NCBI GenBank assembly: GCA_913050325.1
Contig: CAJWZP010000004.1
Coordinates: forward strand, 1-64,000
Length of the DNA: 64,000 bases
Reading direction: 5' to 3'
Origin: an uncultured bacterium
GTDB taxonomy: Bacteria; Desulfobacterota_D; UBA1144
The translations under genes were made by a program, and so were the position numbers. This document shows, piece after piece, positions 1 through 64,000 of this stretch. The notes beneath the pieces were generated by a model, which was not told where the DNA came from, did no database searches, and worked only from the letters and a program-made list of their open reading frames with translations. Within the stretch, counting starts at the first letter, position 1. Every line of letters starts with the position of its first letter.

Positions 1-1108
1 GTGTAAAAAAGTAAAGTGGAAAAAATACCGTCAATTTGCAATTCAAATAGACGGAAGAAAACAAGATGAATGGGCAACTCAAAGAAATGCATATGTAAGT
101 TCTCCTACTCTAAACCCTATTGTTAATTGTGAATTCATAAAAGATTCAGACAACCAGATAGAAAATATAAGAACAAATATCATGGAAGGTAACAATGTAC
201 AAAAAGGTGGAAGAAAAGAAGCTATATCTCTTCTAAATAGCTTTTTAAATGAAAGAGGTGAAAATTATCAGTGGCAAATGTCTAGCCCCATCACTGCTGA
301 GGATTCATGTAGCAGACTTTCTACCCATATAACTTATGGGAATATATCTCTTAAAGAAATTAACAAAGCGATACAAAACAAAAAATCTAAAGGTGTAAGT
401 GGATCAATGTCTAGGTCTTTGAATTCTTTTGAAAGTAGATTAGCTTGGCACTGTCATTTTATACAAAAACTATACGATGAACCAGAAATTGAATTTGAAA
501 ATATGAATAGAGCTTATGATGGATTAAGGGAAAGCGAATTTAATGAAACTTATTTTGACGCATTTAAAAATGGAAACACTGGTTATCCATTTATTGATGC
601 TTGTATTAGATATCTTAAATCTAATGGTTGGATAAATTTTAGAATGAGAGCCATGCTTGTTTCATTTGCTTCATACCAATTATGGCTTGATTGGAAAAAA
701 ACTTCTAAGTATTTTGCTAGGCTTTTCACAGATTACGAACCAGGAATTCATTATTCACAGATTCAAATGCAAAGCGGAACAACTGGTATTAATACAATTA
801 GAATATATAACCCTATAAAGCAATCAATCGATCAAGACCCCAGCGGTAAGTTTATCAAAAAATGGGTACCTGAATTAGTTAGTGTCCCTAATGAATTAAT
901 CCACGAACCTTGGAATTTGAGTTACATGGAGCAAAAATTTATAAATACTGAAATTGGTAAAGATTATCCCTCACCTATTGTAGATAACAAAAAATCTTCA
1001 AAAATATCAAGAGATAAGATTTGGTCTGTAAAAAAATCTAATGAAAGCAAGTATTTAAGTAAGCAAATATTAAAGAAACATACTAGTAATAAACAAAAAA
1101 ATTCATAA
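1..1108 (+). CDS. Cryptochrome/deoxyribodipyrimidine photolyase family protein, C-terminal FAD-binding part (5' end outside window)
   Basis: Frame is open from base 2 through the listed ORF (no stop before the ATG at 182). Motifs [22 protein letters not shown] and [33 protein letters not shown] are typical of the photolyase FAD-binding domain. Confidence 0.9.
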
Positions 1109-1111
1109 GTT

Positions 1112-1840
1112 TTAAATTTCAAACTTCCTATTTTCTCTTGCATGCACTACTAACTCTTTCCTAACTTCTTCTACTGTAAAACAAGGTCTTTTAAAGCTCA
1201 AAAAGTAGAGTTTATTATCTGACTGACAGTAATAACCATCTATATTGATTTCAGTCATTTTGGCATTTTTATCCTTTATATTGTGTTGGGCACTCAGAGT
1301 TGAGATTATTGAGTTAGAATGATCTTGATTCATGTGATCAATAATCTCTTTTTCTGCAGGTTCCCATTCAATATTTTTATTAAGCCAATCCTTATTATTT
1401 AGCCAACCAATTTTACCAAAGCCCCCTATCCACCTAATGTTTGTAATAGACATTTTATAGAAATTAAAGTCTCCAAGATTTAAATACATTTCACTTTCTG
1501 GTAAGTGATTTCGTAGTTTAGTTTTAAGCTCCTCCCGTCTTTTATTATCAACTTGATTAAAATCACCAATTAGACTCATCCGAGCATTATCTTGTTTATT
1601 TTCCATATCAGTTATTGAAAAAATTGTAAAACAAGATTTTGAATTATTTTTTATGTTTGTCGTATGCTCGGCTAAATTACTAGCAAATATTATTATGCCC
1701 CTATCTCTATCTGTTATATAAGTAATAAAACTACCAAATGGATAACCTTCGAATTTGCTTGAAATAGTTGTCAATACACCCTCTGAGCAATTTCTTAATA
1801 ATTTTACAGCTTCAACCTCGTAATTCTTTCTATCACTCAT
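1112..1840 (-). CDS. HugZ-like / pyridoxamine 5'-phosphate oxidase-fold protein with C-terminal DUF2470-like domain
   Basis: Split-barrel FMN-binding style N-terminus (GVLTTISSKFEGYPFGSFITYITD) and C-terminal IIDHMNQDHSNSI... motif. Confidence 0.8.
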   Translation of the reverse strand: MSDRKNYEVEAVKLLRNCSEGVLTTISSKFEGYPFGSFITYITDRDRGIIIFASNLAEHTTNIKNNSKSCFTIFSITDMENKQDNARMSLIGDFNQVDNKRREELKTKLRNHLPESEMYLNLGDFNFYKMSITNIRWIGGFGKIGWLNNKDWLNKNIEWEPAEKEIIDHMNQDHSNSIISTLSAQHNIKDKNAKMTEINIDGYYCQSDNKLYFLSFKRPCFTVEEVRKELVVHARENRKFEI

Positions 1841-1925
1841 GAAATTTATTTTAACTTATATATAATTTATGTTTAAATAATTTATAGTTATATAAATTTA
1901 AAAATTAAATTTAGTGAGGTTATAA

Positions 1926-2309
1926 ATGAATTTTGATTGGAAATCTTTTAATCTTAACGAACAAATAATGCTAGGTTCTTTTGCAGTTACAGTCTTCTCT
2001 TTTTTTCTAACATGGGTTGATCTTGAATTTGTCACTTTTAATGGATTCCAGCAACAGGGTTATATTTTTTTGGTTCTTTGGATTTATCCTATTATCTTTA
2101 TCCTTCAGAAAAAATCTTATAACACTATGGTGTCTTTAATTTTAGCTTTTATAAATATAGTCTTCATTATTTGGTTTATAACAACCAAAAGTGTTGAAAT
2201 TTATGAAGGTGAGAGTATTAATGTAGCTGGAACTGGTTTATGGTTAGCTGCTGTCTGTTCATTGGCATTTTGTTTTGGGTGCTTTAAACAACTAGATCAA
2301 GAGGATTAG
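1926..2309 (+). CDS. Small multi-pass membrane protein, unknown function
   Basis: ORF with about four hydrophobic segments; AGTGAGG ribosome-binding-like sequence upstream. Confidence 0.6.
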   Translation: MNFDWKSFNLNEQIMLGSFAVTVFSFFLTWVDLEFVTFNGFQQQGYIFLVLWIYPIIFILQKKSYNTMVSLILAFINIVFIIWFITTKSVEIYEGESINVAGTGLWLAAVCSLAFCFGCFKQLDQED

Positions 2310-2318
2310 CCTAATAAC

Positions 2319-2516
2319 ATGCCTGAATTAAGTGTTAAAATAATAGATGATGATGGCAGAGAATGTAATATAGAAAATATAGTTATTTTTTATAAACATA
2401 TTCTAAGTCATCATTCGTCTGGTATATCAATTCATGAGGAAAATGGTCATTATTTCCGGGTTGATGATACTTTTAGAAATAAAATTGCTAAAATTGTTGA
2501 AGAAATTAATAAATAA
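2319..2516 (+). CDS. Small hypothetical protein
   Basis: 65-aa ORF in the same direction and closely spaced with neighbours. Confidence 0.4.
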   Translation: MPELSVKIIDDDGRECNIENIVIFYKHILSHHSSGISIHEENGHYFRVDDTFRNKIAKIVEEINK

Positions 2517-2534
2517 TTAGTTACTATAAATTTC

Positions 2535-3089
2535 ATGCTAAAAGCAATGTTTTATTCATTATTTTTAATAATCAGTGGTTTTTTCACTACTCAAACTGCT
2601 AATTCATATTATTTAACTGCTCATGACTTCAAATTTAAAGATATAAATGGTAACGAATTAAACCTAGGAAACTTTAAGGGAAAAGTTGTGATGGTGGTCA
2701 ACGTAGCTAGTAAATGTGGATTTACGGGTCAATATAAAGGCTTACAGTCTATTTGGGACAAATATAAAGATAAAGGCTTTGTTTTAGTTGGTGTACCTAC
2801 AAATGACTTTTATCAGGAATATAATACTGAAGAAGAAGTTAAAAATTTTTGTGAGTTAACTTTTGGGGTAAACTTTCCAATGACATCAATAACTCCAGTT
2901 AGAGGAGATGATGCTCATCCTTTTTATAAATGGGCAAAGTCAATTTATGGAAATAAAACAGTACCAAAATGGAATTTTCATAAATTATTAATTGATAAAG
3001 AAGGTAAAATTGCAGATACCTATTCTTCTATGACTGGGCCAAACGATAAAGATTTGATTAAAATGATCGAAAATTTATTAAATTCTTAA
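2535..3089 (+). CDS. Glutathione peroxidase family protein (Cys type), exported
   Basis: VNVASKCGFTGQYKGLQ active-site region, PTNDF, KWNFHKLLIDKEG; N-terminal signal-like segment. Confidence 0.9.
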   Translation: MLKAMFYSLFLIISGFFTTQTANSYYLTAHDFKFKDINGNELNLGNFKGKVVMVVNVASKCGFTGQYKGLQSIWDKYKDKGFVLVGVPTNDFYQEYNTEEEVKNFCELTFGVNFPMTSITPVRGDDAHPFYKWAKSIYGNKTVPKWNFHKLLIDKEGKIADTYSSMTGPNDKDLIKMIENLLNS

Positions 3090-3496
3090 TCAACACATGA
3101 TATGTAAATTGATCTTTCTCTAGGTCTATTATCAAAATCTACAAGAACTATTTGCTGCCAAACGCCTATTTTTATTTCTTTATTGATAATTGGAAAACTC
3201 AGTGACGGGCCTAATATTGCAGATCTAACATGAGAAAAACCATTCCCATCTCCCCATTTTTCATTGTGAAGATATTTTTCACTTTGTGGAGCTATTCTTT
3301 CAAAAGCTTTTTTTAAATCCTCAATAACACCATCTTCATATTCTATTGTTGTAATTCCTGCTGTTGACCCTGAAATAGAAATAGTAATCAAGCCATTATC
3401 AATATTATTATCTTCAATAAATCCTAAAATATCATTAGTTATATTGATAATATCATTAAAACCTTTCGTTTTTTTATTAATTACTTTGTTAATCAT
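3086..3496 (-). CDS. YjbQ/UPF0047 family protein (secondary thiamine-phosphate synthase-like)
   Basis: GDGNGFSHVRSAILGPSLSFPIINKEIKIGVWQQIVLVDFDNRPRERSI matches the conserved family core. Confidence 0.88.
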   Translation of the reverse strand: MINKVINKKTKGFNDIINITNDILGFIEDNNIDNGLITISISGSTAGITTIEYEDGVIEDLKKAFERIAPQSEKYLHNEKWGDGNGFSHVRSAILGPSLSFPIINKEIKIGVWQQIVLVDFDNRPRERSIYISCVD

Positions 3497-3506
3497 TTAT
3501 AAAAAA

Positions 3507-3950
3507 TTATTCACACCAATCTTTAACTTTTTTGCCACCATAATATTCAGTATAAAAATCTTTACCTTTTAAAAAATCTTTATAATTTATATTATCTATA
3601 TATAAATCTCCTACAACTCTTCCACCATATTTGCCCCATTTTAGATTTTTCACATAAATTACAGTGGAATTTTTTATCAAGTCATTTACAAATTCTTTAG
3701 CTTCAATAGCTAATAACTTTTCTTTTTCACATTTTCCTTTTATCTCTGGAGTATCTATACCATTAATCCTAACTTTTATTTGCTGTATTGTTTTTGGAAC
3801 TCCAAGCAATCTAGCATTACAAGTGTCACCATCATAACAAAAATATCCATTTCTTTTTTCTATTTTTACAGATTGAGTATGTGAGTAAGAGTTTTTTGAT
3901 ATAAATAGAGGTGAAAAAAAGGTTAAAAAAATAATAATCCTGATAAACAT
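3507..3950 (-). CDS. Thermonuclease (SNase-like) family protein, exported
   Basis: DGDTCNARL..., VRINGIDTPEIKG..., KWGKYGGRVVGDLYID; N-terminal signal-like sequence. Confidence 0.85.
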   Translation of the reverse strand: MFIRIIIFLTFFSPLFISKNSYSHTQSVKIEKRNGYFCYDGDTCNARLLGVPKTIQQIKVRINGIDTPEIKGKCEKEKLLAIEAKEFVNDLIKNSTVIYVKNLKWGKYGGRVVGDLYIDNINYKDFLKGKDFYTEYYGGKKVKDWCE

Positions 3951-4008
3951 CTTTAGAATAATAAATAAATTATACCTTAAAGAAATACCTGTTTTAAAAA
4001 TTTTTATT

Positions 4009-5166
4009 TTATTCTGAATCTAAAAGAAGATTTTCTGAATCATCACTTTTTTCTAAATATTGATTTATTTCAGCATCAAAAGCTTTCAAGAAATTTGTAG
4101 ACAAAGAGCTTAAATCAGTCTCTCTTTTAATGAAATTTTTTTCATTTTGGTCTTTTTCTTTTTGAAGTTGCGATTTAATAGCAGCAATAGAATCAATAAC
4201 ATTTTTAACCCTATTCCTGAATTTTTCAGATCTTATATATGAATAAAGCTGTTCTTTTTTCGTTAAATTACCTTCTAAGTCATTATCGCGATCAATTATA
4301 AAATCTATTAGATCTACTTTAAGTTGAATAATTGGTAACATGACTGAATATTTTACTATTGAAACTCTTGAATCAATCTCTAGATAATCTAGTCCTTTAC
4401 CTTCCTTTGGCATAGTACCTGAAGTTACTATTATTCCATGATTTGCACCAGTATTTTCGATATCGGAGCGAAGTTTAGTTATAAAGTTATTTGACCAATT
4501 TTTAACATTTTTTGCCTCAATTAAAAGATAGCCACCTTTATTAGTTTCTAAAATATGGTCTGCGCCCTTAGCACCTTTTTCAACATCATTAATTGGAAGT
4601 CTCGGGAAATTTTTAATAATTGAGTTTTTTACTTGTTCTTCAAAGCTTTCTCCAATCAGTTCAACATCCGCACCTGCTCCTTTGCTTACATCCTCTAATT
4701 TGTTCTGCATTCTTTTCATTTCAAGTTCATGTTGTGTTTTTAACCTTTCTGCCTCAATTTCCATTTCTTTTCTTTGATTTTCTAATTTCATTTTATAGTC
4801 TGTTTCTATATTGCTTTTATTGGCCTTCAACTCATTAAGCAAAGAATCTTTTGCAGAAATTTCTTCCTGGAAATTTTTAAATTTTTCACTATTTTCTTTT
4901 TGTACAAGCATTTTATATTCTGTTAATTTATTTTCTGCCTCAATTTCCATTTCTTTTTCTTTTTGTAATAATTTTTTTTCTCGCAAATTAAATTCTTGAT
5001 CCTTTTTCTCTAAATCTGAACTAACAGATTTTTTATATTCATTAATTTTTTGTTTTACTTGTAGATCCACATCAACATCAAGTAATGATTGAATTTCATC
5101 ATTACTTAAAGCGTCGGATAATGAAAATGTATGGCTACATTCTGGACATTTTATTTTTTTACTCAT
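4009..5166 (-). CDS. DUF2130 family protein (coiled coil plus PD-(D/E)XK-like domain)
   Basis: N-terminal CPECSHTF zinc motif, long Glu/Lys coiled coil, GADHILETNKGGYLLIEAKN nuclease-like core. Confidence 0.85.
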   Translation of the reverse strand: MSKKIKCPECSHTFSLSDALSNDEIQSLLDVDVDLQVKQKINEYKKSVSSDLEKKDQEFNLREKKLLQKEKEMEIEAENKLTEYKMLVQKENSEKFKNFQEEISAKDSLLNELKANKSNIETDYKMKLENQRKEMEIEAERLKTQHELEMKRMQNKLEDVSKGAGADVELIGESFEEQVKNSIIKNFPRLPINDVEKGAKGADHILETNKGGYLLIEAKNVKNWSNNFITKLRSDIENTGANHGIIVTSGTMPKEGKGLDYLEIDSRVSIVKYSVMLPIIQLKVDLIDFIIDRDNDLEGNLTKKEQLYSYIRSEKFRNRVKNVIDSIAAIKSQLQKEKDQNEKNFIKRETDLSSLSTNFLKAFDAEINQYLEKSDDSENLLLDSE

Positions 5167-5202
5167 AAATAGACTCTATCATTAATTTTTATATTTTTTA
5201 AT

Positions 5203-5487
5203 TTATTTAAATTTTTTTTTATTTTTTAATCTTATTTTTTTAAAAGTTCTTTTAATCTCATTAATTAACTTAATAGCTTTCCTAATGTCATAATTTTCAC
5301 AATGTTCACAAACATCCTTATCAAAATCATCATCGCTTGATTGCCACTTAACTATTCCTTCATCATAACAAATTGAGCAGTGCTTGGTTTCAATAGGCTG
5401 TCCAGTCATGCTTATTTTTACAAATTTTTTAACTGCTTCACTACTATCCCTATAGTCTTTAACAAGCTTCAGAATTTTATAACTCAT
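5203..5487 (-). CDS. Small protein with two CxxC motifs (possible zinc ribbon)
   Basis: CSIC...CEHC spacing; likely start at the internal MSYKILKL Met rather than the ORF-track start at 5523. Confidence 0.5.
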   Translation of the reverse strand: MSYKILKLVKDYRDSSEAVKKFVKISMTGQPIETKHCSICYDEGIVKWQSSDDDFDKDVCEHCENYDIRKAIKLINEIKRTFKKIRLKNKKKFK

Positions 5488-5751
5488 AATATAAATCGAC
5501 CTACTTATAGTCCAAAATAACATATAAAACCTATTATAATTTTATTTGAAGTTTTATATACTCGATTTGTAATATTTTTAAATAAATAAATCAAAAACTA
5601 ATATATTTTTAACTATTTAAAATGTTGTAATTATTATATTATTTATATAATTTAAAACATAAATTATTGAAAAATTTAAATAATTACATTTTTCTCTAAA
5701 TTATGATATTTTTTCATGTTTTTGACTTCAATTATCTATTATAATTGAAAA

Positions 5752-6912
5752 ATGGATCTGGAAATAATTATTTTAATATCTTTACTAATTTCTATAATTA
5801 TTTTTTTAATAATAAAAAAAGAAAAAAATAAAAATTATGAAATAAATGATTTAAAAAATTCAATTGAAAAACTTATTAGAGAAGAAAAATCTAATATGGA
5901 AGAAAAAGTTCTAGGAATCGTTAAGGAAAATAGTGCTTCACAAGAAAAATCTTTTAAAACTGAATCTGAAAATCTTATAAATAGTATTAATAACCAAACA
6001 AAATATTTTAGTGACTATTTCATAAAAATGGATACAAGTATTTCAAATTTAGACAATGTTACAAAAGATATGAAAACTGAAATAAATGATTTTTCTACGA
6101 TAATTGGAGCTAGCTCAAGTCAATCAGGTAAATTTGGAGAATATCAGCTTGAAAATCTTTTTAAGTTTCATAATTTACAAAAGGATATTGATTATATGAC
6201 GCAAGTTTCAGTAAAAACTGATGATGGAGATTACAGATTAGATGCTGTATTGCTTTCAGAGGAAAAGTGTCTAATTATTGATTCAAAAGCTACATCAAAT
6301 ATTGAAGTTATAAAAGAGTTAAAAAACGATGATACATCAAAAGAAAGAATTGATGAAATTAAAAAAGAGATTAAAGATAAAGTAACTAATGAAGCAAATA
6401 AACTTTCAAAAAAAGGTTATCACAATATAGTAGTCAATGAGAAATATCATACCCCTGAATTTATAATAATGTTTATTCCAAATGAAAATGTTTTTTTAAT
6501 AGTTAAGGAACTTTTAAATAAAGATACAAATATGATTGCTGAGGGTGTCGTTCTAGCAGGCCCCGACAACCTTAACTTTATTATTCTTATGTGGCATTAC
6601 ATAAACGGAATATTAAAAGTTCAAGATCAAATCGAAGATATTAGAAACGCGGCAACACAAATTCATAACAGATTTGGAACTGTAGCTGAACATTTTTCTA
6701 GTCTAAAAAATTCTCTTGAATCCAGCGTAAATAACTGGAATAAGCTGGTATCAAGTGTCGATTCAAGACTTATACCTTCTGTTAAAAAACTTGAAGAAAT
6801 GGGAATAAAATCTTCTAAAGAGTTACGTGAAGTTGGACCTATTAAAAATACACCAGAAAATTTCAAGAAACCCTCTCAGTTTGATCAAAAAAAAATTTCT
6901 GAGCAAGATTAA
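5752..6912 (+). CDS. rmuC: RmuC family DNA recombination protein
   Basis: N-terminal TM plus coiled coil, then GKFGEYQLENLF, YRLDAVLLSEEKCLIIDSKA, and the EGVVLAGPDNLNFIILMWHYI region typical of RmuC. Confidence 0.88.
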   Translation: MDLEIIILISLLISIIIFLIIKKEKNKNYEINDLKNSIEKLIREEKSNMEEKVLGIVKENSASQEKSFKTESENLINSINNQTKYFSDYFIKMDTSISNLDNVTKDMKTEINDFSTIIGASSSQSGKFGEYQLENLFKFHNLQKDIDYMTQVSVKTDDGDYRLDAVLLSEEKCLIIDSKATSNIEVIKELKNDDTSKERIDEIKKEIKDKVTNEANKLSKKGYHNIVVNEKYHTPEFIIMFIPNENVFLIVKELLNKDTNMIAEGVVLAGPDNLNFIILMWHYINGILKVQDQIEDIRNAATQIHNRFGTVAEHFSSLKNSLESSVNNWNKLVSSVDSRLIPSVKKLEEMGIKSSKELREVGPIKNTPENFKKPSQFDQKKISEQD

Positions 6913-6935
6913 AAATTTTAAGTATATTAATCTAT

Positions 6936-7238
6936 ATGAGATTATTTTTAGTTTTTTCATTATTAATTTTAAACTTTTTTTTGTTTCCAAGTCAGATTAA
7001 TAATAATCAACTGAATCTTAATGAAGTCTCTCATTCTCATCATGCACATTCGGAAGATATTCCGTGTAACAGTAATACTTCTGAATCGTGTGAAGAACAT
7101 GAGTGCTGTACTCTTTTTGTATTCAAACCATTGAATAATTTTAAATTTATACAGAATACTTCACCAAAAACTTTTTTTAATAAATCAAATATATTAAGTC
7201 TTAAATTATCTGAAGTTTTTCGACCCCCAATTGTTTAA
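6936..7238 (+). CDS. Small exported His/Cys-rich protein
   Basis: Signal-like N-terminus followed by HSHHAHSEDIPCNSNTSESCEEHECC. Confidence 0.55.
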   Translation: MRLFLVFSLLILNFFLFPSQINNNQLNLNEVSHSHHAHSEDIPCNSNTSESCEEHECCTLFVFKPLNNFKFIQNTSPKTFFNKSNILSLKLSEVFRPPIV

Positions 7239-7259
7239 TTTTTATATTTAAATAATTGG
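7227..7259 (+). promoter_or_regulatory. Intercistronic hairpin abutting the Shine-Dalgarno of the next ORF
   Basis: CCAATTGTTTAA (7227-7238) pairs with TTAAATAATTGG (7248-7259, one G-U); GGAGG (7258-7262) overlaps the right arm; the next ORF starts with TTG at 7272. Confidence 0.5.
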
Positions 7260-7271
7260 AGGTTAATAATT

Positions 7272-7904
7272 TTGCATAGATTGCTATTTTTTATAGTTTT
7301 CTTCATATCTATAAATGTCTTTTCTAGGCCAGTTTCATACACTGGTGGAACAACTTTTATGACAATGAATAATGGTGACAGAATATCATCACACATACAT
7401 TATTCGCCTAAATATTTTTATTCTTTAGGATATAGATTTGAATATTGGAAAGATAAAGATTATGTAAATCATTTTTTGCAAGGTAATTACTTAATTGAAA
7501 GATTTAATAATACAGACTCACAAGCAAATATTTATTTAAAAACAGGACTTGGTACATCGACCTATCTGGAAGATGATAAAGATTACAATAAATCATACTT
7601 TATTGCAGGGTCGGCTGATTGGGAAACACAAAAATTCTATTCGAATTATGAGATTAGATATTCAGATATAGAGAATATTGAAGATTTTATTCTTCATTCT
7701 GGAGCGTTAGGTTTTGCTCCGTATGTAGGTAATTATGGAGACTTACACACTTGGCTACTATACACCTTTCAATATAATGAAGATAAAAGTAATTATAAAT
7801 TGACTCATGGGCCAAAAATTAGATTTTTCAAAAAAACAAATTTAATAGAGATTGGTATTAATAATAAAAAAGATTTGATTCTAAATTTAATAATCAGATA
7901 TTAG
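7272..7904 (+). CDS. Exported protein, probable small outer-membrane beta-barrel or lipid-exposed protein, unknown function
   Basis: TTG start with GGAGG upstream; signal peptide-like start; alternating aromatic/polar strands with terminal LIEIGINNKKDLILNLIIRY. Confidence 0.55.
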   Translation: MHRLLFFIVFFISINVFSRPVSYTGGTTFMTMNNGDRISSHIHYSPKYFYSLGYRFEYWKDKDYVNHFLQGNYLIERFNNTDSQANIYLKTGLGTSTYLEDDKDYNKSYFIAGSADWETQKFYSNYEIRYSDIENIEDFILHSGALGFAPYVGNYGDLHTWLLYTFQYNEDKSNYKLTHGPKIRFFKKTNLIEIGINNKKDLILNLIIRY

Positions 7905-7914
7905 GGGTTTTGAA

Positions 7915-8280
7915 ATGAAAAAAAATATAATAATAATTCTAACAATTTTATCAGTGTTAACATTTAATTCTTTCTCACATGACGGAGAGAAATATTCATC
8001 AGAGCATAGGTTGAAATTAGATTATAAAGCTTCTGTTGGAATAATCGATCCAGACGGAGAAATGATAAGGGTCAATGTTAAAGGGTTAGTTTGTGATTTT
8101 TGCGCAAGAGCTATTGAAAAGGTTTTTATGAAAGAGAAGTCAGTTGTAGGTCTGACAGTAAATCTTGAAAAAAAGGAAATTAAAATTTTTACAAAAAAGG
8201 GGATGAATATTGATGACAATATTATACGAGAAAAGATTAAAGATTCTGGATATATTGTTTCATCAATAGAAAGAAGTTAA
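7915..8280 (+). CDS. Exported heavy-metal-associated (HMA) domain protein
   Basis: VNVKGLVCDFCARAIEKVF...VNLEKKEIKIFTKKG: HMA fold with CDFC metal site after a signal peptide. Confidence 0.8.
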   Translation: MKKNIIIILTILSVLTFNSFSHDGEKYSSEHRLKLDYKASVGIIDPDGEMIRVNVKGLVCDFCARAIEKVFMKEKSVVGLTVNLEKKEIKIFTKKGMNIDDNIIREKIKDSGYIVSSIERS

Positions 8281-8657
8281 TGAATAAAGAGAAAAAATCT
8301 TTATTAACACAAATTCTTGTTCTTTTTGCAAGCAGCAGCACTTTAATATGTTGTGCTATACCAGCAATCCTAGTAGCAATTGGTGCAACAGGTGCGTTAA
8401 TAAGCCTTTTTTCAAATATCCCTTTTTTAATAACCATTAGCGAGAATAAAGAAATCGTTTTTACCATATCAGGCCTATTAATATTTATTGCATTTTGGAC
8501 TCAGAGAAAAGATGAAATAGATTCTTGTGAGCTTGATAAGACACTAATGATGTCTTGTAATAATCTGAAAAAAATTAATAAAATAATACTCTATTCGAGT
8601 TTATTTATATATTTAGTTGGATTATTCTTTGCATTCTTTGCTAAATATTTAATCTAA
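8280..8657 (+). CDS. MerT-like small membrane protein, candidate metal transporter
   Basis: SSTLICCAIPAILVAIGATGAL Cys-Cys TM motif as in mercuric-transport-type proteins; TAATG overlap with the HMA gene. Confidence 0.6.
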   Translation: MNKEKKSLLTQILVLFASSSTLICCAIPAILVAIGATGALISLFSNIPFLITISENKEIVFTISGLLIFIAFWTQRKDEIDSCELDKTLMMSCNNLKKINKIILYSSLFIYLVGLFFAFFAKYLI

Positions 8658-8694
8658 AATGAGTTTTTAATTTTTTTTAAGCTCATTTTAGATT
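8651..8694. terminator. Bidirectional terminator between convergent genes
   Basis: 13-bp perfect inverted repeat AATCTAAAATGAG (8651-8663) / CTCATTTTAGATT (8682-8694) between convergent CDSs. Confidence 0.75.
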
Positions 8695-8705
8695 ATAAAG
8701 TTATT

Positions 8706-9623
8706 TTAAATTCCTTTTAAGCAATTACGTAAGCCATTAGACAAATTATTAATTAATTCGAAATATAAATTTTTTCCAGGTACTAAATTAAATCCTACAG
8801 GATCAAGCTCACCTTCTTTGGCATTAGTGTCTTGAATAACAGTTTGAACTATCCTTGAAGGGAACTGTGGTTCCCTGAAGAGACAAACTACATTATCTTT
8901 TTTAATCTTAGATTTAATTTCTTGTATCCTCTTAGGTGTTGGTGAAATTTCTGGATTAAGAGAGATCGAACCAACAGAATTTAGGGAGTTTTCATTTTCA
9001 AAATACTGATATGCATCATGAAAAACAATGTAGGGTTTATTTTTAACTGAAGCCAGTTCCTTTTTTACTTTTTTTGAATTATCTTTCAATTTTTTAATAA
9101 ATATTTTTGCATTAGCTTTATAAATGTTTTTCTTGTCTGGATTAATTTTTGATAGTTCCTTTATTAAGAATTTAGTCATTTTTATAACATTTTCATTACT
9201 GAGCCATACATGAGCATCATAATCACCATGGTCATGATGGTGACCATCTCCATGATCTTCCTCTTCCCAAACTCCACCTTCACGAATTGGTAGCAATGAT
9301 AAATTTGCATTTCCCAAAATTTTTATAGTTTTAACATCATTTTTAATTGAAGCTAATGGTCTTTCTATAAAAGTTTCTATTGATTCGTCAATATAAATTA
9401 AAACATCAGCATCATTTAATTTGTTCATATCTGATGGTTTGAGTTTAAAATCATGAGGTGAAAAATTACTATCTAAAAGTAAATCTACATCTGTATCTAC
9501 TATATTAAGTAATATGGAATGTAAGGGCTTTATTGTTGTAATAATTTTTTTTTCATATGAGTGTGAAAAAAATGTTAAATTAAAAAATATTATTGAGAAT
9601 AAAAGTATATATAATTTTTTCAT
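8706..9623 (-). CDS. znuA: Zinc ABC transporter substrate-binding protein
   Basis: ITTIKPLHSILLNIV, FSPHDFKLKPSD, His-rich loop EEDHGDGHHHDHGDYDAHVWLS, VFHDAYQYFE; start taken at MKKLYILL (9623). Confidence 0.92.
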   Translation of the reverse strand: MKKLYILLFSIIFFNLTFFSHSYEKKIITTIKPLHSILLNIVDTDVDLLLDSNFSPHDFKLKPSDMNKLNDADVLIYIDESIETFIERPLASIKNDVKTIKILGNANLSLLPIREGGVWEEEDHGDGHHHDHGDYDAHVWLSNENVIKMTKFLIKELSKINPDKKNIYKANAKIFIKKLKDNSKKVKKELASVKNKPYIVFHDAYQYFENENSLNSVGSISLNPEISPTPKRIQEIKSKIKKDNVVCLFREPQFPSRIVQTVIQDTNAKEGELDPVGFNLVPGKNLYFELINNLSNGLRNCLKGI

Positions 9624-9625
9624 AG

Positions 9626-9640
9626 TGTTATAATATAACA
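9626..9640. promoter_or_regulatory. Predicted Zur box in the znuA/zur divergent intergenic region
   Basis: TGTTATA-A-TATAACA, a perfect palindrome matching the core of the E. coli-type Zur consensus (TGTTATANTATAACA). Confidence 0.85.
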
Positions 9641-9653
9641 ATAGGAGTTTTTT

Positions 9654-10118
9654 ATGTCAAATTGTTCAGATCATAATTCTTGTGTTGATTCGGCAATGAA
9701 AGAAGCAGAAAATATTTGTAGCAAAAACAATCTTCGTTTTACAGATATCAGAAAAACAGTTTTGAAAATAATTTGGGAAAGTCACAAACCAATAAAAGCA
9801 TATGATATTTTAGATAAAATTACGGGTATGGAGTTTTCGGCAAAACCTCCAACAGTCTATAGAGCCTTGGAGTTTTTATTGGAAAATGGATTAGTTCATA
9901 AAATAAATAGTTTAAATTCATTTATAGGTTGCCCTCACCCTTTACAACATGATCAATGTTATTTTATAATCTGTTCAGCTTGTGACGAAATTGAAGAATG
10001 TTGTGATGAAAGTATCTCAGATGTTATTAAAAGCGTTATGAAAAAAAATAAATTTTTACATAAAAATATAGCAATTGAAATCAATGGTACTTGTCAAAAT
10101 TGTTTAGAAAGTAAGTAA
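9654..10118 (+). CDS. zur: Fur family regulator, Zur-type
   Basis: FTDIRKTVLKIIWESHKPIKAYDIL...KPPTVYRALEFLLENGLVHKI; CSAC and CQNC zinc sites; located between znuA and znuCB. Confidence 0.9.
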   Translation: MSNCSDHNSCVDSAMKEAENICSKNNLRFTDIRKTVLKIIWESHKPIKAYDILDKITGMEFSAKPPTVYRALEFLLENGLVHKINSLNSFIGCPHPLQHDQCYFIICSACDEIEECCDESISDVIKSVMKKNKFLHKNIAIEINGTCQNCLESK

Positions 10119-10119
10119 T

Positions 10120-10842
10120 ATGCTAATAAAAGCTGAGAATATTTCTGTAGTAAGAAACAATAAAGAAATATTAAAGAATATTGATCTTACAATTAACCCA
10201 AGAGACTTTATAACTATTCTAGGTCCAAATGGAGCCGGTAAATCAATGTTATTAAAGTGTTTATTAGAATTTTTTTCACCTGATAAAGGTAAGATTATTA
10301 AATCAGATGATTTAAAAGTTTCTTATACTCCTCAAGATTTTGTGATTGATAAATCTATACCAATAACTTCAATGGATTTTATTATGCTTAATAAAAATAT
10401 TAAGAAAGATGAGATAAATAATATTTCTAAAGAATTTAATATTTCTGAAATTCTTAATAAACAATTATCACATTTATCAGGTGGAGAATTACAAAAAATA
10501 TTAATAACTCGCTCATTAATTGATAATCCAAATTTATTAATTTTAGATGAACCAACACAAAATTTAGACGTTTCGGGTCAGTTAAGTTTTTATAAATTTC
10601 TCGATAAAATTTACGCTGAAAGAGAGATAAGCATATTAATGGTTTCTCATGATCTTCATATGGTTATTTCAACCACAAAAAAAGTTATATGCTTATCTAA
10701 TCATATTTGCTGTTCTGGAGAACCTTCAAGTATTACAAAAGATCCTGAATTTATAAATTTATTTGGTCATGATTTTGCAGACATGATGTCTTTATATAAA
10801 CATGATTTAAAACATAATCATGAAGGTAGAGAAAGTGTTTGA
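10120..10842 (+). CDS. znuC: Zinc ABC transporter ATP-binding protein
   Basis: GPNGAGKSMLLK Walker A, LSGGELQK signature, LLILDEPTQNLD Walker B; operon context. Confidence 0.92.
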   Translation: MLIKAENISVVRNNKEILKNIDLTINPRDFITILGPNGAGKSMLLKCLLEFFSPDKGKIIKSDDLKVSYTPQDFVIDKSIPITSMDFIMLNKNIKKDEINNISKEFNISEILNKQLSHLSGGELQKILITRSLIDNPNLLILDEPTQNLDVSGQLSFYKFLDKIYAEREISILMVSHDLHMVISTTKKVICLSNHICCSGEPSSITKDPEFINLFGHDFADMMSLYKHDLKHNHEGRESV

Positions 10843-11626
10843 TAGTTTTATTATAAATGCTTTAATTGGTGGGATATGTGTTTCTATTATTGCAGGTGGC
10901 CTGGGTTGCTTTGTAGTTTGGAAAAAGATGGCTTATTTTGGTGACTCACTTTCACATAGTAGTCTTTTAGGAATAGCCATTGGGATTGTATTAGGATTTA
11001 ATTCAACAATAGGTACTTTTTTAGTTTGTATTGTCTTTGCAACGTTGTTAACTTATTTGCAGAACAAAAAGATTCTCTCAAATGATACTTTATTAGGGAT
11101 TCTTGCTCATGCATCTCTCTCAATAGGAATTATAGCTATAAGTTTGTCTAATCAATATGTAAATTTAGATGCTTATTTATTTGGTGATATTTTGACGGTC
11201 ACAGATAATGAAGTTGTTTGGTTTGTTTTATCAACAATATTAGTAATATCAACACTCTTTTTTATTTGGGAAAAACTTGTATTAATGACAATAAACGAAA
11301 GTGTTGCAAAAGCCGAAAATATAAATACATTTTTAATTCAATCTATTTTTCTAACATTGTTAGTAATTTTTGTTGCTACTTGTGTCAAGGTTGTTGGAAT
11401 ATTATTAATAACATCAATGCTTATAATCCCAGCCGCTACAGCTAGACAAATTTCAAGCTCACCCGGATCCATGGCATTGGTATCTGGTTTGTTAGGAATA
11501 TTATCAATCATTATTGGTGTATATCTATCAATATTTGTCGATATTCCCACAGGTCCTTCTATAATTTTCACTTTAACCCTATTTTTCATAATTGTTCTCT
11601 CTATCTTCAGAAAACAAACTTCTTGA
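10820..11626 (+). CDS. znuB: Zinc ABC transporter permease
   Basis: ABC-3 type permease: GGLGCFVVWKKMAYFGDSLSHSSLLGIAIG; overlaps znuC end. Confidence 0.92.
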   Translation: MKVEKVFDSFIINALIGGICVSIIAGGLGCFVVWKKMAYFGDSLSHSSLLGIAIGIVLGFNSTIGTFLVCIVFATLLTYLQNKKILSNDTLLGILAHASLSIGIIAISLSNQYVNLDAYLFGDILTVTDNEVVWFVLSTILVISTLFFIWEKLVLMTINESVAKAENINTFLIQSIFLTLLVIFVATCVKVVGILLITSMLIIPAATARQISSSPGSMALVSGLLGILSIIIGVYLSIFVDIPTGPSIIFTLTLFFIIVLSIFRKQTS

Positions 11627-11636
11627 ATAAGTAAAT

Positions 11637-11651
11637 TGTTATGTTATAACA
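11637..11651. promoter_or_regulatory. Predicted second Zur box
   Basis: TGTTATGTTATAACA differs at one position from TGTTATANTATAACA; 28 bp upstream of the His-rich protein start at 11680. Confidence 0.65.
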
Positions 11652-11679
11652 TATACTAATTTTTTAAGGCGGTGACCAA

Positions 11680-12870
11680 ATGCGTAAAGTTTTTTTATTT
11701 TTATTACTTTTTTCTATAACATTGTTACCAAATGTCTCTTTTTCAAAGGGGCATTCTGATCATTCTGATCATTCTGATCATTCAGATCATGGTAGTGATG
11801 GTATGGGATTTTATATTCATTCAGGAATCAGGATTCATTTAGATAAAACTTTTGATGCTGAAGAAGAAAAGGAACAAGTAGATGAAGCCTCAACTCATTC
11901 ACATTTTGAAATTGGATACAATTTTAATGAGAGTTTTTCAATAATATCTGATATTAAAGTTGAAGGTGGAGACCATGGCCATAGTCATGGTGAGGAAGAG
12001 TCAGAAACACCAAAAGATAAGTTTTTTGAAGAACATAAGTCAATAGTAAACAAACTATATCTTAATTTTAAGAAAGATGATTTGACTATATATGCTGGTA
12101 AATTTTCTCCATCTGTTGGTTTAGATTTTCATCTTTTCCCTGGAGCTTATGGATATCAAGAACCTGAAGGGTATTCATTACTTCAGAAGATTGGTGGAGG
12201 TTTTCAGATCATGAAAGATCTTGGAGATGCTGGAACACATAAGTTTAATGCATCAACATTTTATGCCGATACAACTTCTTTAAGTCATTCAAGGATTAAC
12301 AATGATGGAAGAAAGAAAAAATCTGATGGTGGAGTTTCAAATACAGAAGATTTTTCATCCTTTGCAATATCATTAGAAGGAAAAGACTTTTTTTCACTTG
12401 ATAATAATTTTATTGATGGCTTTAGATATAAGCTGGGCTATGCGAAACAAGCAAAAGGTACAGGTGGTGAGGCTGATGAAAAAAGAATGTCAATTGGCTT
12501 AATGCACACTTCCTATTTATCTGAAGATCTGAAATTAACTTTAATTGGTGAATACATGGATATTGAGAAATTAGGTGGTGAAAAAGGTCATGACAGAACA
12601 TATACAATTTATGGCTTCAACCTGCAACATGGTAAATTTACTCTTGGCGGAACATTAACATATAAAGATAATGATGCTACTGAAGCCGATGAAAATGTTG
12701 ACGATAATGTTAGACAGATTTCCTTGGGTTATTATGTTGAAGAAAATTTTAAAGTAGATATCGGTTACAAAAGAAAGAAAGTTTCTAATGAAGTTTCAGA
12801 GATAGGTGGGATTACATTGTACTATGTCTTTGACTGGCCTTCAGGTGGTCATGATCACCATGATCATTAA
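11680..12870 (+). CDS. His-rich outer-membrane beta-barrel protein, predicted zinc-regulated
   Basis: Signal peptide, HSDHSDHSDHSDHGSD repeat, GDHGHSHGEEE, C-terminal YYVFDWPSGGHDHHDH; alternating strand pattern; Zur box upstream. Confidence 0.7.
   Translation: MRKVFLFLLLFSITLLPNVSFSKGHSDHSDHSDHSDHGSDGMGFYIHSGIRIHLDKTFDAEEEKEQVDEASTHSHFEIGYNFNESFSIISDIKVEGGDHGHSHGEEESETPKDKFFEEHKSIVNKLYLNFKKDDLTIYAGKFSPSVGLDFHLFPGAYGYQEPEGYSLLQKIGGGFQIMKDLGDAGTHKFNASTFYADTTSLSHSRINNDGRKKKSDGGVSNTEDFSSFAISLEGKDFFSLDNNFIDGFRYKLGYAKQAKGTGGEADEKRMSIGLMHTSYLSEDLKLTLIGEYMDIEKLGGEKGHDRTYTIYGFNLQHGKFTLGGTLTYKDNDATEADENVDDNVRQISLGYYVEENFKVDIGYKRKKVSNEVSEIGGITLYYVFDWPSGGHDHHDH
11752..11787 (+). repeat. Four tandem 9-bp units encoding (HSD)n
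   Basis: CATTCTGAT x3 plus CATTCAGAT, in frame. Confidence 0.9.
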
Positions 12871-12887
12871 TAAATTTTAATTACTTT

Positions 12888-12935
12888 AAAACCCTTAATA
12901 TCTTAAAATTTTTTTTAAATATTGAGGGTTTTTTA
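12888..12935 (+). terminator. Intrinsic terminator after the His-rich OM protein gene
   Basis: AAACCCTTAATAT / ATATTGAGGGTTT inverted repeat followed by a T run. Confidence 0.7.
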
Positions 12936-12947
12936 TAACTTTACTGA

Positions 12948-13121
12948 AATGGTTCAAATGAGAGGCAGGAAGTCTGGCGAACAAAATTTTTTGAAGGATC
13001 TTCAGCTAAAGCAAATATTCAAAAAGAAAAAGTTATTGAGATTTGTGGTCCCTATTATAATGAAACTGAATTAAACCAAATGGATTTTGTTTTACCAACA
13101 TATTTTGAGTTAGAAGATTAA
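12948..13121 (+). pseudogene. Possible 3' remnant of a degraded gene
   Basis: 57 open codons (NGSNERQEVWRTKFFEGSSAKANIQKEKVIEICGPYYNETELNQMDFVLPTYFELED*) with protein-like composition but no plausible start codon; preceded in frame by TGA. Confidence 0.4.
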
Positions 13122-13129
13122 TAAGACAT

Positions 13130-14209
13130 TCATTCATTGAATAAAACCAAATCTCTACTAATTTCACCAATATTCTTACACCCTGTTAGTATCATTGTTT
13201 CTATTAATTCTTTATTTAATAAATCTAAAACTAACTCTACACCTTTTTGTCCATCATGATTTAAGCCCCAAAGTAGAGGTCTGCCAACTTGGACTGCGTC
13301 TGCACCCAATGCAATGCATTTTAGAATATCTGTCCCCCTTCTAATGCCACCATCTACAATTAAAGTTGCATCTTTACCTACCTGATTTCTAATTGGTTCA
13401 ATCTGCTTTAAGGTTGGAACTGCTGTATCTAATTGTCTACCACCATGATTTGAGATTATTATTCCATCAGCTCCATAACTAATTGCTTTCTGAGCATCAT
13501 CTGGTCTTAGTATTCCTTTTACAAGTACAGGTAGCTCTGAAATCTCTTTTATCCAACCAATTGCATCAAAAGTCAGTGAAGGGTCAAAAAGATGATCAGA
13601 ATGAGCAGCCATTGACGAACCTTCATAGGTTTCAATTTTCTCAAAGTTTTCAAATTTAGTTCCCAAAAAATTTCCAAGTTTTAACTCTTTAGGCATTTTA
13701 AATGAATTTCTTTCATCTGCTTCACGTGTACCAAGTCTTGGCGCGTCCACTGTAAAAACAATTGCTTTATATGAATTTTTTTTACAATTTAATAACATTT
13801 GCTTTGTAAACTCTCTGTCTTTAGAAAAATATAGTTGAAAAAATAACTTATCATGCAGTGGACCAACTTGATCAATTCCGTAGTTAGCAATAGTACTATG
13901 CGTCATAATTGTATTAAATTTTTTGGCAGCTTTAGCTGTAGCAATTTCCCCATCTTTATGCGCCATTTGTTGCATGGCAACGGGCGCTAATAGTATAGGC
14001 GACTCTATTTTTTCATCTAAAATCGAGATGGTTGTATCAATTTTTGAAACATCTCTTAAAAATTTTGGTAAAATTTCCCAATTATTAAAAACATCTCTAT
14101 TTCTTTTTAAAGTAATTTCATCTCTTGCACCGGACGAATAATATCCTTCAATATCTTTTGTTAGATTTTTTGGAAATTTCTTTTCAAGATCAAATAGATT
14201 GATAATCAT
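13130..14209 (-). CDS. FMN-dependent alpha-hydroxy-acid dehydrogenase/oxidase (LldD/glycolate oxidase family)
   Basis: YYSSGARDEITLKRN, PILLAPVAMQQMAH, FQLYFSKDRE, ISNHGGRQLDTAVPT, DGGIRRGTDILKCIALGADAVQVGRPLLWGL. Confidence 0.93.
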   Translation of the reverse strand: MIINLFDLEKKFPKNLTKDIEGYYSSGARDEITLKRNRDVFNNWEILPKFLRDVSKIDTTISILDEKIESPILLAPVAMQQMAHKDGEIATAKAAKKFNTIMTHSTIANYGIDQVGPLHDKLFFQLYFSKDREFTKQMLLNCKKNSYKAIVFTVDAPRLGTREADERNSFKMPKELKLGNFLGTKFENFEKIETYEGSSMAAHSDHLFDPSLTFDAIGWIKEISELPVLVKGILRPDDAQKAISYGADGIIISNHGGRQLDTAVPTLKQIEPIRNQVGKDATLIVDGGIRRGTDILKCIALGADAVQVGRPLLWGLNHDGQKGVELVLDLLNKELIETMILTGCKNIGEISRDLVLFNE

Positions 14210-14223
14210 AATGTAATAATAAA

Positions 14224-14562
14224 TTAATTTTTTAAAAAGAATATTCTAACTATTATCATTGTAATAGCTGAAGACCCACATGCAAGAAGCATTGAAATCA
14301 TAAAAGAGAAACCATTTTTCAATAAATAAGGAAGTAATATAAAAAGTGGAATAGTTGCTAAACCAAAATATAGTATTTCGATACTTAGATTTGCAATCTT
14401 TAAAGTATCTTTAGTCTCATAGTAAATCCAACAAAAAGTTATCAAAGATACTAGAGGTAAGGCTATAATAAGTGCAGCTAAAACAGATGATTTTTTTGAG
14501 ATTTCAGTTGCTAAAACTATAATTGCTGATGAAATTATTAACTTAAGAAGATATTGGGTCAT
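14224..14562 (-). CDS. DUF3147-like small membrane protein
   Basis: Four hydrophobic helices; SSVLAALIIALPLVSLITFCWIYYETKDT motif. Confidence 0.7.
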   Translation of the reverse strand: MTQYLLKLIISSAIIVLATEISKKSSVLAALIIALPLVSLITFCWIYYETKDTLKIANLSIEILYFGLATIPLFILLPYLLKNGFSFMISMLLACGSSAITMIIVRIFFLKN

Positions 14563-14676
14563 AAAGTAAATGATACAGGATTTTAAAATTATTTGGTAAG
14601 TTACTTATTTGTTACCTCTATTAAAAATATTTTTTTCATTTAAAGTTTATGCTTTATTTAAAAAAAGGAGTTTTTA

Positions 14677-15690
14677 ATGCTAAAAAATATTTATATAATT
14701 TTATTTCTATTTACAAATTTATCATTTGCAGATCACAAACATAATGATGAAGACCCTCGTGCTGATAGCCATGCACCAATTCATATTATGTGCGATCATT
14801 ATCATAAAAAAAATGAAATTATGTTGTCATATAGGTTTATGATGATGGGAATGGATGGATATTTAAAAGGTTCATCAAATGCAACATATCAAAATGCCCG
14901 TACTAAACCCGATGGTTCAAATTATATGATTGTGCCATTAGAAATGAATATGAAAATGCATATGATTGGAGGAATGTACGCTATCTCAGATGATATAACT
15001 CTTATGTTAATGGGATCATATTTAGATAATGAAATGAAAATGAAAAAACATTCAAATGGTAATAAAAAAACTATGAAGTCAAGTGGTTGGGGAGATACAA
15101 AATTTAATATCTTAAAAAAATTACATGAAGAAAATTCAATGAAAATTCATGCAAATCTGGGTTTAAGTTTACCGACTGGATCTATTTCTAAAAAAGATAC
15201 TATGTTTTCAGGAAGTAAGGGGACTCTAGGTTATGGAATGCAGTTAGGATCTGGTACTTATGATTTATTGGGTGGACTAACTTATCTGAAAAAATTAAAC
15301 ACCTTCTCTTATGGCTTGCAAGGCACTGTTGTAAAAAGAATTGGTGAAAACTCTAAAGATTATTCATTGGGTGACATGTATAAAATAAATTCATGGATAG
15401 CAAAGCCTTTTAATGATAAATGTAGCTCTCTTTCTTTGGGTCTTGAAGGAGTTTTTCTTGAAAAAATAGATGGCTCTCATAAAGACATTACAATTATGAG
15501 TTTTGCTCAAGACAAAGAATCATCAGGCTATAAAAGAATAAATTTATCTGCAGGGTTTAATCATGTTATTAAGAGTATGAATAATATTAGAATTGCTTTT
15601 GAATTTTCAATGCCTGTTTATAATGATGTTAATTCTGTTCAACTTGAGAAGGATTATTCAACTATTTTAGGTTTACAATATAGTTTTTAA
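14677..15690 (+). CDS. Exported beta-barrel 'transporter' family protein (Phenol_MetA_deg-like)
   Basis: HAPIHIMCDHYHKKNEIMLSYRFMMMGMDG motif, beta-barrel pattern, terminal aromatic (LGLQYSF). Confidence 0.65.
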   Translation: MLKNIYIILFLFTNLSFADHKHNDEDPRADSHAPIHIMCDHYHKKNEIMLSYRFMMMGMDGYLKGSSNATYQNARTKPDGSNYMIVPLEMNMKMHMIGGMYAISDDITLMLMGSYLDNEMKMKKHSNGNKKTMKSSGWGDTKFNILKKLHEENSMKIHANLGLSLPTGSISKKDTMFSGSKGTLGYGMQLGSGTYDLLGGLTYLKKLNTFSYGLQGTVVKRIGENSKDYSLGDMYKINSWIAKPFNDKCSSLSLGLEGVFLEKIDGSHKDITIMSFAQDKESSGYKRINLSAGFNHVIKSMNNIRIAFEFSMPVYNDVNSVQLEKDYSTILGLQYSF

Positions 15691-15744
15691 TTAAAATTCA
15701 TAATTTTATTTGAGTATTGAATAATAATATGTGTAAGATGTAAT

Positions 15745-16578
15745 ATGATTAAATTTTATAAAATATTTATAATTATTTTTACAATTGGAATATTTTCTAA
15801 TATTCCTTTAACAGCTTACTCAGATGATGATTTAAAATATCTTAAGCCAAAATTTAAAAACACCCTTAGTCTTGGAGGTGGTTTTATTTATAAGCCTACC
15901 TACTATGGCTCAAGCAGCATTAGAACCGTTTGGTTTCCATCAATATATTATAAGTATGAAAACAGAGAAAACGATATATTTAAATCTTTTAGTATAATGG
16001 GACCATTTGCATCTTTAGAGCTTTATAATTTTAAAAATTTTTCTTTTAATATCTTAGGTGAATATGACTTTGGTAGACAAAAAGGTGATGATAATTCATT
16101 AACACATACAAAAGATATTGATCCACATTTTAATACTGGTCTAGAAATTGGATATAAAATTCCATATGATCTTGCACTAGAAGTTGCATATGAAACAGGA
16201 GCAACTAGTTTTGGAGATGATATGATATTGAGGTATTCACTTTCACATAATAAATATTTTTGGGTTAATTTTACCCAACCTGTAATTAATAAATTATCTT
16301 TAACCACTTCATATGCAAATAAAAGTTGGATGAATGAGTGGTTTTCAACATATGCATCGGCTGACTATTCCCAATATGATGCTAAGGGAGGTTTTTATTC
16401 AACGAAACTTAGCAATATGTCTATTATCCCAGCAGGTGAGTCAATAAGTTTATTTTTAAATATTGAATATGAAAAATTACAAGGAAACGCTGCAGACAGT
16501 CCATTAGTAAAAGATCAAGGTTCAAAGACACAATATAAATTCATGTTTGTAGTATTGTTTAAGATTGCTGAATTTTAA
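15745..16578 (+). CDS. MipA/OmpV family outer-membrane protein
   Basis: LGGGFIYKPTYYGSSSIRTVWFPSIYYKYEN start and barrel pattern ending MFVVLFKIAEF. Confidence 0.75.
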   Translation: MIKFYKIFIIIFTIGIFSNIPLTAYSDDDLKYLKPKFKNTLSLGGGFIYKPTYYGSSSIRTVWFPSIYYKYENRENDIFKSFSIMGPFASLELYNFKNFSFNILGEYDFGRQKGDDNSLTHTKDIDPHFNTGLEIGYKIPYDLALEVAYETGATSFGDDMILRYSLSHNKYFWVNFTQPVINKLSLTTSYANKSWMNEWFSTYASADYSQYDAKGGFYSTKLSNMSIIPAGESISLFLNIEYEKLQGNAADSPLVKDQGSKTQYKFMFVVLFKIAEF

Positions 16579-16647
16579 TAAATAAAATTTTAATCATTGA
16601 CTTATATTTATATTCTAATTTATATTAATCCCAAAAAAGGATAAAAA

Positions 16648-17112
16648 ATGAAAGATATTGAAAAAAATGAGATTTTAGATGCGCAAGAAAAATGGAAAAA
16701 GGGAATAATTGATATAGGTAATAAATATATAAATAATCTTAATTATGAAGAAAGAGCAATAGAGCATATTAAAGAATTATATGCCTATGGAGTAACTGAT
16801 GTATTATTTAAACCTACAAAAGTATCTAAAGTACAATTTAGATCTACATTCGAAGAAGCACTTTCATATTTTGTCGCTAGTAATTCAGTATGCTTAGAAG
16901 ATAAAGGATTTGCACTTGAGCCATGGATTGATGTTCGCTTTGAAAACTCTAATATTCTAATTCAAAAAAATACAGCACTAGCAATGGGAAATTATTTTTT
17001 TACAAATTCAGATTCCAAAGTATCAAAAGTTGAATATACATTTGGATATATAAAAATAAATGAAAAAATACTGATAAATCTTCATCATTCTTCTATACCT
17101 TTTCAAGTATAG
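16648..17112 (+). CDS. NTF2-like fold protein (sometimes mis-annotated phosphoribosyl-AMP cyclohydrolase)
   Basis: VLFKPTKVSKVQFRSTFEEALSYFV...GFALEPWIDVRFENSNI...AMGNYFFTNSDSKVSKVEYTFGYIKI...INLHHSS. Confidence 0.65.
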   Translation: MKDIEKNEILDAQEKWKKGIIDIGNKYINNLNYEERAIEHIKELYAYGVTDVLFKPTKVSKVQFRSTFEEALSYFVASNSVCLEDKGFALEPWIDVRFENSNILIQKNTALAMGNYFFTNSDSKVSKVEYTFGYIKINEKILINLHHSSIPFQV

Positions 17113-17209
17113 TTACTTTTTAGTTAGTATGTTACTTTTTTTATACTACTATCTTTTTTGTTAATAAATGGTTAATATTTTGTAAATTAATTTTATGGAG
17201 GTTGTTATT

Positions 17210-18604
17210 ATGGGAATGACAGCAGATCAAACTTTCTATCCTACGCCAAAAATGGCTATGGAAGCGCCACCTGAAGAGGTAGCATATATTGCAACATTGA
17301 ATGTTCATGGAAAACCAGATTCACTTTGTACAGTTGATGTGAATCCAAATTCATCTGATTATTTAAAAACAGTTAGTGAGTTGAGTTTGCCAAATATTGG
17401 TGATGAATTACATCATTTCGGATGGAATGCATGTAGTGCTCATTTATGTCCTTACAACCCTCATCCAGATGTAGAGAGGAGATATTTATTAATTCCTGGT
17501 CTAAGATCTTCAAGACTTTACATTGTAGATACAAAAGATGATCCTAGAAATCCAAAAATAATTAAAACTATCGAACCTGAAGAACTTATGGAAAAAACTG
17601 GATACAGTAGACCTCACACTATTCATTGTGGTCCAGAAGGAATTTATGTAAGTGCTCTAGGAGGTGGATCTAAAACTGGAGAAGGTCCAGGCGGGATTTT
17701 TCTAATAGATCATTTAACACTAGACATAAAAGGTCAATGGGAAAATGATAGAGGTTCTCAATACTATGCATATGATTTTTGGTGGCATTTAGGCCATGAT
17801 AGAGTTGTAACATCAGAATGGGCAACTCCTGATTTATTTGAAAATGGACTTAATCTTGAAGCTGCAGTTGGCGGTAAATATGGTCATAAACTACATATAT
17901 GGGACTTAAAAACACATAATCATCTACAGGAACTAGATTTAGGAAAAGAAAACCAAATGGTTCTTGAGTTAAGACCTTCAAAAAATCCAAAGAATACATA
18001 TGGATTTGTTGGCGTTGTAGTAAACACTCAAGACTTATCAGCTTCAATTTGGACCTGGTATTTAGATAAAGGTGAATGGAAAATTCAGAAAACTATTACA
18101 ATTCCTGCACAGCCTGCAGCGGCTGAAGATCTACCAGCACCACTTAAACAATTTGGTGCAGCTCCTCCCCTAATCACTGATATTAATTTATCTCTAGATG
18201 ATAAATTTTTATATGTATCATGCTGGGGAACTGGTGAGCTACATCAATATGATGTTAGTGATCCATTTAATCCAAAACAAACTGGATTAATAGAAATTGG
18301 TGGAGTTGCTAAGAAGAAGGCTCATCCTTCAGGAGCTCCAGCTTCTGGTGGCCCTCAGATGGTTGAGTTGAGCAGAGATGGTAAAAGAGTATATTTTACC
18401 AATTCTTTATATAGCAGCTGGGATGATCAATTTTATGATGATATAAAAGGATGGTTTGTTAAAGCTGATGTTAGTGAAAACGGTGGTTTTGAATTAGATA
18501 AAGATTTCTTTATGGATTTTGGAGATCAAAGAACACACCAAGTAAGACTACAAGGTGGTGACTCTTCATCTGATTCATTCTGTTTTCCAAACGAAGAAAA
18601 TTAA
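17210..18604 (+). CDS. Selenium-binding protein 56 / methanethiol oxidase family protein
   Basis: DELHHFGWNACSAHLCPYNPHPDVERRYLLIPGLRSSRLYIVDTKDDP, HTIHCGPEGIYVSALG, GAPASGGPQMVELSRDGKRVYFTNSLY; GGAGG precedes ATG at 17210. Confidence 0.92.
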   Translation: MGMTADQTFYPTPKMAMEAPPEEVAYIATLNVHGKPDSLCTVDVNPNSSDYLKTVSELSLPNIGDELHHFGWNACSAHLCPYNPHPDVERRYLLIPGLRSSRLYIVDTKDDPRNPKIIKTIEPEELMEKTGYSRPHTIHCGPEGIYVSALGGGSKTGEGPGGIFLIDHLTLDIKGQWENDRGSQYYAYDFWWHLGHDRVVTSEWATPDLFENGLNLEAAVGGKYGHKLHIWDLKTHNHLQELDLGKENQMVLELRPSKNPKNTYGFVGVVVNTQDLSASIWTWYLDKGEWKIQKTITIPAQPAAAEDLPAPLKQFGAAPPLITDINLSLDDKFLYVSCWGTGELHQYDVSDPFNPKQTGLIEIGGVAKKKAHPSGAPASGGPQMVELSRDGKRVYFTNSLYSSWDDQFYDDIKGWFVKADVSENGGFELDKDFFMDFGDQRTHQVRLQGGDSSSDSFCFPNEEN

Positions 18605-18612
18605 GATCAGCA

Positions 18613-19215
18613 ATGGATCATTTTCATTACGGTTTTTTTATACTCTTAGGGTTATATCATGGGGTCAATCCTGGAATGGGTTGGCTCTTTAGTGTTGCAA
18701 TTGCAATGCAAAGAGAATCAACTAAGACAATATTTGTTAGCCACCTACCTATCGCTATTGGCCATTTATTATCTTTGATTGCAACAATTGTTATTTATTA
18801 CTTAATAAGTGACATAATAACTCCAAAAGTTAGTAAGGTTTTTTTTAGTCTTTTATTGATCGGCTTTGGTGTTTATAAATTAATAGATAGAAGTCATTTC
18901 ACATGGACAAAAATGAATGTAAATAACTATGACCTTGCATTATGGTCTTTTCTTATGGCTTCTTCTCATGGTGCCGGTTTAATGCTCATACCTGGATTTA
19001 ATTATGAGGGTGACCACATGATACATCATCTTGAACATTTTGGGTTTTTAGCCTTAGGTGTTCATACATTGGCAATGCTTATCACTTCAATTATTTTAGC
19101 TTTCACTGTTTACAAACTTATAGGATTAAGGATTTTAAGATCAAGCTGGATAAATTTTGATTATATATGGTCTTTTGTATTAATTATTGGTGGACTTTTT
19201 ATATTCTTTGTTTAA
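18613..19215 (+). CDS. Membrane protein with LGLYHGVNPGMGWLF motif, His-rich TM faces
   Basis: Multi-pass hydrophobic ORF 8 bp after the SBP56 gene; HGVNPGMGW and DHMIHHLEHFG motifs. Confidence 0.65.
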   Translation: MDHFHYGFFILLGLYHGVNPGMGWLFSVAIAMQRESTKTIFVSHLPIAIGHLLSLIATIVIYYLISDIITPKVSKVFFSLLLIGFGVYKLIDRSHFTWTKMNVNNYDLALWSFLMASSHGAGLMLIPGFNYEGDHMIHHLEHFGFLALGVHTLAMLITSIILAFTVYKLIGLRILRSSWINFDYIWSFVLIIGGLFIFFV

Positions 19216-19572
19216 TTGATATTTTTTTTTAATATTTACAATAACTCTTTTGGGGTTAAACTTGGTTTCAAAAATAATACAAGGATAGGAAACAACTGCC
19301 TTAGAAATTTTATTTTCTTTAATTTCATCAAGATTAATATATAAAATATTTTTCCTAATTTCATAAGATGAAAATCTATAAAAATATCTAGGGCTTGGTC
19401 TGGATCCATCAAAAATAATAATTTTATTGTTCTTTATTACTAAATCAACGTTCTCATATTTTATTGAGCAATTATTTTCTGATGATAATACATTTATTTT
19501 ATTTGTTTCGTTACAAGATAAAATTAAAAAGAAAAATAATAGCAATTTTTTAAAAATTATTTTTGACCTCAA
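19180..19572 (-). CDS. Small lipoprotein, unknown (AMIN-like C-terminal strand motif)
   Basis: Lipobox-like FLILSC; ends RVIVNIKKKYQL. Confidence 0.45.
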   Translation of the reverse strand: MRSKIIFKKLLLFFFLILSCNETNKINVLSSENNCSIKYENVDLVIKNNKIIIFDGSRPSPRYFYRFSSYEIRKNILYINLDEIKENKISKAVVSYPCIIFETKFNPKRVIVNIKKKYQLNKEYKKSTNN

Positions 19573-21949
19573 CTAACAAAATTTTATGACTGTTTTTACT
19601 TATATGGCCACCATTTTCGATTAATAGACCGCCGAGTTTGTATTCTAAAGTTCCATTAACTAAATTATATGAAACTTCATAATTAATTTCTCTTGAATCT
19701 GGCTCCAAATCATATTTTATTTTTTCACCATATATATTCCCACTAGAGTCTGCAAATTTAGGAATATCTAGAGAAAAAGAGCCACTATTTGCTCTAAGAG
19801 GCTGATGAATCAATAATGAAATAAAATTATCTGAATGATGATTAATAAGTTTCTCTATTACTAAAAACCAAGACGAAGTGCGAATATTATCAAAATTTGA
19901 AAACATCGATTCATTATCAGTATCAATATTCGTATTTGCAAAGAAAAAATTTGCTGAAAATTTATAAGTATTTATTGAATTTGAATATGAAACTGATAAA
20001 AAGTTTGTTTTTGAGTCTTTAATTGTAAAGGCGCCTGAGGACATAGATCCTAGAAAAGATGTTGGCTCATAAAATAATCCATATTCTATGCCAAATGTAG
20101 AGTTGTCTGATTTAAATTCTATTTTAGACAGTCCTAAATATGAATTATTTTGTTTAAAATTTTTTTTATTATAATCATATGGGATCTGGGTTTCAAAAAA
20201 TAAATTATATGAAAATATATCTGAAAATTCTTTTGAGAAGTTAAAACTTTGAGAAATTCCATTTAAAGCTATTAAAGGATTTTGAAATGATTGATTTGTA
20301 TAAAAATAATCAAATTCTCTTTCAGAGGTAAGGTTAAAGAATGTATTTGAATAACTATAATTATATGAAAAATTGAAGGTTGAATCTATATAATTAATAC
20401 TAAAATTATTAAAATAATTGTTGTTATAATTATCAAACAAATCTATGTCTTTAAAATTATAGTCTTCAACAAATTCTATATAAATATTTTTTGTCAAAAA
20501 AACTCTATTTTGGAATGTATTATCAAAAAAAATTAATTTTTCTAAATTAGAACCTTGATATTTATCGCCTTCTATAAAATTAGATAAACTTAAATAAAAT
20601 GTAGCATTATCATATGAGTCAAAAACCGCAACCATTGAAGAAAGTGAATCAAATAAATTAGATTGTTTTTTAACTTTATTATTTTTAATAACTCTGGTAC
20701 CAAATACATTTGAAAATTTTATTTTTGAATTATTCACATTATGGAATTGTGAATTATTAAAATTATTACCTGCTGTAGATAGTGATAAGACTTCAATAGG
20801 TTTTGTGGCAGAATCTAAATCAAGCTTTCCATGACCAAATACTGCAGATGAATATGAGTTTCCATCTGTATCAGTTAAGCCATCTGTAGAAGCAGTTGTA
20901 AGGAGTCTATCAACTATTTGCTCAGCGCTCAGAGTTGGAAAAGTCTCTATTAATACTGCTATAGCACCTGTGACATGAGGAGCAGCCATAGATGTGCCAC
21001 TAAGACTTGTATAACCCGAATTATCATCTTCGTCTGCACTCAAAATTGACACTCCTGGAGCAGCTATACACCAATCTGCTGCGACTCCGCATCTATTTGA
21101 AAAATTTGCCTCATTTCCGTTTGTATCTATTGCCATCACAGCAATCCATAACTCCTTAATATTCGTATAATGATAAGGTAAACCTGATCTTACAGAGGGT
21201 TGAGTTGCATAATCGTTCCCAGTTGCCCAAACCTGGATTATATTATTGCTTACCATACTTTCATAACCATCAACCTCTGTACTAATAGAAGCCTCAATAG
21301 TTGACTTATTAACACTTGTTACTGCTGTTGTACCACCCCAACTGTGGTTAGCTACTTTTACATTTGCACTAATAGCTCTATTTGATGCATCTTGAATAAC
21401 CGTGTTAGTTCCTGCATCAACAAAAAAACCATCATCCTTAAGTATTTGATATGATTGTATAGAAGTTACTCCATAAGCTATTCCGTGCATTCCAGTATCA
21501 TTTTTATTTGCAGATATTATTCCTGTAACATGCGTTCCGTGTCCATCTTGATCCTGAATGGTTGAATTAGAGTCTTGATAATTATATCCACTAATATTTT
21601 TTCCAGAAAATTCAGTGTGCGAGGTATTAATGCCAGTATCAAAAACACCTACTACTGTTCCTTCACCAGATAATTCTCTTGAATAAGCATCTGAGGAATT
21701 TGAATCACCTACACCATAGTTATATTGATATTCAGATGTTTCATAAATACTACTTGACTGACGAGCAGGATAGCAACCAGAGTAAGTACTACCATTATAT
21801 GAACAAGCAGCAGAGCCAGAATTAATTCCAGAAGAACCACCACCACCTGAGCATCCAAATAACATTAAAGATAAAAATATGAAAATTATAAATTTAATAC
21901 TTTCTGATATATTTAGATGTTTTTTTGGAAAAAAATTCACCATTATCAA
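19550..21949 (-). CDS. S8 subtilisin-like serine protease with lipobox and C-terminal autotransporter-like beta-barrel
   Basis: Triad motifs VVGVFDTGIN, GHGTHVTGI, LSGTSMAAPHVTGA; LMLFGCSGGGGSS lipobox; Asn/Phe/Tyr-rich strand region ending ILLVEVKNNF. Confidence 0.85.
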   Translation of the reverse strand: MIMVNFFPKKHLNISESIKFIIFIFLSLMLFGCSGGGGSSGINSGSAACSYNGSTYSGCYPARQSSSIYETSEYQYNYGVGDSNSSDAYSRELSGEGTVVGVFDTGINTSHTEFSGKNISGYNYQDSNSTIQDQDGHGTHVTGIISANKNDTGMHGIAYGVTSIQSYQILKDDGFFVDAGTNTVIQDASNRAISANVKVANHSWGGTTAVTSVNKSTIEASISTEVDGYESMVSNNIIQVWATGNDYATQPSVRSGLPYHYTNIKELWIAVMAIDTNGNEANFSNRCGVAADWCIAAPGVSILSADEDDNSGYTSLSGTSMAAPHVTGAIAVLIETFPTLSAEQIVDRLLTTASTDGLTDTDGNSYSSAVFGHGKLDLDSATKPIEVLSLSTAGNNFNNSQFHNVNNSKIKFSNVFGTRVIKNNKVKKQSNLFDSLSSMVAVFDSYDNATFYLSLSNFIEGDKYQGSNLEKLIFFDNTFQNRVFLTKNIYIEFVEDYNFKDIDLFDNYNNNYFNNFSINYIDSTFNFSYNYSYSNTFFNLTSEREFDYFYTNQSFQNPLIALNGISQSFNFSKEFSDIFSYNLFFETQIPYDYNKKNFKQNNSYLGLSKIEFKSDNSTFGIEYGLFYEPTSFLGSMSSGAFTIKDSKTNFLSVSYSNSINTYKFSANFFFANTNIDTDNESMFSNFDNIRTSSWFLVIEKLINHHSDNFISLLIHQPLRANSGSFSLDIPKFADSSGNIYGEKIKYDLEPDSREINYEVSYNLVNGTLEYKLGGLLIENGGHISKNSHKILLVEVKNNF

Positions 21950-22373
21950 AATTATAAATAATATTTTTTAAAGTTGTTTTTTTTCTAAACCTTTTTTTTA
22001 TTCTCAGCATCCAAGGGTCATAGGAAGAATCATGGTTTTCTATTATTTCACCATAAGACCATACTGATATTGCTTTAGACCCATCAAGAAAGTGATATTC
22101 TGCTGTTCCATGCTCTTTCCCTTCAATCCAATTACATTTAATGAATTCACCTGAAGAATATATCATCTTACCTACTCCGTGTTGTTTTCCGTTTTTCCAT
22201 TCACCGTAATATTTAGATCCGTCAGAGTATTTATAAATACCTTTTCCTTCTCTACGTCCATTTTTATACAGTCCAATATAACTTTCCCCATTTGAATACT
22301 TCACGAGTCCCAATCCAGAAAGTTTTCCAGACATATTTTTTATTCCTAACTTTAGAATAATTTTTTTTGACAT
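21894..22373 (-). CDS. MORN repeat protein
   Basis: Repeats GLGLVKYSNGESYIGLYKNGRREGKGIYKYSDGSKYYGEWKNGKQHGVGKMIYSSGEF. Confidence 0.88.
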   Translation of the reverse strand: MSKKIILKLGIKNMSGKLSGLGLVKYSNGESYIGLYKNGRREGKGIYKYSDGSKYYGEWKNGKQHGVGKMIYSSGEFIKCNWIEGKEHGTAEYHFLDGSKAISVWSYGEIIENHDSSYDPWMLRIKKRFRKKTTLKNIIYNFDNGEFFSKKTSKYIRKY

Positions 22374-22618
22374 TAATCTCCTCCTCCAATATCAAAAAAT
22401 AAATTTTTTCTTATCAGCGTCGTTCCACAATCATCACAATATGAAATTTTTGAAAACTCTTCTTTTGTAAAATGATTAATTTTTTTAATTTTTTTTGGAG
22501 CATCCTTAAAGACCATACAATTAAGACAATAGTTTTTTCTTAAAGAATCTTTGGATGTAAAAGTAATATGCGGTAAAGAAAGTTTTATATTTTTATTAGT
22601 TTTTTTATGATTAGTTAT
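22373..22618 (-). CDS. Putative small zinc-ribbon protein without canonical start codon
   Basis: Open frame ITNHKKTNKNIKLSLPHITFTSKDSLRKNYCLNCMVFKDAPKKIKKINHFTKEEFSKISYCDDCGTTLIRKNLFFDIGGGD*; TAATG overlap with the MORN gene; AGGAG upstream but no ATG/GTG/TTG at the expected start. Confidence 0.45.
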   Translation of the reverse strand: MTNHKKTNKNIKLSLPHITFTSKDSLRKNYCLNCMVFKDAPKKIKKINHFTKEEFSKISYCDDCGTTLIRKNLFFDIGGGD

Positions 22619-22702
22619 TTTTTAATACTCCTAACCCCTATAAAACCATACTAATAAAAAAAATTATGAAAGTCTACAAAAATTTTAAAAAGTAAAAAAG
22701 GC

Positions 22703-22782
22703 AAAAAAAAAGATTGAGTTTTAGTGCTAATCTCTTAGCTTTCTACGTGATCCAATCAATATTGAATCTAACTCAACCTGAT
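22703..22782 (-). ncRNA. Predicted ~80-nt structured small RNA with own promoter and intrinsic terminator
   Basis: Promoter on minus strand: TTGATA (22817-22812), 17-nt spacer, TATACT (22794-22789). RNA: 9-bp closing stem (22778-22770/22720-22712), hairpin A 8 bp with AUUG loop (22768-22749), hairpin B GCUAA-GAGA-UUAGC (22739-22726), then U9 (22711-22703). Confidence 0.7.
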
Positions 22783-22932
22783 GCATACAGTATAAAGGAT
22801 AATTAAACGAATATCAACAAGAAATGTAAAATAATTGTAAGTAGCTTAAATTGTTGATTTTTTATGTAATTTAAATTATCTATTGAAATTAAAAAAAGAA
22901 TTACTAACTTATAATAATGGAGGTAAAAAATT

Positions 22933-23313
22933 ATGAACATGATTTTACGAGATCACTTTTTTGATAGTTTTTTCAACAATTTTGGTAAATTTGAAAGAGA
23001 TATCTCTCATTATGATATTATTGAAAATGAGGAATCTTTTAACATTCAGATCGAACTGGCTGGTATAAGAAAAGAGCATCTTTCAATAAAAGTTCATGAA
23101 AGTCACCTCATCATAAAAGCTGATAACAAAAAAGCAAATGAAAAAGTTGATGGTGATTACAGAGTGCATAAAAGATATGAAAAATCTTTTAAACTTCACT
23201 CGGATATAGATCAAGAGAAAATATCATGCAAATTAGAAAATGGTATTTTATCAATAAACCTTCCAAAGTTCGAAAAAAGACAGCCAAAAGAAATTAAAGT
23301 CGAAGTAAAATAA
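22933..23313 (+). CDS. Hsp20/alpha-crystallin small heat-shock protein
   Basis: FNIQIELAGIRKEHLSIKVHESHLIIKADNK...ISCKLENGILSINLPK; GGAGG upstream. Confidence 0.93.
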   Translation: MNMILRDHFFDSFFNNFGKFERDISHYDIIENEESFNIQIELAGIRKEHLSIKVHESHLIIKADNKKANEKVDGDYRVHKRYEKSFKLHSDIDQEKISCKLENGILSINLPKFEKRQPKEIKVEVK

Positions 23314-23314
23314 T

Positions 23315-23348
23315 AAAGCCTGGTCTAGAATATCTAGACCTCGCTTTT
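23315..23348. terminator. Bidirectional terminator
   Basis: AAAGC..GGTCTAGA-ATA-TCTAGACC..GCTTT inverted repeat with flanking A/T runs between convergent genes. Confidence 0.85.
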
Positions 23349-23631
23349 AATTTTTACATATATAACTTGTGTAACAACAACCTTGGCATGAAACAGTCCC
23401 TTTAACAGAAACTTTACCATTAACATCACACCACTCTCTTGCTAATTTATCGGCTTCACTTTCACTACCCAAAGGATATCTAATCCTGATATCATCGCCA
23501 TATGCATTAACGATTTTTACATCTTCTGTACATTGACCGATTTTATCTTTTAAAACAGTTTCATCATCATATGATGAACATCCGATTATTAAAAATAAAA
23601 AAAGAAATAAAACTAAATTAATTTTATTCAT
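23347..23631 (-). CDS. Small Cys-rich lipoprotein, unknown
   Basis: Lipobox FLIIGCSSY and C-terminal TVSCQGCCYTSYICKN. Confidence 0.6.
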   Translation of the reverse strand: MNKINLVLFLFLFLIIGCSSYDDETVLKDKIGQCTEDVKIVNAYGDDIRIRYPLGSESEADKLAREWCDVNGKVSVKGTVSCQGCCYTSYICKN

Positions 23632-23645
23632 TATATTAAACTCCT

Positions 23646-24638
23646 TTAATTAATATTTTTTGCATTTAGTTGATCTACAATGTTTCTAGCAGCAGACTCT
23701 GAAGGATCTAATAAAGCTTTTTTAATTGCAGTTAAATCATCTTTTTCGTAAACGGTTGATGTCAAAGGTCCTATAGATGCTATAACTCTTGGCAATTTAG
23801 ATTGAATGTCCCAAACTTGACTTTGAACTGACACTGTTAACTCCCTACCCTGATTAGAATCTATTGTTGATTTAATTCCAATATCCAAAGTTCCTAGTGC
23901 AAAGTAATCAATATCACACTTTTTAACTGCATTAATTACTTCACGTCTTACATCAGATGTCATAGATTCATTTTCCACAATATTCTGTGATATTTCACTT
24001 AATTCTGGCCCACCACACTGAATTACAATATCAGAATAAGAAATGACCTCAAAGCCAGCAGTTGATAGGATATTTGTAATTGCTGTATCTATAAAACTTG
24101 GATTTGAAGCTTTAAAAGAATAGTCAGCGGATTTTCTTTCAACATATTGATTATTAAAATTTAAATTTTTAAAATCTATAACCTTCTCAGCTTGCTTTGA
24201 AATAAATATAAAAGTAAATGGACTACCGTTTCCTGACGCTGTTTGACCGGCTTTTGATAGAAAGCTTAGTCTAGCATTTACAGCAGTATCATTAATCTTT
24301 CCTCTAGCATAGACGGTAAAAGTTTTTAACTCACTTTTCACATTAACATCAACAACAGAAAGAGATGTAAAAAATTTATCAATTTCTGGAACTATTTGAC
24401 TTTCAACTCTCAGATATTGTTTCATTTTTGCATCACTAAAACTAGATGTATATGATTGCCACATGTTTTCTTTGATTTTTAACAAAGCCTTATCAATATC
24501 TTCTGATTTAGGCTTCTTAAAGAAAAAACCAGGTTCGTAACTCATGGTATAAGAGGACTTTATTTCAATTTCTCTAGAATTGACAGTTAATGAAATGAAA
24601 TTAAAAAAGATAAAAAAAAATAAAAAAATTGATTTCAT
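23646..24638 (-). CDS. Exported protein, unknown function
   Basis: Signal peptide-like start; long ORF with coherent amino-acid composition. Confidence 0.6.
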   Translation of the reverse strand: MKSIFLFFFIFFNFISLTVNSREIEIKSSYTMSYEPGFFFKKPKSEDIDKALLKIKENMWQSYTSSFSDAKMKQYLRVESQIVPEIDKFFTSLSVVDVNVKSELKTFTVYARGKINDTAVNARLSFLSKAGQTASGNGSPFTFIFISKQAEKVIDFKNLNFNNQYVERKSADYSFKASNPSFIDTAITNILSTAGFEVISYSDIVIQCGGPELSEISQNIVENESMTSDVRREVINAVKKCDIDYFALGTLDIGIKSTIDSNQGRELTVSVQSQVWDIQSKLPRVIASIGPLTSTVYEKDDLTAIKKALLDPSESAARNIVDQLNAKNIN

Positions 24639-24663
24639 TTATATATAATTATACACATTAAAA

Positions 24664-25248
24664 ATGAAAAACATTAGTATACTTTTATTAATAGCCTTTC
24701 TATTTTTCTCCTGCTCCTCTGCGAACAACTCTATTCTAGAGACTCAAAAAGGACAAATTAACTTTCTTGAAGGTGATATCAAAATTTTTATTGATGGATC
24801 AGAATCACAGAAATTTGAACCTTATGTATTTAATTTAATGAAAAAATCAATGCCAGATGTTAATTTTTCTTTTGTAGAGAGCAATGTGATAGAAATGGAT
24901 TCACTACTAGCCAAAATATATATTAATGATAGGTATACCGAAAGTGATTCAAGAAGTTATGACTATGATAAGTGTGTAGATTTTAATTATAAAAAATTTA
25001 AATGCCTAGAGTATAGAAATACTAGAATGTATTGTTCCTCACATATGTACAAAAGTGATGTTAGTTTCTCATCAAGTAAAAATGGCAATATTGAATCTCA
25101 ATATAGAGAGCTAATAACAAGTAGAGATGAAAAATGTTCTGAATCATACCCTAGTCCAAAGTCCTATAATGATTTAGGAATAGAAAATGACTTTTATGTA
25201 GCACAATGGATTGTTGAAAGCATAGCAAGAACACTATTAGATGATTAA
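24664..25248 (+). CDS. Lipoprotein, unknown function
   Basis: AFLFFSCSSANNS lipobox. Confidence 0.6.
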   Translation: MKNISILLLIAFLFFSCSSANNSILETQKGQINFLEGDIKIFIDGSESQKFEPYVFNLMKKSMPDVNFSFVESNVIEMDSLLAKIYINDRYTESDSRSYDYDKCVDFNYKKFKCLEYRNTRMYCSSHMYKSDVSFSSSKNGNIESQYRELITSRDEKCSESYPSPKSYNDLGIENDFYVAQWIVESIARTLLDD

Positions 25249-25250
25249 AA

Positions 25251-25907
25251 ATGAAAATTAATAGCAAAATAATAAAGTGTCATAATTGCTCAAGACTTGT
25301 AGAGTTTAGGGAAAAAGTAGCAAAAGAAAAAAGAAAGCAATACATTGATGAAGAATATTGGGGAAAACCTGTAACTGGCTTTGGTGATTTAAAAGCAGAG
25401 ACTATCATAGTTGGACTTGCTCCAGCGGCACATGGTGGAAATAGGACAGGAAGGGTTTTTACTGGTGATAAATCTGCTGAATTTCTATATAGATGTCTAC
25501 ACAAAAAAGGAGTTAGTAATCTACCAAACTCTATAAATTTAGAAGATGGTTTAAAGCTAAAAAATACATATATAACTACTGCATTAAAATGTGTACCACC
25601 TGGTGATAAGCCAACTAGTAAAGAATTATTTAATTGTTTTGATTATTTTGGTGAAGAAATGAAGAATTTAAAAAGATCTAAAAGAATTATAGCATTAGGC
25701 AAAATAGCCTTTGATGCATGTATTAAATTTTATAAAAAATATTATGAATTTAAAGTTAAAGATATTTCTTTTGGTCATGGTGCTTCTTATATAATGCCTG
25801 ATAAAAAGGTTTTGTTTGGTTGTTATCATCCAAGTCCAAGAAATGTAAATACAGGAAGAATAGATGAAAAAAAGATGCTAGATTTTTTAGAAAAAGTTTA
25901 TAAATAG
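25251..25907 (+). CDS. Uracil-DNA glycosylase, family 5 (UdgB-like)
   Basis: CHNCSRLVEFRE, IVGLAPAAHGGNRTGRVFTGDKSAEFL, YITTALKCVPPGDKP, LFGCYHPSPRNVNTG; Fe-S cysteines present. Confidence 0.92.
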   Translation: MKINSKIIKCHNCSRLVEFREKVAKEKRKQYIDEEYWGKPVTGFGDLKAETIIVGLAPAAHGGNRTGRVFTGDKSAEFLYRCLHKKGVSNLPNSINLEDGLKLKNTYITTALKCVPPGDKPTSKELFNCFDYFGEEMKNLKRSKRIIALGKIAFDACIKFYKKYYEFKVKDISFGHGASYIMPDKKVLFGCYHPSPRNVNTGRIDEKKMLDFLEKVYK

Positions 25908-25911
25908 ACTT

Positions 25912-25962
25912 TCGAGCAAGACTTCAAACAAGTCGCACTCAAGGGGGTGAAATCTTGCTCGA
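25912..25962. ncRNA. Structured intergenic element, possible RNA or terminator/mobile hairpin
   Basis: 10-bp perfect inverted repeat TCGAGCAAGA (25912-25921)/TCTTGCTCGA (25953-25962) enclosing CTT-CAAAC-AAG and CACT-CAAGGG-GGTG mini-hairpins; locally G+C rich. Confidence 0.45.
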
Positions 25963-26041
25963 TGGTTATATAAAAATATTAAATATTTTTTATTTTAATT
26001 CAATAGATTTTTTTTGATTTTTAAAAATTATATGTACCCAC

Positions 26042-26070
26042 TTGGTATATCTACCATTTTGGTATATAAT
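26042..26070 (+). promoter_or_regulatory. Predicted promoter/operator of RHH operon
   Basis: TTGGTA (26042-26047), 17-nt spacer, TATAAT (26065-26070); direct repeats TTGGTATAT at 26042 and 26059 and inverted TACCA at 26052; predicted +1 coincides with ATG 26077. Confidence 0.65.
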
Positions 26071-26076
26071 TTAACT

Positions 26077-26412
26077 ATGGGACGTGATTATCAATTTCAT
26101 TTAAGAATAGACAAATCTATATATAATAAATTAAATAGAATATCTAAAAAAGAAGGTAGAAATCTATCTGATGTAATAAGAGAAGCAATTGCAGAATATT
26201 TAATGACTAGAAATTATCTTGGTGATGATAGCAACAAAAATAATGTAAAGAAGAATAAAGTCCAAAATAAAACTATTGAAAATATAATTGAATCTTTAAC
26301 AGATAGCTATTATAGAAAGAATATTAGTTCAAAAAAAGGCTCAAAAAAGAAAACAATAAAAGAAAAAAATCAAACTATTGAGGAAATCTTGGAAAATCTA
26401 ATCTATGACTGA
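26077..26412 (+). CDS. Ribbon-helix-helix (CopG/Arc-type) DNA-binding protein
   Basis: DYQFHLRIDKSIYNKLNRISKKEGRNLSDVIREAIAEYL; start assigned at 26077 (MGRDYQ). Confidence 0.8.
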   Translation: MGRDYQFHLRIDKSIYNKLNRISKKEGRNLSDVIREAIAEYLMTRNYLGDDSNKNNVKKNKVQNKTIENIIESLTDSYYRKNISSKKGSKKKTIKEKNQTIEEILENLIYD

Positions 26413-27232
26413 TTTAAGATATTTGATAATTACTGATTTAGATGGAACTCTTCTTAATTATGAAACTTTCTCTTATAAACCAATCGTTTCATTTATAAAA
26501 AAAATAATAACTAAGAAAATTTTAATTATTCCCAATACAAGTAAAACTAAAGATGAAGTCTTAAAGTTTTTAAATGAAATTAAATATCTTACTCCATTTA
26601 TAGTTGAAAGCGGTAGTGCAATATATTTTCCAAAAAAATTTGACTATTCTGGCAAAATAAAAATAAACGATTTCGAATTAATATATTCTTCGAAAAATAA
26701 AAAAAGTATCAATAAGGTGCTTAATTCAAAAGATTTTCAAAATTATAAAAATCTATATAGAACAACCAGTAAAATAAAAAATACAGACTTAGCAGATTTA
26801 TCTGGTTTGAGTATAAAAAATCTAAAAGATATTAAAAAAAGAGATTTTAGTGAATTAATTATTTGGGACTCATCAAAAAAAAATCTTAATAAATTCAAAA
26901 TGCTTTTAAATAAAAAAGATTTATCACTCCTTGAAGGGGCACGATTCTTGCATCTAAAGGGGAAAGGAGATAAAGGTATCGCAATAAATAAATTATTAAA
27001 ATTTATGAAATCATCTAATATTAATGTAAATAAGACAATTTCTTTGGGTGATAGCAAAAATGATATACCTATGTTAAATAGAACAGATTTTTCTTGTATT
27101 ATTAAACTACCAAATAAGAATTATATAAATTTTAATGGAGAATCAGTATTTCGATCAAAAAAAGAAGCACCATTAGGCTGGAAGGAAGCTCTAATGTCTA
27201 TAGGAGAGTTTGCTGATTATGTGTATGAATAA
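26405..27232 (+). CDS. HAD superfamily phosphatase, mannosyl/glucosyl-3-phosphoglycerate phosphatase-like
   Basis: LIITDLDGTLLNYETFSY, IPNTSKTKDEV, FIVESGSAIYFP, SLGDSKNDIPML; adjacent GpgS-like gene. Confidence 0.8.
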   Translation: MTDLRYLIITDLDGTLLNYETFSYKPIVSFIKKIITKKILIIPNTSKTKDEVLKFLNEIKYLTPFIVESGSAIYFPKKFDYSGKIKINDFELIYSSKNKKSINKVLNSKDFQNYKNLYRTTSKIKNTDLADLSGLSIKNLKDIKKRDFSELIIWDSSKKNLNKFKMLLNKKDLSLLEGARFLHLKGKGDKGIAINKLLKFMKSSNINVNKTISLGDSKNDIPMLNRTDFSCIIKLPNKNYINFNGESVFRSKKEAPLGWKEALMSIGEFADYVYE

Positions 27233-28440
27233 TGTCGGATTTTCATCAAAACGGAATAATAACAACACTACATAATTTTAACAATTTATCTAAAAAAACT
27301 ATAGAAGAGGAATTGAAAAAGTTTTCTAAAAAAAGGCCTATTCATTTAATTCTTCCTTCTTTGTTTTCGGAATTAAAAAGACCTGCTCTTAAAAAAATAA
27401 TTTCGGAACTTAATAAAGTAAACTATATCAGTGAAGTAATAATTGGTCTTGATCAGGCAAATGAAAATGAATTTAAATATTCTAAAAAATTTTTTAAAAG
27501 CCTTAAGATTCCTCATACTATATTATGGAATGATGGACCAAAACTACTAAAATTAAATTCTGAACTTGAAAATATAAATCTCGCACCTAAAGAGTTTGGC
27601 AAGGGAAGGAATGTTTGGTATTGTCTTGGATATTCTATATCAACAGATAAAGCTGAAGCAATAGCAATTCATGATTGTGATATTGTCACGTACACATCGG
27701 ATATTTTATCAAAGCTTATTTACCCTATAGTTAATCCCAATTTGAATTTTGAGTTTTGTAAAGGATATTACCCTAGAGTCTATGGAAATAAAATGAGTGG
27801 AAGAGCTTCTAGACTGTTAGTAACTCCATTGATTAAATCTCTTAAAAAAATTATAGGTGAAAATGAGTATTTAGATTTTATGGATTCATTTAGATATCCA
27901 TTGGCTGGAGAATGTTCGTTTAGAAAAAGAATTTTAAGAGATTTAAAAATACCTAGCGACTGGGGTCTTGAAATAGGCATCCTCTCTGAAATGCATAGAA
28001 ATTATAGAAATAGTAAAATTTGTCAAATCGATATAGCTGATAAATATGAACACAAACACCAAGATCTCTCAGACAATGATATAAACAAAGGATTGTCAAA
28101 AATGTCAATTGATATATCAAAAACTTTTATTAGAAAACTAGCAACCCAAGGACATATTTTTTCACTAGAGACATTCAGAACCCTAAAAGCTACATATTTA
28201 AGGACAGCCCTAGATTATGTCGAAATCTATAAAAAAGATGCAATCATGAATAATATTCTTTACGATGAGCATACTGAAGAAAAAGCCGTAGATGTATTCT
28301 CCGAGAACATAATGAAAGCTGGTGAGATATATTTAGACTTACCATTAGATACTCCTTTCATCCCTACATGGAATAGAGTTGAGAGTGCAAAACCCGATTT
28401 TCTAAAAAAATTAAAAAAAGCTGTGGAATATTATAATTAA
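27232..28440 (+). CDS. Glycosyltransferase, glucosyl-3-phosphoglycerate synthase-like
   Basis: IIGLDQANENEF, GKGRNVWYCLGY, AIAIHDCDIVTYT, RYPLAGECSFRKRILRDLKIPSDWGLEIGILSEMHRN. Confidence 0.83.
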   Translation: MSDFHQNGIITTLHNFNNLSKKTIEEELKKFSKKRPIHLILPSLFSELKRPALKKIISELNKVNYISEVIIGLDQANENEFKYSKKFFKSLKIPHTILWNDGPKLLKLNSELENINLAPKEFGKGRNVWYCLGYSISTDKAEAIAIHDCDIVTYTSDILSKLIYPIVNPNLNFEFCKGYYPRVYGNKMSGRASRLLVTPLIKSLKKIIGENEYLDFMDSFRYPLAGECSFRKRILRDLKIPSDWGLEIGILSEMHRNYRNSKICQIDIADKYEHKHQDLSDNDINKGLSKMSIDISKTFIRKLATQGHIFSLETFRTLKATYLRTALDYVEIYKKDAIMNNILYDEHTEEKAVDVFSENIMKAGEIYLDLPLDTPFIPTWNRVESAKPDFLKKLKKAVEYYN

Positions 28441-30176
28441 TGGATAAAGATTTTGAAGCGGAGGTGACACTGCATTTAAAAAGAATTTATAAAGGGATTA
28501 ATATAAATAAAAAAATAGATGTATTTGCCAAAGAGCTCATAAACATTATTGGAAAAAATAAGAAGTTTAAACAACCTGAAATAGGAAAAAACCTATGGTC
28601 AGAAGATGATATTATGTTGATAGCTTATGGAAATTCAATCAACTCTCCGGGACAAGAACCTCTTAAAACATTAGGAAATTTTGCAAGTAAACACTATAAA
28701 GATTTATTCACTATAGTTCATATTCTGCCATTCTTTCCTTTTAGTTCCGATGATGGCTTTGCTGTTATGGACTATTATGAAGTTGATAAGAAGCTTGGTG
28801 ATTGGAAAGATATAAAAAAAATATCAACAGATTTTAAACTAATGAGCGACCTTGTTATAAATCATATTTCCAGTCAAAGCGAGTGGTTCAAAAATTTTTT
28901 AAAGGACAAAGGTAAAGGTAAAGACTATTTTCTTGTTGTTGACAATAAAATTGATTTAAACAAAGTGTTTAGGCCTCGTGCAAATGATATTAAAAAACCT
29001 GTAAAAATAAATGGTGTAGATAAAAGTGTTTGGTGTACATTTGGTCATGATCAGATAGATTTTGATTTTTCTAATCCGGAGGTACTAAAAGAATTTGTAT
29101 CAATTATTAAATTTTATTTAGATAATGGTGTTAAACTTTTTAGACTCGATGCAATTGCCTTCATTTGGAAACAAAAAGGTACAAGATGTATCAATTTAAA
29201 CCAAACCCATGAAATTATTAGATTATTTAGGACCCTAATTGATCATTGCTATGACGACATTGTAATTTTAACAGAGACTAATATCCTAAAAAGGGAAAAT
29301 TTAACATATTTTGGAAATTCTAATGAAGCCCATTGGATTTATAATTTTTCTCTACCCCCTATATTGATATATACAATGATTACCGGGGATTGTACAAGGC
29401 TTGTCCAATGGTCAATGACAATGCCACCTTCACAAAATGGTACAGCATATTTAAACTTTATTTCTTCACATGACGGAATTGGACTTAGACCAGCTGAAGG
29501 AATTTTAAATCAAAAAGAACTTGATCTCTTAGTGAGTTCAATTGTAAAACTGGGGGGTAAAATTTCTTCAAGGAAAACACCACAGGGAAAGTTAGCAGCA
29601 TACGAAATGAATATAACTGTTGTTGATGCACTATCAGGAGATAAGGATGGTTTTGACGAATTCTCACTCGAAAGATTTATGTGTGCCCATGCCATTATGC
29701 TCTCTTTAGAAGGAGTTCCAGCAATATATTTTAATGCACTTGTAGGAACTAAAAATGACTATATAGGTTTAGAAAAAACTAAAATGAATAGATCCATTAA
29801 CAGATTCAAATGGAAAAAAGATGAATTATCATCAATTATGGATGATAAAAATTCCCATAATTATAGAAAGTTTAATGCATTAAAAAGACTTATTTCTATT
29901 AGAAAGAACCAAAAGGCATTTCATCCAAATGCTAGCCAATTCACTTTACAGCTTAATAAAAAAATATTTGGATTTTATAGACAATCAACCGATAGAGAAC
30001 AAACAATTTTTTGCCTTAGTAACGTATCAAACAAATACCATTCCTTATCATTAATTGACTTAAATATAAAAATCAGCGGTCAATGGAAAGATCTCATCTC
30101 TGAGGATAGTTTAGAATTTGATGATAATTATTTACACTTAAAGCCCTATCAAACGGTCTGGCTTTCAAATTTATAA
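28440..30176 (+). CDS. GH13 family sugar phosphorylase (sucrose/glucosylglycerate phosphorylase type)
   Basis: HILPFFPFSSDDGFAVMDYYEVD, DLVINHISSQSEWFK, GVKLFRLDAIAFIWK, ILTETN, FISSHDGIGLRP, EGVPAIYFNALVGT. Confidence 0.87.
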   Translation: MDKDFEAEVTLHLKRIYKGININKKIDVFAKELINIIGKNKKFKQPEIGKNLWSEDDIMLIAYGNSINSPGQEPLKTLGNFASKHYKDLFTIVHILPFFPFSSDDGFAVMDYYEVDKKLGDWKDIKKISTDFKLMSDLVINHISSQSEWFKNFLKDKGKGKDYFLVVDNKIDLNKVFRPRANDIKKPVKINGVDKSVWCTFGHDQIDFDFSNPEVLKEFVSIIKFYLDNGVKLFRLDAIAFIWKQKGTRCINLNQTHEIIRLFRTLIDHCYDDIVILTETNILKRENLTYFGNSNEAHWIYNFSLPPILIYTMITGDCTRLVQWSMTMPPSQNGTAYLNFISSHDGIGLRPAEGILNQKELDLLVSSIVKLGGKISSRKTPQGKLAAYEMNITVVDALSGDKDGFDEFSLERFMCAHAIMLSLEGVPAIYFNALVGTKNDYIGLEKTKMNRSINRFKWKKDELSSIMDDKNSHNYRKFNALKRLISIRKNQKAFHPNASQFTLQLNKKIFGFYRQSTDREQTIFCLSNVSNKYHSLSLIDLNIKISGQWKDLISEDSLEFDDNYLHLKPYQTVWLSNL

Positions 30177-30219
30177 AAATTTAAACTTAATTAATAAAAT
30201 GTGTATTATTTAATAACAT

Positions 30220-31197
30220 ATGAGGATTTGCGAAGTAATTGCCGACAAAAAATATAAACGTATTTTAATAACTATTGCAGAAAAACAAGGTGCAATAGAT
30301 TATTGGTGGTCCTCTGAACTTGAAGATGGTCGTCAAATATTTACAATGGTTGTCGCAGATGATACAAGACAATCTTTAATTGATAGCATACAAGTTCTTT
30401 TTGAAAATGATAAGAAAGCTAAAATTCTAATATTGCCTGTTGATGCATCAATACCTCGACTTCAGGAATCAAAAGATACTGGATCTGAAATATCATCTAA
30501 AACTACTCGTGAAGAATTATTTGAACAAGTTACTAAAGGCGTTAACTTCAATCTGAATTACGTGTTTATGGTTATCCTCTCATCTATAGTTGCAACTATT
30601 GGTCTATCAGAAGATAATATTGCTGTTGTAGTAGGAGCAATGGTTATAGCGCCTTTGCTAGGTCCTAATCTGGCTTTATCCTTTGCTGCTACAATTGGAT
30701 CAAAAAAATTAATAATATCATCATTAAAATCTCTTTTAATGGGCATATTACTTACATTATGCGTAACATTTTCAATTTCTTTTTTTACAAATATTAATTT
30801 CTTAAGTGACGAAATAATATCAAGAACGCAAGTTGGAATTGGAGATATAGTTCTTGCATTAGCATCTGGTGCTGCTGCAGCACTTTCAATGACTACAGGT
30901 ATATCAGCATCTTTAGTTGGAGTTATGGTATCTGTGGCACTTCTCCCTCCTGCTGCTAGCTTTGCTATTTTATTAGCAAATGAAAAAATAGAATTAGCTG
31001 CTGGTGCATTAATTTTACTTTTAATAAATACAGTTTGTGTTCAAATAAGTGGAAGTCTTGCATTCTTATATCAAGGGTTTAGAGGAAGAACTTATATGGA
31101 AAGAGAAGAGGCAAAAAGTGGATTAGCAATTTTCACAATATTTTGGACAATACTGATAGCAATACTAATTACCAGTTTAATTTTTTATAAGGTGTGA
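30220..31197 (+). CDS. DUF389 / TIGR00341 family membrane protein
   Basis: LSSIVATIGLSEDNIAVVVGAMVIAPLLGPNLALSFAATIGS and GVMVSVALLPPAASFAI motifs. Confidence 0.88.
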   Translation: MRICEVIADKKYKRILITIAEKQGAIDYWWSSELEDGRQIFTMVVADDTRQSLIDSIQVLFENDKKAKILILPVDASIPRLQESKDTGSEISSKTTREELFEQVTKGVNFNLNYVFMVILSSIVATIGLSEDNIAVVVGAMVIAPLLGPNLALSFAATIGSKKLIISSLKSLLMGILLTLCVTFSISFFTNINFLSDEIISRTQVGIGDIVLALASGAAAALSMTTGISASLVGVMVSVALLPPAASFAILLANEKIELAAGALILLLINTVCVQISGSLAFLYQGFRGRTYMEREEAKSGLAIFTIFWTILIAILITSLIFYKV

Positions 31198-31200
31198 ATT

Positions 31201-31602
31201 ATGTCAGATTGGATAAACAAAATGCTCAAAGATAATTTTATAGAAGAATTAGGAATAGAACTTGAAGATATAACAAATAAAGAAAAAATTAAATTAAAGA
31301 TGATTGCAAAAAAAAAGTTGAAAGCTCCAAATGGATATATTCATGGCGGAGCTATAACTTCTCTAGCTGATACTGCTTGTGGTATAGCAACTTTTTTAAA
31401 TATTGATACAAATCAAAATTTTACAACTATTGAACTAAAGACAAATTTTATAAGCGCAGCGAAGATTAATGATGAACTAATTTGTGAAGCTATATTGATT
31501 CATAAAGGGAGAACCACACAAGTTTGGGACTCAACAGTGAGTAATGCGAACAGTAATAAAAAAGTGGCTATTATGAGATGTACGCAGTTTATTTTTGAAT
31601 AA
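31201..31602 (+). CDS. PaaI-type hotdog thioesterase
   Basis: GYIHGGAITSLADTACGIATFL...TTIELKTNFISAAK. Confidence 0.88.
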   Translation: MSDWINKMLKDNFIEELGIELEDITNKEKIKLKMIAKKKLKAPNGYIHGGAITSLADTACGIATFLNIDTNQNFTTIELKTNFISAAKINDELICEAILIHKGRTTQVWDSTVSNANSNKKVAIMRCTQFIFE

Positions 31603-31604
31603 GA

Positions 31605-32342
31605 CTATTTCTTAATTTTAATTTTTTTAAGTTTTTCTTGGGTTTCATTTATATAAAAAATATCTAAGAACTTTTCTATGGAATCATCTTGATCGATTAA
31701 GGCTGACTTATTTTTCGACCTAATTTTATCTTTCATATCCTTTATAATATTCAGATCTTTCTTTGAAAAATCTTCGATAATATTAGAAAAAAAATTCTCA
31801 TCATCATATTTGGTATCGACTAGAGATAAATTTATTGCTTGATCAACATTTAGAAGTTTTCCGCCCAGTAATATTTCTTTTGCATTTTTATTTCCAACAA
31901 CTTCTTTTAAAATTTCAATTGTAGATTCAAACAATGATAACCCAATATTAATTTCATTTAATGCAATCTTGGATTTATTATTAATCATAAACCTAAAGTC
32001 TGTGCTTAAAGCAATCATGCAACCTCCACCAGTTGCATGGCCATTAATTTTTGCTATCGTTATCTGATCTAGCAAATATATTTTTTTGCACAAATTCAAA
32101 AGTGAAATGATTATTCCCTTGACCTCATCTCTATTCTTTTCTAATAATTCAGGAATGTCTAAACCAAAAGAAAAGAATTTACTGTTTCCACCTGAAAAAA
32201 TTATAAGATTAGTATTAGCAGGAATGTTATCTAAAAAGTTATGTAATTCAGTAAGCAAGGGGAGGTTTAGTGCATTAACAGGGCTTCTTGCAAAAGAAAC
32301 CTCCACTGATTTATCGATTTGCTTAACTTCTATAAAGCTCAT
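31605..32342 (-). CDS. Enoyl-CoA hydratase/isomerase family protein
   Basis: SPVNALNLPLLTEL, FFSFGLDIPELLE, AKINGHATGGGCMIALSTDFRFM. Confidence 0.85.
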   Translation of the reverse strand: MSFIEVKQIDKSVEVSFARSPVNALNLPLLTELHNFLDNIPANTNLIIFSGGNSKFFSFGLDIPELLEKNRDEVKGIIISLLNLCKKIYLLDQITIAKINGHATGGGCMIALSTDFRFMINNKSKIALNEINIGLSLFESTIEILKEVVGNKNAKEILLGGKLLNVDQAINLSLVDTKYDDENFFSNIIEDFSKKDLNIIKDMKDKIRSKNKSALIDQDDSIEKFLDIFYINETQEKLKKIKIKK

Positions 32343-32363
32343 CCAATGATTATATATGAAAAA

Positions 32364-32549
32364 CTACATAACAAAGGAGTAAACAAGAAAAACTGTCACA
32401 AACAACACAGCAAAGTAAGAACCTAATGCATTGACTAACGGGGACATTGGCTTCATGTGTTGGTCATACAGTTTAAGATATTCAGCCTTGCTTCTCTGGA
32501 CTTTTCTTCTCATTATATACCTCTTATTACGAATATAAGTAATAATCAT
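32364..32549 (-). CDS. Small single-TM protein
   Basis: Likely start at MRRKVQRSKAEYL; one C-terminal hydrophobic helix. Confidence 0.4.
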   Translation of the reverse strand: MIITYIRNKRYIMRRKVQRSKAEYLKLYDQHMKPMSPLVNALGSYFAVLFVTVFLVYSFVM

Positions 32550-32640
32550 TTTATGTCAAGGTTTTTTATTAAATAAATACATTTTTTCTGGACATAAACA
32601 TATTATTAGTAAAAAAATCTATTTCAGTTAAATTATATGT

Positions 32641-32814
32641 ATGAGAATTTTAATAATATTTACAATTTTTTTATCTTTTACACTAACAAACGTGTCATTT
32701 GCTGGTCATTGTAGTGGCGGTCATGATAAGAAATCAGATTCTTGTTCTGAAAATTCTTATGGCGATAAAGCATCATCTTGCAGTGAAAAATCAAGCGATA
32801 GACAAGAAAGTTAG
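32641..32814 (+). CDS. Small exported Cys/His/Ser-rich peptide (57 aa; absent from ORF track)
   Basis: MRILIIFTIFLSFTLTNVSFAGHCSGGHDKKSDSCSENSYGDKASSCSEKSSDRQES*; clear signal peptide; 18 bp before azurin gene. Confidence 0.6.
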   Translation: MRILIIFTIFLSFTLTNVSFAGHCSGGHDKKSDSCSENSYGDKASSCSEKSSDRQES

Positions 32815-32832
32815 TTAAAACAGGAGATTATA

Positions 32833-33288
32833 ATGAAAAACCTTATTTTAACACCTATCTTTGCGATTTTTCTCGTAACTTTAACCCTAAATTCTTTTTC
32901 TGCAGATTGTTCGATTTCCCTAGAAGGTAACAACATGATGCAATTTTCTAGTACGCAATTAAACTTTAGTTCTTCATGCAGTGATATCACAATTAAATTT
33001 AAAAATACAAGTAATCTCGCAAAAGAGATTGCAGGTCATAATGTAGTTGTTTCTAAAGATTCTGATTTTGATGCTTTAACAAATATGGTTGATCCCTCAA
33101 ATGGCATGGATGAAGGTTTCTTACCTTCGACACCTATGGTTATTGGAAAAACACCATTTTTAGGTCCAAATGAAACTTACGATTTAAAAATATCTACGTC
33201 TAAGCTAAACTCTGGTCAAACTTACGTTTTTTGGTGTAGTTATCCTGGACATTGGGGAATAATGAAAGGCAATTTAGTATTAAACTAA
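32833..33288 (+). CDS. Azurin (type-1 copper protein)
   Basis: CSISLEGNNMMQFSSTQLNF..., EIAGHNVVVSKDSD, TYVFWCSYPGHWGIMKGNLVL copper site (H, C-x4-H-x4-M). Confidence 0.93.
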   Translation: MKNLILTPIFAIFLVTLTLNSFSADCSISLEGNNMMQFSSTQLNFSSSCSDITIKFKNTSNLAKEIAGHNVVVSKDSDFDALTNMVDPSNGMDEGFLPSTPMVIGKTPFLGPNETYDLKISTSKLNSGQTYVFWCSYPGHWGIMKGNLVLN

Positions 33289-33289
33289 T

Positions 33290-33547
33290 TTAGCTTGATA
33301 CATCAGTTGATGAAGATGCAATTATACATCTAAAATCAGCATTTAATTCATTATCATCAAAATCAACATGACATACATTGGTTTGGTGTCTTTTGCACCA
33401 AACCTGAATACCGATATCAGTAAATCCAACATCTAACTTAGAATAATCTTGTAAAGATGAAGAGTCTGTCATACCTGACTCATATTCTTTTTGACATTCT
33501 GTGCAGAGAATATAATCTCTAATATTATTTCTTAACAAATCACTCAT
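33290..33547 (-). CDS. Small protein with CxxC, unknown function
   Basis: CTECQKEYESGM and VWCKRHQTNVCHVDF. Confidence 0.5.
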   Translation of the reverse strand: MSDLLRNNIRDYILCTECQKEYESGMTDSSSLQDYSKLDVGFTDIGIQVWCKRHQTNVCHVDFDDNELNADFRCIIASSSTDVSS

Positions 33548-33591
33548 AAACTTATAAAAACTGATATACTGAATAAAACAAATGGTTTAAT

Positions 33592-33690
33592 ATGAAAGTT
33601 ATATGGATTATGCTATTTTTTATTTTTTTCACTATATATTTTGCAATAAATTATCAAGAAATATTTAATTTTTTAGGAATAAATATATAG
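33592..33690 (+). CDS. Very small hydrophobic ORF (32 aa)
   Basis: MKVIWIMLFFIFFTIYFAINYQEIFNFLGINI*; single TM. Not in ORF track. Confidence 0.25.
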   Translation: MKVIWIMLFFIFFTIYFAINYQEIFNFLGINI

Positions 33691-33729
33691 ATTCTATTAA
33701 AATAAAGTGTATTTAATAAATAATTGATT

Positions 33730-34491
33730 TTATTTTTCACTGTTTATAATTGATTTCCAATATAATATATCTCCAGTTTCACAAACAAATTGTTTCTTTA
33801 TATATTTGTTAATTGGATTAAGTACAACATTTCTAGGTTCACCAACCTGAATAATTGATCCTTCATGAATTATTGCTAGTTTATCTGCAACCTCAAGTGC
33901 ATCGTTAAAGTCATGAGATACTAATAAAGCAGTTATATTCTCATTTTTTAAAATTTGTTTAGTTTCATTTCTTAAAGAAAATTTTAATGCTCTATCTAAT
34001 GAACTAAATGGCTCATCCATTAAAATAACTCTGGGTGAAGGAGCTAATGCTCTTGCAAGTGCCACTCTTTGCTGTTCTCCACTTGAAATTTGATGGGGGA
34101 AAAAACTTTCATATTTTAATATATTAAATTTATCCATTAACTCTCTACCCCGCTTAATCTTTTCTCTCTTAGAACTATTAAGTCCAAAGCAAATATTCTC
34201 AATAATATTTAAATGGGGAAATAGAGCTCTTTCTTGGACTACCAATCCAATATTTCTTAAATGGGTTTCTGTAAAAATTTTATCATCAGCAATTGTTTCA
34301 TTTCCATACGAAATTATCCCACTATCTTGCCTATCTAAGCCAGAAATAATTCTTAATAAAGTTGTTTTCCCAGAACCAGATTCTCCAATTAAACAAGTAA
34401 TTTCGCCCTTGTTTAATTGGAGCGATAAATTTTTTAAAATTGTTTTATCAGAGTATGAAAAAGAAATTTGAGATATTTTTAAATTACTCAT
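33730..34491 (-). CDS. Iron(III) ABC transporter ATP-binding protein (FbpC-like)
   Basis: GESGSGKTTLLR, SSGEQQRVALARALAPSPRVILMDEPFSSLD; operon with permease and SBP. Confidence 0.88.
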   Translation of the reverse strand: MSNLKISQISFSYSDKTILKNLSLQLNKGEITCLIGESGSGKTTLLRIISGLDRQDSGIISYGNETIADDKIFTETHLRNIGLVVQERALFPHLNIIENICFGLNSSKREKIKRGRELMDKFNILKYESFFPHQISSGEQQRVALARALAPSPRVILMDEPFSSLDRALKFSLRNETKQILKNENITALLVSHDFNDALEVADKLAIIHEGSIIQVGEPRNVVLNPINKYIKKQFVCETGDILYWKSIINSEK

Positions 34492-36076
34492 CAGTTGTTT
34501 CCTTAATTGATTTAAAAACAAAAAATATAGGTATTAAGCATACCATGATGATTGCTATAGATGGTGCCGCTGCTTCAACCATTCTTTCATCAGCTGCATA
34601 TGTATAAGCAGAAACTGAAAGTGTGTTAAAATTAAAAGGCCTTAATATAAGAGTCATGGGTAGCTCTTTGATTACGTCAATCATAAATATTAAAATTCCC
34701 GTTAAATAACTGTTCCTCAGAAGAGGGACATGAACTTTTAATAATAATTTAATTTTGTTGTATCCCATTGTTTTTGTGACATCATCTAAATTTACTGAAA
34801 TTTTTTTCAAACCTGATTGTATACTCGAGTTTGGTAAAGCATAAAATTTAATTGAATAAGCGAAAATCAAACCAAGGACTGTTCCTATTAGAAAAACATT
34901 TAAGGATTCATCTAAAAATAAGAAAAAATTTAGAATACCAACTGACAAGACTATTCCAGGAATTCCATATCCTGATGTTATAATGTTATTTAATAAACTT
35001 AAAAATTTAGATTTATTAATTCTAAGCAAATAATTTATCAATGTACCAATAACAATACAAAACAAACCAGAAATCAATGCTAAATAAACAGAATTAAAAA
35101 TTGTATATAGTAAATTCTGATCAAAAAAAGACAATTTATAATTAATTGTCCAATATAAAAGTTGCGAAGATGGAATTAAAAACCCAAAAATAATAGGAAT
35201 TAAACAAATAGCGATTGCAACACTTTCCCATTTTCCTTTCAATTTTGTTATGGTTAAATTTTTATTACTTATTGAGTTGTTAATATAGTTTATCTTTCTT
35301 CTTGAGAATTTTTCAATAGCAATAAGAACTAAAAATATAATAAATAAATTTGCTGCGAGCTGTTTTGCAGTTGTCAGATCATACAATCCAAACCAAGCTC
35401 TAAATATCCCTGTAGTAAAAGTTGGTACAGCAAAATGTTCTACCGCTCCAAAATCTGATAAAGTTTCCATAGCTACAATCATTAATCCTGCAACAATAGC
35501 AGGACGTGTTATAGGAATTCCAATTTTAAAAAAAGTTTTTATTTTTGATAGTCCCAGTGTACGAGAAACATCAAAAATATCCCTTGATTGATTTAAAAAA
35601 GCATTATATGAGATTAAGTATATATACGGATATAGAGTTAAAGAAAAGACAATAATTGCACCACCGATATTTCTTATAGATGGAAAAAAAACATAATTAT
35701 CAGCAGTATCAAAGGCTGTTCTAATTAGCTCATTTGCTGTCCCATAACTATCGAAAAGACCTGTAAAAGAGTATGCCATTATATAGGGTGGAACAGCAAA
35801 AGGTAGAACTAATGCACAAGAAATAATTTTTTTGAATTTAAAATCACTGGTTGCAACAATCCATGCAGTTGGTACACCTAAAATAAATACACCTACAGAA
35901 ACTCCAAAGAAAAGTATAAAAGAGTTTAAGACATATTCACTTAGGACTGTATTATAAATATGAAACCAATTTTCAGAATATTCATTAAAAAGACTTAACA
36001 ATATAATTAATATCGGGATTGAGAATAGTAATGCAAAAAGTGAAATTGAAAGAACACCCAGACGATTTCCCATCAA
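34484..36076 (-). CDS. Iron(III) ABC transporter permease (FbpB-like)
   Basis: Duplicated permease domain; PPYIMAYSFTGLFD, ETLSDFGAVEHFAVPTFTTGIFRAWFGLYD. Confidence 0.9.
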   Translation of the reverse strand: MMGNRLGVLSISLFALLFSIPILIILLSLFNEYSENWFHIYNTVLSEYVLNSFILFFGVSVGVFILGVPTAWIVATSDFKFKKIISCALVLPFAVPPYIMAYSFTGLFDSYGTANELIRTAFDTADNYVFFPSIRNIGGAIIVFSLTLYPYIYLISYNAFLNQSRDIFDVSRTLGLSKIKTFFKIGIPITRPAIVAGLMIVAMETLSDFGAVEHFAVPTFTTGIFRAWFGLYDLTTAKQLAANLFIIFLVLIAIEKFSRRKINYINNSISNKNLTITKLKGKWESVAIAICLIPIIFGFLIPSSQLLYWTINYKLSFFDQNLLYTIFNSVYLALISGLFCIVIGTLINYLLRINKSKFLSLLNNIITSGYGIPGIVLSVGILNFFLFLDESLNVFLIGTVLGLIFAYSIKFYALPNSSIQSGLKKISVNLDDVTKTMGYNKIKLLLKVHVPLLRNSYLTGILIFMIDVIKELPMTLILRPFNFNTLSVSAYTYAADERMVEAAAPSIAIIMVCLIPIFFVFKSIKETTDE

Positions 36077-36148
36077 AAAAGAATAAAGGATATGTGAATA
36101 ATATCTATAAATAAAATCCCATATTGATAAGAGTAGAATTTATCTAAT

Positions 36149-37168
36149 TTATCTCCAGCCAGCTACATCCATCATCTTTACGGCTTTTGGATTCATTTCT
36201 CCAAGTACCTCAACAGGTAATGAATCTTCAACAATATTTGATCCTAATTTTTTAATAATCGGACTTGGGTCTAAATCATCTATTATAGGATATTCATAAG
36301 TATTTGAAACAATATGTCTTTGTGACTCCTCTTCAAGTAAAAACTCTAAAAATTTGATTGCATTTTTATAATTTGGAGAATTCTTTAAAATTCCACCTCC
36401 ACTTACATTTACCATTGTGCCTCTATTCTGTTGATTTGGAAATGCAACTTTTACTTTTAATGCTGATTCTCTTTGCTTCTGACCAGCTTTTCCGGAAAGC
36501 ATAATCCCAATATAATAATGGTTTACAATTGCAATATCAGCTTCACCATTTGCAACTGCCATAATTTGGGCCCTATCATTGCCCTGTGGTTTTCTGGCAA
36601 AATTACCTACAAAGTTTAACAGCCACTTTTTAGTATAATTTTCCCCATTATGATAAATTAAAGAAGATAATAATGATTGATTATAGATATTTGAAGAACT
36701 TCTTATTACAATTCTATTTTTAAATTCATCAGATGCTAGATCTTCGTAATTTATTTTACTCATTCTAAGACTATCTATTTTTTCAGGATTATAAACTATA
36801 ACTCTGTATCTTTTTGCTAATCCTATCCAATTACCATTAGAATCGACATACTTTGAATCTAGTATTTTTTTAATCTTATTAGATTTTATCTTTTGAAATA
36901 GATTATCTTTTTGAATTCTCCACAAGTTCCCTGCATCAACAGTAATAAAAATATCCGCAGGACAATTAAGGCCCTCAGACTTTATTCTTTGAATTAATGC
37001 TTTACCTTTACCAGAAACATAATTAACTTTTATTCCAGTTTTTTCTTCAAACTTATCATATAGTTCTATATCAGAGTCGTAATGTCTTGAAGTATATAAA
37101 TTGACAATTTCTTGAGAAAAAACTGATGATGTAAATAGAAAAAATAGAAAAAAATAAGATTTAAACAT
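36149..37168 (-). CDS. Iron(III) ABC transporter substrate-binding protein (FbpA/FutA-like)
   Basis: VNLYTSRHYDSDIELYDKFEEKTGIKVNYVSGKGKALIQRIKSEG...; start taken at MFKSYFF (37168) with GGTGG upstream. Confidence 0.92.
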   Translation of the reverse strand: MFKSYFFLFFLFTSSVFSQEIVNLYTSRHYDSDIELYDKFEEKTGIKVNYVSGKGKALIQRIKSEGLNCPADIFITVDAGNLWRIQKDNLFQKIKSNKIKKILDSKYVDSNGNWIGLAKRYRVIVYNPEKIDSLRMSKINYEDLASDEFKNRIVIRSSSNIYNQSLLSSLIYHNGENYTKKWLLNFVGNFARKPQGNDRAQIMAVANGEADIAIVNHYYIGIMLSGKAGQKQRESALKVKVAFPNQQNRGTMVNVSGGGILKNSPNYKNAIKFLEFLLEEESQRHIVSNTYEYPIIDDLDPSPIIKKLGSNIVEDSLPVEVLGEMNPKAVKMMDVAGWR

Positions 37169-37263
37169 AAAAGAACCACCTTTTTGATTAAAAACTTCAA
37201 TATTTACTATATCAAAGAAAAAAAATTCGTCAAAAGTTGTTAATACAATGTTAATATTTTGAT

Positions 37264-37818
37264 GTGAAATCAAAAATACCAATATCCCTGACTTATTTCA
37301 GAATAGTTATAATTCCTTTTTTTGTATTTGTATTTTTTTTACCATCCCCAAATGGTGAGTGGTTTTCATGTTTTATTTTTGTTTTAGCAGCTTTTACAGA
37401 TTATCTAGATGGTAAATTAGCTAGGTCTTTTAATGAAGAATCAAAATTAGGAAGTTTGTTGGATCCAGTTGCGGATAAGATTATTGTAACTGTTGCCTTA
37501 GTTTTGATGGTACACAACAAAACAATTGATGATTACAATCTATACGCCGCAATTATCATTATTGCCAGAGAAGTTTTAGTATCAGGACTACGTGAATTTT
37601 TAGCAAAATTACAAATTTCATTGCCTGTCTCAAATTTATCAAAAGTAAAAACTTTTATACAAATGTTTGCGATATCAGTACTCTTATCTGGTGAACCTGG
37701 AAATATATTTCTTTTTGGATATGGAGAATCAATTGGAATAATAAGTTTATGGGTTTCAGCAATTATTACTGTTCAAACAGGTTATATATATATGATTGAG
37801 GGTCTTAAACATACTTAA
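37264..37818 (+). CDS. pgsA: CDP-diacylglycerol--glycerol-3-phosphate 3-phosphatidyltransferase
   Basis: DYLDGKLARSFNEESKLGSLLDPVADKI CDP-alcohol phosphotransferase motif. Confidence 0.93.
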   Translation: MKSKIPISLTYFRIVIIPFFVFVFFLPSPNGEWFSCFIFVLAAFTDYLDGKLARSFNEESKLGSLLDPVADKIIVTVALVLMVHNKTIDDYNLYAAIIIIAREVLVSGLREFLAKLQISLPVSNLSKVKTFIQMFAISVLLSGEPGNIFLFGYGESIGIISLWVSAIITVQTGYIYMIEGLKHT

Positions 37819-38606
37819 TTTAAAGATAAGATAAAAGACTTTATTTTTCTTTTCAATTCATCATTAAATTCCATCATATGACCATCATTAACGGGAGAGT
37901 AAAAATTTGTTTTTGTTTTTGATCTTTTAATCAAATTCTGACTCATATAAAAAGGTACGACATTATCATCTTGACCATGCATAAACAGTATTGGGCATTC
38001 AACTTCTGCAATTTTGGACTGATTATCAAACTTATCTTTTAAAATAATTTTAACAGGGAGGAATGGGAATTGGATTTTGCCCATATCAATTAAAGATGTA
38101 AATGGAGATTCCAATATTAGTCCTGAAATATTATTATTTTTCGCAATTTCTACAGCGACGCCTGTACCAAGTGATTCTCCATAAACAATAATTTTACTAT
38201 CTGGAATATTATTTTTAAGCCAGTCGATGGCTTTTTGGGCATCAAGATAGATATTTTTTTCATTTGGTTTTCCTGGATTGGAATTAAACCCTCTATATGA
38301 AAAGATTAAATAGTTAAAACCTAATTCTCTAAAAGCATTAGCCTTATAAGCTCTTAATTCTAAATCTCCAGCATTACCATGAAAAAAAATTATAGTGTAG
38401 GGATTTTGTTTTGAATTAAAATACCATGATTTAAGATTATATTTATCAGTTTTGATAAAAATTATCTCGTTCTCATTATTAATAAGTTCACTGTTGGTAA
38501 TATTATTAATTTTTGGAAAATATATAAAACTCCTTTGAAATAAGAACATTAAAATACAAGAAACCAAATAAATCAAAAGAGAGATGCTTATTATCTTTAT
38601 CAACAT
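37815..38606 (-). CDS. Alpha/beta hydrolase (BEM46-like)
   Basis: FFHGNAGDLELRA, VYGESLGTGVAVEIA, MHGQDDNVVPF. Confidence 0.87.
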   Translation of the reverse strand: MLIKIISISLLIYLVSCILMFLFQRSFIYFPKINNITNSELINNENEIIFIKTDKYNLKSWYFNSKQNPYTIIFFHGNAGDLELRAYKANAFRELGFNYLIFSYRGFNSNPGKPNEKNIYLDAQKAIDWLKNNIPDSKIIVYGESLGTGVAVEIAKNNNISGLILESPFTSLIDMGKIQFPFLPVKIILKDKFDNQSKIAEVECPILFMHGQDDNVVPFYMSQNLIKRSKTKTNFYSPVNDGHMMEFNDELKRKIKSFILSLN

Positions 38607-38653
38607 TTCAAAAAACCTATTGTTAAAATCAATTTATAATATAAGTTAATTAT

Positions 38654-38719
38654 ATGAGATTTTTACCCTTATTTGTAACATTAATGATAATAATCATTTC
38701 TTGTTCAGGATATAAGTAA
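38654..38719 (+). CDS. Tiny lipobox-containing ORF (21 aa)
   Basis: MRFLPLFVTLMIIIISCSGYK*; no clear ribosome-binding site. Confidence 0.2.
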   Translation: MRFLPLFVTLMIIIISCSGYK

Positions 38720-39496
38720 TTAATAAGGCTTTGGATTCATTTCAATATCTCCATAAAAGCCTGATATTCTGAATGTTTTAAAATTAAAATTTCCATCTTC
38801 TTTTAGATCAAATGTCATATACCCTGGATTAATTGAATCTAATGTAAAGTTCTCGGTGGAACTCTTAAACTGTGCGCTAGTTGAAGGAATTGTAATAAAT
38901 GTTGTTCCATTAATTATATTTTTAGTAAATTGATGAACATGACCACTTATAACTAATTTTAAATTTTCTATCTTAGACAACTCATTTCTAATATATTGAA
39001 AATTTTTAGTTATGTGAATGTCTAACCACGGTGAATCTGTTTTAAATAAATTATGGTGCATATATAAAAGTCCGTTAAGATTTCTGTTATTTTGAAAGAA
39101 GTTCTTCACTTCTTCTAGATCCGTTTTAGTAACTTCTCCATAAATTTTGTTTTGTTTATAGGATGTAAGTTGTAAAATTGCCCAATTGTTTACTACAATT
39201 TTATTATTTTTTTCTTTAAAATCTTTAATTGGTAATTTATTACGAGTATCATGATTTCCTCTTATAAAGATTTTTTTAGCATTTAAATTAGATAGTTGAT
39301 CATTTAAAAATTTAAAACTTTCATCCTTTTGATCCTGAACAAAATCACCTAATGAAAAAATATATTTATAATTATTTTGATTTTTTAAAATATGAACAAT
39401 GACCCCTTCTAATGATTTAAAAGTGTCTATACCTAAAAAGCTATTATCTTTGATTAAATGAAAATCAGAGATAAAAATAATTTTTAATATTTTCAT
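38720..39496 (-). CDS. Metallophosphoesterase
   Basis: FISDFHLI, SLGDFVQD, IRGNHDTR, VISGHVHQF. Confidence 0.9.
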   Translation of the reverse strand: MKILKIIFISDFHLIKDNSFLGIDTFKSLEGVIVHILKNQNNYKYIFSLGDFVQDQKDESFKFLNDQLSNLNAKKIFIRGNHDTRNKLPIKDFKEKNNKIVVNNWAILQLTSYKQNKIYGEVTKTDLEEVKNFFQNNRNLNGLLYMHHNLFKTDSPWLDIHITKNFQYIRNELSKIENLKLVISGHVHQFTKNIINGTTFITIPSTSAQFKSSTENFTLDSINPGYMTFDLKEDGNFNFKTFRISGFYGDIEMNPKPY

Positions 39497-39540
39497 CTAA
39501 ATAGTATTATATTCGATTCTTTTTTGTTAAACTAATAACC

Positions 39541-40167
39541 ATGAATAAATATATAGCAGAACTTTATGGAACTTTTCTTTTAGTATTATCAATTATTGGA
39601 ACTCATTTAATGGTAGATTCATTTGGAGCCCCTCCCTTTATTCAATTATTATGTATAGCGCTTGTTGTAGCATTGGTACTATTGTCGAATATCACTATAT
39701 TTTCAAAAGTATCTGGTGCTCATTTTAATCCTGCTGTTAGTCTTATGATGTATTTAAGAAAAAACATAAGCTTAAATGATTTTATTTCTTATTCTTTTTT
39801 ACAAATTCTTGGAGCTATATCAGCAATATTTTTTGCTCATATAACCTTTGGTACGGGTAGCTTTGAAATTTCTCCTATATCCAGATCCACCAATGGAATA
39901 TTATTATCTGAATTTTTAGCAACAAGTGGATTATTAGTAGCTATAATTCATTCTGATAAATTTTTTCCTGAAAAAGTTCCACAGGTTGTTGCATCATATA
40001 TTTTTGCTGCGACATTTTTCACTACGTCAACATGTTTTGCAAATCCTGCAGTAACAATTTCAAGAATTTTTACATCCTCTGGTGTAGGAATAAATCTTGA
40101 ATCGGCTTTATATTTTTTATTAGTTGAAATCCTTGCGGTTGTTATTGTATCTAAAGCAATAAATTAA
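39541..40167 (+). CDS. Aquaporin/MIP family channel
   Basis: SGAHFNPAVSLM and CFANPAVTISR (two NPA boxes). Confidence 0.9.
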   Translation: MNKYIAELYGTFLLVLSIIGTHLMVDSFGAPPFIQLLCIALVVALVLLSNITIFSKVSGAHFNPAVSLMMYLRKNISLNDFISYSFLQILGAISAIFFAHITFGTGSFEISPISRSTNGILLSEFLATSGLLVAIIHSDKFFPEKVPQVVASYIFAATFFTTSTCFANPAVTISRIFTSSGVGINLESALYFLLVEILAVVIVSKAIN

Positions 40168-40367
40168 TGTTTAGCTATTAAAGATTGAATAGTAAATGTA
40201 ACAGATGGGCTCTCTGTAACATTTAATTGTTCTTCAATTTTTTCATTGACTATTCGGTAAGCAATTTTAAACATTGTTGAATCAACAAAAACTTTAAAAT
40301 AATCTAATCTTCTAATTTGATTTGCTAATAAATTCTTAGCTTGGTTTTCTTTATCTTTGTTACTCAT
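40164..40367 (-). CDS. Small hypothetical protein
   Basis: 67-aa ORF, coherent composition. Confidence 0.4.
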   Translation of the reverse strand: MSNKDKENQAKNLLANQIRRLDYFKVFVDSTMFKIAYRIVNEKIEEQLNVTESPSVTFTIQSLIAKH

Positions 40368-40592
40368 CGACAGCTATTATTTTATATATTTTTAACTTTG
40401 TCAATTTTTAATTTTAAAATATCTAAATATCCTAAATTAATGATTTTTTTCAAATCTATATATTGTATTATTTTATTAATTAAATACGATATATAGAAAT
40501 TTTAGTTATATTATTTAAGTTATGTCAAAGTTTTAAATCTATTTTAATATTTTTTCTTTGACATTATAATTTTTTTATTTTAAAAATAAAAT

Positions 40593-40652
40593 ATAGGGCT
40601 TGTATTCTATTAAATCGTCTCCTCCTGATTTTAGATATAAGCCTTTTTTTTT
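40593..40652 (+). ncRNA. Predicted small RNA or 5' leader hairpin with anti-Shine-Dalgarno apical loop and U9 tail
   Basis: Stem 40597-40605/40635-40643 continued by 40607-40616/40627-40634 (2-nt bulge), apical loop GUCUCCUCCU (40617-40626), then T9 (40644-40652); TTGACA at 40558-40563 upstream. Confidence 0.6.
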
Positions 40653-40724
40653 GTTTGTTTTTCTGTGATTTTTTTACTACAATATCTATGGTTAATTTTA
40701 AGATTAAAAGAAGGAGTTTTCACA

Positions 40725-40952
40725 TTGATTAGTGAATCAATAAATTTCATGATCTTAGGAATGATTACTGTTTTTTCATTCCTATTAATTATGATAGTAG
40801 TTCTTAAAGTTCAAGCATTCATTGTTGCTAAAATTAATGCAAATTTTGACACTGATAATAAAGAGAATAAAAATAACAACAATAATTCTCTTGGACAAAG
40901 AAAAATTGCGGTTATAGCTGCAGCCATAAAAAAGTTTAAGCAAAACAATTAA
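40725..40952 (+). CDS. oadG: Oxaloacetate decarboxylase gamma subunit-like (OadG)
   Basis: TTG start with AAGGAG; MISESINFMILGMITVFSFLLIMIVVLKV then charged tail; directly upstream of oadA/B. Confidence 0.75.
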   Translation: MISESINFMILGMITVFSFLLIMIVVLKVQAFIVAKINANFDTDNKENKNNNNNSLGQRKIAVIAAAIKKFKQNN

Positions 40953-40966
40953 TTTAAGAACTATAA

Positions 40967-42793
40967 GTGATATTTAACATTATGAGCAAAAAATATATAG
41001 ATATAATGGATACAACTTTTAGGGATGGTTTTCAATCCGTTTTTGGTGGAAGAGTTTTAATGGAGGATTTCATGCCTGCAGTAGAAGAAGCTGCTAAAGC
41101 TGGAATTACTCATTTTGAATTTGGTGGTGGAGCCAGATTTCAGAGCTTGTTTTTTTATTTAAATGAAAATGCTTTTGATATGATGGATAAATTTAGAGAT
41201 GTTGTTGGTCCTAATGCTAATTTGCAAACACTATCCCGTGGTATAAATACCGTAGCTCTTGATACCGGTAGTCGTGAAATAGTAGATTTACATGCAAAAA
41301 TGTTTAAAAAACACGGTACTACAACAATTAGAAACTTTGATGCTTTAAATGACGTATCAAATCTTGAATATAGTGCAGAGTGTGTCAACAAACATGGATT
41401 ACAACACGAGGCTGTTATAACTATGATGGATTTACCTCCGGGTTGTGTAGGAGCTCATACCGTTGATTTTTATGAAAGTATATTAAGACAAATTTTAGAT
41501 TCTGGAATGAAATTTAATTCATTGTGTTTTAAAGATGCAAGTGGAACATCTCATCCAAAGAAAGTTTATGAAACTGTTAAAATGGCTAGAGAGTTATTAT
41601 CAAAAGATGCTCACATTAGATTTCATACACACGAAACTGCAGGTGTAAGTGTTGCGTGTTATTTGGCCGCTTTAGATGCGGGAGCAGATGGTATTGATAC
41701 TGCACTAGATCCTTTATCTGGAGGAACAAGTCAACCAGATATTTTAACAATGTTACATGCAACAAAAAACACAGAATATAATTTAGGTGATTTAGAAAAT
41801 AATAAAATTTTAAAATATAGAGAAGTTTTGATTGATAGGTTAAAAGAATATTACTTCCCTGGTGAAGCTCAAAAAGTTTCTCCTTTGATTCCTTTTTCAC
41901 CAATGCCTGGTGGTGCTCTTACAGCTAATACACAAATGATGAGAGACAATAATATTTTGGAAAAATTTCCACAAGTGATAGACGCCATGGGAGAAGTTGT
42001 TGAAAAAGGGGGTTATGGAACTTCTGTAACACCTGTTTCACAATTTTATTGGCAGCAGGCTTTTGCAAATGTAATGTTTGGGAAGTGGAAGAAAATTGCT
42101 GATGGATATGGAAAAATGGTTTTAGGATATTTTGGTAAAACTCCTACTGAGCCAGATTCAGAAATAGTTGCACTAGCCTCTGAGCAACTTAAACTTGATC
42201 CAACAAAAGAAAATCCTCTAGACATAGCGGATAGAGATGAAAAGAAAAGTATTTCTTATTGGACAGGTGTTCTTAAACATGAAGGTATAGAAATAAATGA
42301 TGAAAACATATTTATTGCTGCAGCCTGTAATGATAAAGGTATAGAATTCTTAAAAGGTGAAGCTACTGTAAATGTTAGAAAAAATGTTCAAGATGAAGCA
42401 CAGTCAACAACAACTAAACCTTCTGAAACATCAGATGATAGAGTTGAATCCTATACAATTGTATTAAATGGAGAAAAATTTAATGTTCAAGTTGCTAAAG
42501 GCGAAGATGTAAACATAGTTGCTACCAATAAATCTGAAGAAACTAATGTTAAAAATGAAGCTCCAATATCATCTGGGGATGGGAAACAAGTACCGGCGCC
42601 AGTTAATGGAGTTGTAACAAAAATCCTTTCAAATCCAGGCGATAATGTATCTTCAGATCAAACTGTTATGATTCTAGAATCGATGAAAATGGAAATTGAG
42701 GTAAAAGCTGGTTCAGACGGTAAAGTTAGTTCAATTGATGTTGCTAAAGGTCAAAATGTTGAAGAGGGTCAAGGTGTATTTACATTAGTATGA
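40967..42793 (+). CDS. oadA: Oxaloacetate decarboxylase alpha subunit-like carboxyltransferase with biotinyl domain
   Basis: [36 protein letters not shown]-terminal [11 protein letters not shown] biotinylation motif. Confidence 0.9.
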
Positions 42794-44109
42794 TATTAAG
42801 AAAAATATTTATATTGTCATTATTTTTTTTATCATTTGTTTTCATTTCATCATTAAATTCTTACAGTGATGAAATTAACAAAAAAGATGAGACTTATGAG
42901 AAAAAGAATTTAACTCAATTATTAAAAAATCTTTACAAATCTACAGGTGTCTTCGAATTTTCAAATCCAGTTGAGGGTAAATTAGATGCTAGTAAGAAAA
43001 GTCCTATGTCTATTTTTAACCAGACATGGGGGCGTGGAATAATGATTTTTATAGCTTTTTGTCTTTTTTATCTAGCAATTGCAAAAAACTTTGAGCCACT
43101 ATTGTTAATCCCCATTGGTTTTGGTGGACTATTAGCCAATATTCCAATAGCTGAGATAGCTGGTCCTAATGGATTCGTTGGAATTTTATATAATATGGGT
43201 GTTGAAACAGGTTTGTTTCCTATTCTCATATTTATGGGTGTAGGTGCAATGACAGATTTTGGACCTTTAATAGCTAATCCAAAGACTGCACTTTTAGGTG
43301 CAGCCGCACAATTTGGTATTTTTGGAACTTTAGTTGGAGCAGTATATTTATCACAAAACACAGATATTATAAATTTTTCACTTCAAGATTCAGCGGCAAT
43401 TAGTATTATTGGTGGAGCGGATGGTCCAACTGCAATTTTTATTGCATCTAGGCTTGCTCCAGATTTATTGGGCGCAATTGCTGTTGCAGCTTACTCATAT
43501 ATGGCTTTAGTTCCAATAATTCAACCACCTATAATGAGAGCATTAACTACAGAAAAAGAAAGACAAATCAAAATGGTTCAATTACGAAAAGTTAATAAAC
43601 TAGAAAAAATCATTTTTCCATTAACAGTTCTATTTTTATGTATATTGGCCTTGCCTGATGCAACACCTCTAGTAGGTGCCCTATGTTTTGGTAATTTTGT
43701 TAAAGAATCAGGAGTTGTTGAAAGACTTTCAGAAACTTTACAAAATTCATTAATAAACATTGTTACTATTTTTTTAGGACTTGCTGTTGGGTCAAAATTA
43801 GCAGCTGATAAATTTCTTGTTCCTGAAACTTTAGGAATTATTTTTCTTGGACTAGCAGCTTTTTCTGTTGGAACTGTTGCAGGACTATTAATGGCAAAAT
43901 TAATGAATAAACTATCTAAGGACCCTATAAATCCTTTAATTGGTTCAGCAGGTGTTTCTGCTGTACCTATGGCAGCTAGGGTCTCTAATAGAGTAGGATC
44001 GGAATCAAATCCATCTAATGTGCTTTTAATGCATGCAATGGGACCTAATGTTGCAGGAGTTATTGGATCTGCTGTAGCTGCCGGTGTATTGATTTCAATT
44101 TTTGGATAA
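42790..44109 (+). CDS. oadB: Sodium-translocating decarboxylase beta subunit
   Basis: [70 protein letters not shown]. Confidence 0.93.
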
Positions 44110-44586
44110 ATGGCTTTAATTTTTGATATAGAAACTAATGGTCTTGTTAAGACCATGACAAAAATACATTGTATTGTTACTTACGATACTGAGAAAGATG
44201 AAATACAAACTTATACTAAAGATTTTCATAATGCTGTAAATGCTTTAGAAAGATCTAATTCTATTATTGGTCATAATATAATAGGATTTGATATACCAGC
44301 AATACAAAAATTATATCTATTTAACCCTTCGGGAACAATAGTTGATACTCTTCAAGAAGTAAGGAGAATATGGCCTAATATAGAAAATGAAGTTGATTTA
44401 AATAAGAATACACCAGAGGAATTAAGAAAAAGACATTCACTAAATGCATGGGGTTATAGATTAGGAAATCATAAAGGCGAATACAATGAAGGTTGGGAAA
44501 AGTTTACTCCCAAAATGCTAGAATACTGTATACAGGATGTTAAAGTAACAGTTGAATTATGGAAATTAATAATCAGTAAAAGCTAA
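44110..44586 (+). CDS. Stand-alone T7-phage-type DNA polymerase 3'-5' exonuclease domain
   Basis: Exo I FDIETNGL..TKIHCIVTYD, Exo II HNIIGFDIPA, SLNAWGYRLGNHKGEY, Exo III MLEYCIQDVKVT; no polymerase domain follows. Confidence 0.8.
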   Translation: MALIFDIETNGLVKTMTKIHCIVTYDTEKDEIQTYTKDFHNAVNALERSNSIIGHNIIGFDIPAIQKLYLFNPSGTIVDTLQEVRRIWPNIENEVDLNKNTPEELRKRHSLNAWGYRLGNHKGEYNEGWEKFTPKMLEYCIQDVKVTVELWKLIISKS

Positions 44587-45104
44587 CTTTTTTTTCTCTT
44601 AAATAATTTAGATAACATAGGTGTCCATGAAATTATAAGTGGAGTTCGCCTTCTATAATAAAAGATAATTATCAATAAAATTAAATTAGTAAACCAAACT
44701 TCAGGCCTACCCCAAGATACTCCGTCAAATTGATAATCAGAAATAGGCCAAAAAATTTTTGTAGCAAAAAATTCTTTGGAATGAGAAACAGAATCTACAA
44801 AAGTATGAAAAGGCCATGCAAGAGCAGCAAATGCTAAATCTTTTTTTTCAAAAAAATATAAAATTAATACTAATGAAATTCCAGTTATTAAACTATGAGA
44901 AAAATCATAAGTAACAAATACCCATCCTGGAATTGACTCTATTGAAGGCTTGCCATAAGAAAAATTTCCATTAATTAATTTATAAATTAAATTTGGTATA
45001 AAAGGTATTAAATCTGGAGCAGCTCCGAATAAAATAGGCAAATAAAGATATTTCCTATAGCCAAAAAGAGCCTTACCCCAAAGGGCATGACTAAAAGTAT
45101 CCAA
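44583..45104 (-). CDS. YdjM/LexA-binding-like membrane-bound metal-dependent hydrolase family
   Basis: MDTFSHALWGKALF, FGAAPDLIPFIP, AWPFHTFVDSVSHS. Confidence 0.7.
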   Translation of the reverse strand: MDTFSHALWGKALFGYRKYLYLPILFGAAPDLIPFIPNLIYKLINGNFSYGKPSIESIPGWVFVTYDFSHSLITGISLVLILYFFEKKDLAFAALAWPFHTFVDSVSHSKEFFATKIFWPISDYQFDGVSWGRPEVWFTNLILLIIIFYYRRRTPLIISWTPMLSKLFKRKKS

Positions 45105-45106
45105 TA

Positions 45107-45952
45107 TTAATCCTTATTCTTGAGTAAATTTAATAATTCAGAATCCATTGGTAGAAATATAATTGATTTACTATCAATGATAGATTCATATGTTTCTAAT
45201 TTTTTTAAAAATTCGTAAAAATTTGGGTCTTTAGAATATGAGTCTGAATAAATTTTAGTTGCAACTTTATCACCCTCACCTTTAATATTCTCACTTGTTG
45301 CATATGCTTCAGCTAAAATAATTTCTCTTTCTTTGTCTGTTTGAGCACGAATCTTGGCAGATTCTTCTTCTCCTTCAGATCTAAACCTTTTCGATATTCT
45401 TGATCTTTCAGCAATCATTCTATCAAAAACACTTCTTTGAACTTCATTTGGCAAGTCAGCTCTTTTAATCCTGACATCAATTAAAGTCATTCCAAAATCT
45501 GATAACCTTTCACTGCTACCTTTTTTGACTTCATCCATGATAAGTTCTCTATTTTCAGCAATAACTTCATTAATATTATGTGTTGCTAATTCTTCCCTCA
45601 TTTCGGAATAAACAATATCCTCAATCCTGGAGTTAGCACTGAATAAATTATTTACAGATTTAAAAAATATTAGTGGATCTGTAATTTTCCAGCGTGCTAT
45701 AAAATCTACAACAAGCCTTTTTTTATCTAAAGTTAAATATTCACCAGGAGGAGCATCTGTAAAAAGAATTCTATTATCAAATTTTGTCACTTTCTCTATA
45801 AAAGGTTTTTTAAAAGCTATACCAGGCTCGGAGATAGTTCTTTTATACTCTCCTAATTCTGTAACGATTGCTTGCTGAGTTTCATCAATAACAAATAAAA
45901 AAGACGGTGATAAAATTAACAATAATAGCAATATTGGAATAATTTTTTTCAT
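45107..45952 (-). CDS. hflC: Protease modulator HflC
   Basis: DETQQAIVTELGEYKRTISEPGIAFKKPF, RWKITDPLIFF; adjacent hflK. Confidence 0.93.
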   Translation of the reverse strand: MKKIIPILLLLLILSPSFLFVIDETQQAIVTELGEYKRTISEPGIAFKKPFIEKVTKFDNRILFTDAPPGEYLTLDKKRLVVDFIARWKITDPLIFFKSVNNLFSANSRIEDIVYSEMREELATHNINEVIAENRELIMDEVKKGSSERLSDFGMTLIDVRIKRADLPNEVQRSVFDRMIAERSRISKRFRSEGEEESAKIRAQTDKEREIILAEAYATSENIKGEGDKVATKIYSDSYSKDPNFYEFLKKLETYESIIDSKSIIFLPMDSELLNLLKNKD

Positions 45953-46972
45953 CTAATCTTTAAAAACCTCCCCTAACTGTAAAAGATTTAAAGAGCCTGA
46001 AGAAGAATCAACCCCAATAACTTTTTTTGGTTTTTGTAAAATAGTTTGCATTTTTTCAAGATATATTCTTGTTTTTGTTGTACCTTTATCTTTTCTATAT
46101 TCTGAGTAAATCTGGTTAAAACGAGCTACATCTCCTTCTGCAGTTGATATTCTTTGCTCTCTGTATGCTTCAGCTTGTCTAATCATTTTTTCTGCTTCAC
46201 CACGTGCCTTTGGTATTACATCTTCAAAATAGCCTTTCGCATTATTTATAAGTTTTTCTTTGTCTTCTTTCGCCCTTACAACTTCATTAAAAGCATCTTT
46301 AACTTCTTCAGGTGGGTCAACTATTTGAAGTTTAACATCTGTAATAGCAACTCCTGAATTGTAAGAATCTAAAAGTTCCTGAAGAAATTCTCTAGTATTA
46401 GATTGAATTTGATCTCTACCTGTAGTTAAAGCATCATCTATCATTGTATTACCTATAGTGCTTCTCAATGATACTTCCGCAGCTCCTTTAATTGTTGCAT
46501 TAACATTAAAAACTTTAAATAAAAAATTTCCTGGATCTTTAATCTTCCACTGGATTATTGCTTGCGCATCTACAATATTCTCATCTTTTGTTATCATTAA
46601 AGATTCTTGAACAACGCTTACTCTTGACCTATCAGACCTAAAACCAATTTCAATTCTTCTAACTTTTTCAACATCAACTATAGTTAATTTATCTACTATA
46701 GGAATCTTTAAATGTAAACCAGGTTCTGAGTAAGATGAAAGTTTACCAAACCTTTGAATAACACCTATCTCCCCGGGATCAATTGTATAAAAACTGGAGA
46801 ATAAAGCAAAAATTAATAATATTATAGGAAAAAGAAAAGCCGCTTTCTTTAAACCCGCCTTCTGATTAGCATCAATAGTAATTGGATCATTTGAACCATT
46901 GCCATTGTTACCTGGATTTCTGTTATCAAGATTATTTAAAAAGTCTATAATTTTTTTTATAAGGTCAAACAC
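45953..46972 (-). CDS. hflK: FtsH protease activity modulator HflK
   Basis: IDPGEIGVIQRFGKLSSYSEPGLHLKIPIVD; RGEAEKMIRQAEAYREQRI. Confidence 0.93.
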   Translation of the reverse strand: MFDLIKKIIDFLNNLDNRNPGNNGNGSNDPITIDANQKAGLKKAAFLFPIILLIFALFSSFYTIDPGEIGVIQRFGKLSSYSEPGLHLKIPIVDKLTIVDVEKVRRIEIGFRSDRSRVSVVQESLMITKDENIVDAQAIIQWKIKDPGNFLFKVFNVNATIKGAAEVSLRSTIGNTMIDDALTTGRDQIQSNTREFLQELLDSYNSGVAITDVKLQIVDPPEEVKDAFNEVVRAKEDKEKLINNAKGYFEDVIPKARGEAEKMIRQAEAYREQRISTAEGDVARFNQIYSEYRKDKGTTKTRIYLEKMQTILQKPKKVIGVDSSSGSLNLLQLGEVFKD

Positions 46973-47007
46973 ATCTTAATTTTAACTAATTAGAGATTTA
47001 TAACAAG

Positions 47008-48183
47008 CTATGTAAATTTATTTACAATTTTTGTTATTAACAAGTCACCACCAACATTAAGAGATGTTCTAAACATATCCAATATTCTATCAACACCAGC
47101 CAATATTGATATTGCTTCAATTGGTATTCCAATGGATGTAAAAACTACAGTCATCATTACAAGCGCTATTGATGGAACCCCTGCGGCACCAATACTTCCA
47201 ATTGTAGCAGTCAGTAAAATCAGAGAATATTCAACGATTGTAAGATCCATTCCAATAATGCTTGAAATAAATACAGCAGATAGGCCTAAATAAATCGCTG
47301 ATCCATCCATATTTACAGTTGCTCCAATGGGTATAACAAAATTTGAAACTTGTTTTCTAATTTTTAATTTTTCATTTGCTGTTTTAAGTGAAAATGGAAT
47401 TGTCGCTGAACTACTAGAAGACACGAATGCAAAAAATAAAGTATCTTTAATATTATCAATAAATACTAAAAATCTCTCTTTTAATAAATATTTAATAATT
47501 AAGCCATGTAAAATAAAAAAATATCCAATAAAGATCGTAATTGATATTAATACAAACTTAAAAAGTAATATTATGATTTTGAAATCTACATTTATTAATA
47601 GTGATCCAAAAAGAGAAAAAATTGCTAATGGAGCAATCCACATTATATAAGTTATTAATTTCAAAATGAGAGTATTAGATATTTCAAGAAACCTAATTAA
47701 TTGTTTATTTTTTATTAATCTAACTATTAACCCTATGAAAATAGCTATAATCATTATTGATAACGGATTGCCTTCAATAAAAGATATATGAATATTGGTG
47801 ATATCAAAACCTATCGGTGATAATGATTCAGATAAGCCCTTTTTCACGTATGAACTAAAATTTAATTCCGCTATTAAATCATTATTTTTAGGAAAATTAA
47901 TATTTGATGAAATTAATAATGAAAAAACAATTGCAAAAGTTGTAGAAAGAATATAAAGGATTAATGTCAATGGTATCATCTTGCCCAAGTTGTTTTCTGA
48001 ACTAAATGATGCAATAGAGTAAGAAATTGATATAAATATTATGAAAGGAACGAAAAGTTTTAATATATAAATAAAAAACTCTCCTATAAATTTAGTATTT
48101 AAAATAAAATCAGGAAAGAAAAAAGCCGAGGGAATAGATAATATAAAGAAAACTAACATTAATAGTGAAAGTTTTTTTTCCAT
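47008..48183 (-). CDS. Dicarboxylate/amino acid:cation symporter (DAACS)
   Basis: FVSSSSSATIPFSLKTA, PIGATVNMDGSAIYLGLSAVF, GAAGVPSIALVMM. Confidence 0.9.
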   Translation of the reverse strand: MEKKLSLLMLVFFILSIPSAFFFPDFILNTKFIGEFFIYILKLFVPFIIFISISYSIASFSSENNLGKMIPLTLILYILSTTFAIVFSLLISSNINFPKNNDLIAELNFSSYVKKGLSESLSPIGFDITNIHISFIEGNPLSIMIIAIFIGLIVRLIKNKQLIRFLEISNTLILKLITYIMWIAPLAIFSLFGSLLINVDFKIIILLFKFVLISITIFIGYFFILHGLIIKYLLKERFLVFIDNIKDTLFFAFVSSSSSATIPFSLKTANEKLKIRKQVSNFVIPIGATVNMDGSAIYLGLSAVFISSIIGMDLTIVEYSLILLTATIGSIGAAGVPSIALVMMTVVFTSIGIPIEAISILAGVDRILDMFRTSLNVGGDLLITKIVNKFT

Positions 48184-48563
48184 TAATCTAAGTCCACTGA
48201 AAATTTTTTTAGAATATTTAGTGGAATAATATCAAGGCATTTTATATTCGATGATAATAAATATACATCCGGAGCACAATCATTATTATAAGCTTCTAAC
48301 CATCTATGAGCACAAATACACCATTTATCTCCATCTTTTAAACCAGGAAAATTAAATTGTGGTACTGGTGTAGATAGATCATTTCCAACACTTTTAGAAA
48401 AAACTAAGAAATTATTCGTCACTCTACAGCAAATATGATGTAGGCCATAATCTTCCTCACCTGTGTTACAAAAACCATCTCTATAAAAACCTGTCATCGG
48501 AGAGTTGCAACAGAGGACTAAATCACTATCAAAGACATTTTTTTGATTCATACTATTTCTCAT
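48183..48563 (-). CDS. DUF2237 family protein
   Basis: CCNSPMTGFYRDGFCNTGEEDYGLHHICCRVTNNFLVFSKSVGNDLSTP...PGLKDGDKWCICAHRWLEA. Confidence 0.9.
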   Translation of the reverse strand: MRNSMNQKNVFDSDLVLCCNSPMTGFYRDGFCNTGEEDYGLHHICCRVTNNFLVFSKSVGNDLSTPVPQFNFPGLKDGDKWCICAHRWLEAYNNDCAPDVYLLSSNIKCLDIIPLNILKKFSVDLD

Positions 48564-49203
48564 ATCCTTTTTTTAAATTTTTAAATAAATCTAATGAGTC
48601 TTCTATTTTTTTAGCAATTTTATTCGACAATACATCTGATTTAATTGAATAAAGGTGCCATCTAGGAAAAATTAATCTCATTTTAAAAAACAAATCTCCA
48701 TCAGGAGTAATTATTTTTGCTTCAAAATCTTTAATATTATTAAATTTGAAAGTCTCTACAGAGTAGCCTTCAAGGTTAAATAGCATTTTATCATTTTTTT
48801 CTTTTTTTATATTTTCCTTATCACTTTTTTGGACAGATTTAATTCTTAATTTTTTTCTCTCAGATAATTCAACTAATTTAATAATTCCATCAGGAGTTAT
48901 AACTTTATCTATTGCAATATCAAGAGCTGTTCTACCAAAAACTTTTTCGCCTACTCTTTTAATATCTTCAAAAATACCTTCAATTGGATTGTCCAAATCT
49001 TTTTGTCTTTTTTTAGCTCTTTTTTTTAATATTTTTCTAACATCTTTTTTTACAGAGGATTGGAGATCGTCCCATAAAATATAACCATTTAATATTTCTC
49101 GATCTTTGTCTTTTATACCGTTACCAATTTGATAAAGACTAAAAATTGGAGATAAAAAAATAATTAAAGATATAATGCTAAAAACAAGGAAAAAAATTCG
49201 CAT
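48553..49203 (-). CDS. DUF2939-like protein
   Basis: N-terminal TM followed by SLYQIGNGIKDKDREILNGYILWDDLQSSVKKD. Confidence 0.75.
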   Translation of the reverse strand: MRIFFLVFSIISLIIFLSPIFSLYQIGNGIKDKDREILNGYILWDDLQSSVKKDVRKILKKRAKKRQKDLDNPIEGIFEDIKRVGEKVFGRTALDIAIDKVITPDGIIKLVELSERKKLRIKSVQKSDKENIKKEKNDKMLFNLEGYSVETFKFNNIKDFEAKIITPDGDLFFKMRLIFPRWHLYSIKSDVLSNKIAKKIEDSLDLFKNLKKGYEK

Positions 49204-49243
49204 GCGATTATAATTATAATACTATCTTCATAAAATAAATAAA

Positions 49244-50017
49244 CTAATCAAATAGATCTAGGTTTTGACCATAATTTAATCTTCTATATGATAATTGACG
49301 ATCTTCATAATAAGAGCAATGATCACATTTTCTCGAAAAATCCGGCATTTCTTCATTGTCCAAAGTAGATGATAGCTCTTTTAAAGTTTTAGGAATCCAA
49401 GATGTGTCATGTGAATATTCAATTAAATCAATATCAAAATTTAACCTTGAGTTAAAAGAACCTTCTTTCTTCCCATTAGCATATAAAAAATATCCAACGT
49501 CATCAACCTCAAAATTGTTTTTTAATAGTAAATAATTATAAAAATCAATTTGTCGCTTATAGGCAGGCCACCAACCTTCATCAGAAATCTCAATTTGTCC
49601 TTTTTTGGAGGTTGCTTTATAATCCACAACAATCAGTTTGTTTGAATCAAGATTAATCCATATATCATCTAGAGCTCCAGTAAATGTTAGACCTAATTCA
49701 TGGTCATAAAACTCTAGCCCTTTAAAATTTTCTCTCCAAATCTCAAGACTATCATGAGAAAATGGAATATAATTTAAATTATTTTCTATAAATATTGGAT
49801 GTTTTTCTTTTTTATTTCTATAATAATCAAATTCATTTTTAAGGAGAGAGTCCACTGCATTGTTTAAAGTAAATGATGGAGGTGAAATTAAAGCTAGACC
49901 TTTTACCCTATCAAGCCAAAAACATCTTTTACATTTCATAAATAAATCAACTTTAGATCTACTGACTCTAAAATTTTTTGTTATACCTTTAGAATATATA
50001 TTTCTTTTTCTAATCAT
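49244..50017 (-). CDS. PD-(D/E)XK nuclease family protein (RecB/Cas4-like) with Cys pairs
   Basis: VSRSKVDLFMKCKRCFWLDRV, TGALDDIWINLDSNKLIVVDYKATS, YKRQIDFYNYLL, KCDHCSYY. Confidence 0.8.
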   Translation of the reverse strand: MIRKRNIYSKGITKNFRVSRSKVDLFMKCKRCFWLDRVKGLALISPPSFTLNNAVDSLLKNEFDYYRNKKEKHPIFIENNLNYIPFSHDSLEIWRENFKGLEFYDHELGLTFTGALDDIWINLDSNKLIVVDYKATSKKGQIEISDEGWWPAYKRQIDFYNYLLLKNNFEVDDVGYFLYANGKKEGSFNSRLNFDIDLIEYSHDTSWIPKTLKELSSTLDNEEMPDFSRKCDHCSYYEDRQLSYRRLNYGQNLDLFD

Positions 50018-50025
50018 ATTTATAA

Positions 50026-51306
50026 TTATTCTTTAACAAAAATTAAACTTGTTCCCTTATCTTGATTAAAATAATTTAATGCCCATTTAATTAATACAGA
50101 AACTTTATTATCAAAGCCTATTAAAAAACATATATGAACGAATATCCATAAAATCCATGCTACAAAACCTTGAGCTTTCATATATCCTAAATCTGCAACG
50201 GCTTTATTTCTCCCAATAACAGCCAAACTTCCTTTATCTTTATAAGTAAATTCTTCAGAAAAATTATAGCCTTCAGCACGAGCTTTAATTAGTTTAGCAA
50301 CAAATTCACCAGCTTGCATAGCTACGGGTGCAACACCAGGTAAAAACTCATTATTTTTATCTTGAAATCTTGCCAGATCACCAATTACAAAAATATTATT
50401 ATATTTTGGTAGGGAAAAATCTTTCTTTACATAGACTCTACCTACTTTATCGACTTCAACATTAGCTGCTTCACTTAAGATCATGCCCCAAGCAGATGCT
50501 CTTACACCTGCACCCCAAAGTGTTGTTTTTGTCTCCAACACATGCCTTTGGCCTTTTTGTTCATATATTACAGTATCAGAGGTAATATCAACAACTTTTG
50601 AATTAGTCAAAACATTTACACCCATTTTTTCAAGATACTTTTTTGATATATCAGATAATTTATTCTCGAAAGTAGGTAAAACTTTGGGCAAAGCCTCAAT
50701 TAAATATATTTCACATTCCTTCTTAGTATCAATATTATGAAAATGTCCATCAAGAGTTTTAAAAGCTAAATCAGCCAATGCTCCGGCAAGTTCAACTCCT
50801 GTTGGACCCCCTCCAATAATGACAAAGTTTAACAGTTGCTTACGTCTCCCAGGATCAGTTTCATTTTCAGCCATCTCGAAAGCAGAAAAAATTCTTCTCC
50901 TCATTTCAAAAGCATCCTCAATAGATTTGAGGCCCGGAGCATGCTTTTCCCATTCATCATTTCCAAAATAATGATGGCTCACTCCAGTAGCAACAATCAA
51001 ATCATCATATCTAATTCTTGCATGGCTTTTTGTTTGAATGTATCTATTGTAAGGGTCAATACCATTAGCTATATCAAGTCTTACAGTTATATTTTTTTTG
51101 TCACCAAAAATAGATCGTACAGGGGCACTTATATCTGGTGCAGATATTGTCCCAGTTGCAACTTGATATAATAAAGGCTGAAAAAGGTGAAAATTTCTTT
51201 TATCTACTAAGGTTACTTCAATATCAGTATTAACGAATTGCTTAACTGCATATAGTCCACCAAAACCAGCACCAATGACAACCACATGATGTTTTTTCTT
51301 ATTCAC
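50026..51306 (-). CDS. NAD(P)/FAD-dependent oxidoreductase, type II NADH dehydrogenase-like
   Basis: VVVIGAGFGGLYAVKQF, HLFQPLLYQVATGTISAPDISAPVRSIF, FVIGDLARF, GVAPVAMQAGEFVAKLI. Confidence 0.92.
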   Translation of the reverse strand: MNKKKHHVVVIGAGFGGLYAVKQFVNTDIEVTLVDKRNFHLFQPLLYQVATGTISAPDISAPVRSIFGDKKNITVRLDIANGIDPYNRYIQTKSHARIRYDDLIVATGVSHHYFGNDEWEKHAPGLKSIEDAFEMRRRIFSAFEMAENETDPGRRKQLLNFVIIGGGPTGVELAGALADLAFKTLDGHFHNIDTKKECEIYLIEALPKVLPTFENKLSDISKKYLEKMGVNVLTNSKVVDITSDTVIYEQKGQRHVLETKTTLWGAGVRASAWGMILSEAANVEVDKVGRVYVKKDFSLPKYNNIFVIGDLARFQDKNNEFLPGVAPVAMQAGEFVAKLIKARAEGYNFSEEFTYKDKGSLAVIGRNKAVADLGYMKAQGFVAWILWIFVHICFLIGFDNKVSVLIKWALNYFNQDKGTSLIFVKE

Positions 51307-51330
51307 TTAAAATTATTATAACTTAAAAAA

Positions 51331-54042
51331 TTAAAGAATAAGTTGTTGATGGCATTTGAAGCATATATTTTTGTCTTCTAGTCCTCTATCAAAGCTGTAG
51401 TTCCAGCATCTTAGACATTTTGGAGCTTCGGTCTTGAGAACCTTACATTCCATTTCATCAACTCGATCTGTAGAAATATCTAATTCGGCAACCATTAGAA
51501 CTTTTTTAAGATTATTTAAATTTGCTGATAAAAATTCTTTTTCTATATCAGTTGATAAGATTAAAATTTTAGATTCTAAAGAGCTTCCAATGACTTTTTC
51601 TGCTCTTTTAAGCTCAATACTTTTTAGAAAAATACTTCGTAATTCCATTAGCCTATCCCATTTAGCTTCAATGTTATCATTTTTATAAGTATCTCTAGAA
51701 AGTGTTTCCTCAAAAATAGAAGATTCACTTTTATTAAAATATTTCCAAGCTTCTTCAGTTGTAAAAGATATTATTGGACAGAGCATTAGCGCTATTTCAC
51801 GAAAAATTATTGAAATTACTGATTGAGTAGATTTTCTCTCTTGTGATTTAGTAGAAAATGTATAAAGAATATCCTTTTGAATATCCAAATATATTGAACT
51901 TAATTCATTAGCTGTAAAATTTAATACTTTTGATATGCCCTGGTGAAATAGATTTTTTTTAAAACAATCTAAATAATCCTTTTTAAGTAGAGATAATTTA
52001 ATTAAAATCCATTGATCAATTTCCTCCATTTTATCAAAACTTATAGAATCTTTTTTTTGGAAATCACTTATGTTTCCTAATAAAAATCGAAAAGTATTTC
52101 TTAGTTTTTTATATTTATCTTTTATTCCATCTAGAATTGAATCTGACAATCTAACCTCAGATGAATAATCTTCTGAAGCAACCCATAGTCTTAAAATATC
52201 TGCACCACTTTGTTTTATTATTTTATCGGGCTCCACTACATTATTTTTAGACTTTGACATTTTTTGACCATTGTTATCAACCACAAAACCATGAGTTAAT
52301 ACTGCTTTATAAGGTGATATTGAATTTGATGCAACAGATGTTAGAAGACTACTTTGAAACCATCCTCGATGTTGATCATTACCTTCTAAATATAAATCAG
52401 CTGGATAACAATCTTCACTTAGAACAGTCTTCCAAGACGAACCTGAATCAAACCAAACATCTAAAGTATCATTTCCTTTTTTCAACTTTGGTGCCAAATG
52501 TTTATGTTCTTCAGGTAGAAAATATTCCACTTCTCTGTCCCACCATGAATTTGAACCTTCTTTTTTAAAGATATTAGAAATCTGATCTAATGTTTTATCA
52601 TTAATAAAAACATCATTAGATTCTAAAAAATAAAAAACAGGTATTGGCAGACCCCAAGATCTTTGTCTGGATATACACCAATCGGATCTTTCTTTAATCA
52701 TCCCAGATATTCTTTTTACTGACTGACTTGGAAACCATTTAACTTTTTCAATTTCTTTGAGAGCAATATCTTTGAATCTGTCTACAGATGCAAACCATTG
52801 GTAAGTTGATCTAAAAATAGTAGGTTTTCCAGTTCTCCAATCATAAGGGTACTTATGATTATAATCTTCCTTATAAAATAAATATCCTTCACGATCTAGT
52901 ATTTCTATTACTTTTTCATTTCCTTCTTTTAAAACATTAAGTCCTATCAAATCAGATGAAACATCATCTGTAAATTTTCCATATTGATCAACTGGAGAAA
53001 AAATATCAAGATTATTCTTGACTCCCGTATTATAGTCTTCAATTCCATGTCCGGGAGCAGTATGAACAATTCCTGTACCTGTATCTTTAGTAACATATTC
53101 AGCATTAAAAACTTTGCATTTTTCTTTTGATAGTGGGGACGAATAAACTAAATCTAACAAATCCTCTCCATTACATTCCATAAGCTCTTGGAAATTACAA
53201 TTTTTTTTATTTTGGATTTCTTGTGATAATTCTTTTTCAATAATTAAAATATCAGAGTTATCTTTATATAATCCATAAGTAAATTGACTATTGATTGATA
53301 CTGCTTTATTTGCTGGCAATGTCCAAGGTGTAGTTGTCCAAATAAGAAAATTGATTTTATCACCAAATTTAAAAATATTATTATTAGATGACTCTTTTAA
53401 TATTGGGAATTTAACATAAACACTTTTAGATATATGATCTTCAGGATATTCAAGTTCAGCCTCAGCTAAAGCAGTCTGCGAACTAGGACTCCAATTAACT
53501 GGCTTAAGTCCTCTATAAATATAACCTTTTGAATACATTTCAGAGAAAACTTTAATTTGATTTGCTTCAAAATCTGCATTTATTGTAAGATAAGGGTTGT
53601 CCCAATCAGAAATTACTCCTAGTCTAATAAATTCATGTTTTTGACTGTCAACAAATTTTAGAGCAAATTCATGGCACAACTTCCTAATCTCGGACTTGCT
53701 AATATCTTTTGATTTTAGCTTTTTTGTTACTTGATGCTCAATTGGTAATCCATGACAGTCCCATCCAGGTATATATCTTATAGATTTACCATTTATTGAA
53801 TTAAATTTTAATATAATATCTTTAAGAATTTTATTGAGGCAATGGCCAATGTGAATTTTACCATTTGCAAAGGGTGGTCCATCATGCAAAACAAATAATT
53901 CATCTGATTTTTTTTGTAAACAATTATACAGATTAATACTATTCCAATATTCAATAATTTTTGGTTCATTCTGAGGCAAACTTGCTCTCATTGGAAAATC
54001 TGTTTTCGGCAGATTTAATTTATCATTATAATCTTGGCTCAA
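51331..54042 (-). CDS. ileS: Isoleucyl-tRNA synthetase
   Basis: DGPPFANGKIHIGHCLNKILKD, LEGNDQHRGWFQSSLL, GQKMSKSKNN (KMSKS), C-terminal CLRCWNY..CFKCHQQ zinc site. Confidence 0.98.
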   Translation of the reverse strand: MSQDYNDKLNLPKTDFPMRASLPQNEPKIIEYWNSINLYNCLQKKSDELFVLHDGPPFANGKIHIGHCLNKILKDIILKFNSINGKSIRYIPGWDCHGLPIEHQVTKKLKSKDISKSEIRKLCHEFALKFVDSQKHEFIRLGVISDWDNPYLTINADFEANQIKVFSEMYSKGYIYRGLKPVNWSPSSQTALAEAELEYPEDHISKSVYVKFPILKESSNNNIFKFGDKINFLIWTTTPWTLPANKAVSINSQFTYGLYKDNSDILIIEKELSQEIQNKKNCNFQELMECNGEDLLDLVYSSPLSKEKCKVFNAEYVTKDTGTGIVHTAPGHGIEDYNTGVKNNLDIFSPVDQYGKFTDDVSSDLIGLNVLKEGNEKVIEILDREGYLFYKEDYNHKYPYDWRTGKPTIFRSTYQWFASVDRFKDIALKEIEKVKWFPSQSVKRISGMIKERSDWCISRQRSWGLPIPVFYFLESNDVFINDKTLDQISNIFKKEGSNSWWDREVEYFLPEEHKHLAPKLKKGNDTLDVWFDSGSSWKTVLSEDCYPADLYLEGNDQHRGWFQSSLLTSVASNSISPYKAVLTHGFVVDNNGQKMSKSKNNVVEPDKIIKQSGADILRLWVASEDYSSEVRLSDSILDGIKDKYKKLRNTFRFLLGNISDFQKKDSISFDKMEEIDQWILIKLSLLKKDYLDCFKKNLFHQGISKVLNFTANELSSIYLDIQKDILYTFSTKSQERKSTQSVISIIFREIALMLCPIISFTTEEAWKYFNKSESSIFEETLSRDTYKNDNIEAKWDRLMELRSIFLKSIELKRAEKVIGSSLESKILILSTDIEKEFLSANLNNLKKVLMVAELDISTDRVDEMECKVLKTEAPKCLRCWNYSFDRGLEDKNICFKCHQQLIL

Positions 54043-54390
54043 TTATTTACCTGTTAAAACTTTATTCATATTATCATAGATTTTTCTTGAAAAAAGTGTC
54101 CATTGATCCCAGATATCATTATTATAGTTTTCTTGCTTAATAGTTTTTACCATTCTTAATCCATAATTTTCATTTGTTATTTCAATTTCATCATTATCAG
54201 ACAAGTTTTTACTGAATACTTTGCCTAGTTTTTGAATAATTTCTACATTTTTAACTTCTATATCTCTAAACTCAGTGATTAATAGTTTAACACCTCGTAT
54301 TTTTGAATCACCTGCCATCATTGTAGAGCCCATTCCCCATCCTTTTTTAGCTCTTGGAGTTTCCGCTCTAATTTGCATATCCATATTCAT
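54043..54390 (-). CDS. Hypothetical protein
   Basis: ORF immediately upstream of ileS; KKGWGMGSTMMAGDSKIRGVKLLITEF. Confidence 0.55.
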   Translation of the reverse strand: MNMDMQIRAETPRAKKGWGMGSTMMAGDSKIRGVKLLITEFRDIEVKNVEIIQKLGKVFSKNLSDNDEIEITNENYGLRMVKTIKQENYNNDIWDQWTLFSRKIYDNMNKVLTGK

Positions 54391-54450
54391 ATATTACACC
54401 TAATATTTTTATAATTTCATATAAAAAAAATACTATGATAGAGTAAGAAA

Positions 54451-55146
54451 ATGGAAAATGTAACCAAAATACTCTTTACAGGTTTAACAGGAAATCTTGG
54501 AAGAGACCTGTTAAAATTCTTTTTAGTCAAAGATTATGATATAACCACTACATACTTATATGGTTCTGAATTGAAACTTATTCCAAAGGAATATATTGAT
54601 AAAATAGATTTTTATAAATCAAATATATTACTAGAAAAAGATACAAATAAACTTTTAAAAGATTTTGATAAAAATAATAAAAAATTTGATTCAATTATTA
54701 ACCTTGTTGGTGGTTTTAGTTTTTCAAAAATAGAAAATTTAAAAATCGATGATTTTAAAAAAATGTTTGAAATTAATCTTTATACAGTTTTTAACATTTC
54801 AAAATATGCAAAAAATTTATTAAAGGATTCAAAAAATAAATCAATTATTAACATTATTTCACCATATGCTTTAAATCCAATTGAAGGTGTATCGTCTTAT
54901 GCAGCATCAAAAGCAGCTTTGTTAAGTTTTTCAAAATCATGTGCAATTGAGTATCATGATGTAAATATAAGAGTTAATTGCATTATGACTGATACATTAA
55001 ATACAGAAGCAAATAGAAAAGAAATGCCAAATGCCGACTTCTCACTCTGGGTAAAACCAGAAGAAGTTTTTAAATCCTTAAAATTTTTAATTTCGGAAAA
55101 TTCAAAGTTTATAAATGGAGATTACATAAAAATTGGAAAAGAATGA
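54451..55146 (+). CDS. Short-chain dehydrogenase/reductase
   Basis: LFTGLTGNLGRDL, SSYAASKAALLSFSKSCAIEY. Confidence 0.85.
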   Translation: MENVTKILFTGLTGNLGRDLLKFFLVKDYDITTTYLYGSELKLIPKEYIDKIDFYKSNILLEKDTNKLLKDFDKNNKKFDSIINLVGGFSFSKIENLKIDDFKKMFEINLYTVFNISKYAKNLLKDSKNKSIINIISPYALNPIEGVSSYAASKAALLSFSKSCAIEYHDVNIRVNCIMTDTLNTEANRKEMPNADFSLWVKPEEVFKSLKFLISENSKFINGDYIKIGKE

Positions 55147-56521
55147 TTTTGATATAACAATTCTGGGAGGTGGGCCAGGTGGATACACTGCAGCAATAGA
55201 GGCGGAGAGAATGGGTTTAAAAGTATTGTTGGTTGATAACAATAAAATTGGTGGAACCTGCTTACATAATGGTTGTATTCCTACAAAATCCCTACTTAAA
55301 TCAGCCGAATTGTATTGTGAAATAAAGAATTCATTAAATAAATCAATTACATCTGAGGATTTAAATTTTGATTTCGATACAATAATTGAAAATAGTAAAA
55401 AAAATGTAAAAAGATTATCCTCGGGTGTTGAACATTTAATATCATCAAAAGAGATAGAGTATGTTAATGGTTTTGGTTTTTTTAAAGATAAACATACTCT
55501 AATAGTAAGTGAAAAAAATTCAAAAATTGAAATTAAAAGTGATAAATTTATTATCGCAACAGGCTCTAAACCTTACCATCCCAGTGAATTTAAACCTGAT
55601 AATATAAATATCTATGATAGTGATGGGATTTTAAGTATAAAAAAATGTCCAGAAAGTATATTAATTATAGGTGGTGGTTACATTGGGATTGAATTTGCAT
55701 ATTTTTTTAATTCTTATGGGTCAAAAGTTACAATAGTAGAAAATCAAAAGAGTATTTTAGGAAATTTAGATAGCGATTTACTTGTTGATTTTAAAAAAAA
55801 TTTCAAAAGACAAGGTATAAAGATACTTGAAAATGCAAATATTAAAGAAATATATGAGAACGATTCAAATTTAAGGGTTGAGATAAAATGTGATGAAGAC
55901 ATAATTGATTCAAATTTTGAAAATATACTTGTTGCCACAGGTAGATTACCTAATACAAAAGATATAAATTTAGAAAAAATTGGTGTTATTTTAGATGACA
56001 GGGGTTTTATAAAAATAAATGAGAAATATCAATCAAATGTAGACAATATTTATGCAATTGGTGATGTTACAGGTGGTAAAATGTTAGCTCACAGAGCCTC
56101 TGATGATGGTATGAAAATAATAAACTCAATTTATAAAAATGAGATTTTTTCAATTTCCCATATTCCATCTTGCATATATTGTCAGCCAGAGATAGCATCT
56201 GTAGGTCTGACTGAAGAAGAAATAATGTCTAGTGGTATTGAATACAATAAATCAATATCAAATTTTAAAGGTAATGGAAAATCTATCGCACAAGGAGAAG
56301 TTAGGGGTTTTTGTAAAATTATGATTGATAAAAATTTGCAAATACTTGGAGCACATATAATAGGAAAAGGTGCAACAGAGATGATAAGCGAATTAAATTT
56401 AGTCATGTCCAATAACTTAACAATTAATGAAATAATAAAAACTATTCATCCCCACCCTACCTTATCAGAAATTATATTTGAATGTTGCTTAAATTTAATA
56501 GGGAGAACCAGACACGGATGA
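55133..56521 (+). CDS. Dihydrolipoyl dehydrogenase-like pyridine nucleotide-disulfide oxidoreductase
   Basis: GGGPGGYTAAIEAERMGLKVLLVDNNKIGGTCLHNGCIPTKSLL, IYAIGDVTGGKMLAHRA, HPHPTLSEI; TTG start. Confidence 0.93.
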   Translation: MEKNDFDITILGGGPGGYTAAIEAERMGLKVLLVDNNKIGGTCLHNGCIPTKSLLKSAELYCEIKNSLNKSITSEDLNFDFDTIIENSKKNVKRLSSGVEHLISSKEIEYVNGFGFFKDKHTLIVSEKNSKIEIKSDKFIIATGSKPYHPSEFKPDNINIYDSDGILSIKKCPESILIIGGGYIGIEFAYFFNSYGSKVTIVENQKSILGNLDSDLLVDFKKNFKRQGIKILENANIKEIYENDSNLRVEIKCDEDIIDSNFENILVATGRLPNTKDINLEKIGVILDDRGFIKINEKYQSNVDNIYAIGDVTGGKMLAHRASDDGMKIINSIYKNEIFSISHIPSCIYCQPEIASVGLTEEEIMSSGIEYNKSISNFKGNGKSIAQGEVRGFCKIMIDKNLQILGAHIIGKGATEMISELNLVMSNNLTINEIIKTIHPHPTLSEIIFECCLNLIGRTRHG

Positions 56522-57639
56522 TTAATAAAAAAAGATTAGTTAATACTTTTAAAGATTTAGTAAAAATTGATAGTATTTCACGTGATGAGAAAAAAGTAGC
56601 AGATTATATAATAAAAAAATTAAAGAAATTAAAGCTAAAGTATAAAATTGATAATTCAAATAAAAAAACTGGATCGAATACTGGAAATATTATTGTATAT
56701 AAAAATTATAATTCGAAACAAGGTGTTTATTTATTATCTTCGCATATGGATACAGTCGTACCAGGAATAAATATTAAACCAATAACCAAAAAAAAATATA
56801 TTACAAGTGCAGGAAACACAATATTAGGTGCAGATGATAAAAGTGGATTAGCAATTATTATAGAATTACTCGAGACACTTGTTGAAAAAAAGATTCCACA
56901 TTTAAATATTGAGGTTGCAATAACTACATGTGAAGAAATAGGATTATTGGGTGCAAAATTTCTAGATTATAAATTATTAAAATCTAAGTCTGGAATTGTT
57001 TTAGATAGTACAAGCCCCGACAGGTTAGTTATAAAAGGTCCATCATCTGATTATTTTTCTATAGAAGTTAATGGAATAGAAGCGCATTCAGGCATTAACC
57101 CAGAAAAAGGAATTAGTTCTATAAAAGTTGCTGCAGAAATTATTAATAAAATAAACATTGGAAGATTATCAAAAGGAACAACTTTAAATATTGGTAAAAT
57201 AGATGGTGGTTCTGCTATAAATATAGTTCCCGGTAAAACAACTATATTGTCAGAAATAAGAAGTCATGATGAAAGTAAAATAAAAAAAATCTTAGACAAA
57301 ATAAAAAAAGATATTTTAAAAATTGAGCATAAATATAAGAAAACTAATAAAAAATTTAGTATAAAATTTAAAAAAAATAGGATTTATGATTCGATAAATA
57401 TATCAAAAAATGAACAAGTAGTGAAGAGAATTTTAAAAGCTTCAAAAAAAATTAATTATTTAACTAGTACTGTAGAAACAGGCGGAGGAGCTGATGCTAA
57501 TTTTTTCGTTAAAAATGGTATTAAAACAGTTAACCTTGGAACAGGAATGAGAGAATTCCATACAATTAATGAAAAACTAATACTTGATGAATTCTTTACT
57601 TCAGCAGAAATTATCTATAACTTTTTTACTGATGTTTAA
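56518..57639 (+). CDS. M20 family metallopeptidase (PepT-like)
   Basis: LLSSHMDTVVPG, LGADDKSGLAIIIELLE, CEEIGLLGAKFLD; start taken at 56518. Confidence 0.88.
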   Translation: MINKKRLVNTFKDLVKIDSISRDEKKVADYIIKKLKKLKLKYKIDNSNKKTGSNTGNIIVYKNYNSKQGVYLLSSHMDTVVPGINIKPITKKKYITSAGNTILGADDKSGLAIIIELLETLVEKKIPHLNIEVAITTCEEIGLLGAKFLDYKLLKSKSGIVLDSTSPDRLVIKGPSSDYFSIEVNGIEAHSGINPEKGISSIKVAAEIINKINIGRLSKGTTLNIGKIDGGSAINIVPGKTTILSEIRSHDESKIKKILDKIKKDILKIEHKYKKTNKKFSIKFKKNRIYDSINISKNEQVVKRILKASKKINYLTSTVETGGGADANFFVKNGIKTVNLGTGMREFHTINEKLILDEFFTSAEIIYNFFTDV

Positions 57640-58306
57640 ATAAATATTTTGCAATTTCATTATAATTATCAACAACTACATCTGCTAAGTTTAATTTACT
57701 AGAGTCAAAAGTATTTGTTATAGCTACACAATCCATGTTGGCTGATTTTGCTGATTTAATACCTCCTGGAGTATCCTCTATTACAACACATTCAGAACTT
57801 ATTATAGTATTTTGATCATTGATATTATCTAGTACTTTTAAATATGTTTCTGGATTTGGTTTTGAATTAGATACTTCATCAGCAGAAATTATAGTTTCAA
57901 ATAGGTTATAAATTCTATGCTTTTCTAAAATATTAATAATCTCATTTCTTTTTGCACCTGAACCTATAGCTAAAATAAAATTGATGGATAATTCTTTAAT
58001 TAATTTAATTACTCCGGGAAATATTTTAGCATTATCCATTAATTTTAATTCAAAGAAATTATTTTTTTCGATAATCATATCTTTAATCTCTTTATCTGTA
58101 ACCATTATATTATTGTCGTGAAAAAAGTTTTGAAAAACTGCCTTATCATCAAATGATATATATTTCTTATAATATTCTTCTAATGTCATTAAAGAATTAA
58201 ATTTTTTGATTATAAAATTAAAAGCAGCAAAATGTTCACTTTCCGAATCTAAAATGACTCCATCGAAGTCAAAAATAACTAATTTATATGATGTCATTAT
58301 TAACAT
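57626..58306 (-). CDS. HAD-IA hydrolase (beta-phosphoglucomutase-like)
   Basis: VIFDFDGVILDSESEHFAAF, AIGSGAKRNEI, SKPNPETYLKVL, VIEDTPGGIKSAKSANMDCVAIT. Confidence 0.9.
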   Translation of the reverse strand: MLIMTSYKLVIFDFDGVILDSESEHFAAFNFIIKKFNSLMTLEEYYKKYISFDDKAVFQNFFHDNNIMVTDKEIKDMIIEKNNFFELKLMDNAKIFPGVIKLIKELSINFILAIGSGAKRNEIINILEKHRIYNLFETIISADEVSNSKPNPETYLKVLDNINDQNTIISSECVVIEDTPGGIKSAKSANMDCVAITNTFDSSKLNLADVVVDNYNEIAKYLFKHQ

Positions 58307-58370
58307 AGTAATTATAAAATCTACAATTGCATAGCTTTAATTAATAAAAAAAAAGCATATAATTTATAAT

Positions 58371-59351
58371 ATGTTTAACAGGAACCGTAAATTAAGAAAA
58401 AATCAATCTATAAGAGATTTGGTACAAGAAACCAATATTTCTTTAAATGATTTAATTTGCCCAATCTTTTTAATTGATGGAAAAAATAAAACTGAAGAAA
58501 TTAGCTCAATGAGTGGAATTTATAGAAAAAGTTTAGATTTACAATTAATTGATATTCAAGAAATGGTATCTTTAGGGATTAAAAGTATAATTTTATTTCC
58601 TTCAATTAGTAAATCAAAAAAAACAAAAGATGCTAGAGAAGCTTTAAATCCATCAGGTTTGATACCAAAATCAATTAAATCAATAAAAAGAAAATTTCCA
58701 AATATTGTTGTTATATCTGATATTGCTTTAGATCCATATAATTCTGATGGTCACGATGGAATTTATAAAGATGGGATTATTTTAAATGATGAAACAGTTA
58801 AAATTTTAACTAAACAAGCACTTCTTCATGCAAAGTCTGGAGTTGATTTTGTATCTCCATCAGACATGATGGATGGTAGAATATTTGAAATAAGAAACAG
58901 TCTCGATAAAAATGGTTTTGAATATACTGGAATAATTTCATATTCTGCAAAATTTGCATCATCACTATATGGTCCTTTTCGAGATGCACTAAACTCAGAA
59001 TTAAAACAAGGTGATAAAAAAACTTACCAAATAAACCCAGCCAATTCACGTGAAGCTTTGAAAGAAATCATAGATGATGAAAGTGAAGGAGCAGACATGG
59101 TTATGATAAAACCGGCTTCCTTATACCTTGATATTATTCATCAGGCGAAGAATTTGACTTTATTGCCGATAGTAGCCTATCAAGTCAGCGGTGAATATTC
59201 AATGATAAAAACTGCAGGAGATGAAAAGTTTATAAATTTAGATGGTGCGATACTTGAGTCCCTGTTATCAATTAAAAGAGCTGGTGCAGATTTAATAATA
59301 TCTTATTTCACATACTATTTAGCTAAAAATAAATTAGTATCTAACTCTTAA
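58371..59351 (+). CDS. hemB: Porphobilinogen synthase (delta-aminolevulinic acid dehydratase), zinc-independent signature
   Basis: VISDIALDPYNSDGHDG, DFVSPSDMMDGRI, MVMIKPASLYLDII, PIVAYQVSGEYSMIK. Confidence 0.96.
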   Translation: MFNRNRKLRKNQSIRDLVQETNISLNDLICPIFLIDGKNKTEEISSMSGIYRKSLDLQLIDIQEMVSLGIKSIILFPSISKSKKTKDAREALNPSGLIPKSIKSIKRKFPNIVVISDIALDPYNSDGHDGIYKDGIILNDETVKILTKQALLHAKSGVDFVSPSDMMDGRIFEIRNSLDKNGFEYTGIISYSAKFASSLYGPFRDALNSELKQGDKKTYQINPANSREALKEIIDDESEGADMVMIKPASLYLDIIHQAKNLTLLPIVAYQVSGEYSMIKTAGDEKFINLDGAILESLLSIKRAGADLIISYFTYYLAKNKLVSNS

Positions 59352-59781
59352 TATAGTCACTATAATTTAATACAAAAACTCCAACTATAATCAAAATTGT
59401 ACCAATTACCTTTTCAATCGTAATTTCTTCTTTTAAAAAAAGATATCCATAGAAACAAGTAAAAAGTGGATAAGTTGCAGTTAAAGGTACAATCTTAGAT
59501 GCTGAACTACCAACCAGCGCGTTAAAATATAAATATATTCCAATTACTGCTAAAATACCTGGAATAACTATTAACATTAAATTTTTAAATGATAGTGTAC
59601 TTAACTGATTAAAATTTGTTGATGTCAGAAAAAAAGGCAGAATCATACATGTAATAATTACAAACCTTACAACTAATACAAAAATTGGATCTAATTCTTT
59701 TAAACTGATTTTTTCAAATATCGGGGCAAGACCCCAAACAGCTGCAACTATAAAAGCTAAAAAATTTGGATTATTCAACAT
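59341..59781 (-). CDS. Single-domain EamA-type small transporter
   Basis: One EamA unit: AVWGLAPIFEKISLKELDPIFVLVVRF...PLTATYPLFTCFYGYLFLKEEITIEKVIGTILIIVGVF. Confidence 0.82.
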   Translation of the reverse strand: MLNNPNFLAFIVAAVWGLAPIFEKISLKELDPIFVLVVRFVIITCMILPFFLTSTNFNQLSTLSFKNLMLIVIPGILAVIGIYLYFNALVGSSASKIVPLTATYPLFTCFYGYLFLKEEITIEKVIGTILIIVGVFVLNYSDYIKS

Positions 59782-60467
59782 ACCTTATTAATCACTTCCA
59801 TTAAAGAGTTCACAATATACTCTTCCTTTTTCTTTGAATCTCTGTCAATTAAGAAAGCAGTCATACCAATTTTACTTGCCGCAATATAGTCTAGCTGATA
59901 ATTATCCCCAACATGGACGGTTTCATTAATCACTGAATTAGAATTTTCTAAAGATTTATAAAAAAATTCGGGACTAGGTTTTGAAAATCCTGATTCAGAG
60001 GAAATAGTAAAATAATCAATATATTCTGTAATTCCAAACCCATCACAAACTTTGAAAATACGGGAATCAAAATTTGAAGAAATTATAATCTTAAGTTTTC
60101 TTTTTTTTAACTCTTTAAGAAAAGGAATTGTATCATCGTAAATCTCCCACGCATCAAATGAGAAATGATTATATAAATCCTCAAAATAATCGTCAAACTG
60201 GTCAAACATTCCTAAATCTGTAAAAATGTCATAAACAACAGAGTGCCACCAACTTTTTTCCGCGGTATATAGTTCTTGTCCCGATAATCCATCAAAATGT
60301 AACCCTTCTCTAGAATTAAAGTATTTCTTAAATAATTTAGATATATCATCTGATTTATAATTATCTGAATATTTTTTAAGAATATTATTATAAGTATTTC
60401 CCAAACCCTTTTTAATATAGAAAAGGGTATCTGCAGCATCTAAAGATATGGTATTGTAATTAGACAT
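59775..60467 (-). CDS. HAD-IA family hydrolase
   Basis: SLDAADTLFYIKKG, KIIISSNFDSRI, SKPSPEFFYKSL, VHVGDNYQLDYIAASKIGM. Confidence 0.87.
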   Translation of the reverse strand: MSNYNTISLDAADTLFYIKKGLGNTYNNILKKYSDNYKSDDISKLFKKYFNSREGLHFDGLSGQELYTAEKSWWHSVVYDIFTDLGMFDQFDDYFEDLYNHFSFDAWEIYDDTIPFLKELKKRKLKIIISSNFDSRIFKVCDGFGITEYIDYFTISSESGFSKPSPEFFYKSLENSNSVINETVHVGDNYQLDYIAASKIGMTAFLIDRDSKKKEEYIVNSLMEVINKVC

Positions 60468-60488
60468 AATAAAAGTAAAAATTTAATA

Positions 60489-60863
60489 ATGATTATACCC
60501 GTTGTAACAAAAGATATTATTTATTTTTCAAAACTACAATCAATATCTAACAAAGACAGATATTCGCTTCAGCAAGTAAAGAGTAAAGAGGATATCTTAA
60601 TTGTTTTATTTAAATGTGATTACCCTTTGTGTTTATTAGATTTTTCATGTGATTTAATAGAATCATTTAAACTTAAAGATCTATTAAAAAACAGAGGTTG
60701 TCATACAATCAGTTCAATTGCATATTATCCTCATATTCAAAAAGATATAAAACAAAAAGCAATTGATTATGGAACAACCATTCAAGTAACTAGAAATGAG
60801 CTATATAAAAATTTAAATAATATTCTAGATGATGCCCTATTCAATGAAATTACATCAACCTAA
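60489..60863 (+). CDS. Hypothetical protein
   Basis: ORF between divergent/convergent known genes; alternating beta/alpha pattern. Confidence 0.55.
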   Translation: MIIPVVTKDIIYFSKLQSISNKDRYSLQQVKSKEDILIVLFKCDYPLCLLDFSCDLIESFKLKDLLKNRGCHTISSIAYYPHIQKDIKQKAIDYGTTIQVTRNELYKNLNNILDDALFNEITST

Positions 60864-60870
60864 TTATTAT

Positions 60871-61362
60871 CTAAAGAACTTTTTCAAAGCCATATAGTTC
60901 TAAAAAATCTATAACCATATTTGGTAATGAAGCTAAACCTCCATCGACATTAACCTCTGCTGTACAACCTATATATTCAATTTGAGCATCAAAAGAGGTA
61001 TTTAATCCCTTTGTCTCTAGCCATTTTGATGTTATGTATAAGGACTCAATCCAATCAGATAAATCATATTCTTTTATTGGATACTTTTTTGATCTACCTT
61101 CAATTGATTCTCCTTTGGAATATTTAAAAATTTTTTTATAAGTTCGAAAATCTGAATTGGGTAACCTAGAATCAGAATATAGTAATGAAACTATATTATC
61201 AAAGTGTTCTATTTTTTTTGCATTTAATGCAAATAATAAAATTTCACTATTGGAAATATAGTTTGGATTTAAAACTTTAAAAGCATTATTTATAGATAAA
61301 TCCCAATTTGAATCATTTTGACCATTTTTAAGTTTATGTTTTAGAATTGTTTTAATATTCAT
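60871..61362 (-). CDS. Hypothetical protein, probably cotranscribed with metH
   Basis: 163-aa ORF immediately downstream of metH. Confidence 0.6.
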   Translation of the reverse strand: MNIKTILKHKLKNGQNDSNWDLSINNAFKVLNPNYISNSEILLFALNAKKIEHFDNIVSLLYSDSRLPNSDFRTYKKIFKYSKGESIEGRSKKYPIKEYDLSDWIESLYITSKWLETKGLNTSFDAQIEYIGCTAEVNVDGGLASLPNMVIDFLELYGFEKVL

Positions 61363-64000
61363 TACTTATCTAAATTATTTTGCAATATGCTTTTCAGTTT
61401 TTTAACGTCGATGTTTGAATTTAATGAATACTTATCAAATTGATCATCATTAATTTTCCCTACACTGAAGTACCTTGCTTCTTTATTATAAAAATACAAT
61501 CCTGATATTGAAGATGCAGGATAAATAGCATAATTTTCAGTTAATGATACGTTCAATTTATCTTCAACATTCAAAATTTTCCATAAAACTTCTTTTGTAG
61601 AGTGATCTGGACAAGCGGGATAACCATGCGCAGGTCTAATTCCAGGATAAAGTTCACGTATCAATTCATCATTATCAAAATTCTCTTCTGAGCCATTATC
61701 TTTTCTCATTTTCTCATGAAGATACTCTGCCGCTGCTTCAGCAAGCCTATCACCTAAAGCTTTAATTATTATAGATGAATAGTCATCGCCTTCATTCTCA
61801 TAATTTTTAGCAAATTCATCAACCTCCATACCGGCTGTAACAACAAAAGCTCCAACTACATCTTTGGACTCTTTTGAATTTGATATAAAATCAGACAGAC
61901 AATAATATATTGGGTTTTCGGTTTCTTTTTTTACTTGCTGTCTTAAAAAATCGAGTCTATGTTCAACAGAATAAGAATTTTCATTTAAAAGATATATGCT
62001 TTCATCTTGACTATAAGCATTCCAATTTTTAGAAATTCCTTTTATTGAAAAAATATTATTTTTAATAATGATATCTAATAAATTATTTGCATCTTTATAG
62101 AGCTCTTTTGCCTGTTTTCCATATTTTGAATGATTTAATACTTTTGGATATGAACTTTTAATTTCCCATGCCCAAAAAAAGGGTGACCAATCAATATATT
62201 TGATTAAATCTTCTGTTCTAAATTTCCATTCATTTAATTTAAAATTTTTTGTCTTATTAACAATATCTTTATAATTTAAATTAAATTTTTTTTCTCTTGA
62301 TTCTAATAAACTTAAAAAAGGAATCTCTTTGGAGCTATTATATCTTTTAATAGTATCGGATTGCTCATTTTTAATTTTACAAATAAATTCTTTTTTTGTT
62401 TTAATGTTTAATAATTCTCTGCATACTCCAACAACTAAGGATGCATCAGGTACATGAACTACAACCCCATTACTATAATTAGGTGCCATTTTTATTGCAG
62501 TATGCGCCTTGCTAGTTGTTGCTCCACCAATAAGTATAGGTAAATCATAATTTTTAGATTTAATGGTGTCAATATTTGTAATCATCTCATCTAGCGAAGG
62601 AGTTATTAAACCACTCATTCCTACTATATCTGGCTTAAAATCTTCAATATTATCAATAATTTCACTACAATCAACCATTACACCTAAATCTCTAACTTCA
62701 AATCCATTGCATCTAGCTACAACGGATACAATATTTTTTCCGATATCATGTACATCGCCTTTAACTGTTGCAATTAACATTTTCCCGGATGAAGTACTTT
62801 TCGATTTATCTTTTTCCATAAATGGCTCAAGGTAGTTTACAGCCTTCTTCATAACTCTTGCACTTTTTACAACTTGTGGGAGAAACATTTTCCCTTCACC
62901 AAATAAGTCTCCAACAATTTTCATGCCGTCCATTAATGGTCCCTCAATAATAGATAATGGAGAATCAAAAACTTGTCTGGCTTCTTCAACGTCCTCTTCA
63001 ATTTTAGTAGTTATTCCTTTAATAATTTGATGTGAGATTCTTTCTTTTAATCCAAGTGATAGCCAATCGTCTTCTCTCTGATTTTCCTTTGATTTTGAAC
63101 TTATTGAACCAGCATAATCAATTAAGTTTTCTGTAGCATCATCATTTTTATCAAAAATGACATCCTCAATTAATTTTAATAATTCCGAATCAATATCTTC
63201 ATAAACTTCTAACATTCCAGCATTTAAGATTGCCATATCCATACCTGCTTTTTTTGCATGATATAAAAATACAGAATGCATAGCCTCTCTTACCGTATTA
63301 TTCCCTCTAAAAGCAAATGACAGGTTGCTAATACCACCGCTTATGAGTGATTTAGGACATAGCTCTTTAATTTTAGGTATACATTCAAGAAAATTAATTG
63401 CATATTTTTTATGTTCATCAATCCCCGTTGCTATAGTTAATATATTGGGATCAAAGATTATATCTTGAGGTTCAAAGTCTGCTTTTTTAACTAGAAGATC
63501 ATATGCTCTTTTACAAATTGCTATCTTATTGTTGATATCTGTTGCTTGACCTTTCTCATCAAAAGCCATTACTACTACAGATGCCCCATATTTTTTAATA
63601 ATTTTTGCATATTTTAAGAATTCTTCTTCACCTTCTTTTAAACTAATCGAATTAACTATTCCTCTACCTTGAATACATTTTAAACCCGCTTCAATAACAC
63701 TAAATTTTGAGCTATCAATCATTATGGGAACTTTTATTATTTCAGGATCAGAAGCAATTAGGTTAAGGAACTTAATCATACATTCTTCGCTATCCAATAG
63801 GCCTTCATCAAAATTTATATCAATTATATGGGCGCCATTCGACACTTGTTGTTTTGCAATTTCCATTGCTTCCTCATAATTTTCTTCTTTTATCAATCTT
63901 GAAAACTTGGGCGAACCTGTAACATTTGTCCTCTCGCCTATCACCAGAAAATTATTAACCTCGTCAAGTATTAAAGCTTCTAAGCCACTGTAAGATGATT
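61362..64000 (-). CDS. metH: Methionine synthase (cobalamin-dependent), partial; N-terminus outside window
   Basis: Frame remains open past 63944 to the window edge ([32 protein letters not shown]...). Pterin-binding, B12-binding [14 protein letters not shown], and activation ([15 protein letters not shown]) domains present. Confidence 0.97.

Follow-up and report, generated by a model that had tools for sequence, protein, structure and literature searches.

The window, the whole stretch of 64,000 nucleotides analyzed from an uncultured pelagic Dadabacterium (UBA1144), contains a predicted small RNA gene between a divergent Hsp20 gene and a zinc-ribbon/MORN/S8 gene series. The Hsp20 gene is encoded on the plus strand (22933-23313). 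On the minus strand follow a zinc-ribbon-like ORF with two CxxC pairs (22373-22621), a MORN gene (21894-22373) and an S8 peptidase gene (19550-21949). These neighbors had been named in an earlier note, made by a model from the sequence without database searches, and the genes were confirmed. In the window the zinc-ribbon-like ORF lacks an ATG start; its homologue in L083 does begin with ATG, and the start codon or frame in the window is uncertain. Further along, the plus strand (17195-19215) carries a gene for an SBP56 (selenium-binding, methanethiol oxidase-like) protein, followed by one for a 200-aa probable membrane protein. The latter had no Pfam match, and in several relatives (L083, L085, L092) the SBP56 pair is likewise found close to the RNA.

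The RNA gene was read directly from the minus strand (22817-22703), on which a promoter, a three-way-junction RNA and a U9 tract are all present. The promoter consists of a -35 box TTGATA (22812-22817), an N17 spacer and a -10 box TATACT (22789-22794), and the predicted +1 is at 22782. The letters given in the earlier note for these elements were correct. Between 22350 and 22950 the minus strand contains a single promoter-like site, with 10/12 matches, and in this AT-rich DNA such sites are no more common than in shuffled sequence. As the site alone is statistically ordinary, support for the promoter comes from its retained position: of the 14 other host copies scanned, 11 have TTGACA or TTGACT at almost the same distance, and the exceptions are G007b, G006 and one inner tandem copy of G003.

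The predicted transcript of ~80 nt (22703-22782, minus strand) is closed by helix P1, in which GGUUGAGUU (22770-22778) and AACUCAAUC (22712-22720) form 9 pairs; this closing stem is also the terminator stem. Helix P2 has 8 pairs between GAUUCAAU (22761-22768) and AUUGGAUC (22749-22756). It is followed by the junction strand J2/3, ACGUAGAAA (22740-22748), with the near-invariant part ACGNAGAAA. The P3 hairpin GCUAA-GAGA-UUAGC (22726-22739) has 5 pairs, between 22739-22735 and 22730-22726, and a GAGA loop (22734-22731). The junction strand J3/1, ACUAA (22721-22725), leads back into P1, and the U9 tract (22703-22711) ends the transcript. When the 80 nt were folded with RNAfold, the minimum free energy and centroid structures were both identical to the three-way junction that the earlier note had drawn by eye. 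The fold energy was -21.2 kcal/mol (z -3.89), which none of 200 shuffles equaled, and the opposite (plus) strand folded to just -11.2 kcal/mol. G-U pairs outnumbered A-C mismatches on the minus strand (43 versus 17), which favors this strand as the RNA strand. A DNA-level hairpin was rejected on the same excess and on the poor fold of the opposite strand. A plain terminator scan called no terminator, as P1 encloses a loop of 49 nt.

For the comparison with relatives, the 14 genomes of the family were used, which are the whole order in the genome set and belong to genera g1 (that of the window) to g5. The RNA was found in 13 of them, in 17 copies with 86-100% identity. The assembly of the remaining genome (G001) consists of 40 contigs and is 90% complete, so that the absence there is uncertain. 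The mean conservation increased from ~0.4-0.6 in the flanks to 0.83-1.00 across exactly the predicted transcript, and with a 151-base query the matches in most relatives began at most 3 bases from the predicted +1 and stopped just past the U9 tract, which is kept in host copies. Together with covariation in all three helices, described below, these limits support the earlier claim of a small RNA gene. The genome of the window contains a further copy, 96% identical, on contig C3 and adjoining a tRNA-Met gene, and G003 has three copies in tandem. Within the family P2 changes compensatorily and the remainder is almost fixed.

Outside the family, covariance models R1 and R2 were applied to the seven further families of the class, most members of which have larger genomes, and found no convincing copy; two weak R1 matches there (30.7 and 26.8 bits) did not recur with R2. 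A scan of 85,462 prokaryote species genomes, for which the exact 22-base core and no looser pattern was used, returned 13 matches, in marine genomes only and apparently all from this family. The streamlined pelagic Dadabacteria have been the subject of an earlier study (PMC8115339).

As the earlier note had stated, no known RNA family was recognized. At the gathering threshold, Rfam 15 had no family in the window and none in ten viral contigs, and a permissive search, with the window and two phage copies as queries, yielded no meaningful match (best E for the window 0.45). The core sequence was not found in the literature covered, non-subscription journal papers, and within the same literature no title or abstract on structured RNAs, marine small RNAs or Dadabacteria described the RNA. 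It may have been reported before, e.g., among unnamed marine small-RNA groups. A coding ORF had been named in the earlier note as a possible better explanation, and an antisense reading (SANLLAF...) was rejected since it is broken by stops in 9 of 28 sequences and paired changes alter its residues. Given the lack of a catalogued match and the recurrence of nearly the same core in almost all sequenced open-ocean Dadabacteria and in three kinds of marine phage, described below, the three-armed RNA has probably not been described before and probably has a real job.

Copies of the RNA were also present in marine viruses, which goes beyond the earlier note. The exact 22-base core occurred in 34 IMG/VR contigs. 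With looser patterns 54 marine viral loci, counted as contigs, were confirmed by R2 at E < 2e-8, and the next match had an E of 0.03. Other pattern matches (L095, L114-L117 and L120-L134) were discarded, as their R2 scores were those of chance. Each of the 20 whole viral records examined had exactly one copy. When the loci were read, the phage contexts sorted into three unrelated types: siphophage-like (A), podophage-like (B) and T4-like (C). In type A (35 loci) the RNA lies 3' of the major head protein gene (phrog_1005) and 5' of an HNH endonuclease or glycosyltransferase gene. In type B (14 loci) it is antisense to the genes, flanked by an exonuclease gene (phrog_2139) and a small ORF. Among cultured phages Pelagibacter phage Baldr is closest to type B; it has podophage-type tail tubular proteins and an exonuclease with 63.5% identity. 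In type C (5 loci) it precedes the tail-tube gene, and the nearest cultured phages are Melnitz and HTVC008M. The sequences of P1 and P2 in phages differ from those of the hosts with the pairing retained, and the U9 tract is missing behind P1. The type A start codon (e.g., L061:10497-10530) often lies in a small hairpin, UUAC-CAUGA-GUAA or UAAC-CAUGA-GUUA, the arms of which covary; this hairpin has no obvious Shine-Dalgarno sequence and pairs in some copies and not in others.

R2 detected no copy in the whole genome of Baldr and no convincing match in ~23-25 kb stretches each of HTVC008M and Melnitz-3 (best 19.9 bits). Blastn of host and phage copies against cultured phages gave chance-length matches only. 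No tRNA genes that could hint at the host were found in the phage loci, and the type A capsid gene, searched as a prophage check, was not found in Dadabacteria genomes. Judged by the shared RNA these phages may infect Dadabacteria, while in types B and C the proteins resemble those of SAR11 and Methylophilales phages; the closest cultured relatives of these two types infect Pelagibacter or Methylophilales, not Dadabacteria.

A gap-free alignment of 28 distinct host and phage sequences was used to examine the covariation on which the earlier note had made its structure depend. In 20 of the 23 pairs, spread over all three helices, both sides had changed, and the covariation score was 0.523, compared with 0.191 ± 0.016 for shuffled and at most 0.211 for slid alignments. 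The P3 stem alone occurs as GCUAA/UUAGC, GCCAA/UUGGC, GUUAG/CUGAC, GCAAA/UUUGC, GUUAA/UUAAC and GUCAA/UUGAC. Fixed or nearly so are the ACGNAGAAA strand, the ACUA of J3/1 and the GNGA pattern of the loop; among the paired positions this holds for two A-U pairs in P2 and, in P3, for the first G-C pair and the inner A-U pairs. The constraint sits in the junction and the loop and not in the sequence of the helices, a feature not noticed in the earlier note. Two scans of the same viral collection with the junction positions relaxed added one real variant form (L118/L119), with G for the first A. As the relaxed scans yielded only this form, the near-invariant core is not a mere artefact of the search.

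Our main reading, to which we assign a probability of about 0.5, is that the RNA represents a new family of free-standing structured small RNAs that act in trans through a binding site formed by the junction, phages having a copy of their own. In pelagic Dadabacteria the RNA would be transcribed from its own sigma-70-type promoter, and the transcript would be ended by its own closing helix P1 with the U9 tract. P2 and P3 are probably packed next to each other, and the GNGA loop of P3 may dock on the conserved A-U pairs of P2. This packing would bring the ACGNAGAAA and ACUA strands together into a pocket that may bind a cellular factor, either a protein or a small molecule, which the RNA would hold or present in trans. 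The phage copies would be explained most simply if phages of three unrelated types, with one copy each, meet the same factor in the host and gain by supplying a copy of their own. Four observations count against this reading: a same-direction gene follows the RNA in type A phages, as would be expected for a cis element; P1 is nearly constant in hosts though pairing would permit change; the closest cultured relatives of type B and C phages have hosts other than Dadabacteria; and the search for a Dadabacteria prophage with the type A capsid gene found none.

The gene neighborhoods in the hosts bear on whether the RNA stands alone. In the window's genus (g1) it lies within the hsp20/zinc-ribbon/MORN/S8/SBP56 region. 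In g2-g5 it is convergent with cysH and the accompanying PHO4-type permease gene, facing them at the 3' end, in g4 it faces a complete cysD-cysN-permease-cysH series, and in g2-g4 it is mostly behind a membrane-protein gene (LPG_synthase_TM where tested, L087). One genome (G007) has a copy at each kind of site, the sulfate-assimilation genes and the SBP56-operon end. The cysD/cysH genes (PF01507; L087:3466-7205 and equivalents) are present in g2-g5 and G004 and below the cut-off as such in G000-G003, where the PAPS-reductase family is missing or marginal. Within g1, sulfate assimilation was apparently lost, a loss also seen in other streamlined marine bacteria. The RNA thus outlives its neighbors and is the leader of no single operon. 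From sequence and conservation, it has its own promoter, an intrinsic terminator and no ORF, as a free-standing small RNA gene does.

The main rival is a riboswitch-like attenuator acting on the RNA's own terminator, in which a metabolite bound by the junction stabilizes P1 and hence the P1-U9 terminator; read-through would serve the zinc-ribbon/MORN/S8 operon in the window and elsewhere yield a transcript antisense to cysH or to the SBP56 operon. P1 does double as terminator stem and closing helix, the junction resembles an aptamer in being near-invariant while its helices are free, the RNA faces the cysH end in g2-g5 and in G007 also the SBP56-operon end, and many type A phages have an AUG 16-21 bases past the end of the core. 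However, no close gene on the same strand follows the RNA in g2-g5, and it persists in G000-G003 without cysD and cysH. The phage gene behind the RNA varies, with the AUG at 16 to ~270 bases, type B copies are antisense, and the phage genes share no metabolic theme. A constant position upstream of functionally related genes, as for a cis-acting riboswitch, was found neither in g2-g5 nor in the phages. We consider the attenuator unlikely on the whole; the window's genus is the only one in which the zinc-ribbon/MORN/S8 operon could be attenuated by it. Of the two options in the earlier note, a free small RNA or an operon leader with an attenuator, the former thus gained support and the latter fits the window's genus only, with g2-g5 speaking against it.

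The constant sequence of P1 in hosts could reflect a base-pairing target, and the RNA might be a regulator that reaches mRNA targets through P1 or the junction strand. Host copies from five genera have an identical P1 GGUUGAGUU, which the P1 of type B phages closely resembles, and the anatomy of the gene is that of an sRNA. Against this, P1 sequences of type A phages are quite different with an unchanged core, and the conserved single strand is just 9 nt long and lies within the junction. Furthermore, Hfq (PF17209) was found in none of the 14 family genomes, in a search whose control was positive in 5 of 14 known genomes. We regard base pairing as improbable.

Purine and c-di-GMP-I riboswitch aptamers are three-way junctions with docked arms. 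The RNA shares with them a compact junction, near-invariant strands, free helices and a GNRA-type loop with possible docking to the adjacent helix; it differs in having no Rfam match, in being free-standing with its own terminator in hosts and in lacking a common downstream gene. Three helices around a near-invariant core, scattered over unrelated places in phages, would also suit a new class of small self-cleaving ribozyme. Hammerhead ribozymes have the core strands CUGANGA, GAAA and NUH, and like related small ribozymes they share with the RNA three stems around a conserved core and presence in phages. In contrast, the core strands here are ACGNAGAAA and ACUA, which are not those of the hammerhead, Rfam had no ribozyme match, and the host copies are complete promoter-terminator units. 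Self-cleavage appears very unlikely. The L11-binding (GTPase-centre) three-way junction of 23S rRNA has the stretch AGAAAGC...GC...CACU and a GUAAUA loop. The RNA has such a stretch in its junction, which is a lead only, and it differs in lacking the GUAAUA loop and any Rfam rRNA match.

A phage-spread mimic of the counter-defence or antitoxin type would be a copy of a host RNA whose role is to neutralize a host protein. It would account for the core shared by host and phage RNAs, for the single copy in each phage record and for the variable helices. A precedent is pseudo-ToxI of phage PhiTE, a phage-brought copy of a host RNA (PMC3475682). Unlike ToxI, the RNA has no tandem short repeats, and it is near-universal in its family, which most defence systems are not. 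No ToxN-like gene was seen among the host-locus neighbors submitted to Pfam, a part of those read at 14 loci, and no constant toxin-like partner gene lies beside the host copies. This explanation has little probability in our view.

Where helices covary freely around a near-invariant junction, the RNA family has often turned out to bind a ligand or to be catalytic. The RNA is near-universal in an abundant uncultured ocean clade and absent from its relatives, and it is carried by siphophage-, podophage- and T4-like viruses. It is a tentative suggestion, held with less confidence than the reading of a free-standing, trans-acting RNA, that three unrelated phage types carry an undescribed class of riboswitch, ribozyme or protein-binding RNA that would act on a factor of one streamlined marine host clade, and that they would be the first phages of pelagic Dadabacteria. 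The RNA might serve to mark phages whose hosts have none in culture, and with 67 nt it is a small, defined object for binding and cleavage tests.

Immediately 3' of the U9 tract, the minus strand contains a GCC-T6 sequence (22694-22702) that is conserved alongside the RNA. It is kept in nearly all host copies of the five genera, though it lies past the predicted terminator, and may represent a second U-tract or have a role for the opposite strand.

Follow-up and report, generated by a model that had tools for sequence, protein, structure and literature searches.

Between a short divergent open reading frame and the oxaloacetate decarboxylase genes oadGAB, the 64,000-nucleotide stretch of DNA analysed here (the window) carries a hairpin with an anti-Shine-Dalgarno-like (anti-SD) loop, directly followed by a run of T. 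Is this element a small RNA gene, a control device of oadGAB, or just a transcriptional stop? We favor the first answer, with a probability of about 60%: positions 40593-40652 may constitute an independent gene for a 55 to 60-nt RNA, a trans-acting anti-SD hairpin made from its own promoter. The elements concerned are as follows.

40558-40563, plus strand: -35 element TTGACA of the predicted hairpin RNA, inside CTTTGACAT, invariant in 6/6 hairpin-bearing genomes
40581-40586, plus strand: -10 element of the predicted hairpin RNA, TAAAAA in the window and TATAAA in five homologues, spacer 17 (from the alignment)
40597-40643, plus strand: stem of the hairpin RNA, 5' arm 40597-40616 and 3' arm 40627-40643 (fold z -4.8, covariance model)
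40617-40626, plus strand: apical loop GUCUCCUCCU (DNA GTCTCCTCCT), anti-SD-like, the presumed seed, unpaired and identical in six genomes
40644-40652, plus strand: U9 tract (T9), completing an intrinsic terminator; a T-tract of 6 to 9 T is found in 6/6 copies

The initial annotation had described the TTGACA, the stem, the loop and the T9 from the letters alone; each was found where it had been placed, and the hairpin proved real. Its minimum free energy over 56 nt was -16.9 kcal/mol, compared to a mean of -6.6 for shuffled sequences (z = -4.8), and none of 1000 shuffles was equally stable. In the same shuffle test the five homologous hairpins had z values of -4.5 to -6.1. There was one hairpin in each of the six copies, and in all six the loop bases were unpaired with a probability above 0.9, except for its two end bases. 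The fold signal lies in the hairpin itself, because the 163-nt context folded as a whole reached a z of just -1.8. Other copies in the genome, for which a search had been suggested, did not appear: the 15-mer TCGTCTCCTCCTGAT occurs once in 1.0 Mb, and of 173 terminator-like hairpins collected genome-wide with one script, none but this one has a CUCC-type anti-SD loop.

The distribution of the hairpin among relatives was then considered. It was found upstream of oadGAB in 5/5 genomes of the same genus (the window's genome and four others) and, in the sister genus, upstream of oadG in one genome, G010. A covariance model run over 58 genomes of the phylum yielded no convincing copies beyond the window and these five relatives; further matches (G022, G033 and weaker ones) were unrelated hairpins or chance, and matches to the 15-mer pattern outside the family were not terminator hairpins. 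No hairpin was found upstream of oadG in a third genus (five genomes) or a fourth (one genome) of the family, where the oadG promoter and SD are kept. Comparison of the genomes shows the putative RNA to be restricted to two related genera of small-genome bacteria. In G002, the hairpin locus is present on two contigs (C11 and C15), which is probably an assembly duplication near contig ends.

Conservation within the hairpin was very uneven. It had been envisaged that the loop might vary in relatives while the flanks were conserved; the opposite was observed, the loop being identical in six genomes while the arms drift. Between the window and G010, identity was 15/15 in the loop region, but 9/22 in the 5' arm and 8/17 in the 3' arm (41 to 47%), and the G010 arms still pair though more than half of their bases differ from those of the window. 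The covariation analysis proposed in the initial annotation was upheld as far as pairing is concerned, 96.5% of pair cells being kept, compared to 31 to 49% in slid versions. Covariation itself was modest: three pairs had changed on both sides, which 31 of 500 shuffles equaled, in a test on only six sequences with an alignment fitted to the model. Taken together, the fold scores and pair counts indicate that both the hairpin and its loop are under constraint.

A transcription unit can be drawn from the flanking signals. CTTTGACAT was invariant in all six copies, with TATAAA 17 nt further in five of them. The promoter of the hairpin RNA looks weaker in the window because the -10 element is TAAAAA there; a promoter scan of the window preferred AAAAAT as the -10 (spacer 18, 10/12 matches). 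Judged from the promoter position, the RNA would start at about 40593-40595, 2 to 4 nt from the stem foot. The closest gene on the upstream side (40164-40367) is in divergent orientation and, since it runs the opposite way, needs no terminator against read-through at this place. This 67-aa ORF had no Pfam match; on the minus strand, a strong promoter-like TTGACA-18-TAAAAT (40499-40528, 11/12) faces it. Two other readings of the hairpin region were rejected. A minus-strand RNA with an SD-like loop would not end at the hairpin, as the T-tract belongs to the plus strand. As for a coding function, the loop is crossed in some copies by short frames beginning with TTG or ATG; these agree neither in start nor in frame, that of G010 is unrelated, and no reading frame is conserved across the hairpin copies.

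Comparison among genomes shows the predicted structure, the putative promoter and terminator signals and the conservation of the loop. Because promoter, hairpin, loop and T-tract are kept in six genomes of two genera though the stems change, a separate RNA gene is favored, in support of what had been proposed at the outset, an anti-SD sRNA of its own that starts from the TTGACA promoter and ends at U9. The hairpin is equipped as a complete intrinsic terminator, as it would be if it did no more than stop transcription, shielding the oad promoter from stray transcripts of the divergent region, with a loop of incidental sequence. We consider this very improbable, however: no part is better conserved than the loop, whose kind is found in no other of the 173 terminator-like hairpins, and a conserved promoter of the hairpin's own stands before it. 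As an independent gene, the element would be transcribed from a sigma-70-type promoter into a 55 to 60-nt RNA, with the single hairpin serving as the whole RNA body and the intrinsic terminator at once. The apical loop would mimic the anti-SD end of 16S rRNA, and the RNA would most likely act in trans, pairing without Hfq with the purine-rich SD regions of mRNAs, which may block ribosome binding and so repress translation.

The position of the hairpin raises the possibility that it acts on the genes that follow, which are arranged as listed here.

40655-40683, plus strand: oadG promoter TTGTTT-N17-TACAAT, downstream of the U-tract, conserved with and without the hairpin
40711-40716, plus strand: SD AAGGAG of oadG, unchanged where the hairpin is absent
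40725-40952, plus strand: oadG, oxaloacetate decarboxylase gamma chain (PF04277, E 1.8e-12), TTG start
40982-42793, plus strand: oadA, oxaloacetate decarboxylase alpha chain (PF02436, PF00364, PF00682)
42790-44109, plus strand: oadB, oxaloacetate decarboxylase beta chain (PF03977, E 4.5e-155)

The hairpin could be an attenuator, that is, a conditional terminator between an upstream promoter and oadGAB, where a protein or RNA bound to the loop permits read-through into oadG. It lies invariably just upstream of oadG, the two genomes without an oadB match (G007 and G008) also lack it according to the covariance model, and a protein-binding site would likewise show an invariant loop. Several observations nevertheless make attenuation rather unlikely. 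A promoter of oadG's own sits downstream of the U-tract and is kept in hairpin-less relatives (the version at L027, TTGTCA-17-TAAAAT, has 10/12 matches); lying between hairpin and gene, it would allow oadGAB to be expressed without the hairpin's transcript. Because the predicted RNA start is at the stem foot, there is no room for an antiterminator: with this start, no upstream leader would precede the terminator in which an alternative fold could form. Pairing of the loop with the oadG SD, the form of attenuation suggested in the initial annotation, was weak (about -8 to -9 kcal/mol), which makes oadG a poor target; with the intervening promoter and an SD that is the same whether or not the hairpin is there, this suggestion was abandoned. 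The oadG start codon (40725 in the window; L032-L037) is TTG in all hairpin-bearing genomes, and ATG or GTG in hairpin-less relatives. There are hints that oadGAB may have been acquired by horizontal transfer. The nearest matches to the window's OadB (42790-44109; L039-L045; 66 to 71% identity) are mostly from Campylobacterota, near relatives being possibly absent from the scan.

The hairpin was also compared with known RNA regulators. Rfam gave nothing at gathering thresholds in the whole window. The closest sRNA match was RF02278 (Betaproteobacteria toxic sRNA), with 15.6 bits compared to a gathering score of 50 (E 0.26), and this model matched none of the five homologous loci up to E 3; suhB/mmgR (RF00519) reached 9 bits compared to a gathering score of 41. 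The RF02278 model shares GUCUCCUC with the hairpin RNA, but describes a double hairpin where we find one. A similar principle is found in the double-hairpin CU-rich RNAs of Burkholderia (PMC5688073). In RepG of Helicobacter pylori, the terminator loop is the seed (PMC8295292), and the presumed seed of the hairpin RNA likewise lies in the terminator loop; RepG has, however, an additional 5' stem-loop, while a second one would not fit the predicted transcript, and its known targets are G-repeats in a leader, not SDs, in another phylum and at another locus. The Sinorhizobium RNAs alpha-r14/NfeR1 carry ultraconserved unpaired anti-SD motifs on strongly variable stems, and block translation by pairing with the initiation region (PMC10746234). 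The conserved anti-SD motif on variable stems is found in the hairpin RNA too, but membership of this alphaproteobacterial family, to which the initial annotation had pointed, did not hold: alpha-r14/NfeR1 have three hairpins each with CCUCCUCCC, the present RNA a single one with GUCUCCUCCU. Yfr1 of cyanobacteria (54 to 69 nt) combines a terminator hairpin with an ultraconserved motif containing CUCCUC (PMC2190773); its motif ACUCCUCACAC is unpaired between two hairpins, whereas here a different motif occupies the apical terminator loop.

RepG, alpha-r14/NfeR1, Yfr1 and RF02278 are the closest analogues of the candidate RNA, which lacks those defining features of alpha-r14, Yfr1 and RF02278 that were tested. 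It does have features of the general class of trans-acting anti-SD sRNAs, namely its own promoter and intrinsic terminator, as sequence signals only, and an anti-SD motif that is exposed and better conserved than the stem. We infer that it is a small sRNA candidate of known functional kind, apparently unlisted.

A target search was carried out with the loop. For the window's genome, with 1038 mechanically called ORFs, the best TIR energies were -20.3, -19.0 and -18.2 kcal/mol, and the observed fifth-best energy was reached by 1.7% of composition-shuffled loops. When the core CUCCUCCU was kept and the flanks were shuffled, TIR matches were equally good, 42% of loops reaching the best energy, so that no specific target is visible. 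The target prediction from the loop seed suggested in the initial annotation thus delivered high-ranking SD pairings, but none beyond the generic anti-SD core. Joint ranking of 904 orthologue pairs with G010 brought up strong-SD genes, for example tuf and two small ORFs. High ranks also went to an SDR gene, rpsQ and a PII-like gene, but these, tuf and the two small ORFs were rejected as specific targets since the flanks of the loop did no better than shuffled ones. The two small ORFs with good TIR matches in both fully read hairpin genomes were also set aside because their TIRs occur in hairpin-less relatives (in four such genomes for the 67-aa ORF and in one for the 66-aa ORF). Elsewhere in G001 and G010, perfect AGGAGGAGAC sites were inside ORFs. 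Either the genomes were too few to bring out a small number of targets, or the RNA would act broadly.

The partner of the loop may also not be an SD. It could be an RNA-binding regulatory protein, for which the RNA would serve as a sponge or decoy, or a non-SD RNA such as rRNA. Even at positions where pairing with an SD would tolerate a change, the loop and its closing bases do not vary, and a 12-bp stretch (one G-U) matches 16S AGGAGGGGACGA. This match is at chance level, however, being attained by 26/3000 composition-shuffled and 256/3000 core-kept loops; the 16S segment is buried in the 30S head, and a candidate protein is absent; we hold such a partner to be unlikely.

Returning to the trans-acting anti-SD RNA, it is conceivable, though doubtful, that this one-hairpin RNA of about 60 nt is a broad translation tuner titrating many SD sites, and not few targets, where Hfq is not found. 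Hfq (PF17209) was detected in 0/14 genomes of the family, and five control genomes were positive; H. pylori, the host of RepG, is likewise not known to have Hfq. Such a tuner would be a near-minimal anti-SD regulator, consisting of a promoter and a terminator whose loop holds the seed. If expressed, the RNA would constitute a new family of sRNAs, in a lineage that is streamlined (about 1.0 Mb, 28% GC) and where Hfq was not detected, and would represent a very small form of the anti-SD loop strategy, with promoter, terminator and seed within about 95 bp. With one promoter, one hairpin and one 10-nt loop, it is clearly testable. Finally, a near-perfect 18-bp hairpin starting GGGTTGTATCCCGAAGC, unrelated to the hairpin RNA, was seen near 1510-1550 at L227 and L228, shared by two genomes of another family.
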